Positions 1-58,947 of a stretch of 58,947 nt of DNA are shown piece by piece. Source of the DNA: an uncultured Clostridia bacterium. GTDB lineage: Bacteria; Bacillota; Clostridia; Oscillospirales; Oscillospiraceae. The stretch covers positions 1 to 58,947 of the forward strand of contig CAMGRL010000009.1 of the NCBI GenBank assembly GCA_946061515.1, written 5' to 3'. Numbering within the stretch: the stretch's first letter is position 1; every line of letters begins with the position of its first letter. A program made the translations under genes and the position numbers. Under the pieces are notes generated by a model, which was not told the DNA's origin, did no database searches, and worked only from the letters and a program-made list of their open reading frames with translations.

Positions 1-2
1 TG

Positions 3-1031
3 GACGATTTTGAAAAAGGCGGGACCGAGGAGCAGCTGGACGCCTTCTTCTCCGCACTGAAAGCGCGGATCGTCCCCCTGATGCACCGCATCGTGGCGGA
101 AGGCAAGCCCATCCGGGAGGACTTCCTCTCCCGGCCCTGCCCCATCCCCCAGCAGGAGGCCTTCTCCCGCTATCTGCTGAAGGAGGAGGGTCTGCGGGAG
201 AGCGCCCTGGTGCTGAAGACCACGGAGCATCCCTTTACCGACAACTATGGGCCCAAGGATGTGCGCGTCACCACCCATTATTATGAGGACAACTTTATCT
301 CCAACATCTTCTCCACCATGCACGAGGGCGGCCACGCCCTGTTCATGCAGAACGAGCCGGAGGAGGTCTACGCCAACCACTGCGACAACAACATGTCCAA
401 CGCCATGCACGAGACCATCTCCCGCTTTTACGAGAACATCATCGGCCGCAGCGAGGCCTTTATCCACTTTGTCTATCCCAAGCTCCAGGAGATCAGCGGT
501 GACACCTTCTCTGACGTCAGCGAGCGGGAGCTGTACGAGGCGGTGAATATCTCCCGGCCCAGCCTGATCCGCACAGAGTCCGACGAGCTGACTTATTGCC
601 TCCACATCCTTGTGCGCTACGAGCTGGAAAAGGCCTTTGTCAACGGAGAGATCACCGTGGACGAAGTTCCCGCCCTGTGGAACGCAAAGTACAAGGAATA
701 TCTGGGCGTGGACGTGCCCGGAGACGACGTGGGCTGCCTGCAGGACGTGCATTGGAGCGGCAGCTACGGCTACTTCCCTTCCTACGCGCTGGGCAACGCC
801 TACGGCGTGCAGATTTTGCGCACCATGGAAAAGGATTTCGACGTTTTCGCCGCTGTCCGGGATGGCCAGCTCTCCAAAGTCGCCGACTGGCTCAAGGAGC
901 ATGTGTTCAGCATTGCCTCCCTCACCGACCCGGACCAGTGGATCCGCGCCATCACCGGCGAGAGCCTGAATGTGAATTATTTCCTTGACTATCTGGAGGA
1001 CAAATACACCAAGCTCTACGAACTGAAATAA
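3..1031 (+). CDS. M32 family metallocarboxypeptidase, 3' part
   Basis: This is the C-terminal part of a zinc carboxypeptidase of family M32 (thermostable carboxypeptidase Taq type), which removes C-terminal residues from peptides in the cytoplasm. The frame is open from the window edge, so the start lies outside; about 342 residues are visible of a family length near 500. The zinc motif HEGGH is encoded at 321-335. The following HETISRFYE segment (near 408) supplies the third ligand and matches the conserved M32 helix. The C-terminal half reads like the family to its end (DVHWSGSYGYFPSYALGN, then a Leu/Tyr-rich tail). It faces dnaE tail to tail across a shared terminator. Identification is confident; substrate range is unknown. 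Confidence 0.93.
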   Translation, partial: DDFEKGGTEEQLDAFFSALKARIVPLMHRIVAEGKPIREDFLSRPCPIPQQEAFSRYLLKEEGLRESALVLKTTEHPFTDNYGPKDVRVTTHYYEDNFISNIFSTMHEGGHALFMQNEPEEVYANHCDNNMSNAMHETISRFYENIIGRSEAFIHFVYPKLQEISGDTFSDVSERELYEAVNISRPSLIRTESDELTYCLHILVRYELEKAFVNGEITVDEVPALWNAKYKEYLGVDVPGDDVGCLQDVHWSGSYGYFPSYALGNAYGVQILRTMEKDFDVFAAVRDGQLSKVADWLKEHVFSIASLTDPDQWIRAITGESLNVNYFLDYLEDKYTKLYELK

Positions 1032-1039
1032 GCCAAACA

Positions 1040-1076
1040 AAAAGCAGAGGAAGCTGACAAAGCCGCCTCTGCTTTT
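1040..1076. terminator. bidirectional terminator between carboxypeptidase and dnaE
   Basis: AAGCAGAGG (1042-1050) pairs with CCTCTGCTT (1066-1074). The stem has an A tract on the left and a T tract on the right, so it can end both convergent transcripts. The dnaE stop codon lies just beside it. Confidence 0.8.
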
Positions 1077-1077
1077 C

Positions 1078-4000
1078 TCATTTTACCACAACATTTTCGT
1101 CGCCCAGCATTTCCTTCAGCTCCTGCACAAGGGCCGGGTGGATCAGGCACCGGGCGCCGATGCGCTTTTTCTCCCGCTCGCACCAGATGATCATCTGCTC
1201 CGTTCCGGGGAACATGGTCAGGATCAGCTCGATCTTATGGAGCCGGGGATCGTCCGCTCCGGGCAGCTTCACCCAGAGCTTCTGCCCGGGCTGGGCCGCC
1301 GGGGCCGCCGGTTTCTGCACCACGGCGGTCTGGGCCAGTGTGCCGATATCGCTGAGGGGCCGAATGGAATCCACCATGATCTGGGGCTCCTTCTCGTCCC
1401 GCACAGAGATCCGCCCACGGACGATCAGGGAGGCATTCTCCACCACATAGCAGCCGCCGGTGTCCAGCGCCTTCTGGAAAGCGATCAGCTCGATGCTGCC
1501 GGTGTCGTCCTCCAGCATGATGTAGCTCATCAGCGAGTTATTCTTGGTGGTGCGGGTCCTGGTGGAGGACACCACCCCCGCCACGGTGACCGTCTGGTTA
1601 TCCGCGTAGCTGGCCGGTCCGTCGGCGGCGGCAAAATCGCTGATAATCGCGCCGATGGGGGCCGCGCCGATCTTCCGCACCGCGTCCCGGTACTCGTCCA
1701 TGGGGTGGCCGGTGAGATAGAGGCCGGTGACCTCCTTCTCCATGGCCATCTTCTCTCTGGCGGAAAACTCCTCCACCTGGGGGATGGCGATCCGGGCAGG
1801 CTGCGCCTGCTCCTGTCCGCCAAAGTCACCGAAGAGGTCCATCTGGCCGGAAATGTTGTCCCGCTGGGCCTGGTTGATGCTGTCGATCACCGCGCCCGCG
1901 ATCTGGAGCAGGGCCTTGCGCTTGTAGCCCATGCTGTCGAAAGCCCCGGCCCGGATCAGGTTTTCCACGGTGCGCTTGTTCATGTCCTTGCCGGACATGC
2001 GGCGGCAGAAATCCTCAAAGTCCGCAAAAAGGCCGTTTCTCTCCCGCTCGGCCACCAGGCCGTTGATGACGCCCCAGCCGATGCCCTTGATGGCCACCAG
2101 ACCGAAGCGGATATTGTCCCCGGCCACGGTGAAGTTTGCGCCGGACTCGTTCACGTCCGGGGGCAGCAGCTGGATGCCCAGCTCCCGGCACTCGGCGATA
2201 TACTCCGCCACCTTGGTGCTGTTATCCAGCACGGAGGTCAGCAGCGCCGCCATATACTGCCGGGGATAATGCCGCTTCATGTAGGCGGTGCGGTAGGTGA
2301 CGATGGCATAGCTCACCGCGTGGGCCTTGTTGAAGGCGTAGCTGGCAAAGTCCAATATCTCGTCGTAGATGCTGTTGGCCACATCCTCCGGCACGCCGTT
2401 GGCCACCGCGCCGGCAATCCCCCGCTCACTGTCGCCGTGGACGAAGGCGATGCGCTCGGCGTCAATGACCTTGTGCTTTTTCTTGCTCATGGCCCGGCGG
2501 ATCATGTCCGCCTGGCCCAGGGAAAAGCCCGCCAGTTGCCGGAAGATCTGAATGACCTGCTCCTGATACACGATGCAGCCGTAGGTCACTTCCAGGATCG
2601 GGCGCAGCAGCTCGTGCTTGTAGCTGATCTTTTCCGGGTGGGTGGAGCACTCCACAAAGCGGGGGATGCTGTCCATGGGGCCGGGGCGGTAAAGGGCGAT
2701 GACAGCGGTGATATCTTCAATGTTTTTCGGCTTGATGCTGGTGCACACGCCGGTGATGCCCGTGCTTTCCAGCTGGAACACGCCGCTGGTATGTCCCGCG
2801 GCCAGCATCTCAAAGGTCTCCGGGTCGTCCTCCGGTATGGTCTCCACCTTGAAATCCGGCTGGAACTGCCGCACCAGCTTTGCCGCGTCCTCCAGCACCG
2901 TCAGATTTCGCAGACCCAGAAAGTCCATTTTCAGCAGGCCCAGCTCCTCCAGGGTGGTCATGGGGTACTGGCAGACCACGGACTCGTCGTTTCTCGCCAG
3001 AGGCACATATTCGTACACCGGCTTTTCCGTGATCACCACGCCGGCGGCGTGGGTGGAGGCGTGGCGGGGCATACCCTCCAGGGCTTTGGCCACGTCGATC
3101 AGGTGCTTGATGTTCTCGTCCCCTTCGTACAGCTCCTTCAGGGGCTTGGAGAGCCGCAGGGCCTCGTCCAGGGTCATATTCAGCGCCCCCGGGCCGGAGG
3201 GCACCTGTTTGGCCACCGCGTCCGTCTGGGCGTAGCTGACGGACAGGGCCCGGCCCACATCCCGGATAGCGCCTCTGGCCGCCATGGTGCCGAAGGTGAC
3301 GATCTGGGCCACATGGTCGCTGCCGTAGAGCCGGTTCACATAGTCGATGACCTCCCCCCGGCGGTTGACGCAGAAGTCCACGTCGATATCCGGCATGGAG
3401 ACCCGCTCGGGGTTTAAGAAACGCTCGAAGAAAAGGCTGTATTTAATGGGGTCCACATCGGTGATATGCAGGCAGTAGGACACCACGCTGCCCGCGGCGC
3501 TGCCGCGGCCGGGGCCTACAGGGATGCCGTTTCGCTTGGCGTAGCCGATAAAGTCGGAGACGATGAGGAAATAGTCCACAAAGCCCATCTTTTTGATCAT
3601 GTTCAGCTCGTATTCCAGCTGCTCATGGACCTGGGGCCTGTCGGGGAAGCGCTCGGCAAAGCCCTTTTCACAGAGCTTTTGGAGATAGGCAAAGCTGTCC
3701 GTTTCCCCCGCGGGCAGTTTGAAGCGGGGCAGGTGGTAGTGGCCAAATTCAAAATCGTAATTGCAGCGCTCCGCAATGGCCACCGTGTTGTCCGCCGCCT
3801 CCTGAAGCTCCGGGAAGAGGGCGCGCATCTCCTCCTCGCTTTTTAGATACAGCTCCCGGGACTCAAAGCGCATACGGTTGGGGTCGTCCACGGTCTTGCC
3901 CATCTGGATGCACATCAGCACATCCTGATAATAGGCGTCTTCTTTTTCAATATAGTGGGCGTCGTTGGTGAGAACCAGAGGAATGCCGGTCTCCTTATGG

Positions 4001-4575
4001 AGCCGGATCAGGCCCTGAGCGGCCTTTTTCTCCTCCGGGAGGCCGTGGTCCTGGATCTCCAGGAAGAAATCCTCCGGTCCGAACAGCGCCCGAAGCTCCA
4101 GAGCCTTGGCTTTGGCCCCCTCGTAGTCGTCCTTTATAAGCATCTGGGGGATGGCCCCGGCCAGACAGCCGGAGAGGCAGATCAGCCCCTCCGCGTGCTG
4201 GTGCAGCAGCGCCCAGTCGATGCGGGGCTTAACGTAAAAGCCGTCGGTAAAGGCGGCGCTGACCAGATAGCAGAGGTTTTGATAGCCCGTCTCGTTCTTG
4301 CACAGCAGCACAAGATGGGTATAGTCATTATCCCGGCCATGCTCCTTGTCGCTCATGTTCCGGGGGGCCACATATACCTCGCAGCCGATGATGGGCTTGA
4401 TCCCCGCCGCAAGGCAGGCCTTGTAAAAGGCTACCGCGCCGTACATGACCCCGTGGTCTGTGACGGCCAGGGCCGTCTGCCCCAGGGCCTTGGCCTTTTC
4501 AGCGATCTTGTCGATACGGCAGGCCCCGTCCAGCAGGGAATATTCCGTATGTACATGTAAATGGGCAAAGGCCAT
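1078..4575 (-). CDS. dnaE: DNA polymerase III subunit alpha (DnaE)
   Basis: Replicative C-family DNA polymerase, 1165 residues, the usual DnaE length. The N-terminal PHP domain opens with HLHVHTEYSLLDG (about residues 6-18). The polymerase core carries PGRGSAAGS near 355 and the catalytic aspartates in MPDIDVDF near 395. A helix-hairpin-helix region (VAIKGIGWG) lies near 832 and an OB fold (VTVAGVVSS) near 995. The start codon follows whiA with only two bases between and has AAGGAG formed by the end of whiA, so the two are translationally adjacent. In Firmicutes DnaE usually works beside PolC; PolC is not in this window. Confidence 0.98.
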   Translation of the reverse strand: MAFAHLHVHTEYSLLDGACRIDKIAEKAKALGQTALAVTDHGVMYGAVAFYKACLAAGIKPIIGCEVYVAPRNMSDKEHGRDNDYTHLVLLCKNETGYQNLCYLVSAAFTDGFYVKPRIDWALLHQHAEGLICLSGCLAGAIPQMLIKDDYEGAKAKALELRALFGPEDFFLEIQDHGLPEEKKAAQGLIRLHKETGIPLVLTNDAHYIEKEDAYYQDVLMCIQMGKTVDDPNRMRFESRELYLKSEEEMRALFPELQEAADNTVAIAERCNYDFEFGHYHLPRFKLPAGETDSFAYLQKLCEKGFAERFPDRPQVHEQLEYELNMIKKMGFVDYFLIVSDFIGYAKRNGIPVGPGRGSAAGSVVSYCLHITDVDPIKYSLFFERFLNPERVSMPDIDVDFCVNRRGEVIDYVNRLYGSDHVAQIVTFGTMAARGAIRDVGRALSVSYAQTDAVAKQVPSGPGALNMTLDEALRLSKPLKELYEGDENIKHLIDVAKALEGMPRHASTHAAGVVITEKPVYEYVPLARNDESVVCQYPMTTLEELGLLKMDFLGLRNLTVLEDAAKLVRQFQPDFKVETIPEDDPETFEMLAAGHTSGVFQLESTGITGVCTSIKPKNIEDITAVIALYRPGPMDSIPRFVECSTHPEKISYKHELLRPILEVTYGCIVYQEQVIQIFRQLAGFSLGQADMIRRAMSKKKHKVIDAERIAFVHGDSERGIAGAVANGVPEDVANSIYDEILDFASYAFNKAHAVSYAIVTYRTAYMKRHYPRQYMAALLTSVLDNSTKVAEYIAECRELGIQLLPPDVNESGANFTVAGDNIRFGLVAIKGIGWGVINGLVAERERNGLFADFEDFCRRMSGKDMNKRTVENLIRAGAFDSMGYKRKALLQIAGAVIDSINQAQRDNISGQMDLFGDFGGQEQAQPARIAIPQVEEFSAREKMAMEKEVTGLYLTGHPMDEYRDAVRKIGAAPIGAIISDFAAADGPASYADNQTVTVAGVVSSTRTRTTKNNSLMSYIMLEDDTGSIELIAFQKALDTGGCYVVENASLIVRGRISVRDEKEPQIMVDSIRPLSDIGTLAQTAVVQKPAAPAAQPGQKLWVKLPGADDPRLHKIELILTMFPGTEQMIIWCEREKKRIGARCLIHPALVQELKEMLGDENVVVK

Positions 4576-4577
4576 GG

Positions 4578-5477
4578 TTACTCCTTTGAGGCTAAGCTCA
4601 TGATTTTTTTGAGTCTGTGGGAAATGCAGCTTTTGGTCACCGGCGGATAGGAGAGCTTTGCCAGATCCGCAAGGCTGGCCTCCGGGTTTGCGATCCGCAG
4701 CAGAGCCGCGTCCTTCAGCGGTTCGGGCAGGGCGTCGATCCCGTACTCCTTTACGATATACCGTATGGCTTCAAGCTGCTCCTGGGCCGCGTTCACCACC
4801 TTGTCGGCGTTGGCCGAGTCGCAGTTGACCCGGCGGGTGATGGTGTTTCGCATGTCCTTTTCCACCTTGGCCGTCATAATGCCCAGGGCGGTGTTTGTGG
4901 CCCCGATGGTGGTGAAAAAGTCGGCGATGGCGTCAGCCTGCTTGAAATACAGCAGGGCGTTTCCGCCCCGCTCCGCCTCCCGGGGGCTGAAGCCCATATC
5001 CAGCAGCACCGAGTAGGTCTCCCGGCTGACGCTGTGGTGGGGCGTGGCCAATTCAAGATGATAGCGCTTTTCCGGGTCGGTGACGCTGCCCCCCGCCAGA
5101 AAAGCCCCCCGAATAAAGGAGGCACGGCAGCAGTCCTCCTCCAGCACGCCGAAATTGACGTGGTGGGACAGGGTGCTGTCCACCTCCGCGCCGTAGGTGT
5201 CGAAAATGCGCTTGATTTTGTCCGGCGAGGTGATCAGAAAGCTGCTTTTCCCTTTGGTGTTTTCCGGGGGCAGCACGTCAAAGCTCAGAGAAAAGGCCCG
5301 CTTGAACAGCCGGGGCAGCCGGGCGGCAAAATCCCGGCTGGCGGTGATGATCCGGATCTCCCGGGCCGAAAAGGTGTTGCAGTAGAGCAGCACGCCGTAG
5401 CTCTCCGCCACGGCGCAGCACTTTCTGTCCGGCCTCTGGGCGCAGAGCTCTGCCTTTGCGTCGGATGAAAATGACAT
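4578..5477 (-). CDS. whiA: DNA-binding protein WhiA
   Basis: WhiA is a DNA-binding protein with a LAGLIDADG-homing-endonuclease-like fold and a C-terminal helix-turn-helix. In Bacillus it affects cell division and chromosome segregation; in Streptomyces it activates sporulation genes. It has 299 residues from the ATG at 5477, chosen because GGAG lies six bases upstream and the family begins MSFSS; an in-frame ATG at 5489 lacks an SD. The C-terminal HTH reads SLADLAKLSYPPVTKSCISH (about 265-285), matching the family. The gene lies between rapZ and dnaE in a leftward block. YvcK, its common neighbour, is absent. Confidence 0.96.
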   Translation of the reverse strand: MSFSSDAKAELCAQRPDRKCCAVAESYGVLLYCNTFSAREIRIITASRDFAARLPRLFKRAFSLSFDVLPPENTKGKSSFLITSPDKIKRIFDTYGAEVDSTLSHHVNFGVLEEDCCRASFIRGAFLAGGSVTDPEKRYHLELATPHHSVSRETYSVLLDMGFSPREAERGGNALLYFKQADAIADFFTTIGATNTALGIMTAKVEKDMRNTITRRVNCDSANADKVVNAAQEQLEAIRYIVKEYGIDALPEPLKDAALLRIANPEASLADLAKLSYPPVTKSCISHRLKKIMSLASKE

Positions 5478-5539
5478 TTTAATCTCCATTCTGCCGCGGT
5501 TGCCGCTTCAGCGGCGAGCGGCACGCCGTTTCAATCCCT

Positions 5540-6397
5540 CTACTTGTCGATATCGCGGTTTACGTTCACCGAATCTATCTCATGGGCGTGGAAATAGTCG
5601 TTCAGCGCCGCGGCCAGGGCCACACTGCGGTGGCGGCCACCGGTGCAGCCGATGGCGATGGTCAGCGTCAGCTTCCCCTCCTCCAGATACAGGGGCAGCA
5701 GGAAGTCCAGCATGTCCTCCAGCTTTTCCAGGAAGGTCCGGGTCTGCTGGTAGCTGAACACGAACTCCGCCACCGGCCTGTCCAGCCCGCACATGGGCCG
5801 GAGCTCGTCCACATAGAAGGGGTTGGGCAGAAAACGGGCGTCAAACACCAGGTCCGCGTCCATGGGGATGCCGTGCTTGTAGCCGAAGGACATGACCGTC
5901 ACGGCGATTTTTCGCTTGTGGCCCTCCCCGGCAAACAGGTCGAAAAGCTTGTTTTGCAGCATACCCAGGGTCAGGCTGGAGGTGTTCACGATATAATCCG
6001 CCCGCGCCCGCACCGGGGCCAGCAGCTCCGCTTCCTTCGCCACAGCCTGCTCCACGGACACGCCGGGGGCTGCCATGGGGTGGGGCCGCCGGGATTCCTT
6101 GTAGCGGCGGACAAGAGTGCGGGTGTCCGCGTCCATATACAGGATGCGGCAGCTGACGTCCATCTCGCCCAGCTGGTCCAGGGTGGTCAAAAGCTGGCCG
6201 AAGCCGTCCTTTTCCCGCACGTCCGTCACCAGCGCCACCTTTTCATAGCGCCCGCCGGTGGCCACGCACAGCTCCGCAAAGCGGGGCATCAGCGCCACGG
6301 GCATATTGTCCACGCAGTAGTACTCCAGGTCCTCCAGCACATCCGCCGCCCGGCTCTTGCCTGCGCCGGAAAGGCCGGTGATGATCAGAAATTCCAT
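5540..6397 (-). CDS. rapZ: RNase adapter / nucleotide-binding protein RapZ (YvcJ)
   Basis: P-loop ATPase/GTPase of the RapZ/YvcJ family, 285 residues, the usual length. The N-terminal Walker A motif is GLSGAGKS (about 8-15), followed by the conserved YYCVDNMP segment. The C-terminal domain keeps GCTGGRHRSVALA (about 249-261), which in E. coli RapZ belongs to the domain that binds GlcNAc-6-P and small RNAs. In Firmicutes YvcJ has been linked to competence and to cell-wall precursor control, but its role is not settled. It starts 13 bases after murB, in the block hprK-murB-rapZ-whiA-dnaE, so it is probably co-transcribed with a peptidoglycan precursor enzyme. Confidence 0.97.
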   Translation of the reverse strand: MEFLIITGLSGAGKSRAADVLEDLEYYCVDNMPVALMPRFAELCVATGGRYEKVALVTDVREKDGFGQLLTTLDQLGEMDVSCRILYMDADTRTLVRRYKESRRPHPMAAPGVSVEQAVAKEAELLAPVRARADYIVNTSSLTLGMLQNKLFDLFAGEGHKRKIAVTVMSFGYKHGIPMDADLVFDARFLPNPFYVDELRPMCGLDRPVAEFVFSYQQTRTFLEKLEDMLDFLLPLYLEEGKLTLTIAIGCTGGRHRSVALAAALNDYFHAHEIDSVNVNRDIDK

Positions 6398-6410
6398 GTC
6401 TCTCTTTCCC

Positions 6411-7412
6411 TCATTCCTCCGGCAGGGTCTCCTCGTTTACATCAATTCTGTATATGGGCGCGTCCGGCGTCTCGTCCTTCAGGGCGTAGTCCGGGGGCAG
6501 GATGATGATCTCCGGCTCCAGGAAAACGCCGGTCTGGGTATAGACGGTGTTTCGCACATGCATCATCAGGTCATAGACATCCTTGGAAGTGGCATTCCCT
6601 TTGTTCACCACAAAGCCGGAATGCTTCTCCGACACCTGGGCGCCGCCCACGGTATAGCCCTTCAGGCCCGCCTGCTCGATCAGGGCGGCGGCAAAGTGCC
6701 CCTCCGGGCGCTTGAAGGCGCTGCCCGCCGAGGGCAGGTCCAGGGGCTGCTTTTCCCGGCGCTTCTCGTTCAGCTCCCGCATTTTCGCGGCGATCTGGTC
6801 CTTGTCGCCCTTTTCCGGGCGGAATACCGCGCTGAGAATGGCGCAGCCGCCCTGGGTTTTGAAATTGCTGGTCCTGTAGCCGAAGCCGCAGGCCTCCGCC
6901 GGGGCTTCCAGCAGGGTCTGCTGGGGCAGGAAGTAATAGACCACGCTCTCCACCACGTCTTTCAGCTCCCCACCGTAGGCACCGGCGTTCATCAGCAGTC
7001 CGCCGCCCACCGTGCCGGGGATGCCGGAGGCAAATTCCAGGCCCTGCAGCCCGTTTTGCTGGGCAAAGCTTGATAGCTTCGCCAGCGACACCCCCGCCTC
7101 GGCGTAGATGGCCCCGTCAGGCAGCAGGAACATTTTCGTCAGCTTTTCCGTGCTGATGATAAACAGCTCCGGCAGCCCCTCGTCCGGGAAAAGGATGTTG
7201 GTGCCGTTTCCTAGCAGCATGGGGGCCAGTTTGTTCAGCTTCAGAATATGGCAGATCTTCGAAAGAGAGCTGACGTCTGAAGGCACGGCCAGGGCCCGCG
7301 CCGGGCCGCCGATCTTAAAAGAGCTGTGGGCGCTCATGGGCTCGTTTTCCATCAGGCACAGCCCGGGCAGTTCCTGTTTGATTTGTGCAATGGCGGTTTC
7401 AAGGTTTTCCAT
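6411..7412 (-). CDS. murB: UDP-N-acetylmuramate dehydrogenase (MurB)
   Basis: MurB reduces UDP-GlcNAc-enolpyruvate to UDP-MurNAc with NADPH and FAD, the second committed step of peptidoglycan synthesis. It has 333 residues. FAD-binding signatures include SAHSSFKIGG (about 28-37), LGNGTNILFPD (about 63-73) and GIPGTVGGGLLMNAGAYGGE. GYRTSNF carries the conserved Arg, SAGSAFKRP the catalytic Ser, and LEPEII the late Glu. The direct passage from GYRTS to the C-terminal domain suggests the shorter type II MurB of Firmicutes. It sits 21 bases downstream of hprK and 13 upstream of rapZ, a conserved clostridial arrangement. Confidence 0.97.
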   Translation of the reverse strand: MENLETAIAQIKQELPGLCLMENEPMSAHSSFKIGGPARALAVPSDVSSLSKICHILKLNKLAPMLLGNGTNILFPDEGLPELFIISTEKLTKMFLLPDGAIYAEAGVSLAKLSSFAQQNGLQGLEFASGIPGTVGGGLLMNAGAYGGELKDVVESVVYYFLPQQTLLEAPAEACGFGYRTSNFKTQGGCAILSAVFRPEKGDKDQIAAKMRELNEKRREKQPLDLPSAGSAFKRPEGHFAAALIEQAGLKGYTVGGAQVSEKHSGFVVNKGNATSKDVYDLMMHVRNTVYTQTGVFLEPEIIILPPDYALKDETPDAPIYRIDVNEETLPEE

Positions 7413-7433
7413 AGGTCTCTCCCAAAAATTATT

Positions 7434-8372
7434 TTACAGAAGTCCGGCGTCCACCGCGTAGTCGTGCTCGGCGGCCAGGGCCTCGGCGGCGTTATAGCCC
7501 ATCTTTTTCTGGCGGTTGTTCATGGCCGCAAGCTCCAGAATGACGGCCAGGTTCCGCCCGGGCTGGACGGGGATGGTCACCAGGGGCAGCTTTACGCCCA
7601 GGAAGGTCTCCGTCTCCTCGGAAAGGCCCAGCCGGTCATAGGCCTTGCCCTCCTGCCAGGGCTCCAGCTTTACCACCAGGTCGATGTTGGTCTCCGGCTT
7701 TACCGCGCCCACGCCGTAGATATGGCGCACATTGATCACGCCGATGCCCCGCAGCTCCATATAGTAGCGGATCAGCTCCGGCGCGTTGCCCGTGAGCTTA
7801 TCCCGGCCCACCAGCTTGATCTCCACCGCGTCGTCGGCAATCAGGCGGTGGCCGCGCTTGATGAGCTCCAGGGCCGTCTCGCTCTTGCCGATGCCGCTGT
7901 CACCGATGAGCAGCACGCCTTCACCGTAGATCTCCACCAGCACGCCGTGGGTGGTGATGCGGGGGGCCAGGTAGCTGCGGAGGGTGCCGATGACATCCGC
8001 CTGAAAGTCTGAGGTGTCCTCATCGGTGATGAACAGGTTCCGGTCGTACTTTTCTGCCATCTCCAGGCACTCGGGGAAGGGCTGCATCCCGTGGCAAATC
8101 ACCAGCGCCGCGATATCGTACTGCATGAACCGTTCCAGCGCCTCCCGCCGCTCCTGCTCCGTCAGGGTGTCCAGATAGGTGCTCTCCACTCGGCCGATGA
8201 TCTGGAGCCGGTGAGGGTCAAAATAGTTATAAAAACCCGCCAGCTGCATGGCCGGGCGGTTCACGTCCGCCGTGGTCAGCACCGCCGTGTCATAGTCCTT
8301 TGATGTGTGAAGAATATTCAGCTTGTGCTCCTGCACAATGGTCTTTAGCTTTACCGTGTATTTGCTTCTCAT
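7434..8372 (-). CDS. hprK: HPr kinase/phosphorylase
   Basis: Bifunctional enzyme that phosphorylates HPr on Ser46 and reverses this, the sensor of carbon catabolite control in Firmicutes. From the ATG at 8372 it has 312 residues. This start is chosen because GGGAGGC lies just upstream and the protein then begins RSKYTVKLKTIVQEHKL as the family does; the frame is open to 8447 but that extension is not family-like. The P-loop GDSGIGKS is near residue 155, followed by RGHRLIADDAVEI. The C-terminal catalytic loop and GRNLAVILELAA segment are present. It is the first gene of the leftward block and so probably defines its promoter side. Confidence 0.96.
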   Translation of the reverse strand: MRSKYTVKLKTIVQEHKLNILHTSKDYDTAVLTTADVNRPAMQLAGFYNYFDPHRLQIIGRVESTYLDTLTEQERREALERFMQYDIAALVICHGMQPFPECLEMAEKYDRNLFITDEDTSDFQADVIGTLRSYLAPRITTHGVLVEIYGEGVLLIGDSGIGKSETALELIKRGHRLIADDAVEIKLVGRDKLTGNAPELIRYYMELRGIGVINVRHIYGVGAVKPETNIDLVVKLEPWQEGKAYDRLGLSEETETFLGVKLPLVTIPVQPGRNLAVILELAAMNNRQKKMGYNAAEALAAEHDYAVDAGLL

Positions 8373-8493
8373 CTTTATCCGCCTCCCAAAGTTTTTTCTT
8401 CCGAAAACTATATTCACTATTTTAACCACTCGGGGCGGATTTGGCAATAGCTTTTACACTCATCCGGGCGTAAAATGCTTACACCATATTATA

Positions 8494-8522
8494 TTGACAT
8501 TGTCCAAAAAAATAATTATACT
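8494..8522 (+). promoter_or_regulatory. sigma-A promoter for the EamA transporter
   Basis: A perfect TTGACA (8494-8499) and TATACT (8517-8522) are separated by 17 bases, about 40 bases upstream of the chosen ATG. Confidence 0.75.
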
Positions 8523-8561
8523 CACTTGAAAACACGGATTTCTTTTATTGGGGGCGGGGAT

Positions 8562-9452
8562 ATGAAAAAGCACATTTATTCCGCCGCGGTCATCGCCAGC
8601 GGCTGTCTTTGGGGCCTGATGGGTCTGTTCCGGCGGAGCATGGGCAGTCTGGGCTTTGACTCCTTCGGCATTGTTTTTGTCCGCTGCGGCGTGGCGGCGC
8701 TGCTCTTCGCGCTGACGATCCTCATCCGGGACAAAAGCGCCTTTCGGGTAAAGCTTAAAGATTTCTGGTGCTTTATCGGCTCCGGCCTCTGCTCGCTGCT
8801 GTTTTTCTCTGTGTGCTATTTTCAGGCCATGACCCTGATGAGTCTTTCCGCCGCGGCCATCCTGCTGTACACCGCGCCCTGCTTTGTGGTGCTCATGTCC
8901 GCCCTGCTGTTTCAGGAAAAGCTGAACGGGCGGCTGGTTCTGGCGGTGTTTCTGGCCTTTTCCGGCTGCTGTCTGGTGTCGGGCCTTGTGGGGCAGGAGA
9001 CCAAAATCAGCCTGATCGGGCTGCTCTACGGTCTGGGCTCCGGCTTTGGCTACGCGCTGTACAGCATTTTCGGCAAGCTGGCCCTCCGGCGGGGCTATGC
9101 CAGCAGCACCATCAATTTTTATTCCTGCCTGCTGGCAGCTCTGGGCGCGGGGCTGATCTTCGGTGTGAAAGCGCCGGTCGCGCTGATGTTCTCCTCCTCC
9201 GGCACCCTGGCCCTTTGCCTGCTGGCCGGGGTGGTGACAAGCTACCTGCCCTATCTGCTGTACACCTTCGGCCTTTCCGGGATCGAGGCCGGCAGAGCCT
9301 CCGTCATGGCCTCGGTAGAGCCGGTGGTGGCCACACTGGTGGGTGTTTTGGTGTACCGCGAAAGCCTGAATCTGTACAGTCTTGCCGGTATCGCCCTGGT
9401 GCTTTTCGCCGTCCTCCTGACCGGAATACAAGGGCATAAAAAGGGCGCATGA
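8562..9452 (+). CDS. EamA/DMT-family membrane transporter
   Basis: Integral membrane protein of the drug/metabolite transporter superfamily, 296 residues with about ten hydrophobic helices in two EamA repeats. The first repeat opens with SGCLWGLMGLFRRSMG; the second (about 150 onward) has YGLGSGFGYALYSIFGKLA and ends with SVEPVVATLVGVLVYRE, the typical last-but-one helix. The ATG at 8562 is chosen for the GGGGCGGGG SD just upstream; an earlier in-frame ATG at 8475 precedes the promoter. Family members export amino acids, metabolites or drugs, and the substrate cannot be told here. It is transcribed alone, divergently from hprK. Confidence 0.9.
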   Translation: MKKHIYSAAVIASGCLWGLMGLFRRSMGSLGFDSFGIVFVRCGVAALLFALTILIRDKSAFRVKLKDFWCFIGSGLCSLLFFSVCYFQAMTLMSLSAAAILLYTAPCFVVLMSALLFQEKLNGRLVLAVFLAFSGCCLVSGLVGQETKISLIGLLYGLGSGFGYALYSIFGKLALRRGYASSTINFYSCLLAALGAGLIFGVKAPVALMFSSSGTLALCLLAGVVTSYLPYLLYTFGLSGIEAGRASVMASVEPVVATLVGVLVYRESLNLYSLAGIALVLFAVLLTGIQGHKKGA

Positions 9453-9458
9453 CAAAAG

Positions 9459-9504
9459 CCTTCCCCTCTGAGGGGAAGGTGGCCAGGAGGGCCGGATGAG
9501 GTGC
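9459..9504 (+). repeat. solo B-type two-hairpin repeat
   Basis: CTTCCCC pairs with GGGGAAG, followed by a second small hairpin (GGCC/GGCC-like) and a GGATGAGG tail. This is one half (form B) of the paired palindromic repeat seen complete just downstream. A GGGCGGCC/GGCCGCCC hairpin follows near 9514-9534. Confidence 0.6.
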
Positions 9505-9562
9505 CCTTCCCGGGCGGCCACGCAGGGCCGCCCCTACGGCCCAACCGAAACAGCGCTGCAAC

Positions 9563-9678
9563 GGCTCCCCTTGTCAGGGGAGCTGGCTGCCCGTAGGGCA
9601 GTCTGAGGGGTAGTCAAAGGTAGCAACGAGGCAAACCCCTCCGCCCCTTTCGGGGCACCTCCCCTGTTAGGGGAGGCT
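9563..9678. repeat. paired two-hairpin repeat, A-left/B-right, empty
   Basis: The left half (form A) has GGCTCCCC/GGGGAGC, then a second stem GCTGCCC/GGGCAGT, then CTGAGGGG. A spacer of about 20 bases follows. The right half is the reverse complement of form B: CCCCTCCG, GCCCC/GGGGC, then CCTCCCC/GGGGAGG. It looks like a MITE-type element of about 116 bp with no gene inside. With the solo copy upstream it fills the 322-base gap between the transporter and the surface protein, apart from the terminator. Confidence 0.7.
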
Positions 9679-9712
9679 ATACGGCGCGCGGCAAAAGCCA
9701 CCCCTAAGCAAA

Positions 9713-9756
9713 AAAAAGGAAATGTACATTCCTTTCGGGATATACATTTCCTTTTT
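9713..9756. terminator. bidirectional terminator, EamA transporter / surface protein
   Basis: AAAGGAAATGTA pairs with TACATTTCCTTT around a 16-base loop, with A and T tracts on the outer sides. It lies just after the stop codon of the leftward surface protein gene and can also end rightward transcription. Confidence 0.85.
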
Positions 9757-9774
9757 ATTTAATTTCGCGGTGTC

Positions 9775-11958
9775 TTATCTGTCAGCCTTTTTCTTTTTGC
9801 TCACGGTGGCCGTGGTGATCACGGCGGCGGCGGCGGACAGGGTGAACAGTGCAAACCACAGGGCGATATTGCTGTCATCGCCGGTACCCACGGTGCCCAG
9901 CTTCGCGATCTCTGCCTTCTCCGTATAGCCGCAGACTGTGCAGGTATGTTCCTTTTCGCCCTTGGCGGTCTCGGTGGCCTTCCTGGTTACCTTCCACTCG
10001 CCGTATTTGTGGGCTTCCTTGTTCTGGATGTCGCCGCAATCGCACTCGTCCCAGTGGTTGGTCTTGTCGTACTTCTGGGTGTAGTCATGGGTGTGCTCCA
10101 GCACGGGAATGGTTTCCGTCTGCTTATAGTCGCACACCGTGCAGGTCCGCTCCCGCTGGCCCTCTTCCGTCTCCGTGGCCGCCTTGGTCACGGTCCAGTC
10201 GCCGTATTGATGGAGCTCCTTGTTCTGCACATCTTTGCACGCGCACTCGTCCCAGTGGTGTGTGGCGTCGTGCTTCAGCTCGTAGGCGTGGTCGGTGTAG
10301 GTGTTGGTGAAGGTCATATCCGCCTTCTGCAGGTTCTCCCAGTCGATGGTATAGTTCCCCTGGCCGTCGATGGACGCGGGCACGACATACACGATATATC
10401 CCGATGCATTCGCATCATCGCCCATTGCGTACGCGACGGGGATCTCCTCCATCAGCACTCCCCAGACCGTATCGTCCACCGTCCAGCCGTCCTCGCCTGC
10501 GTTCACCTGCTGCACAAACGCGCCCTCGGAGAGCATGTACCAGAGCTGCCGTTCCGGGCCGGTGATGGTCAGGGCGCCGGTATAGTCGCCCGCGCCGTCG
10601 GTCGTGACCGCGGCGGCGGCCGTCACGTTGTCCGCGGTCAGTGCCGCGCCGCTGCCGTCGATCAGCGCCAGCTCAAAGGTCGTCTCGCCCGGCTCGCCCG
10701 CGTCGCCCAGGGCCACGGTGGTGGTGAAGGGGACGGTCAGGGTGATGATCTTTTCAAAGACGGGATAGATCGTGACGTCCTGATCCGCGGTATATGTGGC
10801 GCCGAGCTTGTAGACTGCGCCCTCCTTGTCCACCCAGCCGGTCTGGACGAAGCCGTCCATGGTGAAGGTCTCGCCGCGCAGGGTGAGCGGCTCGCCGTGG
10901 GTCTTGGTGTCCATGCAAATGGGATCATCGCCGCTGCCGATATATTCCACGATGTACTGCTGCACCGCGCCGCAGCCGCAGACGCCGTCCACGTAGAGGT
11001 GCTCCGGCGAGACCTGAACGCGCTTGGTGGCGGATACAAACTGCTGATCCGCCGTATATCCATATACGCTCAAGTCAAAGTAGTTCGTATTCAGGTCGTA
11101 CCACTCCGTAAGCATCACGCCGTGCCCAACGCCGTTCTCATCGATCGTCAGATCCACGCCGCTGCCCTTGCCGCCGGTGTCAAATCCGAACCCCTTGTCG
11201 AGGGTCACACCCTCCGGCGCCGTGGCGGTGAATTCGTAGTCCTGCTGCGCGCAGACCACATCCGGGCCGTCAATGGTGAGCGGCGGCATCGGCGGCGTGC
11301 CGAGGGTACATATTATCTGGAGCTGAATCGGCACACCATCTCTGGTTGCAATCATACAATATTCCGGCGTCCTGCCGTTCACGGTGACAGCCGGTGGTAT
11401 ACTCAGTCCTTTGTTGTTCAGTTCGAGTTCGAGAGAATAGGTCGTGCCAGCCTCGAACGCTTCGGTTTCACTTATGTTCTGCCCCTCGGGGTACTCTGCT
11501 TCTTTTACCCATGTAACAAAAAGAATATCGTCTTCGCTGAAGGTGACGCCCGGGATCGTGGATTCGAAGCTGTAGGTGCAGTCGGCCGGCGTATTGCCCA
11601 CCTCGAAGCCGTCGACCGTGATGGCGAGGCTGCCCTGCACCTGATAGACGGCGTCAAAGGTCAGGTCATTGTCCGGGTTCACATTGATCTCTGTATCGGG
11701 CTCATAGACCGTCCCGGAGCCGCTCTCCTTCCAGCCCACGAATTCGTAGGGCGCGCAGTTCTCGACGTGGCCGAGGTTGAATAAGTCCCCAATTTCAATA
11801 CTTAACACATAGGGGCTCGGTTCATCGCCCGCACGGCAGAACGTGCCGTACTTGAAATTCAGCGTGACCGTACGGTAGTCATCCGCAAAGGCCGCCACCG
11901 GGCAGAGCATCAGCACCATGCACAGGCACAGCAGAATACTCAAAACGCGTTTTTTCAT
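9775..11958 (-). CDS. large cell-surface protein with pilin-like domain and C-terminal anchor
   Basis: Secreted, wall- or membrane-anchored protein of 727 residues. The signal peptide is MKKRVLSILLCLCMVLMLCP with AFADD as cleavage region; the ATG at 11958 is used because it begins this signal and has a GAGAGGAAA SD. A segment ending MTFTNTYTD (about 545-595) resembles streptococcal pilin isopeptide-linkage domains. It is followed by two copies of a repeat of about 65 residues with the pattern HxxxxHHWDECxCxDxQNKExH...YGxW...CTVC. The C-terminus is GTGDDSN, a hydrophobic helix and KKKKADR, like a sortase signal without a clear LPxTG. Function is unknown; adhesion is a guess. Confidence 0.85.
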   Translation of the reverse strand: MKKRVLSILLCLCMVLMLCPVAAFADDYRTVTLNFKYGTFCRAGDEPSPYVLSIEIGDLFNLGHVENCAPYEFVGWKESGSGTVYEPDTEINVNPDNDLTFDAVYQVQGSLAITVDGFEVGNTPADCTYSFESTIPGVTFSEDDILFVTWVKEAEYPEGQNISETEAFEAGTTYSLELELNNKGLSIPPAVTVNGRTPEYCMIATRDGVPIQLQIICTLGTPPMPPLTIDGPDVVCAQQDYEFTATAPEGVTLDKGFGFDTGGKGSGVDLTIDENGVGHGVMLTEWYDLNTNYFDLSVYGYTADQQFVSATKRVQVSPEHLYVDGVCGCGAVQQYIVEYIGSGDDPICMDTKTHGEPLTLRGETFTMDGFVQTGWVDKEGAVYKLGATYTADQDVTIYPVFEKIITLTVPFTTTVALGDAGEPGETTFELALIDGSGAALTADNVTAAAAVTTDGAGDYTGALTITGPERQLWYMLSEGAFVQQVNAGEDGWTVDDTVWGVLMEEIPVAYAMGDDANASGYIVYVVPASIDGQGNYTIDWENLQKADMTFTNTYTDHAYELKHDATHHWDECACKDVQNKELHQYGDWTVTKAATETEEGQRERTCTVCDYKQTETIPVLEHTHDYTQKYDKTNHWDECDCGDIQNKEAHKYGEWKVTRKATETAKGEKEHTCTVCGYTEKAEIAKLGTVGTGDDSNIALWFALFTLSAAAAVITTATVSKKKKADR

Positions 11959-12018
11959 TGTGTTTCCTCTCTTTCTCCCCCGCGGCTGCACGGGGGACTT
12001 GCTTTTCCTTTGTCAACT

Positions 12019-12723
12019 TTATTTCTCCGGCGGCAGCAGGCCGTCCAGCGAAAATTCATAGCGCATGGCAAGCTGCCGGAACAGCTCCTCCATGACCCGC
12101 TGCGCGATGCCGCGAATATCCAGCCCCCCAAGGAAGGCGAGAACCTTCTGCAGCTCCTCCTCCGGCACCTTGTAGCCCCGCAGGGCCAGGGTCAGGAATT
12201 TCTCCAGCTTCCGCTCCAGCGGGAAATCCGCCGTGCAGGGACTGGCCATGTACCCGCGCATCAGCCCCGACGTGCCATATTCCAGCTCAACAAAATCCTG
12301 CTCCGTCAGTTCGGGCTGATAGGGGCCGAAAATGGGGTACAGCTCCTTTGCCGTGGCGCGCTGGATGTAGGCCAGCGGACGCTCCTGGGTGTAGACCTCC
12401 AGGTAGATCTGCCGCAGATTTTCGTTCAGCTCCGTCAGCGTGATCTGCAGCGCGGTTTCCGCCGCGTAGACATACACCGGCGGCAGCGCCTCCCCCGCAA
12501 CATGTCTGGCCATGCTGAACTGGTTTTCAAACATGAAGTCCACCAGCTCCAGCAAAACGCCGTCCTTGCTCTGGAAAAGATTCTGAAAGCTGCTGGCAGA
12601 GACCTGCGCATCCTTCAGGATCTGCTGCATGGTAGTCTGATGGTATCCGTTTTCCAGAAAGAGCTTGACGCAAGACTGCAAGATCCGCTTTTTTGTCAGA
12701 AGTCCATCGCTTCGAATTGCCAA
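12019..12723 (-). CDS. TetR/AcrR-family transcriptional regulator
   Basis: 234 residues. The N-terminal DNA-binding domain is typical: TKKRILQSCVKLFLENGYHQ then TTMQQILKDAQVSASSFQNL (about 10-50). The remaining 180 residues form a variable ligand-binding domain with no signature I recognise. The surface protein gene lies 60 bases downstream on the same strand, so the regulator may control it, but no direct evidence is visible. A promoter and a short inverted repeat lie upstream, as expected for an autoregulated repressor. Confidence 0.9.
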   Translation of the reverse strand: MAIRSDGLLTKKRILQSCVKLFLENGYHQTTMQQILKDAQVSASSFQNLFQSKDGVLLELVDFMFENQFSMARHVAGEALPPVYVYAAETALQITLTELNENLRQIYLEVYTQERPLAYIQRATAKELYPIFGPYQPELTEQDFVELEYGTSGLMRGYMASPCTADFPLERKLEKFLTLALRGYKVPEEELQKVLAFLGGLDIRGIAQRVMEELFRQLAMRYEFSLDGLLPPEK

Positions 12724-12747
12724 TCCATCATCCCCCTGTCGTGCACC

Positions 12748-12791
12748 TTGGTATACACACCAACTATATCAGACATGCGTTCCTTTTTCAA
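12748..12791 (-). promoter_or_regulatory. promoter and likely operator of the TetR gene
   Basis: On the minus strand TTGAAA (12786-12791) and TATAGT (12763-12768) are 17 bases apart. The inverted repeat TTGGT/ACCAA (12748-12752 and 12759-12763) abuts the -10 box on the transcribed side, a position suited to autorepression. Confidence 0.6.
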
Positions 12792-12879
12792 TATTTTTCT
12801 TTTGAAAAATTGCATAAAATTTCAGCGTTTTCAGCGTTTTTTTCAACGTTCAGCGATACCGGATCGCGGCCCGTGCAAT

Positions 12880-13011
12880 GGCTCCCTTGTGTAAAGGGAG
12901 CTGCCGCCGGAGGCGGCTGAGGGATTGTTCTTCTTGGTTACGCTGGGCAGGAAAGGCAACCCCTCCGTCTCCGCCTGCGGCGGAGCCACCTCCCCTTACA
13001 CAGGGGAGGCT
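12880..13011. repeat. paired two-hairpin repeat, A-left/B-right, empty
   Basis: Same design as the copy at 9563-9678. The left half has GGCTCCC/GGGAGC, a second stem GCCGCC/GGCGGC and CTGAGGGA. After about 40 bases the inverted form B follows, with CTCCGCC/GGCGGAG and CCTCCCC/GGGGAGG stems. No gene lies inside. It occupies most of the 353-base gap between the TetR gene and the dehydrogenase; the rest is the TetR promoter and a terminator. Confidence 0.72.
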
Positions 13012-13022
13012 TTGGCGCCCGC

Positions 13023-13058
13023 AAAAAACAGGCGTGGCCATCGCGGTCACGCCTGTTT
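13023..13058. terminator. terminator downstream of the dehydrogenase gene
   Basis: AAACAGGCGTG (13026-13036) pairs with CACGCCTGTTT (13048-13058), flanked by A and T tracts. It lies about 20 bases past the stop of the leftward gene. Confidence 0.85.
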
Positions 13059-13076
13059 TCTGCTTCATTTCTTCAA

Positions 13077-14165
13077 TTATTTCGTCCTGACGTACTCGTT
13101 CATGGGACGGACCATGTACTCATTGTAGGGGAACTGGTCGGTGGTGACGTAGCCGGCCGGGGCGTCGATCAGCTGGGGGATGCGGTTGACCAGCGTGGCG
13201 CAGGTCAGCTCCACGGTGGCGGGCTGGTTGACGATGCAGGTGGTCTCCGGCTCGCCGTAAAGGGTCCAGACGTTGGTGTCGAACTCGTCCTTGTTATAGA
13301 TCTTGCCCACGCACTCGGTCTCGAAGGTGATGCCCTCCTCGGTCTCGGTGGTGACGATGGCGCGCATACCGGTGACGTAACCGGCCTTGACCACCATGCC
13401 CAGGGTCTCGGACTGCAGGTCCTCCTTGTCGATGCAGGGGATGCACTTCTGGGTCTGGGACTTCACGTGCAGGCCCATCTTGCTGCACAGCCAGCCGTTC
13501 TGGTTCCACATGTAGGAGGGCACATACTGGCCGCTCTCCACCAGCTCCTTCATCTCATCGGAGGGGGTGTCGTTGTAGCAGCCGATGGTTTTGTCGAACT
13601 CCTCAACGGTCAGGCCCGCGCCGTGGCCTTCCGCCAGAGCGATACCGTAGTCCTCCACGTTGTAGGAGCTGCTGCCGAAGATCTTGGTGATCTTGTGGGA
13701 GGAGCCGCAGAGGTTGGTGACCAGGGTGCCCCAGTACAGATCGCAGTAGCCCACGCCGGTGAGGGTGCAGTTGCCTTCCTTGGCCAACTTGTCCAGCTTG
13801 GCGGTGAGGGCGGGAGAGGAGTTCCAGGGGTAAAGGGCTTCCTCGCAGGTGCTGATGGCGTTGATGCCCAGCTTTGCGCAGATGGTGAAGATCTCCTCGA
13901 TCTCCGCCACCGTGCTGCGGGTGGCCACGATGCAGACGTCCGGTCTCAGCTCGGCGAGAACCTTTTCCGCGTCAGCCGCGGGCTGAACCGTGACGCCCAC
14001 AAAGGGATAATCGTTGCCGATGATCTCGGACACATCCTTGCCGATGTGGCCGGGGTTGCGGCAGAAAGCCGCTACCAGTTCACCCTCGTGCTCTAAAACA
14101 TAGCGCATGAGCCAGCGGCTCATCCGGCCTGCTCCATACTGTGCAACTCTGACTTTACGTTCCAT
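13077..14165 (-). CDS. 2,4-diaminopentanoate dehydrogenase-like / DapB-like oxidoreductase
   Basis: 362 residues with an N-terminal NAD(P)-binding Rossmann fold (VRVAQYGAGRMSRWLMRY, about 4-21) of the dihydrodipicolinate reductase type. Overall it resembles 2,4-diaminopentanoate dehydrogenase (Ord), which acts in oxidative ornithine fermentation in Clostridium sticklandii; that match is by recall of family features such as CEEALYPW and HGAGLTVEEFD. The other ornithine-pathway genes (oraS, oraE, ortA, ortB) are not here, so the substrate may differ. AGGAGGC precedes the ATG. A MerR-type promoter lies upstream, next to a merR gene. Confident as a dehydrogenase, moderate as Ord-like. Confidence 0.75.
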   Translation of the reverse strand: MERKVRVAQYGAGRMSRWLMRYVLEHEGELVAAFCRNPGHIGKDVSEIIGNDYPFVGVTVQPAADAEKVLAELRPDVCIVATRSTVAEIEEIFTICAKLGINAISTCEEALYPWNSSPALTAKLDKLAKEGNCTLTGVGYCDLYWGTLVTNLCGSSHKITKIFGSSSYNVEDYGIALAEGHGAGLTVEEFDKTIGCYNDTPSDEMKELVESGQYVPSYMWNQNGWLCSKMGLHVKSQTQKCIPCIDKEDLQSETLGMVVKAGYVTGMRAIVTTETEEGITFETECVGKIYNKDEFDTNVWTLYGEPETTCIVNQPATVELTCATLVNRIPQLIDAPAGYVTTDQFPYNEYMVRPMNEYVRTK

Positions 14166-14225
14166 TGAGATAGCCTCCTTAAATCATCATTTTTATTGGT
14201 TATTATTTTAACAACCTGTGAGATG

Positions 14226-14256
14226 ATTATACAGTCTATACCAAGGATAAAGTCAA
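14226..14256 (-). promoter_or_regulatory. MerR-type promoter with 19-bp spacer
   Basis: On the minus strand TTGACT (14251-14256) and TATAAT (14226-14231) are separated by 19 bases. The overlong spacer, with an imperfect dyad centred on CCTTGG, is the hallmark of promoters activated by MerR-family proteins. It lies beside the end of a merR gene and drives the dehydrogenase gene. Confidence 0.65.
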
Positions 14257-14259
14257 GCA

Positions 14260-15102
14260 TTATTTTTTCGGAAAACAGACCGGGATCTGGGTCTTGTAGA
14301 TCATCTGCCGCTTGTCGAAATCCAGCACCGGAAAGTCCACGATCACCTCGCAGAGATAGTCCCCCACCACCTGACAGCCGTGCTCGCGCACATAGTCCAT
14401 CAGCCGCAGCACGTTCTCCCGCTCCCGGGAAAACTCCGCCGAGCACAGGCACACATAGGTGGCGGCGGGCACCAGCTCCGCGTCCCGGGCCTTGTCCTTT
14501 TCATCCACGAACAGGAACACCTCGTTGGAAAACATGTTTCCGGACAGGAGATGCTCTTTCCGGATCACCGTGCCCACATTGCTGAAATAGGACAGGGGCA
14601 TGTTGCAGCGGAGCAGATGCTGCTTTAGCTGCCGGAGCATGTATTCATAGCCGGTCTCGTCCTGGTCAAAGTAGTTCACATCGCAGGTATAGCGGTAAAT
14701 ATGCCGCTCGGGGATAAATTCGATGAAAATCTCCCCGTTTTTGGGCATGGCCTCGTAGCGCTTGAAGTTGTCCAGGGTGCGCATAATGGCCGCCCGGGAA
14801 CGGGAGAGCTGTTCGATCCGTTCCTCCACCTGCCCGGCCTGCTCCAGCAGCAGCTTCTGCAGGGCGTCGGCGTCGTTTTCCTCTAAAAACTCCCGGATCC
14901 GGCGCAGGGTCATGCCGTAGACCTTCATGTTCTGGATCATGTCCAGCCGGGCGGACTGGCTGATGTGGTAATAGCGGTAGCCGGTCCGCTCGTCGGTATA
15001 CTGGGGCTTCAGCAGACCCACCCGGTCATAGAGGCGCAGGGTCTGTTCAGAGATGTGGTTCAGCTCCGCCATCTGGCCGATGGTCAGTTTTTGCAGGTCC
15101 AT
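14260..15102 (-). CDS. MerR-family transcriptional regulator with effector-binding domain
   Basis: 280 residues. The N-terminal winged helix reads LTIGQMAELNHISEQTLRLY (about 6-25), then DRVGLLKPQ and GYRYYHISQ. A coiled-coil linker follows near 80-110 and a C-terminal domain of about 150 residues like the GyrI/BmrR multidrug-binding fold. Such proteins twist promoters with long spacers when a ligand binds. A promoter with a 19-base spacer starts at the 3' end of this gene and points to the dehydrogenase gene, so that gene is its most likely target. Confidence 0.9.
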   Translation of the reverse strand: MDLQKLTIGQMAELNHISEQTLRLYDRVGLLKPQYTDERTGYRYYHISQSARLDMIQNMKVYGMTLRRIREFLEENDADALQKLLLEQAGQVEERIEQLSRSRAAIMRTLDNFKRYEAMPKNGEIFIEFIPERHIYRYTCDVNYFDQDETGYEYMLRQLKQHLLRCNMPLSYFSNVGTVIRKEHLLSGNMFSNEVFLFVDEKDKARDAELVPAATYVCLCSAEFSRERENVLRLMDYVREHGCQVVGDYLCEVIVDFPVLDFDKRQMIYKTQIPVCFPKK

Positions 15103-15134
15103 AAACTTTACACCTACTATAATGTTATTTTGAA

Positions 15135-15182
15135 AAATCGGACCCCGGAGGCGGAGAGCAGGCTCCTGCCGCGGGGTCGGTT
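15135..15182 (-). terminator. terminator of the membrane protein gene
   Basis: Read leftward, CCGACCCCG pairs with CGGGGTCCG through an interrupted long stem, ending in TTTTTC. It follows the stop at 15188 and separates this gene from merR. Confidence 0.7.
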
Positions 15183-15187
15183 TGGTT

Positions 15188-16051
15188 TTATCTCAGCCGT
15201 TCAAAGCCGTCATCGGGGTCTTCCTTTTCCTCCGCGGTCTTGCTGCGGAGATTGGCCGCCATGATCCAGTTGTAATAGATCAGCATCAGCGCGGCGGAGA
15301 GCAGGATCAGCTGCTGGCCCACATTCCGGGAGTCCGCCAGAGACATGATACACAGAAACGCGCCAAACATGGCGAAAAACATGGCCCGCCAGGTGTTGGG
15401 CTGCCCGTAGGCAAAACCGGCCACATGGAAAAAGGACAGCATGGCCACGCACAGCGTTACAATTTCAACGGCAAAGTCCCAGACCACGCTGTTGATGGCG
15501 TTTTCCTTATAGCTGAGGATGAGCCAGACGGCAAACAGCAAAATGGGCAGGAAGGAGAACAGGCACAGGACCTTGGGTCTGAGCCAGGGTCTTTCCCTGT
15601 TGGGTGCGGACAGGAGCACCGGGAAGCTCAGGCCGGTCAGAAGGGCCAGCACGGCCACAATGCGGAGCATGACGGCGTTTTTATCCGTCTCGCAGGTGGC
15701 GAGGATCGCCAGACCGCCCACGCACATCAGAAGCCCGGCAGACCAGCGGGCGATGGAATAGAGCTTTCCCGGGTTGGCCAAGGCCCCTTCAAATTCGTCC
15801 GGCAGAGAATATCGCTGATTTTTAAACCGGTCCACAAAGCGGAGGAACACATAGCCCACGATCAGAATGCTCAGGGGGACCATAAGGTTCCAGAAGCTGC
15901 CTTTCGACAGGCCGTCCTCAAAGGCCAGCTGCCGCTGCATCCAGCGGAAAAACACACCGAAAGCGCCGGCTCCGGCCACATAGGCGTTGAGCTCCAGGGC
16001 TCTTTGCTGATTGAGATGTTTATTTTTGTCTTTTTCTTCGTGCATAATCAA
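15188..16051 (-). CDS. polytopic membrane protein of unknown function
   Basis: 287 residues with about seven or eight hydrophobic segments, for example NLMVPLSILIVGYVFLRFV, LLMCVGGLAILATC, VLCLFSFLPILLFAVWLILS and LILLSAALMLIYYNWIMAAN. The N-terminus is short and charged (HEEKDKNKHLNQQ) and the C-terminal tail is acidic (EEKEDPDD). I see no catalytic or transport motif and do not recognise the family. It is transcribed leftward, divergent from spoIID, and ends at its own terminator. The start could be the ATG at 16051 or 16045. Confidence 0.75.
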   Translation of the reverse strand: MIMHEEKDKNKHLNQQRALELNAYVAGAGAFGVFFRWMQRQLAFEDGLSKGSFWNLMVPLSILIVGYVFLRFVDRFKNQRYSLPDEFEGALANPGKLYSIARWSAGLLMCVGGLAILATCETDKNAVMLRIVAVLALLTGLSFPVLLSAPNRERPWLRPKVLCLFSFLPILLFAVWLILSYKENAINSVVWDFAVEIVTLCVAMLSFFHVAGFAYGQPNTWRAMFFAMFGAFLCIMSLADSRNVGQQLILLSAALMLIYYNWIMAANLRSKTAEEKEDPDDGFERLR

Positions 16052-16078
16052 AGTCCCGTTTCAATAACAATGGTAACA

Positions 16079-16107
16079 GATATTTTACCCTTATTTGCAC
16101 ATTCAGT
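16079..16107 (+). promoter_or_regulatory. candidate sigma-E promoter of spoIID
   Basis: GATATTT (16079-16085) fits the -35 consensus of the mother-cell factor sigma-E. CATTCAGT (16100-16107) matches its -10 (CATACAnT) at seven of eight positions, with a 14-base spacer. spoIID is a known sigma-E gene in Bacillus. Confidence 0.6.
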
Positions 16108-16131
16108 CAAGCCATAATCGGAGGGGCCGCT

Positions 16132-17136
16132 GTGAAGAAAACCATTCTGCTGTCATACCTTGCGCTGTTTATCGTTTTGGGCTTTCCCCTGCTGCTGCGG
16201 GGACGGGCTCTGCCGGAGCCGGAGGGGCCCGACCCCTCCGCCGCCGAAACCCCTGTGCCGGAGACAAGCTCCGCGCCCGCGCCCCTGGCCGCTTCCGGCC
16301 TTGCCCCGGCTCCGGACAGCATAAGCGTTCTCACGGGGGAGGGTGTGGTCAACATGGACATGCAGGAATATCTGGTGGGGGTTGTGGCGGCGGAGATGCC
16401 CGCCTCCTTCCAGGAGGAGGCACTGAAAGCCCAGGCCGTAGCGGCCCGGACCTATGCCATGTACTGCGCCCTGGGGCAAAAGCACGGCGAGGCCCAGGTG
16501 TGCACCGATTACAGCTGCTGTCAGGCCTGGCAGGGCGACGAGGCCCTGCGGCAGAAATGGGGCGGGGACTACGACGCGTACATCCAGAAGATCCGCGCCG
16601 CCGTGGAGGCCACGGCGGGGCAGTACCTGAGCTATGAGGGCCAGCCGGCCTTTGCCGCCTTCCATTCCTCCTCCGCCGGGGCCACCGAGGACTGCGGGCA
16701 GGTCTGGAACCCCAGTCCCTATCTGATCAGCGTGTCCAGCCCGGAGACGGCGGAGGACGTGCCGAACTACGTCAGCACCGTGGAATGTACGCCTCTGGAC
16801 TTCCGGGACACCCTGCTTTACGCCCACCCCGAGGCGGACTTCACCGGGGAGGAGAGCGGCTGGATCGGTGAGATCAGCCTGGACGGCAGCGGCCGGGTGG
16901 CCAGCGCCGTTTTGGGCGGCGTGAGCGTGAAGGGCACCGAGCTGCGGCAGCTATTCAGTCTGCGCTCCACTGCTTTTCGGCTTGAATACACCGGGGAGAG
17001 CTTTCGCTTTACCGTCACCGGCTACGGCCACGGCGTAGGAATGAGCCAGTACGGGGCGAACGTCATGGCCCGTGAGGGCAAGACCTACACCAACATACTG
17101 GCTCACTATTATCCGGGTACGGTTCTGGTCAGTTAA
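16132..17136 (+). CDS. spoIID: stage II sporulation protein D, peptidoglycan lytic enzyme
   Basis: SpoIID is a membrane-anchored lytic transglycosylase that works with SpoIIP and SpoIIM during engulfment. It has 334 residues from a GTG with GGAGGGG upstream. An N-terminal helix (about 5-22) is followed by a Pro/Ala/Glu-rich linker to about 62. The SpoIID domain starts near 68 with VVNMDMQEYLVGVVAAEMP, with the catalytic Glu at position 88. AVAARTYAMY and the C-terminal GYGHGVGMSQYGAN are conserved. It lacks its usual neighbours here. The stop overlaps that of the convergent folA by four bases. Confidence 0.94.
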   Translation: MKKTILLSYLALFIVLGFPLLLRGRALPEPEGPDPSAAETPVPETSSAPAPLAASGLAPAPDSISVLTGEGVVNMDMQEYLVGVVAAEMPASFQEEALKAQAVAARTYAMYCALGQKHGEAQVCTDYSCCQAWQGDEALRQKWGGDYDAYIQKIRAAVEATAGQYLSYEGQPAFAAFHSSSAGATEDCGQVWNPSPYLISVSSPETAEDVPNYVSTVECTPLDFRDTLLYAHPEADFTGEESGWIGEISLDGSGRVASAVLGGVSVKGTELRQLFSLRSTAFRLEYTGESFRFTVTGYGHGVGMSQYGANVMAREGKTYTNILAHYYPGTVLVS

Positions 17137-17612
17137 ATCCGCTCATAGGTGCAGAAGCAGTAGCGCAGACCGTTCTCCTCCTGCCACTCCCCTTCGTCGG
17201 TGCAGACCCAGGCCGGGTCCGCGTCCAGGTTGGGGAAAAAGCTGTCCGAGTGGGGAGTTAAATCAATTTTTGTGAGAAACACGCGGTCATAGTGGGGATA
17301 GAACTGCTTGTACACACTGGCTCCGCCGATGACCAGACAGCGGGGGTGCTCCGCCGCCGCGGCCAGGGCCTCCTCGGTGCTGTGGACCACCTGGGCCCCC
17401 TCGATCTGGATATTCTGCCGGGTCACCACAATATTGTAGCGGTTTTTCAGGGGGCGGCCGCCGGGGAAATCAGAGAGGGTCTTCCGCCCCACAATAACGG
17501 CGTTTCCGTCGGTCACCTGGCGAAAATGCACCCGGTCCGCTTTCAGAACCACCGGCTGGGTGCCGCCGTCGCCGATGCCCCAGTCGGAATAGACTGCAAC
17601 GATCGCGTCCAT
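17133..17612 (-). CDS. folA: dihydrofolate reductase
   Basis: Reduces dihydrofolate to tetrahydrofolate with NADPH, needed because thymidylate synthase turns methylene-THF into dihydrofolate. It has 159 residues. It begins MDAIVAVYSDWGIG, with VIVGRKTLSDFPGGRPLKNR in the centre and CLVIGGASVYKQFYP near 90-105, all typical DHFR signatures. The gene lies nine bases downstream of thyA, forming the common thyA-folA pair. Confidence 0.96.
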   Translation of the reverse strand: MDAIVAVYSDWGIGDGGTQPVVLKADRVHFRQVTDGNAVIVGRKTLSDFPGGRPLKNRYNIVVTRQNIQIEGAQVVHSTEEALAAAAEHPRCLVIGGASVYKQFYPHYDRVFLTKIDLTPHSDSFFPNLDADPAWVCTDEGEWQEENGLRYCFCTYERI

Positions 17613-17621
17613 GGCCCCTCC

Positions 17622-18452
17622 TTATATCGCCACCGGGATCTTGCCGGTGAACTCCGTATATTCGTAGTTTTCCACACTGAAGCTGTCCCTGGTGAATTTG
17701 TAGAAGTCGTCCACAGTGGGGTCGATGATGAATTTGGGGGCCGGCTTCGGCTCGTTTTTGATCAGCTCTTCGATCACCGGCACATGGCGGTCGTAGATAT
17801 GGGCGTCGGCAATGACGTGGACAAGCTCCCCGGGCACCAGGCCGGAGACCTGGGCCATCATCATGGTCAGCACCGCGTACTGCACCACGTTCCAGTTGTT
17901 CGCCGCCAGCATGTCCTGAGACCGCTGGTTCAGAATGGCGTTGAGCCTGTTGCCGCTGACGTTGAAGGTCATGGAGTAGGCGCATGGGTAGAGGGCCATC
18001 TCCGACAGGTCGGCAAAGGTGTAGATATTGGTCATGATCCGGCGGGAGGCGGGATTGTGCTTCAGGTCCCAGAGAACCTTGTCCACCTGGTCCATGTCCC
18101 CCTCCGGGTAGTGGTGCTTCACGCCCAGCTGATAGCCGTAGGCCTTGCCGATGGAGCCGGTTTCATCGGCCCAGGCGTCCCAGACCCGGGTGCGAAGCTC
18201 GTTTACGTTGTTGCTCTTGGCCTGCCAGATCCACAGCAGCTCGTCAATGGCCGACTTCCAGAAGGTGCGGCGGATGGTGAGGATGGGAAACTCCTCGGAC
18301 AGGTCATAGCGGTTCACGATACCGAATTTTTTCACCGTGTGGGCGCTCTCGCCGTCCTCCCAATGGGGGCGGACCTGCTGGTCGGTGTCCCACACGCCGT
18401 TACCAAGAATGTCTCTGCAATTTTGGATGAATATTTCGTCTGCTCTGCTCAT
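17622..18452 (-). CDS. thyA: thymidylate synthase, Bacillus ThyA type
   Basis: Converts dUMP to dTMP with methylene-THF. It has 276 residues from the ATG at 18452, which has AAGGCGGT upstream; an earlier in-frame ATG at 18479 has no SD. The catalytic Cys is in ALYPCAYSMTF, and QRSQDMLAANNWNVVQY and IADAHIYDRH bind dUMP. The motifs ELLWIWQAKSNNVNEL and the ending VENYEYTEF are those of B. subtilis/phage phi3T ThyA rather than the E. coli form, which has PCH and GLPFN here. It pairs with folA downstream. Confidence 0.95.
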   Translation of the reverse strand: MSRADEIFIQNCRDILGNGVWDTDQQVRPHWEDGESAHTVKKFGIVNRYDLSEEFPILTIRRTFWKSAIDELLWIWQAKSNNVNELRTRVWDAWADETGSIGKAYGYQLGVKHHYPEGDMDQVDKVLWDLKHNPASRRIMTNIYTFADLSEMALYPCAYSMTFNVSGNRLNAILNQRSQDMLAANNWNVVQYAVLTMMMAQVSGLVPGELVHVIADAHIYDRHVPVIEELIKNEPKPAPKFIIDPTVDDFYKFTRDSFSVENYEYTEFTGKIPVAI

Positions 18453-18482
18453 AGATGCACCGCCTTGTGTATAATTCATGTT

Positions 18483-18512
18483 ATTTTACCACAGTCACAG
18501 CCCCGGGTGCAA
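18483..18512 (-). promoter_or_regulatory. thyA promoter
   Basis: On the minus strand TTGCAC (18507-18512) and TAAAAT (18483-18488) are 18 bases apart, about 30 bases upstream of the thyA ATG. Confidence 0.5.
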
Positions 18513-18543
18513 CAGAATACTATGGTTTGCGGAGGTGATGCGG

Positions 18544-19404
18544 GTGAAATTTGCCGTGATCGGCGGAGACAGAAGAGCCGTCCTGCTCTGCTCCATGCTG
18601 GCGCGGGACGGACACCGGGTACAGAGCTTCGCCCTGGAAAAGGCGGAGCTGCCCGGAGAGATACCAAAAGCGGGCTGCCTGCAGGGCTGCGTTTACGGCG
18701 CAGACTGCGTAATATTGCCGGTGCCTGCGGAGAAGGGCGGCTTTCTCAACGCCCCCTATGCCGCAAGCCCCTGCCGGATGGACGAACTGATCTCGGCGCT
18801 CTGGCCGGGGCAGATCGTCTGCGGCGGGAAGCTCAGCGAAAAGAGCCGCCTGGAGATGATCGCCGCCGGGCTGCACCCGGAGGATATTTTGCAGCGGCAG
18901 GCCTTTACTGTGGGAAACGCGGCCCTGACGGCGGAGGGGGCCGTGGGCCTGCTGATGGAAAACAGCGAGCGCAGCATTCTGGGCAGCCATGCCCTTGTCT
19001 GCGGCTGGGGACGGATCGGACGCATACTGGCTCTGCGGCTGCGGGCTATGGGCGCAAAGGTGTCCGTCGCAGCGCGAGGCCCCGGGGACCGGGCGCTGGC
19101 CCGGGCCATGGACTGCCGGGCCTTGGACTACAGCCAGCTGGAAGGGCTGCTGGACGGCTTTGACTTTGTGATCAACACCGTCCCCGCCCGGGTGCTCACG
19201 GACCCCATGCTGTGCTGCATGACCGAGGGGGCGCTGCTGCTGGAGCTGGCCTCCCCGCCCGGCGGCTTTGACCGGACCCTGGCGGAGAATATCGGGGTCA
19301 GGGTCCTGGCCGCGCCGGGTCTGCCCGGAAAGACCGCCCCCTATTCAGCGGCAGAGCTGATCCGGGACGAAGTAGTTCAGATCATCAGGGAACAGGAGGA
19401 ATGA
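18544..19404 (+). CDS. dpaA: dipicolinate synthase subunit A
   Basis: With DpaB it makes dipicolinic acid from dihydroxytetrahydrodipicolinate in the mother cell; the product fills the spore core. It has 286 residues from a GTG at 18544, placed seven bases after GGAGGTG; the ATG at 18538 is too close to the SD. The N-terminal nucleotide-binding region reads FAVIGGDRRAVLLCSMLA and a second, S-adenosylhomocysteine-hydrolase-like Rossmann motif reads ALVCGWGRIGRILALRLRAM (about 140-160). dpaB follows at once. Expected to be sigma-K controlled, but I could not find a convincing site. Confidence 0.93.
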   Translation: MKFAVIGGDRRAVLLCSMLARDGHRVQSFALEKAELPGEIPKAGCLQGCVYGADCVILPVPAEKGGFLNAPYAASPCRMDELISALWPGQIVCGGKLSEKSRLEMIAAGLHPEDILQRQAFTVGNAALTAEGAVGLLMENSERSILGSHALVCGWGRIGRILALRLRAMGAKVSVAARGPGDRALARAMDCRALDYSQLEGLLDGFDFVINTVPARVLTDPMLCCMTEGALLLELASPPGGFDRTLAENIGVRVLAAPGLPGKTAPYSAAELIRDEVVQIIREQEE

Positions 19405-19406
19405 GC

Positions 19407-19979
19407 ATGGAAAAAAAGCGGGTGGGCCTTGCGCTCTGCGGGTCCTATTGTACATACGAAAAGCTCTTTGCCGCGGCGGAGCGGCTGGCGGAGCACTACG
19501 AGCTGGTGCCCATCATGAGCGATACCGCCGCCGAGACCGACAGCCGCTTCGGCACGGCCACGGAGCACATCAAAAAGCTGATGCTGCTCACGGGGAAAAA
19601 GGTGGTCACCACCATCGCAGAGGCGGAGCCCCTGGGCCCGGCCCAGCCCATGGACGCGCTGCTGATCGCGCCCTGCACGGGAAACACCCTGGCAAAGCTT
19701 GCCCACGGCATAACCGATTCCGCCGTCACCATGGCGGCAAAGGCCCACCTGCGAAACGGCCGGCCCCTGGTGATCGCCCTGTCCACCAACGACGGGCTCT
19801 CCGGCTCGGCGGAGAATATTGCAAGGCTTTTGAACCGGAAAAGCGTCTACTTCGTGCCCTTTGGGCAGGACGATCCCGTGAAAAAGCCCAACTCTTTGCA
19901 GGCGGACTTCTCCCTGCTTTACAACGCGCTGGAGGCCGCCATGGCCGGCCGCCAGCTCCAGCCGGTGCTGGTGAGATAA
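19407..19979 (+). CDS. dpaB: dipicolinate synthase subunit B, flavoprotein
   Basis: Second subunit of dipicolinate synthase (SpoVFB), a flavoprotein of the phosphopantothenoylcysteine decarboxylase-like fold. It has 190 residues. It begins KRVGLALCGSYCTYEKLF, with DALLIAPCTGNTLAKLAHGI near 85-105 and a C-terminal VYFVPFGQDDPVKKPNSL typical of the subunit. The ATG at 19407 lies six bases after AGGAGGA; an ATG at 19401 overlaps the dpaA stop in an ATGA but touches the SD. The two genes are clearly co-translated. Confidence 0.94.
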   Translation: MEKKRVGLALCGSYCTYEKLFAAAERLAEHYELVPIMSDTAAETDSRFGTATEHIKKLMLLTGKKVVTTIAEAEPLGPAQPMDALLIAPCTGNTLAKLAHGITDSAVTMAAKAHLRNGRPLVIALSTNDGLSGSAENIARLLNRKSVYFVPFGQDDPVKKPNSLQADFSLLYNALEAAMAGRQLQPVLVR

Positions 19980-20019
19980 GAAAACGCCCTGCCGTTGGCA
20001 GGGTGCTCGTAAGACAGTT

Positions 20020-20056
20020 AACGGAGCGTATCGGTGCGGATGCGCTCCGTTTCTTA
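20020..20056 (+). terminator. hairpin downstream of dpaB
   Basis: AACGGAGCG (20020-20028) pairs with CGCTCCGTT (20043-20051), followed by a short TTCTT. A smaller hairpin (CCTGCC/GGCAGG) lies just before, near 19988-20002. The T tract is weak. Confidence 0.45.
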
Positions 20057-20096
20057 TGCTATTATGACATGCGGCGCAGCTGCAGACCGCCTCCTT

Positions 20097-20550
20097 GGCT
20101 CCCCCTACGGGGGAGCTGTCACCGAAGGTGACTGAGAGGGCCTTGCAGGCGCTTTTGAATGGTAATATCAATTTGTGTGCACACGCCACGAAAATCTCTG
20201 TCAATATCCCGATTGGAAAATCGCAAAACATCCAATCCCAGAGCGGATAAGAATGCGGAGCGTTCTACATCATAGGCCATCCCCTGGGGCTCATAGTGTT
20301 GAGAACCATCCAATTCAATAACTAACTTGGCAGAAGCACAATAAAAGTCTACGATAAATCTCCCGATGATTCGCTGTTTATAAATCTTCACCGGATATTT
20401 GCGGAGGAAAAGATACCAGAGCTTTCGTTCGTGGGGTGTCATCTCCCTGCGTAACCGCCGGGCGTTTTCCAGTTGGCTGTTGTCCTTTGGTATGGTCATG
20501 TTTTTCCCTCTCAGTCGGCTGCGCCGACAGCTCCCCCAAAGGGGGGAGCC
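20097..20550. mobile_element. DUF559 gene framed by inverted two-hairpin repeats
   Basis: A 454-bp unit. The left arm (20097-20140) is a form A repeat: GGCTCCCCC/GGGGGAGC hairpin, second stem GTCACC/GGTGAC, then CTGAGAGGG. The right arm (20506-20550) is an inverted form A copy whose second stem is GTCGGC/GCCGAC. Between them lies only the DUF559 gene on the minus strand. Its SD (GAGAGGG) is the inner end of the right arm and its stop codon lies inside the left arm. The layout resembles a minimal transposable unit. No target-site duplication could be fixed by eye. Confidence 0.6.
20119..20499 (-). CDS. DUF559 / Vsr-like endonuclease-domain protein
   Basis: 126 residues of the DUF559 family, related to very-short-patch-repair and PD-(D/E)XK nucleases. 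Visible landmarks are ARRLRREMTPHERKLWY (about 13-29), FIVDFYCASAKLVIELDGSQ (about 48-67), with the metal-binding D and E-x-D, and DVLRFSNRDI near the end. The core thus looks intact. The ATG at 20499 follows GAGAGGG contributed by the repeat; the frame stays open to 20808 but that stretch is translated repeat DNA. The last codons lie in the other repeat arm. Family function is unproven; here the context suggests a link to repeat mobility. Confidence 0.85.
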   Translation of the reverse strand: MTIPKDNSQLENARRLRREMTPHERKLWYLFLRKYPVKIYKQRIIGRFIVDFYCASAKLVIELDGSQHYEPQGMAYDVERSAFLSALGLDVLRFSNRDIDRDFRGVCTQIDITIQKRLQGPLSHLR

Positions 20551-20650
20551 AAGTTCCGCGCGTAACGCACTACACCAAACGGTGTATAGAAGTGCGCCCT
20601 TATCTGTTCGGCAAACTGGAAGTTGACGTACTGGCAGCAAAGCCTCTCTT

Positions 20651-20738
20651 GCCTCTCCCCTTGGGAGAGGTGCCCCCATAGGGGGCGGAGAGGGCCCTCT
20701 CAGTCGGCTGCGCCGACAGCTCTCCCAAAGGGAGAGCC
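20651..20738. repeat. paired two-hairpin repeat, B-left/A-right, no spacer
   Basis: Form B (20651-20694) has CCTCTCCC/GGGAGAGG and CCCCC/GGGGG stems and ends CGGAGAGGG. It directly abuts an inverted form A (20695-20738) with second stem TCGGC/GCCGA and CTCTCCC/GGGAGAG. With the DUF559 unit to the left it makes 20097-20738 a repeat cluster. About 100 bases between the two show no gene. The 387-base gap from 20500 to 20886 thus holds the right arm, this repeat and a terminator. Confidence 0.7.
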
Positions 20739-20802
20739 AAGTGCGCGATAACTTCCGATTTATAGGTCTGTTCGGGTCCATACTATCATATAACAGGATA
20801 AT

Positions 20803-20842
20803 ATACAAGAACAGCCACAGCAGAGCAAACTACTGTGGCTGT
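20803..20842 (-). terminator. terminator of the ECF S-component gene
   Basis: ACAGCCACAG (20811-20820) pairs with CTGTGGCTGT (20833-20842). Read leftward the stem is followed by TTCTTGTATATT. Confidence 0.6.
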
Positions 20843-20886
20843 AACTGTCTGATGAACAACCGCTTTTCGGCAGGGCGTTCAGCGAT

Positions 20887-21411
20887 TCATATTTTATTGA
20901 ACTGCTTTTCAAAAATCTTTACCAGGCCGCATTTCCAGCAGAGCAGCAGCGCCAGAGCGGAGCCCACAGTGGTCTGCATAATCTGGAAGGGCAGCTTCAA
21001 AATGGCGTATTCCGGGGTGCTGTACACAAAGGCGCGGCCCAGAGTATAGCCCACCACGGAGACGATCAGGCCGAAAACCGCGCCGATGACGGAGGAGGGC
21101 GCGGGCTTATCCTTGATCAGACGGCGGGTGCAGAGGGAGATGACCACGGCCTGCAGGCCATGGGACACCAAAGAGACAAACATGGGCGCGGGATAAAACA
21201 GCATGTCGCCGATGAAAGCTCCCACGCCGCCTACCATAAAGGCGCAGAAGGGGTCAAGCAGAATGGCGGCGGTGCAGATGATCAGGTCGTTTAAATACAT
21301 GTGGCCGCCGGGGACGGGTATGCTGAAAATGCTCATGCTCATAATAATATTCATGGCCATCAAAACGGCGGTCAGGGCCAGTTTTTTGGCGCTCAGGCGG
21401 GATTTGCTCAT
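20887..21411 (-). CDS. ECF transporter S component, possibly for a B6-type vitamer
   Basis: 174 residues with five or six helices, the size and pattern of substrate-binding S components of energy-coupling factor vitamin transporters. It opens SAKKLALTAVLMAMNIIMS, followed by PGGHMYLNDLIICTAAILLD and GGVGAFIGDMLFYP, close to the HmpT/PdxU-like group. The energising module is not nearby, so it probably shares a general EcfAAT. It is divergent from a MocR-family gene, and some MocR proteins (PdxR) regulate vitamin B6 genes; a pyridoxine-type substrate is therefore an inference. The SD is GGAGGTTC just before the ATG. Confidence 0.8.
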   Translation of the reverse strand: MSKSRLSAKKLALTAVLMAMNIIMSMSIFSIPVPGGHMYLNDLIICTAAILLDPFCAFMVGGVGAFIGDMLFYPAPMFVSLVSHGLQAVVISLCTRRLIKDKPAPSSVIGAVFGLIVSVVGYTLGRAFVYSTPEYAILKLPFQIMQTTVGSALALLLCWKCGLVKIFEKQFNKI

Positions 21412-21424
21412 ATCCGGAACCTCC

Positions 21425-21452
21425 TTGACTTATTCAGGAAAAATAGTATACT
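21425..21452 (+). promoter_or_regulatory. promoter of the MocR gene
   Basis: TTGACT (21425-21430) and TATACT (21447-21452) are 16 bases apart, in the 95-base divergent region shared with the ECF gene. Confidence 0.65.
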
Positions 21453-21506
21453 GCAAATGTGAGCTTGTTGATATCACCAGTTTAAGAAAAGAAGATAAGA
21501 CCAGAT

Positions 21507-22595
21507 ATGAAATATTCCATTGATAAAACCGCGGGCCAGCCCGCCTATTTACAGCTTTACCAGCAGCTGCGCCAGGACATTGTGGACGGCAGCCTGCCCT
21601 CGGGCGCGAAGCTGCCCTCAAAACGCCTTCTGGCCGCCGAGCTGGGGATCAGCGTGATCACCGTGGAGCACGCTCTGGCCCTTTTAGCGGACGAGGGCTA
21701 TGTCTATCCCAGGCCCAGAAGCGGATACTACGCCTCCTTCGGCGGCTCCGCCCCCGTCCAGCCGCTGCCCAAAGCGGCGGTAAAGGACATGAGCGCCCCG
21801 GTCTCCGTGCCGGAGGACTTCCCCTTTTCCACCCTCAGCAAGCTGATGCGCCGGGTACTCTCCGACTATGGGGAGCGCATCCTGGTCAAGTCCCCCAACA
21901 GCGGCTGCATAGAGCTGCGGCAGGCCATCGGGGACTACCTGGCCCGCAGCCGGGGCATCCGGGTCCGGCCGGAACAGGTGATCGTGGGCTCCGGCGCGGA
22001 GTATCTATACGGCTTGGTGGTGCAGCTTCTGGGCCGGGAGCCGGTCTACGGGCTGGAAGACCCCTGCTACGACCGGATCCGCCGGGTCTATGAGGCCAAC
22101 GGCGCAGTCTGCGCCGGGCTGAAAATGGGCGAGGACGGCATAGAGACTGCCGCCCTCGATAACTGCAAAGCCGGGGTGTTGCATGTGACGCCCTATCAGA
22201 GCTTCCCCAGCGGCGTAACCGCCACCGCTGCCAAGCGCCATGAATACGCCGCCTGGGCCGGGGACCGGGACGCCTATATTGTGGAGGACGATTACGCCTC
22301 CGAGCTTTTTGTCTCCGCAAAGCAGGTGGACACGGTGTTCTCCCTGGCCCCGGAGCGGACCATATACATGAACACCTTTTCCAAGACCCTGGCCCCCTCC
22401 ATGAGGACGGGCTATATGGTGCTGCCCGAGGGGCTTCTGCCGGAGTATGAAAAGAAGCTGGGCTTTTATTCCTGCACCGTGCCGGTGTTTGACCAGATCG
22501 TGCTGGCGGAGTTTATCCGCGGCGGCGATCTGGAGCGCTACATCAACCGCCGGAGACGGCGTCTCCGGCAGCAGATGCAGAAGGGTGCCGGGTAA
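21507..22595 (+). pseudogene. MocR/PdxR-type regulator, C-terminally truncated
   Basis: MocR proteins join a GntR winged helix to an aminotransferase-like PLP domain. Here the GntR part reads QPAYLQLYQQLRQDIVDGSL and SGAKLPSKRLLAAELGISV (about 10-52). The PLP domain runs from about 100, with IVEDDYASELF and the PLP lysine in MNTFSKTLAPSMRTGYM (about 290-306). It stops after GGDLERYINRRRRRLR at residue 362, where family members continue for roughly 90 more residues. No remnant follows, because the convergent permease gene ends three bases later. It is either a broken gene or a shortened form that kept DNA and PLP binding. Confidence 0.8.
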
Positions 22596-22598
22596 AGC

Positions 22599-23384
22599 TC
22601 AGTGTATATCCTTCCTGCTGTACCAGAAATAGGCGGCGGCCACGCCGATCAGAGCAAAGGCCATACCGATCAGGACCAGCTTTCCGTCAAGGCTGCCGTT
22701 GGAGACGATGTCCGCTCCCTCCGCGTAGCCAAAGGGCGTGATGACTTTCAGAAATTCCGCCTTTTCGGAGATATTGGCGATGATATTCAGAAAATACATC
22801 ATCGCGGCGATGCCCAGACCGATGCCCAGGCTGCCCCGGCGCAGGAAGGCCGAGAGGCCAAAGCAGACCCCCGCCAGCTCCAGCTGCAAAAGGAAGTAGG
22901 CCAGATGCAGCAGGCAGATCTCCTTCCAGGCCGGCTCCTCGCCGATGACGGCGATGCAGGCGGCGGAAAGGGCAAAGATCACCACGTTCATGACGACGAT
23001 CTGGACCACCAGCGCGGCCAGCTTGCTGCTGATGACGCTGACGCGGCTGACCGGGTGGGACAGCAAAAATTCCGCCGTCCGCTCCTTCTCCTCCTTGGCC
23101 AGGGCGGACACGGCGATGAGGGAGGCAAAAAACGCGCCGCCCAGCCCCAGAATGTTGCCGCACTCCACCGCGTAGAAGCCGATGAGGGTGCCGAAATTCA
23201 GCCGGTCCATGCCGAAAGCCGCCGTAAAGCTGCCCATGGAGGAAAACATGTCGCTCACATTGTCCATCTCTCCCTTCATCTCCGGGAAAAGGAACAGGCA
23301 GATGGCAATCAGAAAACCGATGGACGCGGTCCATATGGCCAGGGTCTTGAATCCCTGCTTCAGTTCATGCTTCAGTAAGGTCAT
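22599..23384 (-). CDS. ABC-2 type transporter permease
   Basis: 261 residues with six hydrophobic segments and the long extracytoplasmic part after helix one that is typical of ABC-2 permeases. It begins TLLKHELKQGFKTLAIWTAS, then FLIAICLFLFPEMKGEM; KEEKERTAEFLLSHPVSR (about 94-111) is the coupling region found in antibiotic-type exporters. Its ATG overlaps the end of the ATPase gene by four bases, so the two are co-translated. With the TetR gene upstream it forms a three-gene exporter operon. Substrate unknown. Confidence 0.9.
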   Translation of the reverse strand: MTLLKHELKQGFKTLAIWTASIGFLIAICLFLFPEMKGEMDNVSDMFSSMGSFTAAFGMDRLNFGTLIGFYAVECGNILGLGGAFFASLIAVSALAKEEKERTAEFLLSHPVSRVSVISSKLAALVVQIVVMNVVIFALSAACIAVIGEEPAWKEICLLHLAYFLLQLELAGVCFGLSAFLRRGSLGIGLGIAAMMYFLNIIANISEKAEFLKVITPFGYAEGADIVSNGSLDGKLVLIGMAFALIGVAAAYFWYSRKDIH

Positions 23385-24262
23385 TTCGTCTCGCCTCCTT
23401 CGGTGTAGTAATGGAGGAAGATCTCCTCCAGATCCGGCTCCGCCACAGACAGGTCCGTCAGACGGCAGGCGGCGAGCTTATTCACAAGGGCGTTGATATC
23501 CCCGCCGAACAGGAAGCTTGCTCCCCCGTCCAGGGGCTGAATGTCCCGGACGCCGGGGAGTTTTTCGATGTCCAGCTCCCCATGGACCGTGACGCGCTTT
23601 GCGTTGGTTTTGGACAGGGCTTCCACGCTGTCGCAGGCGATAAGCCGCCCCTCCCGGATAATGGCCGCCCGGCGGCAGTTGCGCTGGATCTCCGAAAGCA
23701 CATGGGAGGAGAGAAAGACGGTGGCGCCCTCCTGATTCCGCTCCCGCAGGATGGAGAAAAACTCCCGCTGCATCAGCGGGTCAAGGCCGCTGGTGGGCTC
23801 GTCCAGAACCAGCAGCCGGGGCCGGTGCTGGAGCGCGCAGACGATGGCCACCTTTTTCCGGTTGCCGAAGGACAGCTCGTCCACCTTCCGGCTGGTGTCC
23901 AGCTCCAGCCGCTCACAGAGCCGGGCCGCCTCCTCCCGGCAGTCCTTTTTCCGCAGTCCGGCGGAGAGCTTCAGCACATCCCGCACCCGCATATCCTGGT
24001 AGAATACCGCCTCGGAGGGCAGGTAGCCCACGCAGTCTAAAATCTTCTGCCGGTCCTTCACCATGTTCATCCCGAAGATCTCCCCGCTGCCGCCGCTGGG
24101 GCTGATCAGACCCAGCAGGGTGCGGATGGTGGTGGATTTTCCCGCGCCGTTGGGGCCGATAAAGCCGAAGAACTCCCCCTCCGGGACGCACAGGTTCAGG
24201 TCGATGATGCCTCTGGCCTTGCCGTAATACTTGGTCAGGCCTGTGGTTTTTATGGCGTCCAT
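23381..24262 (-). CDS. ABC transporter ATP-binding protein
   Basis: 293 residues from the ATG at 24262, which has AGAGGG upstream; an upstream extension to 24298 overlaps the TetR gene. Walker A is GPNGAGKST (about 38-46), the signature region reads VDELSFGNRKKVAIVCALQH and Walker B is LLVLDEPTSGLDP. The order and the C-terminal extension, which reads as a small regulatory domain, are those of bacitracin/antibiotic-type ABC-2 exporters (CcmA/YadG-like). It powers the permease encoded next to it. Confidence 0.93.
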   Translation of the reverse strand: MDAIKTTGLTKYYGKARGIIDLNLCVPEGEFFGFIGPNGAGKSTTIRTLLGLISPSGGSGEIFGMNMVKDRQKILDCVGYLPSEAVFYQDMRVRDVLKLSAGLRKKDCREEAARLCERLELDTSRKVDELSFGNRKKVAIVCALQHRPRLLVLDEPTSGLDPLMQREFFSILRERNQEGATVFLSSHVLSEIQRNCRRAAIIREGRLIACDSVEALSKTNAKRVTVHGELDIEKLPGVRDIQPLDGGASFLFGGDINALVNKLAACRLTDLSVAEPDLEEIFLHYYTEGGETK

Positions 24263-24264
24263 GT

Positions 24265-24879
24265 TTATCCCTCTTTTCTCAAATAAATTTTCTTCCAAAA
24301 TTCAAGGAGCGCGAGAAAATCCCGCTCCATTTCGTCCACGCCGATGTTGCCCCCCTGAAGCTTTTCCCAGAGGTAGCCCTCGGAGGCCCAGTACATGTCC
24401 AGATACATCATCTTCGGATCAATTCCGGGGATAAACTGCTCCGGGTCGAAATTCAAATGCTTTATATTTTCCCGGAACGCGGCATAATGAGCTATGCTTT
24501 TCTGTATCTCCTCACAGACCTCCGGGTCCTTTTCATAAAAGGCCTTGATCACAAAGGGTCCGATATCCGGATGCCGCCGCATAATGCGCACCTTGGCTTT
24601 CAGCCCCCGGAACATGGATTCAAACAGGTCGCACTGCTCGTAGCAGCCACTTTCCGTCAGCTCCCGGATCGTCATCTCCGCGCAGGTCTCCCACAAAAAG
24701 AGATACAGCTCCTTTTTGTTGCGGAAATAGTAAAACAGCAGCGATTTGCTGATGCCCGCAGCGTCCGCGATCTCGCTCATGGGGCTTTTCTTGTAGGAAT
24801 TCTGGGAAAACACCCGATACCCGGCGTTGATAATGGCCTGCTGCTTCTCCTCCGGGAGGGAAAAGAACTTCTCGTTCAT
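24265..24879 (-). CDS. TetR-family regulator of the ABC exporter
   Basis: 204 residues from the ATG at 24879, preceded by AGGAGGT. The DNA-binding domain reads KQQAIINAGYRVFSQNSYKK and SPMSEIADAAGISKSLLFYY (about 12-52), the canonical TetR fold. The C-terminal domain is the long, aromatic-rich type (ILFYYFRNKKELYLFLWE onward). The ATPase gene starts two bases after its stop, so the regulator is the first gene of the operon and probably controls it. Confidence 0.92.
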   Translation of the reverse strand: MNEKFFSLPEEKQQAIINAGYRVFSQNSYKKSPMSEIADAAGISKSLLFYYFRNKKELYLFLWETCAEMTIRELTESGCYEQCDLFESMFRGLKAKVRIMRRHPDIGPFVIKAFYEKDPEVCEEIQKSIAHYAAFRENIKHLNFDPEQFIPGIDPKMMYLDMYWASEGYLWEKLQGGNIGVDEMERDFLALLEFWKKIYLRKEG

Positions 24880-24956
24880 TGCTGTACCTCCTTTAACCGC
24901 TCCGGTCAATTTCAATTATATCGTATTGACCGTTTTTGAGAAGACCCCAAAATGAA

Positions 24957-24984
24957 AAAACAGCCGTGAAAATTCACGGCTGTT
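24957..24984. terminator. terminator downstream of the LRR-like gene
   Basis: AAACAGCCGTGA pairs with TCACGGCTGTTT around AAAT, a near-perfect stem with A and T tracts. It lies just after the stop of the leftward LRR-like gene, at the end of the CotH/VTC cluster. Confidence 0.88.
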
Positions 24985-24999
24985 TTCAATATTGTTCTT

Positions 25000-26646
25000 T
25001 TATACGGCGTAGAACATGCCCAGGTTATCGCGCATATCGAAGTAGCTGTAATTGAAGCGCCAGCCCCGGTCAACGGAAGAGTCGTCTACCGAGTAGAAGG
25101 AAATTTCGGTATTGGGCAGGGCGTCTCTCAGGGCCTGCTGCTCCTCAAGGCTCAAAGAAGATTTGACATACCAGAGCCGCTCCAGCCAGGTCATCTGGAA
25201 AAGCTGGGTATAGTCGTCCAGCTCCACATAGCTGATGTTCAGGTGCTTTAAGGAGGTCTTGTCCAGCAGCGGGGTCAGATCCGTTACCCGGGTGATGAAC
25301 ATCTCCAGATAGAACAGCTCATAGCAGTTTTGCAGGGGGCTCAGGTCCGCGGTGTGGGTGTCGCCGATGATGAAATATTTCAAGTGGGGCATGTTCTCCA
25401 CAAAGGAGATGTCGTCAAAATACATGTGGCCCAGGTCCAGCGTCACCATATCGGTGCAGTATTTCAGCGGCTCCACCATCTCGTTGGTGATATCGCCGTA
25501 ATGGCTGGTGATGCGGGAGATGCAGAAATTGTCCGCGTCGGTACGGCAGCCAAAGCCCTTGACATACACCGTCCAGACCACGCGCACATCGTCAAACTTT
25601 TTGTTCAGCGCGTCCATCTCTTCATCGGGGATGCCGCAGTCGGACATGATGATCTTTTGCAGATTGCACATGGACGCAACGGCCTTATCCACATCGGAGG
25701 TGTCGCTGATCTCGATCCCGCTCAGGTCCAGCTCCTCGGCGTCTGATGCGGTCTCCACCCCATAGAAGTTCAGCCGGCACAGCACCGCTGCATCGTTGAA
25801 GGCCTGGCGCAGGGCAATGATATCATCCGCGTCATACAGATCATCGCCCAGGTCGATCTTCTCCACCGCCAGGAACTTATCCCCCGCCGCGCCCAGCTCC
25901 GCAAGCTGCGCGCTGCTCGCGCCGGGCAGGGAGATCTCTTTCACATCGTTGGCAATACGCTGGCCGCAGACGGTCACATAGCGCACAAATTCCACATCGG
26001 GGAAGTCCGCCGCCAGCTGCTCCGCCGCGTCATCGCCTTCCAGTTCCGCGCTTCTCAGGTCCACACGCTCCAGGGCGGGGAGATAGGGGAGCAGCTCGCT
26101 GAGCTGGGTGTAGGAAGTGGGCACATCAATAACGATGTCCTCTGCATCATCGGGAAATTCATCCGCGCCGATGCGCACCACCCAGCTGACCTCCGTCTGG
26201 GGCAGTGCCTCTCTCAGCGCCATCAGGGCGTCATAGCAGGAGGCCGCGCTGCCGTCCACCGCTTGCAGATCGTCAAAGAGGGCGAAGTTCGGGATCTCCT
26301 CCATGGTGAAATCGCCTACGGCGATGCTTTTTGCTGTGCAGTCATAGCGCTGTCCGCCGATGGGAATGTCCCAGTAGATATGCAGCTCGGGGTACTCCGC
26401 CGCCGCGTTCCGGTACTGCTCCACACTGATGGTCTTGCCTCTCAGGTCAATGTCCACTCCCTTGGGGTGAAACCCGCCGCAGACAAAGATGTAGTTGGAA
26501 AAAAGCCAGAACGCCGCGACGGCAATGACCAGGACCGACGCAACGCAGCCGATAATCAGTGCATTTCTGTGGTTTCCGCTGCGGAATGCGTGGCTGCTCT
26601 GCTTCTGCTCGCAGTGTTCAGACTTCTGGGTATCGTGTTTTTCCAT
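25000..26646 (-). CDS. membrane-anchored leucine-rich-repeat-like protein
   Basis: 548 residues from the ATG at 26646, placed six bases after GGAG; a TTG four codons upstream is the alternative. A charged N-terminus (1-27) is followed by one transmembrane helix, ALIIGCVASVLVIAVAAFWL (about 29-48), leaving about 490 residues outside. These show irregular leucine-rich-repeat units: LPYLPALERVDLRSAEL, MVTLDLGHMYFDDISF, LKYFIIGDTHTADLSPL and LKHLNISYVELDD. It is the last gene of a five-gene leftward cluster with CotH-like kinase, VTC, DUF4956 and a beta-helix lipoprotein. A role in surface recognition is inference. Confidence 0.8.
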   Translation of the reverse strand: MEKHDTQKSEHCEQKQSSHAFRSGNHRNALIIGCVASVLVIAVAAFWLFSNYIFVCGGFHPKGVDIDLRGKTISVEQYRNAAAEYPELHIYWDIPIGGQRYDCTAKSIAVGDFTMEEIPNFALFDDLQAVDGSAASCYDALMALREALPQTEVSWVVRIGADEFPDDAEDIVIDVPTSYTQLSELLPYLPALERVDLRSAELEGDDAAEQLAADFPDVEFVRYVTVCGQRIANDVKEISLPGASSAQLAELGAAGDKFLAVEKIDLGDDLYDADDIIALRQAFNDAAVLCRLNFYGVETASDAEELDLSGIEISDTSDVDKAVASMCNLQKIIMSDCGIPDEEMDALNKKFDDVRVVWTVYVKGFGCRTDADNFCISRITSHYGDITNEMVEPLKYCTDMVTLDLGHMYFDDISFVENMPHLKYFIIGDTHTADLSPLQNCYELFYLEMFITRVTDLTPLLDKTSLKHLNISYVELDDYTQLFQMTWLERLWYVKSSLSLEEQQALRDALPNTEISFYSVDDSSVDRGWRFNYSYFDMRDNLGMFYAV

Positions 26647-26714
26647 CTTTTGCTCCAATCTCTGAACCCGGCGGAAGTTTCCTTCCGCCGGGTGTTCGCT
26701 TATATATCAGGTTT

Positions 26715-28193
26715 TCAGGCCGTTACATTAACACTGGCCGTCCCCGCGCTGACGGTAACTTCACTGCCGGAGAGCAGCTCGGGGGAGGAGAACAGGACGG
26801 TATTGAAGCTGTAGTGCGCCGCCATGGAGGCAAGCGCCGTGCCGTCCGCCGCCGTGACCGTCAGGGTGTCGTTGCTGCTGCCGCTGATGCTGCACGCGGC
26901 AAAGGTCTGGGCGCTGCCGGCGCTGAAATTTTTGATGCTCTTGGAGGTGCCGCAGGCCAGTACGCTGCCGCCGTTGACCAGCAGCTGCGCTTTGGCGTCG
27001 ATGGGGTCTGCACAGGCGCTGATGTTCAGGCTGCCGCCGTTTATGGTCACGGCGCCTACCTTCTCTTCAAAGCCGGTGCCCTTCTCGCCCGCTTTCAGGC
27101 CGTCGTTTCCTGCCACCACGCTGAAGCTGCCGCCCTCAATGGTGACGGCGGTGGCGGATTCGATGCCGTCGTCAACGGCAATCACATTGAAGTCGCCGCC
27201 GCTGATGACAATATCCTCCTCCGCAGAGAGGCCCTTGCCGTCAGTGGAGCTGAGGGTGAAGCTGCCGCCGGTGATGCTCATGCCCACAGCGGATTTCAGG
27301 GCGTGGTCTGTGGAAGACACGTTGATGCTGCCGCCGGAGACGGTAAAGCCGGTGTTGGCCTTGATGCCCTTGGAACTGACCGCCGTCGGGTCGCCGGTGG
27401 TGGAGACCGCAATGTCGCCTCCGCTGATGTTCAGGGAGGTTTCAGCCGAGATGCCGTCTCCCCCGGCGGCGATGGCGATGGTGCCGCCGCTGATCTCAAC
27501 AAAGCCTTTTTCGGCTTTATCGGCAACCGTGGATTTTATTCCGTCATTGCCGGAAGTGATGGCCAGGTTTCCACCGGTAATGCTGACGGATTCGGAGCCG
27601 CGGACGCCGTTGTTGGCGGCCAGGACGGTGATGGTGCCGCCCTTGATGTCCAGGTCGTCCTTGCAGGTGATGCCGTTATTGATATAGCCGCAGACCTGCA
27701 GGGTCCCCTCGCCCTTGATGTCCAGATCGTCCTCGGCAAAGATGGCCGCGCCGCTGGCCGTCCCGTCGGCCTTTTCCAGGTCGGCCTCCGTGCCGGAGGT
27801 GACCTTGTTGGTGCTGCCCGGGGCCAGAATGATGTCCACGTTCTTGGCCTGGGCCACATAGATGGCCGAGTCGGTAAGGCAGGTGATATCCGCCCCATCC
27901 AGAGTCAGGGTGACATTGCTGGGGTTGTCGCCGGTGTCGACGATGATGCGGCCGTTATTCAGCGTTCCGGTGACAGTATACTCGCCCGGGGCGGAAATGG
28001 TGACGGTGCTGCCGTTGATGGACACCCCGCCGCCGGCGTATTTGGCGCTGTCGCCGTTTAAGGTGATGGCCTCTTCCGCGCCGCCGGCGCCGGTACTGCC
28101 GTCATTGGATGCGCCGATGACCGTGTCGGAACAGGCCGTGAAGCAGGAGAGGGCCAGAAGTGCCGCAAGGAGGCAAACAAGGATTTTTTTCAT
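26715..28193 (-). CDS. Cthe_2159-like beta-helix carbohydrate-binding lipoprotein (DUF4353)
   Basis: 492 residues. A lipoprotein signal, KKILVCLLAALLALSCFTAC, ends in a lipobox Cys (about 21). The rest is a chain of short repeats such as LDIKGGTITVLAANNGVRGS, VSITGGNLAITSGNDGIKS and LNISGGDIAVSTTGD, the pattern of a right-handed beta-helix of the DUF4353 family. The founding member, Cthe_2159 of Clostridium thermocellum, binds polygalacturonate and cellulose. It sits between the DUF4956 and LRR-like genes and is probably displayed on the membrane's outer face. The strong internal repetition is also visible in the DNA. Confidence 0.9.
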   Translation of the reverse strand: MKKILVCLLAALLALSCFTACSDTVIGASNDGSTGAGGAEEAITLNGDSAKYAGGGVSINGSTVTISAPGEYTVTGTLNNGRIIVDTGDNPSNVTLTLDGADITCLTDSAIYVAQAKNVDIILAPGSTNKVTSGTEADLEKADGTASGAAIFAEDDLDIKGEGTLQVCGYINNGITCKDDLDIKGGTITVLAANNGVRGSESVSITGGNLAITSGNDGIKSTVADKAEKGFVEISGGTIAIAAGGDGISAETSLNISGGDIAVSTTGDPTAVSSKGIKANTGFTVSGGSINVSSTDHALKSAVGMSITGGSFTLSSTDGKGLSAEEDIVISGGDFNVIAVDDGIESATAVTIEGGSFSVVAGNDGLKAGEKGTGFEEKVGAVTINGGSLNISACADPIDAKAQLLVNGGSVLACGTSKSIKNFSAGSAQTFAACSISGSSNDTLTVTAADGTALASMAAHYSFNTVLFSSPELLSGSEVTVSAGTASVNVTA

Positions 28194-28212
28194 CGCTTTC
28201 TCCTTTTTTCTG

Positions 28213-28875
28213 TCAGATCGCGTCTTTGTTTGATTCCCTGCCGCAGATGATGTTCAGGTTTCCGTTGCGGCAGCGGATATCGTCGATAAACTGCTTGCTG
28301 ACCTCAGGTGTTTTCAGATTGATGGTATAGGTAAGCTCGTAGAGTGTGCCCATGTTGGTGGTCTTGACTCTTACCAGCTCGTGCCGGCTGGTGTACTTTT
28401 CAAAAATATCGTCAAACAGCCCGTCGTAATCCAGGTTCTCCGGGATGGTTATCTTCAGCTGGCGGCTGGAGGCCGCGGTCTCGCCGAAGCGGAAGAGGCT
28501 GAGGAGCACAAGGAAAACGGCCATGACCAGGAAAAATACCGCCGCGATGCCGATGAAGCCCATGCCGCAGGTGATGCCGATGGCCGTGGACATGAACAGA
28601 CCGCAGATCTCTCTGGCCGTGCCCGGTGCGCTGCGGAAGCGGACCAGGGAAAATGTGCCCGCCACGGCAAGACCGGCGCCGATATTGCCGTTGACCATCA
28701 TGATCACCATGGTCACGATGGGGGGCAGAACGGCCAGGGCCAGGATGAGAGAGCCGCTGTGCTTGTTTCTGAAGGAGAAGACCAGCGCGGTCAGCACGCC
28801 CAGAACAAGCGCGGCGAAGATGCACATCAGGAAAGCGGAAAGGGTCATTGCGTTGGGTATAACACTGTTAAACAC
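28213..28875 (-). CDS. DUF4956 membrane protein
   Basis: 220 residues. Three to four helices fill the first half (AFLMCIFAALVLGVLTALVF, LILALAVLPPIVTMVIMMVN, GLFMSTAIGITCGMGF, AAVFFLVMAVFLVLLSLF). A soluble domain of about 90 residues follows. The segment GAGLAVAGTFSLVRFRSAPG is the most conserved part of this family. The start overlaps the end of the VTC gene by eight bases, so the products are coupled. DUF4956 genes commonly neighbour VTC-domain and CotH genes. The molecular role is unknown; a membrane partner of the polymerase is a reasonable guess. Confidence 0.88.
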   Translation of the reverse strand: MFNSVIPNAMTLSAFLMCIFAALVLGVLTALVFSFRNKHSGSLILALAVLPPIVTMVIMMVNGNIGAGLAVAGTFSLVRFRSAPGTAREICGLFMSTAIGITCGMGFIGIAAVFFLVMAVFLVLLSLFRFGETAASSRQLKITIPENLDYDGLFDDIFEKYTSRHELVRVKTTNMGTLYELTYTINLKTPEVSKQFIDDIRCRNGNLNIICGRESNKDAI

Positions 28876-29590
28876 AGGAAATCACTCCGTTAAAATATTT
28901 TTCCAGCAGGGCGGTTTTATAGCAGGTTCCGTATTTTGAAAAGCCGGTGGGGAAGAGGGACAGCTCGCTGAGCATATGGGCCAGCCACAAAGGCGCGGCG
29001 CCGGGGATCTTGATCTCCATCAGCACCTGGCCCGGCTCAATGACCGGCTCCCCGTGGCTGCCGGCGCAGAGGTCCAGCTCCGTCTCCCGCCAGCGGATAT
29101 CGTGGTCGAAGGTTATGCGCAGCTCCGGGTTGTCCTTTGCCACATAGGCCGCCCGGTCACAGGCGATGAACACCTTGGGCACAGGCCGGTTCTCATGCAG
29201 GAACCAGTCGATCTCCCGGGTGATCTGGCTGACCGCCGGCGGAGGGCATTTCCCCGCCAGGTAGTCCGCCGCCTGGACGGCGCTCATGGTCACCCGGCGC
29301 TTATAGACGATGCCCTTGTATTTTTTCTTCAGCTCCACAAACACCGTGTCGTCGGGTCCCGGCACATTGTAGCTGCGCACCCGCAGCTTTTCCTTGTACA
29401 CCGGGCCTTCGATGGAGTGGCGGATCAGCTGATAATCGTCGCTGTCGTAATAGATGCTGCAAACGGTACTCTTAAAGTAGACGTCCGGCACGATATGCTC
29501 GTCCAGCTGCTGTCTGAGCGCGGCATACCGCTCAGGGGACAGAAGATATTTTTTTTCGTAGCGTTTAAAGGTGAGTTTAGTCTCGCCCAT
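28868..29590 (-). CDS. VTC-domain polyphosphate polymerase-like protein
   Basis: 240 residues forming one VTC tunnel domain, the catalytic part of yeast Vtc4, which makes polyphosphate from ATP. Expected basic tunnel residues are present: FKRYEKKYLLS (about 8-18), KLRVRSYN (about 68-75), ELKKKYKGIVYKRRVT (about 87-102), and the late acidic VLMEIKIPG near 195. YYDSDDYQLIRHSIEGP is also typical. There is no SPX domain, as usual in bacteria. It lies between the CotH-like kinase and DUF4956 genes. Catalysis has been shown in eukaryotic members; here activity is inferred from intact residues. Confidence 0.9.
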   Translation of the reverse strand: MGETKLTFKRYEKKYLLSPERYAALRQQLDEHIVPDVYFKSTVCSIYYDSDDYQLIRHSIEGPVYKEKLRVRSYNVPGPDDTVFVELKKKYKGIVYKRRVTMSAVQAADYLAGKCPPPAVSQITREIDWFLHENRPVPKVFIACDRAAYVAKDNPELRITFDHDIRWRETELDLCAGSHGEPVIEPGQVLMEIKIPGAAPLWLAHMLSELSLFPTGFSKYGTCYKTALLEKYFNGVISCV

Positions 29591-29675
29591 GGCAATCTCT
29601 CCCCGATTTTACCGTAAAACCTATGATACCTCAGTATGCAAAGTTTTTCAACGGCAAATTGCGGAATCCTTCCGG

Positions 29676-32459
29676 TCATTTGTCACCAAACCAGATCTCC
29701 CTCTGCGCATCATCCAGGTCAAGGATTTCGCAGATGGTGTTGATGTTGAACTGCGCGTAGTCATTTCCGCCGATAAAGTTTTTCAGATACTCCACATTTC
29801 TCTCCCAGCGTTCAAGGCTGGTGTGCCAGCGCGCCGCGTCCCGCTCAGTCTCCGGCTGGATCAGCGCCACAAGCCTGTCGATCTCCGCAAGCACATTCTC
29901 ATTGGACAGCGGCCCTTCGATTGCCGCGGCAAAGCGGGTGAGCAGCCGCTCCGTAAAGACCTGGTTTTCCATCAGCGGCATGAGGATCTGGGAGATCTGC
30001 TGCATATAGGCCTGGGGGGAATACAGCAGGTTATAGAAGTTATTGAAGGTCCGCAGCAGGGTGGCGTCCAGATCATAGAACACCACTTTCCAGAGCCCGC
30101 CGTTTTCCGTGGAACGGCAGTAGCGCACGTTGCCCTTGAGGATGTCGCCGTTGGCGCAGTAGCCCTCCATGATCAGCCAGTCGATCAGACTGTCCACGTC
30201 CATCACGGAGCAGAAGTGCTCATAGTTCTCCGGCAGCGACATATCATGGGTGGTGACATACTGGTACACGTCCCGGTAAAAATCGGTGTTGACGCCGGCC
30301 GGCCCGTCGATCATGGTGACGCTGTCCTTGCTGACGCCGGCCTGGGAGGCGTAGAGCTGGCGGTTCACCTTCTCCTTCAGGGCATAAAGGCCCCAGTACT
30401 GTCCGTTGATGTACAGCACGCAGTATTTGCTGCGCTGGGTCACCACGCTGTCGGTGGTCTGCAGGCACAGGTTCTGGCACAGCTCGTTTCGGATAATGGC
30501 GCTGTAATAATCCTGCCCGGCCCGGACGGTCAGGTCGGTAAATTCGGCAACGCCGCCGTCGAACAGGTCATAATCCAGCCAGGCGTCCCCATAGGCGCCC
30601 CGGAATTTCAGGCTCATGTTCTTCTTGGGCAAAACCAGACTGGTCATGCCGCTCATGGTCACGCCGCAGCCGATGGTAAAGGAGCCGTCTTCCTCGTAGA
30701 GGGAGACGCTTCCGGGCATTTCCCAATGCTTTGTCCCGGAAGAATAGACGCTGTTGAACTGTTCCAGATCATTCAGCACCAGGCTGATCACCGGCAGGCT
30801 GTGTCCCTCATTGAGGAAATAGCTCAGGGTCAGGACCCGGCTGGGGATCCCGCCCTCCTCCACGGAGATGGCCCGGATGATGGTGGTTTTGTCAACGGTG
30901 ATGGGGCCGCTGTAGGGCGTGCTGGCCGTGGTTGGGACCTGCCCATCGGTGGTATAATAGATCGTGCCCTCCGCGCTCAGCTCTATGCTCAGGGTTTCCA
31001 CGTCGTCGTAAGTCCCGTCCGGCGTGAGGGCCGCAGGCTCAGCCGAGACCCGGCGGCATCCTGTCCCGTTATTATAGCCCGGCGTGGGGCTGGTGAAATA
31101 GAAAAAGCCGTTTTCCCCGTCCATGCGGCCGAAGCTGCACTCACAGGGGATGTCCCGCAGATAGGCGCTGTCCACCACATGGCTGCTGTCGGAGAGGAAG
31201 AGCTGTTCCGCGGTGGAATTCAGCGAGAAGGGGGCACAGGGGTAACGGTCCCCCCGCTGGGGGCCGTCGCTGTCGCAGATGATCAGCGTGACCGCCCCGG
31301 GAGCCAGTTCCCTGTCCGGAAGCTGCCACAGCAGGTAATCGTCGTCGCTGTCAGACAGATAATAGTTGGAAAGATTTACGGTCTCAGCGGAAACATTTTT
31401 GATCTCCACCCAGTCCCGGTTCCCCGTGACGTTGAGATAGCTGCTCAGGAAATTGGCCACCATCACCTCGTTGATGACCAGGGGTCCCTCCGCCGCAAGG
31501 CTCTCCTGCCAGGCGTCGTAGCCCGCCCGGCTGTTTTCATAGCCCGGGCTGGGGTACAGGGTCTCTTGGGCCTGTCCCTCTCCGTTCAGGGCCAGGGCCA
31601 GGTCCGCTTCGCCGGTGCCGCAGACAAATTTATCCGCCGAATAGCCCCGGCAGTTGGTCAGGCAGACGGTCTCATCCTGGGAGAGGGAAAAATCGGTGTG
31701 CAGCTCTCCCTCCCGGCTGTCCCTGCCGGAGGCAAAGATCAGCAGCCGCCCTCCTGCGGGCAGCGTTACAGCGGGAAATTCCCAGCCGAGACGGTCCTCC
31801 TTGTCGGAGATGTGCCAGCCGTCCAGATCAACATCATGGTCAGAGATATTTTCCAGCTCAATCCAGTCGGAGAAGCCGCCGTAAGCGTCTTTGAGCACAC
31901 TGCGGTTTTTGGGCATAACCTCGGAGATGCGCAGAGCGTCCGCGTCCCGGCTGATCTCCGCAAGAAAAGCCTCCTGTCCGGAGGCGCTGTTTTCATAGCC
32001 CGGGCTGGGGGCCTCCGCCGGGGAAAGCCCTTTGTCTGTGCGTATGTATGCGCTGTCAGCGGAAAGGGCGCTGAGGGCAAGACTGTCCGAAAGCTGCTCA
32101 TCGGCGTCAAGCAGGGAGAGCGTCACCTCCCCGGATTCGGGAAGGGAAAAGTCCTTGCCCTCGGAAAGCCAGAGCACATAATAGCCTCCCGCAGGCACAA
32201 CCGCGTCCGCGGGGAAAGGGTATTCCTCCCCATCGCCGAAGAGCCGCCAGTCCGCCAGAGAAATCTCCTCACCGGTGCTGTTATGCAGCTCGATCCAGCC
32301 GCAGTTCTCCCCCTCCGGCGAGTAAACCGGGCCGCCTCCGGCCATCAGTTCGCTGAACCGGATCGCCCCGGTCTCCCGCGTTTGGGACTGGCAGGCGCAC
32401 AAAGCGGCAAGCAGGAGAACAAACAGGGCCGCAATCAGCTTTTTCACATGGTGTTGCAT
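29676..32459 (-). CDS. CotH-family kinase lipoprotein with three lamin-tail domains
   Basis: 927 residues from the ATG at 32459, preceded by GCGGAGG; in-frame starts further upstream precede or overlap the promoter. A lipoprotein signal, KKLIAALFVLLLAALCACQS, anchors it outside. Three lamin-tail-like modules follow, opening IRFSELMAGGG, LRISEVMPKNRS and LVINEVMVANF. A chitobiase-like module comes next (GTIYYTTDGQVPTTASTPY). The C-terminal half is a CotH atypical kinase domain with INGQYWGLYALKEKVNRQL, GDILKGNVRYCRS and VVFYDLDATL. CotH of B. subtilis phosphorylates spore-coat proteins; this exported form has unknown targets. First gene of the five-gene cluster. Confidence 0.9.
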   Translation of the reverse strand: MQHHVKKLIAALFVLLLAALCACQSQTRETGAIRFSELMAGGGPVYSPEGENCGWIELHNSTGEEISLADWRLFGDGEEYPFPADAVVPAGGYYVLWLSEGKDFSLPESGEVTLSLLDADEQLSDSLALSALSADSAYIRTDKGLSPAEAPSPGYENSASGQEAFLAEISRDADALRISEVMPKNRSVLKDAYGGFSDWIELENISDHDVDLDGWHISDKEDRLGWEFPAVTLPAGGRLLIFASGRDSREGELHTDFSLSQDETVCLTNCRGYSADKFVCGTGEADLALALNGEGQAQETLYPSPGYENSRAGYDAWQESLAAEGPLVINEVMVANFLSSYLNVTGNRDWVEIKNVSAETVNLSNYYLSDSDDDYLLWQLPDRELAPGAVTLIICDSDGPQRGDRYPCAPFSLNSTAEQLFLSDSSHVVDSAYLRDIPCECSFGRMDGENGFFYFTSPTPGYNNGTGCRRVSAEPAALTPDGTYDDVETLSIELSAEGTIYYTTDGQVPTTASTPYSGPITVDKTTIIRAISVEEGGIPSRVLTLSYFLNEGHSLPVISLVLNDLEQFNSVYSSGTKHWEMPGSVSLYEEDGSFTIGCGVTMSGMTSLVLPKKNMSLKFRGAYGDAWLDYDLFDGGVAEFTDLTVRAGQDYYSAIIRNELCQNLCLQTTDSVVTQRSKYCVLYINGQYWGLYALKEKVNRQLYASQAGVSKDSVTMIDGPAGVNTDFYRDVYQYVTTHDMSLPENYEHFCSVMDVDSLIDWLIMEGYCANGDILKGNVRYCRSTENGGLWKVVFYDLDATLLRTFNNFYNLLYSPQAYMQQISQILMPLMENQVFTERLLTRFAAAIEGPLSNENVLAEIDRLVALIQPETERDAARWHTSLERWERNVEYLKNFIGGNDYAQFNINTICEILDLDDAQREIWFGDK

Positions 32460-32508
32460 ACAGGGATCCTCCGCTGACGGAAAAGCAATAAATGACATAA
32501 TTTTATAT

Positions 32509-32538
32509 ATTATACACAAAACGGCGTATCTGTGTCAA
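32509..32538 (-). promoter_or_regulatory. promoter of the CotH/VTC cluster
   Basis: On the minus strand a perfect TTGACA (32533-32538) and TATAAT (32509-32514) are 18 bases apart, about 50 bases upstream of the CotH-like start codon. Confidence 0.72.
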
Positions 32539-32634
32539 ATAAATATAAACTATCCACCGTTGTACGCCTGACGCCGGATCAAGTTTACCTTTACCGAATT
32601 TTTTGTCAAGGCGGCCCCGGGCCGAAAGACCCGA

Positions 32635-32663
32635 TTGCATAAACCGGGGCAAGTTGATATAAT
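32635..32663 (+). promoter_or_regulatory. promoter of the asparaginase operon
   Basis: TTGCAT (32635-32640) and TATAAT (32658-32663) are 17 bases apart. The predicted start lies near 32670, giving a very short leader before the SD GAGGTG. Confidence 0.75.
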
Positions 32664-32687
32664 CTGAACAGAACAGTGAGGTGCAAC

Positions 32688-33686
32688 ATGAAAAATATTC
32701 TTATGATCGGCACCGGGGGCACCATCGCCTCGGAGATGACCCCTGAGGGTCTGGCCCCGGAGCTGACTCCGGCGCAGCTTCTGCGCTATGTCCCGGCGAT
32801 CTCCGACCTCTGCCGGGTGGACTGCCTCTCCCTTTTCAGTATTGACAGCACCAATATCACTCCGGCCCACTGGTGCGCCATTGCCCGGGCCCTGGAGGAA
32901 AATTACGAGCGCTACGACGGCTTTGTCATCAGCCACGGCACCGACACCATGGCCTATACCGCCGCGGCCCTGTCCTATCTGGTGCAGGGGGCCAAAAAGC
33001 CCATCATGCTCACCGGGGCGCAAAAACCCATAAACTACGATTCCACGGATTCAAAGCTCAATTTAATGGACGCTTTTGTCTGCGCCTGCTCGGAGGAGCT
33101 GCACGGGGTGAACATCGTGTTCAGCGGCAGGGTCATTCTGGGCACCCGGGCCAGAAAAACCTGCTCCAAGAGCTTCGCCGCCTTCTCCAGCATCAACTAC
33201 CCGGACGTGGGCATCCTCCACGACCACCTGCTCATGCCCTATATTGAGGGAACCTATGCAGAGCGGCCGGAATTTTTCACCCGTCTGGATTCCCGGGTGG
33301 GGCTGGTCAAGATGATCCCCGGCACAGATTTTGAACTGCTGGAATTTATGCTGGAGCGGAAGGACGCCCTGATCATCGAGTGCTTTGGCGTGGGCGGTCT
33401 GCCCTCCTACAGCGACGACCAGCTTTTTGACACCGTGCGCCGCTATACAGACCGGGGTAAATTCATCGTCGCCACCACGCAGGTGCAGAATGAAGGCTCA
33501 GACCTGTCGGTTTACAGCGTGGGCCACCGGCTGAAGGACAACCGGAACGTGCTGGAGGCCTATGATATGACCACAGAGGCCGCCCTGGCCAAAATGATGT
33601 GGATTCTGGATAAAACAAAGGAGCCGGAGGAAGTCAGCCGCCTGTTTTACACGCCGGTGGCCCACGACATTCTTTACCGGGGGTAA
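32688..33686 (+). CDS. L-asparaginase, type I
   Basis: Hydrolyses asparagine to aspartate and ammonia. It has 332 residues from the ATG at 32688, with GAGGTG five bases upstream. The nucleophile motif GTGGTIASE lies at about 8-16 with its Thr, and VISHGTDTMAYTAAAL near 80-95 gives the second Thr/Asp pair. MLTGAQKPINYDSTDSKLNL is also typical. There is no signal peptide, which fits the cytoplasmic AnsA type rather than the secreted high-affinity type II. Two flavoprotein genes follow closely and appear co-transcribed, although no functional link is obvious. Confidence 0.94.
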   Translation: MKNILMIGTGGTIASEMTPEGLAPELTPAQLLRYVPAISDLCRVDCLSLFSIDSTNITPAHWCAIARALEENYERYDGFVISHGTDTMAYTAAALSYLVQGAKKPIMLTGAQKPINYDSTDSKLNLMDAFVCACSEELHGVNIVFSGRVILGTRARKTCSKSFAAFSSINYPDVGILHDHLLMPYIEGTYAERPEFFTRLDSRVGLVKMIPGTDFELLEFMLERKDALIIECFGVGGLPSYSDDQLFDTVRRYTDRGKFIVATTQVQNEGSDLSVYSVGHRLKDNRNVLEAYDMTTEAALAKMMWILDKTKEPEEVSRLFYTPVAHDILYRG

Positions 33687-33689
33687 GCT

Positions 33690-34895
33690 ATGGAGACAGT
33701 AGTCGTGATCGGAGGCGGAGCCTCCGGGATGATGGCGGCCCTGACCGCCGCCGAGGATAAAAACAACAAAGTCCTTCTGCTGGAGCGGCAGCAGCGGGTG
33801 GGCCGGAAGCTGCTGGCCACCGGAAACGGCCGCTGCAACCTGACCAACACCGGCGCCACGGCGGAAAATTACCACGGCGACGACCCGGATTTTGTCAAGC
33901 CCGCTCTGGAAAAATTCCCGCCGGAAGCGGCCCTGGGCTTTTTCGGCGGGCTGGGCCTGCTCACGGTGGAAGAGTACGGCGGCCGGGTCTACCCCCTCTC
34001 CAACTCCGCCAACAGCGTGGTGGATGTCCTGCGCTTTGCCCTGGACCGGGCGGGGGTGGAGCTGCGCACCGCCTGTCCTGCCCGGGAGATACAGCGCCGG
34101 GACGGGGGCTATCTGGTGCGCACGGACGAAGGCGAGCTCTTTGCCCACAAGCTCATTGTGGCCTGTGGCGGCGCCGCCGGGGCAAAGCTGGGCGGCGTCA
34201 TGGACGGCTATGAACTTTTAAAGCCCCTGGGACATAAGCGGACAAAGCTGCACCCGGCCCTTGTCCAGCTCATCACCGACCCGGAATACCCCAGAAGTCT
34301 GAAGGGCGTCCGAGCTGAGGTGAAAATGGGCCTGTACCGGGACGGGGAAATGGTCTGTGAAAGCCGGGGAGAGCTTCAGTTTACGGATAACGGCGTCTCC
34401 GGCCCGGCGGCTTTTGATCTTTCCAGAGCTGCCGCTGAGGGCGGCGGGGAGCTGCGGATCGACTTTCTCCGTGACTATGGTAACGCCCATGTGCAGGATC
34501 TGCTGCGCTATCGCCGGGAGCGCTTTCCCGCCCTCCCCTGCGGCGAGCTTTTCACCGGAATGCTCCACAACCGGCTGGGCCGGATGCTGGTCAAATACAG
34601 CGGGCTGAATGCGGCAGTTCCGCTGGAAAACCTCAGTACCGCCGAGCTGCAAAGAGCGGCGGCCGCATGCAAAGACTTTCGCCTGACCCTCCGGGGTACC
34701 GAGGGTTTTGACAGCGCCCAGGTGACCGCCGGGGGCATAAAGACCACGGGCTTTGATCCCGAGACGCTGGAGAGCTGGTTCATGCCCGGCCTCTTTGTAT
34801 GCGGCGAGCTGCTGGACGTGGACGGCGACTGCGGGGGCTACAATCTCCAGTGGGCCTGGGCCAGCGGCCGGCTGGCGGGGAGGCTGGGAAAATGA
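33690..34895 (+). CDS. HI0933/BaiN-family flavoprotein
   Basis: 401 residues. The N-terminal FAD-binding motif is VVVIGGGASGMMAALTAA (about 4-21), then LLLERQQRVGRKLLATGNGR and CNLTNTG, the family fingerprint. The C-terminus has GGIKTTGFDPETLESW and the closing GELLDVDGDCGGYNLQWAWA, a second FAD contact. The family (YhiN, HI0933) is mostly uncharacterised; BaiN of Clostridium scindens reduces bile-acid intermediates, but orthology to it is not shown here. The stop overlaps the next gene's start (ATGA), so translation is coupled. Confidence 0.9.
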   Translation: METVVVIGGGASGMMAALTAAEDKNNKVLLLERQQRVGRKLLATGNGRCNLTNTGATAENYHGDDPDFVKPALEKFPPEAALGFFGGLGLLTVEEYGGRVYPLSNSANSVVDVLRFALDRAGVELRTACPAREIQRRDGGYLVRTDEGELFAHKLIVACGGAAGAKLGGVMDGYELLKPLGHKRTKLHPALVQLITDPEYPRSLKGVRAEVKMGLYRDGEMVCESRGELQFTDNGVSGPAAFDLSRAAAEGGGELRIDFLRDYGNAHVQDLLRYRRERFPALPCGELFTGMLHNRLGRMLVKYSGLNAAVPLENLSTAELQRAAAACKDFRLTLRGTEGFDSAQVTAGGIKTTGFDPETLESWFMPGLFVCGELLDVDGDCGGYNLQWAWASGRLAGRLGK

Positions 34896-36496
34896 TCCTT
34901 GTGCGAAATGTAAAGCTCCTTCCCGGCGAGCCGGCGGAGACGCTGAAAAGTCTGGCCGCAAAGAAGCTGCGGCTGAAAGAAAGCGAGATTACCGGGCTTC
35001 ATCTCACCAAGCGTTCCCTGGACGCCCGGAAAAAGAACGACATCCATTATGTCTGCGCCTGCGCCGTGGCGGTGCGCGGGGATGAAGAGAAAATCATCGC
35101 CAGGGCCAAAAGCCCTGACGTGAGCAAGTATGAGAAGATCGAGTACCATATTCCCCGGGTGGAGCCGCCGGCCCTTCGTCCGGTGGTGGTGGGTTTTGGC
35201 CCGGCGGGGATGTTCGCCGCGCTGGTGCTGGCCAAGGCGGGCGCCCGGCCCATCGTCATCGAGCGGGGGCAGGACGCTCTCAGCCGCAAGGCGGCGGTGG
35301 ACAGGCTCCGCTCGCTAGGTGCGCTGGACCCGGAGAGCAATGTGCAGTTCGGCGAGGGGGGAGCCGGCACCTTTTCCGACGGGAAGCTGAATACCGGCAC
35401 CCACGATAAGCGCATGGGCTGGATGCTCTCCCAGTTTGCCGCCCACGGCGCGCCGGAAAATATCCTCTATGACGCCAAGCCCCACATCGGCACCGACATT
35501 CTTATCGACGTGGTGCAGAATATCCGCCGCAGAGTGATTTCTCTGGGCGGGGAAGTGCGCTTTGAAAACCGGCTGGAGCATCTTATTATAGAAGAAAATC
35601 GGCTGACCGGGGCGGAAATTCGGGACAAAAACGGCGTTTACACCCTGCCCTGCGACAAGCTGATATTGGCCATCGGCCACTCGGCGAGAGACACCTTTGA
35701 ACATCTTCACGCCCAGGGCGTGCCCATGGAGCCAAAGCCCTTTTCCATGGGCGTGCGCATTGAGCACCGGCAGGCGGACATCGACCTTGCCCAGTACGGA
35801 AGGGCCCGGGGAGAGCTGCCGGCGGCGGATTACTCCCTGAATGTCCATCTGCCCGACGGGAAAAGCGCCTACACCTTCTGCATGTGCCCCGGCGGGGAGG
35901 TGTTCGCCGCCGCCTCGGAAGCGGGCGGGGTCTGCACCAACGGCATGAGCTATTCCGCCCGGGACGGGGAAAACGCCAACGCCGCCCTGCTGGTCACGCT
36001 CCATACGGAGGATTTCCCGGACAGCGGCGTGCTCTCCGGTATGCACTGGCAGCGGCAGATCGAGCAGGCGGCCTACGCCTACGGCGGCGGCAATTATCGG
36101 GCTCCCGCCCAGCTTGCGGGGGATTTTCTGGCCCACAGGCCCAGTACGGGGCCGGGGGCAGTCCAGCCCAGCTACCGCCCCGGCGTGGTCTGGGGCGAGC
36201 TGCGCCAGGTATTGCCGGAACGGATAACAGAGGTGCTGGAACGGGCGCTGCCGGAGCTGGGGAAAAAGCTCAACGGCTTTGATTCCCCCGACGCCGTACT
36301 GACCGCGCCGGAGACCCGCTCCTCTTCCCCGGTACGTATTCTGCGCGGCCCCGGCCTTTCTTCGGCTATCGCCGGACTGTACCCCTGCGGCGAAGGCGCG
36401 GGCTACGCCGGCGGTATCTCCTCCGCCGCCGTGGACGGCATGCGCTGTGCCGAGGCAGTGCTTGCCGCATTGAATAACGAGAAAAAAACTGACTGA
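34892..36496 (+). CDS. FAD-dependent oxidoreductase, NAD(FAD)-utilising dehydrogenase type
   Basis: 534 residues from the ATG at 34892, which overlaps the previous stop; the open frame reaches back to 34799 but that part overlaps the upstream gene fully. An N-terminal domain of about 85 residues (LVRNVKLLPGEPAETLKSLA) precedes the FAD fold at PVVVGFGPAGMFAALVLAKA (about 93-112). NVQFGEGGAGTFSDGKLNTG (about 150-170) and the C-terminal YPCGEGAGYAGGISSAAVDG are the marks of this widespread uncharacterised family. The reaction is unknown. It ends the operon at a strong terminator. Confidence 0.88.
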   Translation: MILVRNVKLLPGEPAETLKSLAAKKLRLKESEITGLHLTKRSLDARKKNDIHYVCACAVAVRGDEEKIIARAKSPDVSKYEKIEYHIPRVEPPALRPVVVGFGPAGMFAALVLAKAGARPIVIERGQDALSRKAAVDRLRSLGALDPESNVQFGEGGAGTFSDGKLNTGTHDKRMGWMLSQFAAHGAPENILYDAKPHIGTDILIDVVQNIRRRVISLGGEVRFENRLEHLIIEENRLTGAEIRDKNGVYTLPCDKLILAIGHSARDTFEHLHAQGVPMEPKPFSMGVRIEHRQADIDLAQYGRARGELPAADYSLNVHLPDGKSAYTFCMCPGGEVFAAASEAGGVCTNGMSYSARDGENANAALLVTLHTEDFPDSGVLSGMHWQRQIEQAAYAYGGGNYRAPAQLAGDFLAHRPSTGPGAVQPSYRPGVVWGELRQVLPERITEVLERALPELGKKLNGFDSPDAVLTAPETRSSSPVRILRGPGLSSAIAGLYPCGEGAGYAGGISSAAVDGMRCAEAVLAALNNEKKTD

Positions 36497-36521
36497 AGCG
36501 CTGTGCGTCAGTCAGTTTTTT
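36485..36521. terminator. bidirectional terminator, flavoprotein / hydrolase
   Basis: AAAACTGACTGA pairs with TCAGTCAGTTTT around an 11-base loop. The stem contains the end of the flavoprotein gene and the stop codon of the convergent hydrolase gene (36512-36514). Confidence 0.88.
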
Positions 36522-37420
36522 ACATATTTTTGGATGAAACTGTCCAGCTTGGCCGCGTATTCCTCCGGGGCCACATACATGCTCTCCACATGCCTGGCCT
36601 CCGGGACCCAGAGATGATCCTTCTCCGCCGGGCACAGCCTGTACAGCGCCTGGCCCACATCGGCAGGCACGGTATGGTCCTCCATGCCGTGGACAAAGAG
36701 GACTGGCGTATGGCAGCGGGCCAGATTGGGGCGCACATCGGTATCCTTCAAACTGTAGCCCGCCGTCAGGCGGTTGATCGCCCGCAGGGGCTGGACCATG
36801 AAATAAAGGCGCTTACTCAGCAGGCTGCCCACATTCATAAATCCACTGTCCGACACGATGAAGCGCACGTTTTCCGGCACCCGGTCGCTCATTTTCAGAA
36901 CGGTGGCGCCGCCCATGGAAAAGCCGTGCAGGACGATCTGCACATTTTCTCCGAAACGCCCGGTCAAATACGACAGCCACTTCAGGCAGTCCTGGCTCTC
37001 ATAGACGCCATAGCCGATCAGCTTTCCGCCGCTTTCGCCGGAGGCGGTGTGGTCGCAGCAGAACAGGTCAAAGCCCCGGCTGTGATAGTAGTCCATGAAC
37101 ATGCCCGCCGCTTCCGCGTGGTCCGAGCGGTAGCCGTGGATCAAAAAGGCGATCTTTCCCGAGGGCTTTTCCCCGCAGGGGAGATAAAAGCCGCACAACT
37201 CCTCCCCCCGGTCTGAGCGGAGGCCTATCCGCTCCTGGGGCGCGGCGCGCAGCCGTTCCGCCGCACCGTCCCTGTACAGGGTGAAATCGCGCACATGGTT
37301 TTTGTTATCGGAAAACAGATTAAACAAAGGGGAACCGCTCCTGCAAAAAACATAGCGGTACAGCTCCCCCGTCAGTACGGCAGCCGCTGAGGCCGCCGCG
37401 ATCAGGGTCTTTTTCTTCAT
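36512..37420 (-). CDS. alpha/beta hydrolase, membrane-associated
   Basis: 302 residues. An N-terminal hydrophobic stretch (KKKTLIAAASAAAVLTGEL) suggests membrane anchoring or export. The hydrolase fold has the oxyanion region IAFLIHGYRSDHAEA (about 90-104), the nucleophile elbow LHGFSMGGATVL (about 164-175, Ser in GFSMG), the acid in FVHGMEDHTVP (about 245-255) and the His in PEARHVESMY near 279. It resembles the cell-surface BAAT/dienelactone-type hydrolases of Firmicutes. Substrate unknown. Eighteen bases separate it from the gene upstream on the same strand, which may share its transcript. Confidence 0.88.
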   Translation of the reverse strand: MKKKTLIAAASAAAVLTGELYRYVFCRSGSPLFNLFSDNKNHVRDFTLYRDGAAERLRAAPQERIGLRSDRGEELCGFYLPCGEKPSGKIAFLIHGYRSDHAEAAGMFMDYYHSRGFDLFCCDHTASGESGGKLIGYGVYESQDCLKWLSYLTGRFGENVQIVLHGFSMGGATVLKMSDRVPENVRFIVSDSGFMNVGSLLSKRLYFMVQPLRAINRLTAGYSLKDTDVRPNLARCHTPVLFVHGMEDHTVPADVGQALYRLCPAEKDHLWVPEARHVESMYVAPEEYAAKLDSFIQKYVKN

Positions 37421-37438
37421 TTTATTCCACCACGAAAA

Positions 37439-38119
37439 TTATAGCCGTTTTTCACTTTCTTCAGCGGCAGCCCGGTAAAATTCAAGGAAAAATTCATACA
37501 TGGGCATAAGCGCTGAATAGGCGTCGGCCAGAGTCCGGGGCAGGCTGCTTTCAAAAAGCTCCCCGCCGAAGTCTTTGCAGCGCTCCATTCCTATGCGCTT
37601 CCGGTTATACCAGCGGTTGATGATCTCGCCCCGGTTGCCTTTGGGCCGCTTGTACTCCTCCCCGTAGACCCGGAAGCCCCCGTTCTCCACCGCCACGGCC
37701 AGCCGTTCAAAGCGGGCGGGGTTTGCGTCCACCAGGCGGCGGAAGGCCTCCATCTGGCTGGGGCTGGCGCCGCAAAAGCCCATGCCGTAGCTGTAGTCCG
37801 CGGCGCCGATCTCAAACCAGAACATGGGCCCCTCCCCCTGGATCTCCCCACTTTTCAGGGAGAACCACAGGTGGTCCTTATAGGGTCCCCGGCCAAACAG
37901 CCGCCGGGCGTCCCGATAGATCCGGGCCACATGGAGCTGCAGCCCCATGTGTGGGTATTTTTCTCTCATGATTTCATGGGTGTCCGCCGCCAGGGCCTTG
38001 AAAGGCTGGTTCAGGACTTTTTCAAACTCATCCTTGTGCGCCAGAAACCAGGGGCGCTCATTGTTGAAGGACAGCTCCCATAAAAAATCGCTGGTCTGCT
38101 GCGTAAAGCCGTTAAACAT
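37439..38119 (-). CDS. DUF2461 domain protein
   Basis: 226 residues from the ATG at 38119. The frame is open upstream to 38239, but that part is AT-rich and not family-like; the nearest SD-like GAGGAAG is rather far, so the start is uncertain. FLWELSFNNERPWFLAHKDE (about 12-31) and HVARIYRDARRLFGRGPYKD (about 62-81) are the conserved parts of DUF2461. The family is widespread and uncharacterised. It lies divergent from tctC. Confidence 0.85.
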   Translation of the reverse strand: MFNGFTQQTSDFLWELSFNNERPWFLAHKDEFEKVLNQPFKALAADTHEIMREKYPHMGLQLHVARIYRDARRLFGRGPYKDHLWFSLKSGEIQGEGPMFWFEIGAADYSYGMGFCGASPSQMEAFRRLVDANPARFERLAVAVENGGFRVYGEEYKRPKGNRGEIINRWYNRKRIGMERCKDFGGELFESSLPRTLADAYSALMPMYEFFLEFYRAAAEESEKRL

Positions 38120-38245
38120 AGAAATAGCCGTTTCTTCCTCAATCGTTAATTTAATAATTATACCATTTTTACTGCACGAAATCAATGGCTTTATCCTGAT
38201 TTTTTGTGGGAATGCGCTAAAAATTCCAATAAATTTCACAGAATA

Positions 38246-38274
38246 TTGACAAATTTTTTATATCGTCATATAAT
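38246..38274 (+). promoter_or_regulatory. promoter of tctCBA
   Basis: A perfect TTGACA (38246-38251) and TATAAT (38269-38274) with a 17-base spacer. A GGAGGAG SD precedes the tctC ATG. The whole unit suggests strong expression. Confidence 0.82.
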
Positions 38275-38331
38275 GCTTCCAGATTTTACGGGAAAAACCT
38301 TCCTGTAATATAAAAAATTGGAGGAGAAAAA

Positions 38332-39360
38332 ATGAAAAAGCTTTTTGCCCTTATCCTCGCACTGTGCATGGTATTTGCCCTTTGCGCCTGCGGACAGACT
38401 GCCGCCCCCGCCGAGAGCGCCGCTCCCGCAGAGAGTGAAGCCCCCGCAGAGGCTCCCGCAGAAGAGAGCGCCGCTCCCGAAGCCACCGGCTGGGCTCCCG
38501 ACGGCCCCGTAACCCTGGTCGTCGCCTACAAGGCCGGCAACGGCACCGACGTTACCGCCCGTATCCTGGCTCAGTATGCTGAGAAGTACGTTGGCCAGAC
38601 CATCGTCATCGAGAACGTTGACGGCGGCTCCGGCTCCATCGGCTGGTCCCAGATCGCCGCAGCCGAGCCCGACGGCATGACCATCGGCTTCATGAACCTG
38701 CCCAACTTCAACAGCTCCATCGTCAAGGGCCTTGGCACCTACACCACCGATGACTTTGCCGCCATCTGCAACCACGTCACCGAGACCTCTCTGGTTCTGG
38801 TCCGCGCTGACGACGACCGCTTCGCCACCATCGACGATCTGGTCGCTTATGCCAAGGAGAACAACACTGTCGCCTCCACCAACGGCGCACAGGCCTCCAA
38901 CCACATCGGCGCACAGGCCTTTGCCAACTCCGCCGGCTTCAAGTACACCGACCTGCCTCAGGGCAACACCGCCGACGAGCTGACCTCCCTGCTGGGCGGC
39001 GAGGCTGACTGGTGCGTAGCCAAGGTGGCCGACATTGCCGGCCGTACCGACGTCCGCGCTCTGGCCGCTTTCTCCACCGAGCGTCTGGCCGAGATGCCCG
39101 ATGTCCCCACCCTGGGCGAGAAGGGCTACTATGACCAGTGGCTGGGTTCCTCCCGCTGCGTTGTGGCTCCCGCCGGCGTCTCTGACGAAGTCATCGCCTT
39201 CTACGAAGAGGCCTTCCGTCTGACCATGGAAGATCCCGAGTATCTGGAAGCCGCTGCAAGCTTTGCCACCGATTACAAGAACGCCGCTGACACCGCTGCT
39301 CTGATCCAGCAGCAGCAGGAGTTCACCGAAAGTCTCGCTGAGGGCTTCTGGTACGAATAA
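38332..39360 (+). CDS. tctC: tripartite tricarboxylate transporter substrate-binding protein
   Basis: 342 residues. Signal KKLFALILALCMVFALCACG with a lipobox Cys (about 20), then a low-complexity Ala/Pro/Glu/Ser linker to about 50. The binding domain is of the TctC/BugT family: VTLVVAYKAGNGTDVTARIL (about 57-76), GSGSIGWSQIAAAEPDG, LAAFSTERLAEMPDVPTLGE and GSSRCVVAPAGVSDEVI. It captures a carboxylate outside the membrane and delivers it to TctAB; citrate-like substrates are typical, but the exact one is not readable here. A terminator-like hairpin after it should make it more abundant than the membrane subunits. Confidence 0.94.
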   Translation: MKKLFALILALCMVFALCACGQTAAPAESAAPAESEAPAEAPAEESAAPEATGWAPDGPVTLVVAYKAGNGTDVTARILAQYAEKYVGQTIVIENVDGGSGSIGWSQIAAAEPDGMTIGFMNLPNFNSSIVKGLGTYTTDDFAAICNHVTETSLVLVRADDDRFATIDDLVAYAKENNTVASTNGAQASNHIGAQAFANSAGFKYTDLPQGNTADELTSLLGGEADWCVAKVADIAGRTDVRALAAFSTERLAEMPDVPTLGEKGYYDQWLGSSRCVVAPAGVSDEVIAFYEEAFRLTMEDPEYLEAAASFATDYKNAADTAALIQQQQEFTESLAEGFWYE

Positions 39361-39374
39361 TCCCACAAAACAAT

Positions 39375-39406
39375 AAAAAAGGGGCAGGCAAGCCTGCCCC
39401 TTTTTT
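39375..39406 (+). terminator. intra-operon terminator between tctC and tctB
   Basis: AAAAAAGGGGCAGG pairs with CCTGCCCCTTTTTT around a four-base loop. It lies between tctC and tctB without a new promoter visible, so it probably sets the ratio of binding protein to membrane parts. Confidence 0.88.
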
Positions 39407-39444
39407 CCCATTTCCCAATTCTTTTCGCTAAGGAGGGATATCCC

Positions 39445-39894
39445 TTGAAAATGAAAAAGACAGACATCGGCGTTGTGGTCTTCATGTACGCCGTCTGTGC
39501 CTTCTTTTATGCCTACAGCTCCACACTCAGCGACACCAGCAAAACCTACCCTCTCTTTACCATCACCCTGCTTTTCGGCCTGACCACACTGTATCTGATC
39601 CAGATGATCCTGGCCGCCCGTAAGTTCGGCGTGGAGAGCGGCGTCGACAAGGTCTTCGCCGGTTTTAAGGCTCTGCAGTTTATTCTTTCACTGGTACTGA
39701 CCATCGCCTATTTCTTCATGGTGAAATATCTGGGCTTCTTTACCGCAACCACGATCTTTATGATCGCATCCTTTATCTATCTCAAGGTTCCCGTGCTCCA
39801 CTCCATCATCGCCCTTGTGGTCATGGACCTGCTTATTTACCTTGCTTTCGTTCAGTTTCTCGGTGTGCGTTTGCCCACCGGACTGCTTTTTTAA
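39445..39894 (+). CDS. tctB: tripartite tricarboxylate transporter small membrane subunit
   Basis: 149 residues with four helices, the length and topology of TctB. It begins MKKTDIGVVVFMYAVCAFFY and ends YLAFVQFLGVRLPTGLLF; the final LGVRLPTGLL is a family hallmark. AGGAGG at 39431-39436 stands eight bases before a TTG at 39445 and fourteen before an ATG at 39451, so the TTG is preferred. tctA follows 14 bases downstream. Confidence 0.9.
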   Translation: MKMKKTDIGVVVFMYAVCAFFYAYSSTLSDTSKTYPLFTITLLFGLTTLYLIQMILAARKFGVESGVDKVFAGFKALQFILSLVLTIAYFFMVKYLGFFTATTIFMIASFIYLKVPVLHSIIALVVMDLLIYLAFVQFLGVRLPTGLLF

Positions 39895-39908
39895 GGAGGG
39901 CTTGACTT

Positions 39909-41447
39909 ATGCTTGAAACTTTACAGCTTATGGGTCAGGGCTTTATCAGCGCCCTCACTTGGATGAACCTTTTGGCCATGGCCGGCGGCGTGGCGCTGGG
40001 CATTATTATCGGCTGTCTGCCCGGCCTGTCGGCGGCAATGGGCGTGGCCCTGATGCTGCCGCTGACCTTCTCCATGCCCGCAGACACCGGCCTGATCGTT
40101 TTGGGCGCCATCTACTGCGGCGCCATCTTCGGCGGCTCCATCTCCGCCATTCTGATTCACACCCCCGGCACCCCCGCCTCCGCCGCCACCGCCATTGAGG
40201 GCTACCAGATGACCCTTCAGGGCAAGGCCGGCAAAGCCCTGGCCACCGCCTGCTGGAGCTCCTTCTGGGGCGGCCTTCTCAGCTGCATTTCCCTGTACTT
40301 CTTCGCCCCGCTGCTTGCCCAGCTGGCGCTGAAGTTCATGTCCGCCGAAAAGTTCTGGCTGGGCATCTTCGGTCTGACCATCATCGCCGGTGTTTCCAGC
40401 AAGTCCATCGTCAAGGGCCTGATGTCCGGCGCGCTGGGTCTGATCATCTCCACCATCGGCCTTGACCCCATCGACGGCACCAAGCGCTTTATGTTCGGCC
40501 AGGCCTTCCTGGCTGAGGGCATCAACACCACCTGCGCCCTGATCGGTCTGTTCTCCATGTCCCAGGTCTTTATCCTGGCGGAGAAGGAGATCAAGGCCCG
40601 GGCCAAGGCGGCCAAATTCACCGACAAGATCACCCTGACCAGGGCCGAGCGGAAAAAGATCCGTCCCACCATCGTCCGCTCCTGGATCATGGGCAACATC
40701 ATCGGCATTCTGCCCGGCGCCGGCGCGTCCATCGCCTGCTTTTTGGGCTACAACAGCGCAAAGCAGTTTTCCAAGACCAAGGAGGAATTTGGTCACGGCG
40801 CCATTGAAGGCGTGGCCGGTTCTGAGGCCGCCAACAACGCCGTCACCGGCGGCTCCCTGATCCCCATGCTGACCCTGGGCATCCCCGGCGAGTCTGTCAC
40901 CGCCGTGCTCATGGGCGGCCTGATCATTCAGGGTCTGACCCCGGGTCCCGAGCTCTTTACCAAGCACGCCGCCATGACCTACACCTTCTTTGCCGGTTTT
41001 GTTCTGGTGCAGTTTTTCATGCTGGCCATCGGCACCCTGGGCTGCCGCGGCTTCGCCCAGATCTCCCGCCTGTCCGACGCGATTTTGATCCCATGCGTCA
41101 CCGTGCTCTGCGTCATCGGCTCCTACGCCATTCACCGCAATATGAGCGACGTGGTGGTCATGATCATCTTCGGTGTGCTGGGCTATCTGATGCGCAAGTT
41201 TGACCTGAACACCGCGGCGGTGGTTCTGGCCCTGATCCTGGGGCCCATCAGTGAAAAAGGCCTGCGCGGCGCTCTTCGCGTCAGCGACGGCGACATCGGC
41301 TGTCTGTTCCAGTCTCCTGTCAGCTGGGTGCTCATCATCCTCAGCATCGTCGGCATCTTCTCTCCCTTTATCATGGACAAATTCGAGCGCAAAGTCGCCG
41401 GAGACGAGAGCGTGGACCAGGCCGTTCAGGACGAGACTCTCTCCTGA
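39909..41447 (+). CDS. tctA: tripartite tricarboxylate transporter large permease
   Basis: 512 residues with about twelve helices, the main channel subunit of a TTT carrier. Family motifs are GIIIGCLPGLSAAMGVALML (about 31-50), GAIYCGAIFGGSISAILIHT and PGTPASAATAIEGY in the first half, then GILPGAGASIACFLGYNSAK and LIPMLTLGIPGESVTAVLMG in the second. The two GxPG repeats are the presumed substrate site. SD AAGGAGG lies upstream. The operon ends at a strong terminator. Transport is driven by ion gradients in studied members. Confidence 0.95.
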   Translation: MLETLQLMGQGFISALTWMNLLAMAGGVALGIIIGCLPGLSAAMGVALMLPLTFSMPADTGLIVLGAIYCGAIFGGSISAILIHTPGTPASAATAIEGYQMTLQGKAGKALATACWSSFWGGLLSCISLYFFAPLLAQLALKFMSAEKFWLGIFGLTIIAGVSSKSIVKGLMSGALGLIISTIGLDPIDGTKRFMFGQAFLAEGINTTCALIGLFSMSQVFILAEKEIKARAKAAKFTDKITLTRAERKKIRPTIVRSWIMGNIIGILPGAGASIACFLGYNSAKQFSKTKEEFGHGAIEGVAGSEAANNAVTGGSLIPMLTLGIPGESVTAVLMGGLIIQGLTPGPELFTKHAAMTYTFFAGFVLVQFFMLAIGTLGCRGFAQISRLSDAILIPCVTVLCVIGSYAIHRNMSDVVVMIIFGVLGYLMRKFDLNTAAVVLALILGPISEKGLRGALRVSDGDIGCLFQSPVSWVLIILSIVGIFSPFIMDKFERKVAGDESVDQAVQDETLS

Positions 41448-41472
41448 TCTGAATCTTTCGTCAAGAAAAGTT

Positions 41473-41506
41473 TCCCGGAACATTTTCCATGTTCCGGGAT
41501 TTTTTA
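41473..41506 (+). terminator. terminator of tctCBA
   Basis: TCCCGGAACAT pairs with ATGTTCCGGGA around five bases, followed by TTTTTT. Confidence 0.92.
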
Positions 41507-41566
41507 TTCCTTTAGCGCGCAAGGCGCATTGTGGATAGTGCATAAAAAACGGCGTCGAAATTTGGC

Positions 41567-41595
41567 TTGCCTAAAAATGCCTGTACCGTTATAAT
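41567..41595 (+). promoter_or_regulatory. promoter of msmK-type gene
   Basis: TTGCCT (41567-41572) and TATAAT (41590-41595) are 17 bases apart. The predicted start near 41602 leaves a leader of about 188 bases. This and the leader account for the 342-base gap after tctA. Confidence 0.75.
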
Positions 41596-41601
41596 ATATG
41601 C

Positions 41602-41789
41602 GGGTTTGAACGCCCTATTTTGACTGCGTGTGCAGCTCTCCATATTCTTAGCTGTACACAGCTTTAACAAGGAGGAGTATGAACATCCCCTGACTCGGGG
41701 TGCGGCAGTGTGGAGACCTGTCGTAATGCGGGAGGCTTTGCCCCCGCGAGGTCACTCAGGCGGAGGCCGTTTGACCGGAGTCGGAAAGC
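41602..41789 (+). promoter_or_regulatory. structured 5' leader of msmK pairing with its SD
   Basis: A first hairpin pairs GTGTGCAGCT (41628-41637) with AGCTGTACAC (41650-41659). Then AAGGAGG and an ATG-AAC-ATC-CCC-TGA mini frame (41679-41693) follow. A nested set of helices closes the rest: CC-GACTC-GG (41689-41698) with CC-GAGTC-GG (41775-41784), CGGC with GCCG (41703/41766), AGTG with CACT (41707/41753), ACCT with AGGT (41716/41749) and GCGGG with CCCGC (41728/41743). The outer helix contains the msmK SD GGAG (41777-41780). I recognise no known riboswitch class. Confidence 0.6.
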
Positions 41790-42968
41790 ATGGCAACTGT
41801 AACACTGAAAAACGTCAAGAAGATCTATCCGTTCGTCAGCGGAGAGGGCAAGAAGAAAAAGAAGAAAAAGGACGAGCCCGAAGAGAAGAAGGTCAACCTT
41901 CAGATCACCGATCAGGGCGTCGTCGCCGTTCAGGAATTCAACCTGGACATCGCGGACAAGGAATTCATCGTTCTGGTCGGACCTTCCGGTTGCGGCAAGT
42001 CCACCACCCTGCGTATGATCGCCGGTCTGGAGGAGATCTCCGATGGCGAGCTGTACATCGACGGCAAGCTGATGAACGACGTGGCTCCCAAAGACCGCGA
42101 CATCGCCATGGTCTTCCAGAACTACGCTCTCTACCCCCACATGACCGTTTATGAAAACATGGCTTTCTCTCTGAAGCTGCGCAAGGAGAAGAAGGATGTT
42201 ATCGACAAGAAGGTCCGCGAGGCCGCAGAGATCCTGGACATCACCCAGTACCTGGACCGCAAGCCCAAGGCTCTGTCCGGCGGCCAGAGACAGCGTGTGG
42301 CCATCGGCCGCGCTATCGTCCGTGACCCTGCCGTCTTCCTTATGGACGAGCCTCTGTCCAACCTGGACGCAAAGCTCCGTAACCAGATGCGCGCCGAGAT
42401 CATCAAGCTGCGCGAACGTATCAATACAACCTTTATCTATGTTACCCACGACCAGACCGAGGCTATGACCCTGGGCGACCGTATCGTCATCATGCGCGAC
42501 GGTTACATCCAGCAGATCGGCACGCCGCAGGAAGTGTTCAACAATCCCCGCAACCTGTTCGTCGCCGGCTTCATCGGCACGCCGCAGATGAACTTCTTCG
42601 ACGCCAAGCTCACCAAGGAGCAGGGCAGGTACTTCGTGGAGCTGGGCGGCGTCAAGGTCGAGCTCAGCGAGGAGAAGCAGCAGCGTCTGGCCGCCAACAA
42701 CGTTGAGCCTCAGGAAGTCACTCTGGGCGTTCGTCCCGAGCACACCACCCTGGGCGACACTGGTATTGTTGCCAAGGTCGACGTCTCTGAGATGATGGGT
42801 TCCTCCGTCCACCTGCACGTCACCGCAGAGGGCAGAGACGTGATCATCATCGTCCCCACCCTGGAGATGAAGGGCAACTACGGCATCGGCGATACCGTAC
42901 ACTTCAACTTCGAGGGCAATGTGGCTCACGTCTTCAGCAAGGAGACCGAGCGCAACCTGGAGTGGTAA
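41790..42968 (+). CDS. msmK: MsmK/MsmX-type sugar ABC transporter ATPase
   Basis: 392 residues, the ATPase type (MsmX, MsmK, UgpC, MalK) that energises several carbohydrate importers. Walker A is GPSGCGKST (about 65-73), the Q loop is in VFQNYALYPHMTVYENM, the signature is LSGGQRQRVAIGRAI and Walker B is FLMDEPLSNLDAKLR. The C-terminal TOBE region (VTLGVRPEHTTLG) is present. Residues about 18-40 form a Lys/Glu-rich insertion (GKKKKKKKDEPEEKK) before the first core strand, absent from classical MalK. No sugar-binding protein or permease lies nearby, in keeping with a shared ATPase. It has a long structured leader. Confidence 0.93.
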   Translation: MATVTLKNVKKIYPFVSGEGKKKKKKKDEPEEKKVNLQITDQGVVAVQEFNLDIADKEFIVLVGPSGCGKSTTLRMIAGLEEISDGELYIDGKLMNDVAPKDRDIAMVFQNYALYPHMTVYENMAFSLKLRKEKKDVIDKKVREAAEILDITQYLDRKPKALSGGQRQRVAIGRAIVRDPAVFLMDEPLSNLDAKLRNQMRAEIIKLRERINTTFIYVTHDQTEAMTLGDRIVIMRDGYIQQIGTPQEVFNNPRNLFVAGFIGTPQMNFFDAKLTKEQGRYFVELGGVKVELSEEKQQRLAANNVEPQEVTLGVRPEHTTLGDTGIVAKVDVSEMMGSSVHLHVTAEGRDVIIIVPTLEMKGNYGIGDTVHFNFEGNVAHVFSKETERNLEW

Positions 42969-42976
42969 AAACAAGC

Positions 42977-43012
42977 TTAAACCCTCCGTGTCGTTTGACA
43001 CGGAGGGTTTAA
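42977..43012 (+). terminator. hairpin downstream of msmK
   Basis: A perfect 16-bp stem, TTAAACCCTCCGTGTC with its complement around GTTT. The T tract is weak (the stem itself ends TTTAA), but the place after the msmK stop fits a terminator. Confidence 0.7.
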
Positions 43013-43014
43013 TT

Positions 43015-43180
43015 CGTTGACAAAGTCAAAATGACTTTGTCAACGAGAGAGGATGCACTTCACTCGACGCCTCAATGTGTGCCTGCGGCACACATTTCGA
43101 CACTCGTTTCGTGAGAAGTGTTTTCTGCGACGCGCATGTCGCCGCAGAAAACTAATTAGATTTCTTTTTCCGCTGCGGCG
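43015..43180. repeat. run of perfect small palindromes
   Basis: Four or more hairpins stand in a row: CGTTGACAAAGTC/GACTTTGTCAACG (43015-43045), AATGTGTGCC/GGCACACATT (43074-43096), TTTTCTGCG/CGCAGAAAA (43121-43151) and a CCGC/GCGG hairpin flanked by T and A tracts near 43167-43187. No coding frame is convincing. They lie between two terminator hairpins whose sequences resemble each other. Confidence 0.6.
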
Positions 43181-43211
43181 AAAAAACTCTGCGAGGCTTT
43201 ATTTTCATTTC

Positions 43212-43246
43212 AAAACCTCTGTGTCTTTGGCACGGAGGTTTTTTCT
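43212..43246 (+). terminator. second terminator-like hairpin, near-copy of the msmK one
   Basis: AAAACCTCTGTG pairs with CACGGAGGTTTT, followed by more T. The core CTCYGTGTC...CACGGAGG is shared with the hairpin at 42977-43012, suggesting duplication. Confidence 0.7.
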
Positions 43247-43281
43247 GCGAATCCAGCAGCGCGGCGATCAATTTGGTTTTT

Positions 43282-43326
43282 TTACTCCTCATATTTTAAC
43301 ATATTTTTCGAGGCCATGCGCTTCAT
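43282..43326 (-). pseudogene. remnant start of a TetR-type regulator gene
   Basis: An ATG at 43326 with GGAGG seven bases upstream opens a 14-codon frame, MKRMASKNMLKYEE, then TAA. After a shift of one base the DNA continues SKKTKLIAALLDSQ, which looks like the first helix of a TetR DNA-binding domain; beyond that there is only the terminator. A full promoter with two palindromic operator boxes lies upstream. I read it as a regulator gene lost except for its 5' end. The TetR assignment rests mainly on the operator type. Confidence 0.4.
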
Positions 43327-43342
43327 GTGTTCCTCCGTAAAG

Positions 43343-44223
<881 letters not shown>

Positions 44224-44267
44224 TTTTGCGCAGTCCAAAATTTCATATAAAGAGAGGTACTCAAAAA

Positions 44268-45614
44268 ATGGGAAAAGAAAAGAAGCCTTCCATTGACGGG
44301 CCTGTTTACGACGCACGCACTCTTGGCACCCCCAAGATGCTGGTCCTGGGCCTTCAGCACATGTTCGCCATGTTCGGCGCCACCGTTCTGGTCCCGGCCC
44401 TCACCGGTCTGGACGTAGCCACCACGCTGCTCTTCGCGGGTCTGGGCACACTGCTGTTCCACCTGCTCACCAAGCGTCAGGTTCCCGCTTTCCTGGGCTC
44501 ATCTTTTGCTTATCTTGCCGGTTACTGGGCGATCGCTCCCAACGGCGAGGCTAACCTGCTGCCTTACGCCTGCTTTGCCGTGGCAGTTTCCGGCCTGATG
44601 TATGTCATTCTGGCCGGCGTCATCAAGACCGTGGGCGTCAACAAGGTCATGCGCTTCTTCCCGCCCATCGTCACCGGCCCCATCATCATCGCCATCGGCC
44701 TGATCCTGTCCTCCTCCGCCATCAACAACTGCAGCGCCAACTGGCTGGTGGCCATTATCGCCATCATCGTGGTCATCGTCTGCAACATGTGGGGCAAGGG
44801 CATGATCAAGATCATCCCCATCCTCATCGGCGTTGTGGCCTCTTATCTGGTCTCCATGATCGTCGATCCCGCCTCCCGCGCCGCTGTTGCTGAGACTGTG
44901 GCCGCTGCCGACTGGATCGGCCTCCCCGTCCACAAGGACGCCACCGTCTTCGGTCTTTTCGCCAACGGCGTTGACACCGGAATGCTCATCACCGCCTGCA
45001 TCACCATCGTCCCCCTGGCCATCGCCACCATGATGGAGCACATCGGCGATATCTGCGCCATCTCCTCCACCGTCAACAAGAACTTCCTGGTTGAGCCGGG
45101 CCTGCACCGCACCCTGCTGGGCGACGGCCTTGCCACCGCGCTGGCCTCCCTGTTCGGCGCTCCCGCAAACACCACCTACGGCGAGAACACCGGCGTTCTG
45201 GCCCTCTCCAAGGTCTATGATCCCCGGGTCATCCGCATTGCCGCTGCCTTCGCCATCATCCTCAGCTTCTGCCCCAAGTTCGCCGCTCTCATCACCGCCA
45301 TGCCCGCTGCCACCATCGGCGGCGTGTCCCTGGTGCTCTACGGTATGATCTCCGCTGTGGGCGTTCGCAACGTGGTCGAGAACAAGGTTGACTTCACCAA
45401 CACCCGCAACGTGGTTATCGCCGCGCTGATTCTGGTGCTGTCTCTGGGCATCGCCAACAGCTCCGCCGGCGCCGTGCATATCGGTTCCGTCAGCCTGTCC
45501 GGTCTGGCTGTGGCCTCCATCGTCGGCATCGTCCTCAACGCCATTCTCCCCGGCAAGGACTACGTGTTCAAGCAGGAGAGCGAAGGCTCCACCTCTGTCA
45601 ACTTCAAGGTCTGA
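44268..45614 (+). CDS. uraA: uracil permease (NCS2 family)
   Basis: 448 residues from the ATG at 44268 with AGAGAGG upstream. NCS2/UraA nucleobase:cation symporter with about fourteen helices. Landmarks are MLVLGLQHMFAMFGATVLVP (about 25-44), PIVTGPIIIAIGLILSSSAI, MMEHIGDICAISSTVNKNFL with the substrate Glu, and GAPANTTYGENTGVLALSKV (about 298-317), the NxGxT-type motif. Coupling to pyrR and its attenuator supports uracil as substrate. A terminator follows closely. Confidence 0.95.
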   Translation: MGKEKKPSIDGPVYDARTLGTPKMLVLGLQHMFAMFGATVLVPALTGLDVATTLLFAGLGTLLFHLLTKRQVPAFLGSSFAYLAGYWAIAPNGEANLLPYACFAVAVSGLMYVILAGVIKTVGVNKVMRFFPPIVTGPIIIAIGLILSSSAINNCSANWLVAIIAIIVVIVCNMWGKGMIKIIPILIGVVASYLVSMIVDPASRAAVAETVAAADWIGLPVHKDATVFGLFANGVDTGMLITACITIVPLAIATMMEHIGDICAISSTVNKNFLVEPGLHRTLLGDGLATALASLFGAPANTTYGENTGVLALSKVYDPRVIRIAAAFAIILSFCPKFAALITAMPAATIGGVSLVLYGMISAVGVRNVVENKVDFTNTRNVVIAALILVLSLGIANSSAGAVHIGSVSLSGLAVASIVGIVLNAILPGKDYVFKQESEGSTSVNFKV

Positions 45615-45634
45615 TCCTGATAAAGTAAGTAAGC

Positions 45635-45667
45635 AAAAGCAGATGCGGTTTTACGCATCTGCTTTTT
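45635..45667 (+). terminator. terminator of pyrR-uraA
   Basis: AAAAGCAGATGCG pairs with CGCATCTGCTTTT, followed by TT. Confidence 0.9.
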
Positions 45668-45722
45668 TATGCCATTCTCCTTACAAAACAGACCCTCAAG
45701 TCGAAAGATAACGCATTCCAAA

Positions 45723-45928
45723 GCCTCCCTCTGATGAGGGAGGTGGCAAAAATCTTTGATTTTTGACGGAGGGAGAGAAAAGGATGGCCGGTGGTGTATG
45801 CAAATACATTGCTTTGACCGTCAGACACCTCTCCCTCAGTCAGCTTTGCTCGACCACCACAGGCGTAAGTTTGGCTTAGCGAAATCGAAGATTTCGAGCC
45901 TCACTTAAGCTCCCTCGTTGGCAAAGCC
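45723..45928. repeat. paired two-hairpin repeat, interrupted copy
   Basis: The left half is form B: CCTCCCTC/GAGGGAGG, second stem AAAAATC/GATTTTT, then CGGAGGGAG. The right half begins as inverted form A (CTCCCTCAGTCAGCTTTGCT), but about 55 bases with their own hairpin (CGAAATC/GATTTCG) stand between it and AGCTCCCTCGTTGGC. With the hairpins to the right it fills the 539-base gap between uraA and the nup genes; no gene is seen there. Confidence 0.6.
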
Positions 45929-45960
45929 CTTCCGGTTTTGTCAACGACTTAAAAAAGCTC

Positions 45961-46029
45961 TCAAGGCGTCGACAAAGTCCGACGCCTTGAAAACTTATTC
46001 AGGAGTATTCAGAAATACTCCTGAATAAG
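45961..46029. repeat. two perfect palindromes
   Basis: TCAAGGCGTC pairs with GACGCCTTGA (45961-45990). CTTATTCAGGAGTATT pairs with its exact complement around a four-base loop (45994-46029), a 16-bp perfect stem. The first loop contains GACAAAGTC, a word also in the palindrome at 43015. They lack T tracts. Confidence 0.65.
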
Positions 46030-46121
46030 CATAGATTGAACGCCGAAAGGGGACTCCCGTCCCCTCTCTGCGCTCTCCCCATGCAATTCTATACACTGCC
46101 GATAGCTTTGTCTACAGTCTG

Positions 46122-46148
46122 AGCTCTCCTTTTCAGGAGAGCTTTTTT
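46122..46148 (+). terminator. hairpin with T tract facing the nup operon end
   Basis: AGCTCTCCT pairs with AGGAGAGCT, followed by TTTTTT on the plus strand. It lies five bases beyond the stop of the leftward permease gene; its tract suits rightward termination, so it may protect the nup genes from antisense reading. Confidence 0.7.
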
Positions 46149-46153
46149 AGTCT

Positions 46154-47149
46154 TTATCGTTCTTCCCGGAAGTAGGCTAAGCCCAGTGAGGCCGGGGGCT
46201 GATCCTCCCGCTTGTTTCTCATGCTGGTGGCGACCAGAACGATCAGCGTCACCACATAGGGCAGCATCTTGTAAAGCTCCTTCACCGCCAGGTTGGTGCC
46301 GGTGGGGATGAACAGGTAGAGGATATACAGTCCGCCGAAGAGGATGGAGGCCAGAACGCCCACGTTGGGCCGCCAGATGGTGAAGATCACCAGGGCAATG
46401 GCCAGCCAGCCCCGGTCGCCGAAGGCGTCGTTGGACCAGACGCCGCAGGCGTAGTCCATGACGTAGTACAGTCCGCCCAGGCCGGCGATCATGCTGCCGG
46501 CGCAGGTGGCCACATACTTATAGCGGTTCACGTTGATGCCGGCGGCGTCGGCGGTGTTGGGGCTTTCGCCCACGGCCCGCAGATGCAGGCCCACCCGGGT
46601 GTGACGGAGGATATAGGCACACACAAAGGCGATGATAATGGCCGCGTAGGCCAGAAAGCCGTAGGACAGGAAGATCTTGCCGAACCAGCCCAGCTTGCTG
46701 GCAAAGGGCAGGGAGCGGCTGAAATAGGCGCTGGTGGCGGAGAGGGCGATGGAGGGCACCTCGCTGCCGGTGAGCTTGATGAGAGAGCCGCCGAAGAAGT
46801 TGCCGAAGCCCACGCCGAAGGTGGTCAGCGCAAGGCCGGTGACGTTCTGGTTGGCCCGCAGGGTGACGGTGAGGAAGCAGTACAGCAGGCCCATCAGCAA
46901 TGAGCCCAGCAGGGACGCGCACAGGGGGATGCCGATGGCCAGCACGCCGTTCATGGCCTCCGCCGAGGGCAAAGACTGCTCATACAGAAACGCGCCGATG
47001 ACGCCGCTGATGGCGCCCACATACATGACGCCGGGTATGCCCAGGTTCAGGTTGCCGGACTTTTCCGTCAGCGTCTCGCCGGTGCTGCCCAGAAGAAGAG
47101 GGATGCTCTGTACCACAGCCCGGGGAATAAAGGATACAAAATCAAACAT
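46154..47149 (-). CDS. nupQ: nucleoside ABC transporter permease, NupQ type
   Basis: 331 residues from the ATG at 47149. Branched-chain-type (LIV/BPD_transp_2) permease with about eight to ten helices: ESGETLTEKSGNLNLGIPG-like N-terminus (TGETLTEKSGNLNLGIPG, about 23-40), LTTFGVGFGNFFGG, and the coupling segment HTRVGLHLRAVGESPNTADA (about 190-209). It overlaps the upstream permease gene by eight bases. The set matches B. subtilis NupNOPQ (guanosine importer). The guanine riboswitch upstream of the operon supports a purine nucleoside substrate. Confidence 0.9.
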   Translation of the reverse strand: MFDFVSFIPRAVVQSIPLLLGSTGETLTEKSGNLNLGIPGVMYVGAISGVIGAFLYEQSLPSAEAMNGVLAIGIPLCASLLGSLLMGLLYCFLTVTLRANQNVTGLALTTFGVGFGNFFGGSLIKLTGSEVPSIALSATSAYFSRSLPFASKLGWFGKIFLSYGFLAYAAIIIAFVCAYILRHTRVGLHLRAVGESPNTADAAGINVNRYKYVATCAGSMIAGLGGLYYVMDYACGVWSNDAFGDRGWLAIALVIFTIWRPNVGVLASILFGGLYILYLFIPTGTNLAVKELYKMLPYVVTLIVLVATSMRNKREDQPPASLGLAYFREER

Positions 47150-48254
47150 TTGCCTTGCCCTCCTTTCTTGCGCTCTTGCGGAAGCTGATCTTATAGGAGA
47201 TAAAGAACTCGCATCCGATGATGAAAAACAGGATGATGCCGGTGAGAATGTCCGCAAAGGACTGGTTCAGGCCGAACACCGTGGAGATCTCGCTGGCGCC
47301 CCGGTCCAGGAACACCAGAAGGAAGCTGGTGAAAATCATAAAGATGGGGTTGAATTTGGCAAGCCAGGAGACCATGACCGCCGTGAAGCCCCGCCCGTTG
47401 GCGATGGTGGTGGTGATGGTGTGGTCCGTGCCGCCCACCAGCAGCAGCCCCGCGATACCGCAGACCGCGCCGGAGAGGAGCATGGTGCGGATAATGACCT
47501 TTTCCACCTTGATGCCTACATAGCGGGCGGTGCGCTCACTCTCGCCCACCACGGCGATCTCATAGCCGTGCTTGCTGTAGTTCAGGTAGACATACATCAA
47601 AATGGTCAGCGCCGCCACAATGAGGATGTTCAGCAGATATTTGTAATCCCCGATCTGAGGCAGCCAGCCCGCCTCGGTGGACTGGTTGATGATGCCGATC
47701 TTGCCCGCGCCCTTGGGCACTTCCCACAGGATGACAAAGAAAGCTACCAGCTGGGTGGCCACATAGTTCATCATCAGGGTGAAAAGGGTCTCGTTGGTGT
47801 TCCATTTTGCTTTGAAAATGGCGGGGATGACGGCCCAGATAGCGCCGGCCGCGATGCTGGCCGCCACCATGGTGCAGATGAGCAGCCAGTTGGGCAGCTT
47901 GTCGCCCAGGCAGATCATGCAGGCCGCCGTGGCCAGGCCGCCGATGAGCACCTGGCCCTCGCCGCCGATGTTCCAGAAGCGCATTTTAAACGCCGGCGTC
48001 ACCGCCAGGGAGACGCAGAGCAGAATGGCAATGTTCTGGAACAAAATCCAGACCTTTCTTGTGGTGCCGAAAGCGCCTTTGATCATGGTGGCATAGATCT
48101 GTATGGGGTCTTCGCCGGTGAGCAGGGTGGTGACCAGCGCGCAGGCCAGCAGGGCCAGAACGATGGCCGCCGCCCGGATGCCCCAGGCACAGTACCAGGG
48201 CAGTGCGCCCCGTTTGACGATATGGACCAGAGGTCCCTGATTTTGCTTATTCAT
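47142..48254 (-). CDS. nupP: nucleoside ABC transporter permease, NupP type
   Basis: 370 residues with about ten helices. The core reads AFGTTRKVWILFQNIAILLC, FKMRFWNIGGEGQVLIGGLA (about 92-111, the conserved IGGEGQ) and the cytoplasmic loop YSKHGYEIAVVGESERTARY (about 225-244). It is the second permease of a BmpA-type nucleoside importer. It overlaps both neighbours by eight bases, so ATPase, NupP and NupQ are translationally coupled and probably made in equal amounts. Confidence 0.9.
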   Translation of the reverse strand: MNKQNQGPLVHIVKRGALPWYCAWGIRAAAIVLALLACALVTTLLTGEDPIQIYATMIKGAFGTTRKVWILFQNIAILLCVSLAVTPAFKMRFWNIGGEGQVLIGGLATAACMICLGDKLPNWLLICTMVAASIAAGAIWAVIPAIFKAKWNTNETLFTLMMNYVATQLVAFFVILWEVPKGAGKIGIINQSTEAGWLPQIGDYKYLLNILIVAALTILMYVYLNYSKHGYEIAVVGESERTARYVGIKVEKVIIRTMLLSGAVCGIAGLLLVGGTDHTITTTIANGRGFTAVMVSWLAKFNPIFMIFTSFLLVFLDRGASEISTVFGLNQSFADILTGIILFFIIGCEFFISYKISFRKSARKEGKANV

Positions 48255-49785
48255 CGGCTTTGCTCCCTCCCAGGCGAGTCATCATCATGCCCACGTCCCG
48301 CTTCTGCGCGCCGCGGCCTTCCACGATACCGCTGACCTTGCCGCCGCAGAGCACCAGGATCCGGTCCGCCAGCTCCAGCAGCACGTCCAGGTCCTCGCCC
48401 ACGTAGATCACGGCCACACCGGCGGCTTTCTGCCGGTTGATCAGGTCATAAATGGTGTAAGAGGAGTTGATATCCAGACCGCGCACCGCATAGGCGGTCA
48501 GCAGCACGGTGGGTGCGGAGGAGATCTCCCGGCCCACCAGCACCTTCTGCACGTTGCCGCCGGAGAGCTTGCGCACCTGGGTGGAGATGCCCGGGGTGTT
48601 CACATCCAGCTCTTTGACCACCGCCTCGGCCAGCTTTCTGGGGGATTTCCGGTCGGTAAAGAAGGAGTGGCCCCGGCGGAAGGAGCGGAGCATCATGTTG
48701 TCCGCCAGGTCCATATTGGCCACAAGGCCCATGCCCAGACGGTCCTCGGGCACGAAGGACAGCGCCACGCCCATCTCGGCGATGCGCAGCGGGTCTTTGC
48801 CCAGAAGCTCTTCCCGCTCTCCGTTATCCTCCACATAGCAGATGCTGCCGGACTCCACAGGCTGCAAGCCGGCGATGGCCTCCAGCAGCTCCTTCTGTCC
48901 GCAGCCGGAGATGCCGGCAATGCCCAGAATCTCGCCGCTGTTGGCGGTGAAGGACACGTCATCCAGCTTCAGCACCCCGTCGATGCTGCGCACCGTCAGG
49001 TTTTTCACCTCAATGCGGGGCTTGGGGTCAACGGGCTCCGGTCTGTCAATATTCAAGGTGACCGCGTGGCCCACCATCATATTGGTCATTTCCTGGGCGT
49101 TGGTGGACTTGGTGGGCATGTCGCCGATAAACTGCCCGTGGCGCAAAATCGCCACCCGGTCGGACAGCTCCTCCACCTCGTGCATCTTGTGGGTGATGAT
49201 CACGATGGCCTTGCCGTCGTTTCGCATGTTGCGCAAAACGGCAAAGAGCTTGTCGGTCTCCTGGGGGGTGAGAACAGCGGTGGGCTCGTCCAGGATCAGG
49301 ATATCCGCGCCCCGGTACAGCACCTTGATGATCTCCACCGTCTGCTTCTGGGAGACAGACATGTCATAGATCTTCTGGTCCGGGTCCACCTCGAAGCCGT
49401 ACTGATCGCAGATGGCCCGGATTTTCGCGGCGGCGGCCTTCAGATCCAGCTTTCCCTTCTCCTTCAGACCCAGAACAACATTTTCCGTGGCGGTGAGCAC
49501 GTCCACCAGCTTGAAGTGCTGGTGCACCATGCCGATACCCAGATCATAGGCGTCCTTGGGGGAGCGGATGACCACTTCCTTGCCGTCGATGCTGATCTCG
49601 CCCTCGTCCGGGAAATAAATGCCGGAGAGCATATTCATCAAAGTGGTCTTGCCGCTGCCGTTTTCGCCCAGCAGCGCCAGGATCTCTCCTCTGTAAATGT
49701 CCAGCCATACCTTGTCGTTGGCTACCACAGAGCCAAAGGTCTTGGTTATATTCCGCATTTTCACCGCGGCGGTTTTGTTGTCCAA
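48247..49785 (-). CDS. nupO: nucleoside ABC transporter ATPase, NupO type
   Basis: 512 residues with two fused ATPase domains. First: AVKMRNITKTFGSVVANDKV, Walker A GENGSGKTT (about 42-50), Walker B ILILDEPTAVLTPQE. Second (from about 255): ISGCGQKELLEAIAGLQPVE in place of a full Walker A, KLSGGNVQKVLVGREI as signature, and LLTAYAVRGLD instead of a canonical Walker B, so one site is degenerate, as in related sugar and nucleoside importers. The start is probably a TTG at 49785, eight bases after GGGGAG; a GTG at 49794 touches the SD and the ATG at 49758 has none. Confidence 0.9.
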   Translation of the reverse strand: MDNKTAAVKMRNITKTFGSVVANDKVWLDIYRGEILALLGENGSGKTTLMNMLSGIYFPDEGEISIDGKEVVIRSPKDAYDLGIGMVHQHFKLVDVLTATENVVLGLKEKGKLDLKAAAAKIRAICDQYGFEVDPDQKIYDMSVSQKQTVEIIKVLYRGADILILDEPTAVLTPQETDKLFAVLRNMRNDGKAIVIITHKMHEVEELSDRVAILRHGQFIGDMPTKSTNAQEMTNMMVGHAVTLNIDRPEPVDPKPRIEVKNLTVRSIDGVLKLDDVSFTANSGEILGIAGISGCGQKELLEAIAGLQPVESGSICYVEDNGEREELLGKDPLRIAEMGVALSFVPEDRLGMGLVANMDLADNMMLRSFRRGHSFFTDRKSPRKLAEAVVKELDVNTPGISTQVRKLSGGNVQKVLVGREISSAPTVLLTAYAVRGLDINSSYTIYDLINRQKAAGVAVIYVGEDLDVLLELADRILVLCGGKVSGIVEGRGAQKRDVGMMMTRLGGSKADE

Positions 49786-49835
49786 GAATTTCACTCTCCC
49801 CAATGATAATTCGCTGAAAAGCATAATACTGCAAA

Positions 49836-49920
49836 GGGCAGCGCGGCGGCGGATGTCACTGCGCTGCCCTTTACAGCAGTAAACGCAAGGTCAAGGGAAG
49901 TCCCGGCAATGCCGGGACTT
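49836..49920 (-). terminator. two hairpins between the binding protein and ATPase genes
   Basis: GGGCAGCGC (49836-49844) pairs with GCGCTGCCC (49861-49869), and AAGTCCCGGCA with TGCCGGGACTT (49898-49920). They follow the binding-protein stop and resemble attenuating or RNA-stabilising hairpins that keep the binding protein in excess over the membrane parts. Confidence 0.65.
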
Positions 49921-49937
49921 CCTCAAACAAGATCAAA

Positions 49938-51209
49938 TCAGAATGCCTGGTCCAGCAGAGTGATACCGTCGATCTGCACGTCGAAGTAAGGAGCAGAGCG
50001 GAACTCGGACTCGTGGAAGTAGCCGTCAGCAACGACCTCGGTGTCACCGGTGTAGGCGGGATCGGTGTCAACGTCGGCCATGTAGCTGTCCAGAGCAGCA
50101 CCGCCAACGGTGAAGGTGGTGATATCGAAGACCTTCAGGCTTCCGTCGGCCAGAGCGGCCTTGGCTTCCTCGATGGCCTCGACAGTGCCGGCTGCTGCGG
50201 CCTGCTCGTTGACCTCGGTCAGGACAACGGAGCCGGTCTCAACGGTACCGGTCCAGTCAGCAGCGATCTGCTCGCCGTTCAGGACGCAGTTGACAATGTA
50301 CTCGAAGTAGGGAGCCCAGTTGATGCGGGAAGAGACGATGAAGGTGTTGGGGCAGGCGGCGACAGTGCTGCCGTTGTAAGACACGTTGGGAACACCGGCG
50401 GTCTCGCAGGCAGTGGGAGCGCCCATGGAGTCAGCGTGCTGGCTGATGAGCTTGCAGCCGTTGGCGATGAGCTTGTTTGCGCCTTCCTTCTCGGCGGTCT
50501 CATCATACCAGGAGCCGGTGAAGGTCACTTCCATGGTGGCGGTGGGGCAGACGGAGCGGGCGCCCAGGAAGAAGGAGGTGTAGCCGGAGACGACTTCTGC
50601 GTAGGTGAAAGCGCCGACATAGCCGATCTTGGCCTCGTCTGCGGTGAACTCACCGTTCTCGATCATCTCGTTGAGCTTCAGACCTGCGGCAATGCCGGCC
50701 AGGAAGCGGCCCTCGTAGATGGAGGCAAAAGCGTTGTGGAAGTTGTCAAGACCCTCGGTGTGAGCCTTGGTGCCGGTGGCGTGGCAGAACTGAACCTCGG
50801 GGAACTCCTTGGCAGCCTGGATCATGTAGTCCTCGTGGCCGAAGCTGTCGGCGAAGACGATGGAGCAGCCGGCGTCGGCCAGCTCAGCGGCGGCGTCATA
50901 GCACTCCTGGCCTTCGGGGATGTTGGTGCGGAAGATGAACTGATCTTCGCTCAGGCCCAGAGCAGCGCAGGCTTCCTTGGCGCCGTTGATGAAGTTCAGG
51001 TCATAGGTGGAGTTCTCGTCGTGCAGGAAGATGAAGCCGACCTTGATGTCGGAAGCGGCGGACTCCTCAGCGGGAGCGGCGGATTCCTCAACGGGGGCAG
51101 CGGACTCTTCGGCGGGAGCAGCGCTCTCAGCGGGAGCTGCAGAATTGCCGCAGGCGCACAGGGCGAAAACCATTGCGAGCGCAAGGATCATGGCAAGAAA
51201 CTTTTTCAT
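49938..51209 (-). CDS. nupN: BmpA-family nucleoside-binding lipoprotein, NupN type
   Basis: 423 residues. Signal KKFLAMILALAMVFALCACG with a lipobox Cys (about 20), then repeats of AAPAEES to about 53. The binding domain is PBP1-like of the BmpA/Med family: IKVGFIFLHDENSTYDLNFI (about 55-74), CSIVFADSFGHEDYMIQAAK, the Phe/Tyr-rich GYVGAFTYAEVVSGYTSFFL and ASRINWAPYFEYIVN-type helix. It captures nucleosides for NupOPQ. Its transcript begins with a guanine-type riboswitch, so expression should fall when guanine or hypoxanthine is ample. Confidence 0.93.
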   Translation of the reverse strand: MKKFLAMILALAMVFALCACGNSAAPAESAAPAEESAAPVEESAAPAEESAASDIKVGFIFLHDENSTYDLNFINGAKEACAALGLSEDQFIFRTNIPEGQECYDAAAELADAGCSIVFADSFGHEDYMIQAAKEFPEVQFCHATGTKAHTEGLDNFHNAFASIYEGRFLAGIAAGLKLNEMIENGEFTADEAKIGYVGAFTYAEVVSGYTSFFLGARSVCPTATMEVTFTGSWYDETAEKEGANKLIANGCKLISQHADSMGAPTACETAGVPNVSYNGSTVAACPNTFIVSSRINWAPYFEYIVNCVLNGEQIAADWTGTVETGSVVLTEVNEQAAAAGTVEAIEEAKAALADGSLKVFDITTFTVGGAALDSYMADVDTDPAYTGDTEVVADGYFHESEFRSAPYFDVQIDGITLLDQAF

Positions 51210-51317
51210 TCTTTGATCTCCTCAAGTAAAAGTTTTTATTTATCTATACCGCTGCTGCGGTAAAGACCGAAAAACATAACCGGTCACAGCCGATTTGAAG
51301 CCGTGACCGGTGCATAA

Positions 51318-51356
51318 ACAAAAACAAAAGCGCAAGAAGCTTTCTGTTTCGCTTTT
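51318..51356 (-). terminator. riboswitch expression-platform terminator
   Basis: Read leftward, AAAAGCG (51350-51356) pairs with CGCTTTT (51326-51332), followed by GTTTTTGTTT. It lies immediately 3' of the purine aptamer. A further strong hairpin, ACCGGTCAC/GTGACCGGT (about 51279-51311), lies between it and the nupN SD. Confidence 0.75.
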
Positions 51357-51357
51357 T

Positions 51358-51422
51358 CGATAGTCCGGTCATTTACGGTGTCCGGGTAGAAACTTCAAAT
51401 CCATATTATTTGCTTTATATCG
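51358..51422 (-). promoter_or_regulatory. purine riboswitch, guanine type
   Basis: The minus-strand RNA has P1 CGATA/TATCG and the core words TATGG, GAAGTTTCTACC and ACCGTAAAT in the right order and spacing for a purine aptamer. The 3' joining segment reads GGACTATCG; the C in ACTA is the specificity base, so guanine/hypoxanthine rather than adenine. It precedes the nupNOPQ importer. Aptamer, terminator and promoter together fill the 384-base gap between nupN and xpt; nothing is seen from about 51481 to 51593. Confidence 0.93.
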
Positions 51423-51451
51423 AAGTGATGTGTCCAGTTGTTACAGGATAT

Positions 51452-51480
51452 AGATTAGCAGTATGCGTGAAAAATGTCAA
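51452..51480 (-). promoter_or_regulatory. promoter of the riboswitch-nup operon
   Basis: On the minus strand TTGACA (51475-51480) and TAATCT (51452-51457) are 17 bases apart; the start near 51445 leaves about 23 bases before the aptamer. Confidence 0.72.
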
Positions 51481-51593
51481 GTGACGGTTTTAGACGATTT
51501 TACTATTTTTAACCTTTGTTTTTTGGCAAAAAGGACAAAATCAGGGCGCAAAGTTGCCGCGAGACGCCGCAGGCGATTTATTCTGCGTTTGCT

Positions 51594-52166
51594 TTAACAA
51601 AAGCAGAGGCTGCCGTCGTCGCCCATGGAGGCGATCCTGGCCAGGGATTCTATGCGAAGCCCCTGACTGCGCAGCAGGTCGCCGCCGCCCTGGAAGGCTT
51701 TTTCAATGGCGATGCCGGCGCCCACAACGGTGGCCCCCGCCTGCTCCGCCAGGGTCTTCAGGCCCACAAGGGCCGCGCCGGTAGCCAGGAAATCGTCGAT
51801 GATGAGGATCCGGTCTCCCGCTTTCAGATACTCTCTGGACACCACCACGGTGTTGGTGTTGCCGTGGGTGAAGGACTCCACCTCCACGGAATACACATCG
51901 TCGGAGATGTTGCGGGACTTGCTCTTCTTGGCGAACACCAGCGGGCAGCCGAACACATAGCCCACAAGGCTTGCCATAGCGATGCCGGAGGCCTCGATGG
52001 TAAGGATCTTGTTGATCTCTTCCCCGGCGTAGAGCCGTTTCAGCTCCAGGGCCATTTCATAGAGCAGGGAGGGGTCGATCTGGTGGTTCAGAAAGCCGTC
52101 CACCTTGAGGATGCCGCCGGGCTTCACCTTCCCGTCGCTGAGGATGCGCTGTTCAAGAAGCTTCAT
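51594..52166 (-). CDS. xpt: xanthine phosphoribosyltransferase
   Basis: Makes XMP from xanthine and PRPP in purine salvage. It has 190 residues from the ATG at 52166, seven bases after AGGAGA. It begins KLLEQRILSDGKVKPGGILK, as the family does, with ILTIEASGIAMASLVGYVFG (about 54-73), the PRPP loop RILIIDDFLATGAALVGL (about 122-139) and GIAIEKAFQGGGDLL near 155. In Bacillus xpt has its own guanine riboswitch; I found none here. XMP feeds guaA, found at the window's end. Confidence 0.95.
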   Translation of the reverse strand: MKLLEQRILSDGKVKPGGILKVDGFLNHQIDPSLLYEMALELKRLYAGEEINKILTIEASGIAMASLVGYVFGCPLVFAKKSKSRNISDDVYSVEVESFTHGNTNTVVVSREYLKAGDRILIIDDFLATGAALVGLKTLAEQAGATVVGAGIAIEKAFQGGGDLLRSQGLRIESLARIASMGDDGSLCFC

Positions 52167-52246
52167 ATCCGTTCTCCTATGTTTCTGCAAAATTCGACAG
52201 GGGTATTGTATATGACCGGGGCTGATATTTCAAGCCCCATATAACC

Positions 52247-52283
52247 GAAAAAAGCCCGTCGTACAGCGTTCGACAGGCTTGTT
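52247..52283 (-). terminator. terminator of rpmB
   Basis: Read leftward, AAGCCTGTCG pairs with CGACGGGCTT, followed by TTTTC. It lies 16 bases after the rpmB stop. Another hairpin, GGGGCT/AGCCCC (about 52218-52238), stands between it and xpt. Confidence 0.8.
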
Positions 52284-52298
52284 TCGGGTAATGTTAAA

Positions 52299-55098
<2,800 letters not shown>

Positions 55099-55121
55099 TG
55101 GTAACAATGGAGAGAGCGAGC

Positions 55122-56555
55122 ATGCACGAATTTTACCAGAACCCCCTGTGCGGCAGATACGCCGACGACGAAATGAAGCGTCTGTTTTCCGACGACAACA
55201 AGTTTTCCACCTGGCGCAAGCTGTGGATCGCGCTGGCGGAGGCGGAGCAGGAGCTGGGCATCCCCATCAGCGACGAGCAGATCCAGGAGATGCGCCAAAA
55301 CATTTATAACATCGACTATGCATCCGCCGCGGCGCATGAGCACGAGGTCCGGCACGACGTGATGGCCCATGTGCTCACCTTCGGCGAGGTCTGCCCCAAG
55401 GCCAAGCCCATCATCCACCTGGGCGCCACCTCCTGCTATGTGGGTGACAACACCGACATTCTGCAGATGCGGGACGGCTTGCTGCTGGTGCGAAAGCTTC
55501 TGGTAAACGCTGTGGCTGCTCTCCGTGACTTTGCGGAGAAGTACAAGGCTCTGCCCAGCCTGGCCTACACCCATTTCCAGGCCGCCCAGCCCACCACCAT
55601 CGGCAAGCGGGCCTGCCTCTGGCTTAACGACCTGCTCTTCGACATCGAACAGCTGGACTTCCAGCTGGAAAACCTGCGGCTTCTGGGCTGCAAGGGTACC
55701 ACTGGCACCGGCGCCAGCTTCCTGGAGCTCTTTGACGGGGACAAGGCAAAGGTGGAGCTGCTGGAGGAGAAGATCGCCGCCAAGATGGGCATGGACAAGT
55801 GCCAGAAGGTCAGCGGCCAGACCTACACCCGCAAGGCGGATTTCGCCGTGCTTCAGGTACTCAGCGGCATCGCCCAGAGCGCTTCCAAATTCTCCAGCGA
55901 CATCCGGCTGATGAGCCATCTGAAGGAAGTGGACGAGCCCTTTGAGGCAAAGCAGATCGGCTCCTCCGCCATGGCCTATAAGAGAAACCCCATGCGCTCC
56001 GAGCGCATCGCCTCCCTGTCCCGCTATGTGATCTGCGACGTGCAGAACGCGGCCCTCACCGCCTCCGCCCAGTGGTTTGAGCGGACGCTGGACGACTCGG
56101 CCAACCGCCGTCTCTGCATCCCGGAGGCCTTCCTGGCCGTGGACGGCATTTTGAACCTGTACATCAACATCGTCAGCGGCATGAAAGTCTATCCCGCCGT
56201 CATCAAAAAGCATCTTGACGCGGAGCTGCCCTTTATGGCCACAGAGAACATCCTGATGTACTGCGTCAAAAACAAGGGCGGGGACCGGCAGGCCCTCCAC
56301 GAGGCCATCCGCCGCCACTCCGTGGCTGCCGCCGAGCAGGTCAAGCTCTACGGCAGGGATAACGACCTGCTGGAGCGCGTCATGCAGGACGAGAGCTTCG
56401 GCCTTACCAAAGAGGAGCTTGAAGCCCTCACCGACCCTGCCACCTTCACCGGCATGGCGGAGTATCAGTGTGAAAAGTTCCTGAGCGAGAGTGTAGACCC
56501 GGTACTGGAAAAGTACAGTGAATATATCGGCTTCAAGGCCGAGGTCAAAGTATAA
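55122..56555 (+). CDS. purB: adenylosuccinate lyase
   Basis: Acts twice in purine synthesis: SAICAR to AICAR and adenylosuccinate to AMP. It has 477 residues from the ATG at 55122, seven bases after GGAGAG; an earlier ATG at 55098 lacks an SD. Signature parts are HDVMAHVLTFGEVCPKAKPI (about 79-98), IHLGATSCYVGDNTD, YTHFQAAQPTTIGKRACLWL and the fumarase-type loop GSSAMAYKRNPMRSERIASL (about 281-300). SDIRLMSHL and the long C-terminal helix region follow the family. It lies beside purA, the preceding enzyme for AMP. Confidence 0.96.
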   Translation: MHEFYQNPLCGRYADDEMKRLFSDDNKFSTWRKLWIALAEAEQELGIPISDEQIQEMRQNIYNIDYASAAAHEHEVRHDVMAHVLTFGEVCPKAKPIIHLGATSCYVGDNTDILQMRDGLLLVRKLLVNAVAALRDFAEKYKALPSLAYTHFQAAQPTTIGKRACLWLNDLLFDIEQLDFQLENLRLLGCKGTTGTGASFLELFDGDKAKVELLEEKIAAKMGMDKCQKVSGQTYTRKADFAVLQVLSGIAQSASKFSSDIRLMSHLKEVDEPFEAKQIGSSAMAYKRNPMRSERIASLSRYVICDVQNAALTASAQWFERTLDDSANRRLCIPEAFLAVDGILNLYINIVSGMKVYPAVIKKHLDAELPFMATENILMYCVKNKGGDRQALHEAIRRHSVAAAEQVKLYGRDNDLLERVMQDESFGLTKEELEALTDPATFTGMAEYQCEKFLSESVDPVLEKYSEYIGFKAEVKV

Positions 56556-56577
56556 GACAAAGAAAGCGAGAAGAGCC

Positions 56578-57855
56578 ATGTTAACATCTATCGTAGGTAC
56601 AAACTGGGGCGACGAGGGCAAGGGCCGTATGGTGGACCTGCTCAGCGAGAAGTACGACATCGTTGTGCGCTATCAGGGCGGCAATAACGCCGGACACACC
56701 GTGGTGAATGAAAAGGGCAAATTCGTTTTGAATCTTATGCCCTCCGGCATTCTCCGGGATGAGACGGTAAACGTCCTGGGCCCGGGTATCGTCATCGACC
56801 TTGAGCATCTCTACGGCGAGGCACAGCGCCTGCGGGAAGGCGGCATTGAGGTCACGCCCGAGCACCTGAAGATCAGCGACCGGGCCACCATCTGCATGCC
56901 CTACCACAAGCTGCTGGACGGGCTGGAAGAGGACCGGCTGGGCGACAAGAAGTTCGGCTCCACCCGCCGGGGCATCTCCCCGGTCTATGCGGACAAGTTC
57001 ATGAAGAAGACCATCCGCATGGGCGATCTGCTCCACTGGGACACCCTGAGAGACCGGCTGGAGGGCATCATCGAGTGGAAGAACCTGACCGTTGAGAAGG
57101 GCTACGGCCACGCGCCTGTCCTGCTGGACGAGATCATGGATTGGCTGGAGAAATTCGGCCGCTGCTTCACCCCCTACGTCTGCAACACCACCGAGTATCT
57201 GAATCAGGCCATGAAGGAGAACAAGTCCATTATCTTTGAGGCCCAGCTGGGCGCTCTGCGCGACATTGAATACGGCATCTACCCCTACACCTCCGCCTCC
57301 ACCACCCTGGCGGCTTACGCGCCCATCGGTGCCGGTATCCCCTTTGCCAGGCTGGACGAGAGCATCGGCATTATGAAGGCCTATTCCAGCTGCGTGGGCG
57401 AAGGCCCCTTTACCTGCGAGATGTTCGGCCCCGAGGCCGACGCCCTGCGGGAAGCGGGCGGAGAATACGGCGCGGCCACCGGCCGGCCCCGCAGAGTGGG
57501 CGGCTTTGACGTTGTGGCCTCCCGCTACGGCGCACTGATGCAGGGCTGCAGCTATGTGGCGCTGACCAAGCTGGATGTGCTCTCCTATCTGGAGCAGATC
57601 CCCGTCTGTGTGGCCTACGAGCTGGACGGCAAGCGCATCGACTACTTCCCCTCCGACATCGACGAGCTGAACGCGGCCAAGCCTGTGTATGAATATCTCC
57701 CCGGCTTCCACTGCGACGTCAGCGGCTGCCGCTGCAAGGAAGACCTGCCCGCCGCGGCGCTGGACTATATCCGCTACATTGAAAAGGCCATCAACTGCCC
57801 CATCAAGTATGTTTCCGTGGGCGCTGAGCGCGAGGCCTGCATCACCATGTTCTGA
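56578..57855 (+). CDS. purA: adenylosuccinate synthetase
   Basis: Joins IMP and aspartate using GTP to give adenylosuccinate. It has 425 residues. The GTP loop is [18 protein letters not shown] (about 7-24), then [20 protein letters not shown] (about 31-50), [14 protein letters not shown] and the C-terminal [18 protein letters not shown] (about 302-319) and LTKLDVLS. Upstream in-frame codons overlap purB and are not used. The SD (GAGAAGAG) is weak. guaA begins 14 bases later, so the AMP and GMP branches are encoded together. Confidence 0.97.
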
Positions 57856-57869
57856 GGCAGGGCGGACCA

Positions 57870-58947
57870 ATGCGAGACGAAAAAATTCTTGTACTGGACT
57901 TCGGCGGACAGTATAACCAGCTGATCGCCCGCCGGGTCCGTGAATGCAATGTTTACTGCGAGGTCAAGCCCTTCGACATGAGCCTTGCCGAGATCAAGGC
58001 CTATGACCCCATGGGCATTATCTTCACCGGCGGCCCCAACAGCGTCTATGACGAAAAGGCCCCCCATGTGGACACCGGCGTGTTCAGCCTTGGCGTGCCC
58101 ATTCTGGGCATCTGCTACGGCTGCCAGCTGCTGGCCCACGAGCTGGGCGGAATGGTGACTGCCGCCCAGGCCGACTCCGCCCGGGAATACGGCAAGACCG
58201 AGACCTTTTTTGACCCCGGCTGCCGTCTGTTCAAGGGTCTGCCGGAGCAGAGCGTTACCTGGATGAGCCACGGCGATTACATGGCAAAGGTGCCCGAGGG
58301 CTTCTCTCTGGTGGCCCACTCTGCCGCCTGCCCCACTGTAGGCATCTGCGATGAGCAGCGCCGTTTCTACGGCGTGCAGTTCCACCCCGAGGTGAACCAC
58401 ACCGAATACGGTCAGAACATGATCCGGAATTTCCTCTATGAGGTCTGCGGCGCCTCCGGAACCTGGACCATGTCCGACTATAAGCAGGAGGCCATTCAGG
58501 CCGCCCGTGCCAAGATCGGAACGGGCAAGGTGCTTCTGGGCCTGTCCGGCGGCGTGGATTCCTCCGTGGCCGCCGCTCTGCTGGCGGAGGCCGTGGGCAA
58601 TCAGCTCACCTGCGTCTTTGTGGACCACGGTCTGATGCGGAAAAACGAGGGCGACGAGGTAGAGCAGGCCTTCGCCAAGTGGGACATCAACTTTGTCCGC
58701 GTCAACGCGGAGGAGCGTTTCCTGCAGAAGCTTGCCGGCGTCACCGACCCGGAGCGCAAGCGCAAGATCATCGGCGAGGAGTTCATCCGCGTCTTTGAGG
58801 AAGAGGCCAAGAAGCTGGGCGCCGTGGATTTTCTGGTGCAGGGCACCATCTATCCCGACGTGATCGAGTCCGGCAAGGGCGACGCCGCCGTCATCAAGAG
58901 CCACCACAACGTGGGCGGTCTGCCCGACTATGTGGACTTCAAGGAGA
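57870..58947 (+). CDS. guaA: GMP synthase (glutamine-hydrolysing), 5' part
   Basis: Converts XMP to GMP. The window holds about 359 codons and the gene runs off the edge; the family length is near 510. The glutaminase domain begins [20 protein letters not shown] (about 6-25), with the nucleophile in [15 protein letters not shown] (about 78-92) and the catalytic His/Glu in [11 protein letters not shown] (about 171-181). The ATP-pyrophosphatase domain follows with the P-loop [16 protein letters not shown] (about 222-237). xpt, which supplies XMP from salvage, lies 6 kb upstream on the other strand. Confidence 0.96.

Follow-up and report, generated by a model that had tools for sequence, protein, structure and literature searches.

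The stretch of DNA analysed here, called the window throughout, is 58,947 nt long and represents contig C9 of a 2.22-Mb, 118-contig, 81% complete assembly. It contains a DUF559 gene that sits intergenically between two palindromic repeats (REPs), with which it forms a compact unit (Table 1). The gene runs on the minus strand from an ATG at 20499-20497 to a stop codon at 20121-20119. An earlier note on this DNA had proposed that the gene lies between paired inverted repeats, one of which supplies its SD and the other its stop codon. Both proposals are confirmed: the unit spans 462 bp, the SD-like GAGAGGG at 20512-20506 (minus strand) makes up the inner end of the 5' repeat, and the stop codon falls within the second hairpin of the 3' repeat. 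The repeats at 20098-20132 plus tail (plus strand) and 20514-20549 plus tail (minus strand) are 83% complementary over 40 nt. None of the 43 other ORFs of the window has inward-facing REPs on both sides, and a plasmid search returned no DNA match to the unit. The encoded protein matches the PF04480 profile with an E-value of 5.5e-30 and 103.9 bits, against a curated cut-off of 20.6 bits. Its predicted fold resembles those of I-Bth0305I and Vsr, and the DUF559 protein of the unit is a putative single-domain Vsr-like PD-(D/E)XK enzyme with predicted nuclease activity. At the Rfam gathering level the window contains a malK-I RNA at 41620-41795 (plus strand) and a purine riboswitch at 51341-51442 (minus strand), and nothing else.

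Table 1. The DUF559 unit of the window and its repeat relatives
Feature	Position	Strand	Details
Whole DUF559 unit	20093..20554	-	462 bp, outer edge to outer edge of both REPs
DUF559 (PF04480) nuclease gene	20119..20499	-	126 aa + stop
5' REP	20506..20554	-	hairpin 1 outer, hairpin 2 inner, purine tail GAGAGGG acting as SD
3' REP, inverted	20093..20142	+	hairpin 2 contains the stop codon of the gene
Gene-less tail-to-tail REP pair	9564..9676	.	arms 9564-9603/9643-9676
Gene-less tail-to-tail REP pair	12881..13009	.	arms 12881-12917/12969-13009
Tail-to-tail REP pair without a gene (form B + form A), next to the unit	20648..20741	.	arms 20652-20686/20703-20737
Miniature, right REP degraded	45718..45850	+	derived by internal deletion from this genome's second type of DUF559 element
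Single REP, GATGAGGTG subtype (differs from the four named relatives)	9459..9493	+	REP finder

The REPs are built of an outer C-rich hairpin (hairpin 1), a short linker, a variable inner hairpin (hairpin 2) and a purine tail pointing toward the gene. Hairpin 1 and the tail occur in several subtypes, among them CTCTCCC/GAGAGGG (the window type), CTTCCCCTTGAGGGGAAG/GATGAGGTG, CCCCCTTGCCTAAAGGGGG/GGGGGATTC and CTCCCTCTGATGAGGGAG/GAGGGAGAGA. The size of the unit ranges from 448 to 814 bp in 30 units, neighbouring REPs counted in. Repeats with a C-G pair closing hairpin 1 (form B) are found at 57 of 77 5' ends, those with a G-C pair (form A) at 70 of 88 3' ends, and the end order B...A is seen in 34 of 54 units, six repeated loci included. 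The tail is a mirror of the 3' arm of hairpin 1, that is, reversed and not complemented, with T allowed for A. The mirror match amounts to 7.5 of 9 positions in 12 families, hand-picked and represented by one sequence each, against 5.5 in swapped pairs (0 of 20,000 swaps), and to 6.43 of 8 against 5.06 over 97 distinct repeats. Antiparallel pairing between the tail and the 5' arm of hairpin 1 was rejected, as it scores 5.12 against 5.17 in swapped pairs. Purely as a suggestion, the mirror purine tract could serve as the third strand of a purine triplex or in a guide contact of the IS200/IS605 type; the accessible part of PMC8266576 describes such a contact at IS200/IS605 cleavage sites. Hairpin 2 looks modular, the cores CCCAGTGCGCACACTGGG, ACGGCGCGTCTCACGCAAGCGCCGT and CAGCGAAGCTG recurring across different subtypes of hairpin 1 and tail.

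Gene-less relatives of the repeat had been listed at 9563, 12880, 20651 and 45723; all four are real and represent inverted tail-to-tail pairs. The units and the four pairs in the window follow this order, but REP clusters in general do not, since only 27 of 120 adjacent REP pairs in the fetched loci (DUF559 regions included) are tail-to-tail, against 54 in tandem and 39 head-to-head. Two full units on contigs C12 and C4 of the window's genome are 94.5% identical and have some flank in common on both sides, partly a second repeat family. This genome also contains five miniatures, 133-164 nt long (on C17, C31, C6 and C38 and at 45718-45850 of the window), which are copies of this sister unit. 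They have one internal body in common; four possess both ends of the C12 and C4 units, and the window copy is without the outer right end. The common body and ends suggest that these copies have spread as miniatures, and some of them also have flank in common with a full unit. A second dispersed repeat (GTGCGAAATCGCAC ... GAACGGYGTACAAAAGTG ... GTTCGGCAAA, with variants) is found on the outer side of several DUF559 units and miniatures, namely in the flanks of L002, L003, L387 and L388 and at 20555-20640 of the window. Elsewhere in the window, at 9915-10291, a 176-nt stretch is present in two direct copies, 72% alike and spaced 201 nt.

The association of DUF559 genes with inward-facing repeats extends over the genus. 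We compared 102 genomes, 48 of them with DUF559, and read 93 places, of which 91 were usable. The counts leave out a different DUF559 class, which lies within very long reading frames of more than 1,500 codons (L099, L100). According to a REP finder based on our own heuristic, an inward REP lies on the 5' side of 39, on the 3' side of 51 and on both sides of 30 of the 91 DUF559 loci, against 15, 9 and 1 of 101 other ORFs of the same loci. REPs in any orientation are present on both sides of 41 of the 91 DUF559 loci and of 7 of the 101 other ORFs. Conversely, a frame of two inward REPs is lacking at 61 of the 91 DUF559 loci, and 14 have no REP on either side. Several of the REP-less DUF559 genes are syntenic between species and thus look fixed.

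A repeat-blind score of inverted repetition between upstream and downstream flanks has a median of 20 in the genus set, whose 91 rows include a few loci twice, against a mean of 10.0, a 99th percentile of 15 and a maximum of 17 in shuffled sequences. With the framing threshold set at 18 or more, above the shuffle maximum, 54 of the 91 DUF559 loci are framed. The upstream flank of one locus scored against the downstream flank of another gives a mean of 13.1 and a 95th percentile of 25, which is high because repeats are common to several loci. In a second sample, comprising the best 80 of 563 relatives in named assemblies, nearly all of them Clostridia and not a random draw, an inverted repeat frames 46 of 79 DUF559 genes and 4 of the 196 further ORFs at the same loci. 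With six loci already in the genus set removed, 43 of 73 are framed and 30 fall below the threshold; in other genera of the family 16 of 27 loci score 18 or more. In these samples the flanks of DUF559 homologues are enriched in repeats relative to other genes, as the earlier note had suggested checking. Its proposal had been staked on homologues not being mostly free of repeats, and this stands for Clostridia, with 54/91, 43/73 and 16/27 framed, but the framed share is lower outside them.

Every nuclease subfamily corresponds to a repeat subtype of its own, and also to how abundant that subtype is in the genome. Repeat subtypes cluster by clade, as judged by eye, on the DUF559 tree. Distances between proteins and between repeats are correlated (Mantel r 0.46; none of 9,999 permutations reaches it) over the 33 loci left after dereplication at 75% identity from 60 with a usable repeat. 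Genomes with several units provide 34 cases, and in 32 of these the closer repeat belongs to the unit of another genome whose protein is the nearest relative. The window's genome and genome G033, for example, each carry a unit of the window type and one of the type of locus L003, and repeats and proteins match across, not within, the genomes. For two subtype groups, the median number of REP-pattern matches over the 102 genomes is 25.5 with DUF559 and 4 without (p 1.5e-8), and each group is enriched only in the presence of the matching DUF559 type (45 vs 3, p 1.6e-6; 19 vs 2.5, p 0.007), these p-values being optimistic because genome counts and loci share ancestry. The crossed tests of each subtype group against the other DUF559 type were not significant. 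The window's genome itself contains 76 GAGGG-type matches and one match to a control pattern.

Comparison of orthologous sites, made across the genus between species with one genome per species, shows that the same position can be empty or can hold a lone hairpin, REPs, a miniature or a full unit, and is compatible with both gain and loss. The earlier note had called for a comparison of empty and filled sites, and both kinds were found between related species. The site of locus L014 is empty in the six relatives read; that of L016 is empty in three relatives, and a fourth has a single REP there. At the site of the window unit, G033 has the unit as well, and G088 (locus L379) has only the outer palindrome CTTGGCTCTCC-TTTT-GGGAGAGCCAAG. 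Similarly, the site of L076 holds a lone hairpin in G022 (locus L123), and that of L091 a miniature in the window's genome. The gaps before two genes which we take to be rnhA and a ksgA-like gene are occupied in different ways: they may hold a full unit, the subtype of which varies, a pair of REPs, a degraded lone hairpin or some other insert, or they may be empty. Six related units are 80-87% identical. Between most of them, taken in pairs, the similarity ends no more than 7 nt from the outer edge of hairpin 1; in some pairs it continues for up to about 40 nt further out or stops short, and some paralogous units have 14-130 nt in common beyond the repeats. With 54 units scanned at 81 end offsets, no consistent target duplication of 2-9 nt was found. 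The signals that stood out most (10 vs 4.6 for 2 nt, 6 vs 0.8 for 3 nt) were rejected as asymmetric and drawn from a wide scan. In Sinorhizobium meliloti no strain-level empty site was seen among 40 of 158 records.

In other species the same gaps hold a different insert, in which runs such as GTGGCCAGTGG or ATTCACTATTC are inverted around a small hairpin. Inserts of this type occur at L109, L110, L112, L115, L121 and L128-L130, covering the sites before the presumed rnhA and ksgA-like genes and the site of L074. There seems to be a second mobile repeat family using those gaps.

A block ending at the repeats, its varied sites, the deleted copies, the gene-less pairs and the link between nuclease subfamily, repeat subtype and repeat abundance together point to a mobile element. 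We consider it likely that the window unit is a miniature element of this kind, whose DUF559 nuclease would recognise the two-hairpin repeats that are cognate to it and form the ends of the element. From these sequence comparisons we infer that DUF559 itself would catalyse the movement. The nuclease would nick or cut the repeats, probably when replication exposes them as extruded hairpins or single strands. Once freed, the unit or a gene-less relative of it would be rejoined elsewhere, in intergenic gaps at the sites read closely. The gene-less pairs would use the DUF559 enzyme in trans, and lone outer hairpins might represent either scars of excision or deletion or targets awaiting insertion.

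The role of the lone hairpins bears on a second explanation. Free-standing homing endonucleases cut a site into which their element is then copied by break repair. DUF559 might similarly cut pre-existing lone palindromes corresponding to hairpin 1, with the unit, and likewise the miniatures, copied in by repair of the break. This would suit the predicted proximity of the fold to the homing endonuclease I-Bth0305I, the lack of a detected target duplication, and the lone hairpin 1 found where relatives have a unit (L379 against the window, L123 against L076) or, in degraded form, at the presumed rnhA site. A lone hairpin could, however, equally be the scar of a deletion between two inverted hairpins, and the L014 and L016 sites are plainly empty, without any lone palindrome. 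We regard homing as rather unlikely, though still a candidate.

A third explanation, which we hold to be improbable, assigns the movement of the repeat pairs to another enzyme, such as a Y1 transposase of the RAYT family, and makes DUF559 a cargo gene, perhaps a defence or repair nuclease; DUF559 does give weak PADLOC matches. Y1 genes are present in 56 of the 102 genus genomes, but their presence is unlinked to REP number, and the Y1 transposase was rejected as the mover. REP number tracks DUF559 instead, even among genomes without Y1 (23.5 vs 4.5, p 0.002). An argument for an independent mover comes from repeat-rich genomes devoid of DUF559, which the earlier note had regarded as evidence against its proposal. 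Five of the 32 genomes with at least 25 REPs are of this sort, two of them 93% and 97% complete; the remaining REP-rich genomes do have DUF559. The five exceptions fit a loss of the gene after the repeats had spread and speak against a strict need for it. Among REP-poor genomes, 8 of 42 have DUF559. The subtype-specific pairing of nuclease and repeat argues against a cargo role, and the compact units sized above leave little room for a further gene. The cognate pairing, the abundance link and the null result for Y1 thus disfavour this explanation. A chance setting, in which a small gene lies among terminators or mRNA hairpins of a kind frequent between genes, would accord with the abundance of REPs in the window's own genome but is highly improbable given the same-locus controls (1/101 and 4/196), the orientation of the repeats toward the gene, the co-variation of subtypes, and units ending at the same repeats as the miniatures.

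The mobile element favoured here resembles the REPIN/RAYT systems, or REPtrons, in its inverted pairs of palindromic intergenic repeats dispersed in the genome and in a nuclease gene flanked by cognate repeats with subtype-specific pairing (REPtron features after the accessible parts of PMC3116915, PMC8266576 and PMC6006769). It differs in that the enzyme is DUF559 and not a Y1 HUH transposase, and in the build of the repeats, which combine two hairpins with a mirror tail. No GTAG or CGTC foot was found in the 8 nt adjoining hairpin 1 on its outer side at any of the 108 ends that 54 units provide. The gene-bearing DUF559 unit is also found at different sites, whereas tnpA-REP genes are described as mostly single-copy and without evidence of mobility in the accessible part of PMC8266576. 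The unit works like a REPtron without the enzyme and the foot that define one, and the parallel with REP/RAYT logic drawn in the earlier note, together with its distinction of a Vsr-like nuclease, is supported by the framing, the cognate pairing, the miniatures and the empty or lone-hairpin sites. From IS200/IS605 elements the unit differs by having no Y1 TnpA gene. The predicted fold is akin to that of Vsr and of the I-Bth0305I/Vsr-like (EDxHD) homing endonucleases, yet the unit does not lie in an intron or intein, is framed by inverted repeats and has gene-less copies. As with MITEs and their autonomous partners, copies with internal deletions have the same ends as two full units; unlike them, the unit has no DDE transposase, and no consistent target duplication was found.

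Many bacteria contain abundant palindromic intergenic repeats for which we know of no mover, Box C of Escherichia coli being an example. If the proposed mechanism is true, such repeats would gain an enzyme, the known movers of mini-elements would gain a nuclease class, and DUF559 genes would gain a function. The observations suggest a very small element with gene-less copies and an enzyme unlike known transposases. In the accessible parts of the literature, including PMC8836110 and PMC12907096, no paper was found tying DUF559 to repeats, and the five clostridial terms sought in PMC3733652 do not occur there.

Framed DUF559 genes also occur beyond Clostridia. On plasmids, 9 of 16 loci chosen from 44 records are framed, with scores of 27-100 against a 99th percentile of 20 in shuffles and at most 19 in eight control ORFs. 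These belong to Azospirillum lipoferum, Sphingomonas parapaucimobilis (two), Deinococcus (three), Pseudanabaena, Qipengyuania and S. meliloti; the seven unframed loci are from A. brasilense (three), Azospirillum TSH58, Picosynechococcus, Sinorhizobium M103 and Shinella. Two E. coli records in the plasmid listing, with scores of 20 and 21, were rejected, the source of the score being a sequence that is not REP-like. By eye, the Deinococcus repeats are reversed, with the tail outward. On three Deinococcus plasmids (L347, L348, L349) DUF559 lies at three different positions of the same hpa catabolic cluster, on the opposite strand, and on a Sphingomonas plasmid it lies between sufB and sufC. The phylum sample yields 2 of 26 loci with a score of 18 or more; on viral contigs 12 of 68 loci are framed, as is one of two phage records. 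The mirror match was also scored in eight families chosen by hand from E. coli, plasmids and viral contigs. It is 7.6 of 8 against 6.6 (p 0.0005), a figure that takes the best of several offsets in low-complexity purine tracts and leaves the other framed plasmid and viral loci unscored. A faecal phage scaffold (MT835756.1, L270, locus 1-700) encodes a DUF559 protein 65% identical to that of the window and framed by an inverted repeat.

In E. coli K-12 the ycjD gene encodes a DUF559 protein and has its stop codon within a degenerate C-rich hairpin. A repeat with a hairpin and a mirror tail lies 3' of ycjD, and a median of 19 such places are present per E. coli genome (E up to 1). The accessible part of PMC2267715 gives 22 to 32 copies of Box C. 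These features, the DUF559 gene, the C-rich hairpin at its stop codon and the hairpin with a mirror tail, recall the window unit, and the absence of symmetric framing at ycjD sets it apart; the repeat adjoining ycjD is presumably Box C. A different gene occupies the ycjD position in E. coli strain N3. We raise only tentatively the possibility of a bacteria-wide class of mini-transposable elements, Box C and ycjD included, in which a single-domain Vsr-like nuclease would move C-rich hairpin repeats with a mirroring purine tail, selection acting on the tail by way of its guide-like or triplex-like interaction with the hairpin. Should the class reach ycjD and Box C, laboratory E. coli K-12 would allow it to be tested. 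Three E. coli strains (L359, L360, L361) differ in what lies between sapF and fabI, upstream of fabI: ycjD, an SMI1/KNR4 gene or efflux-pump genes.
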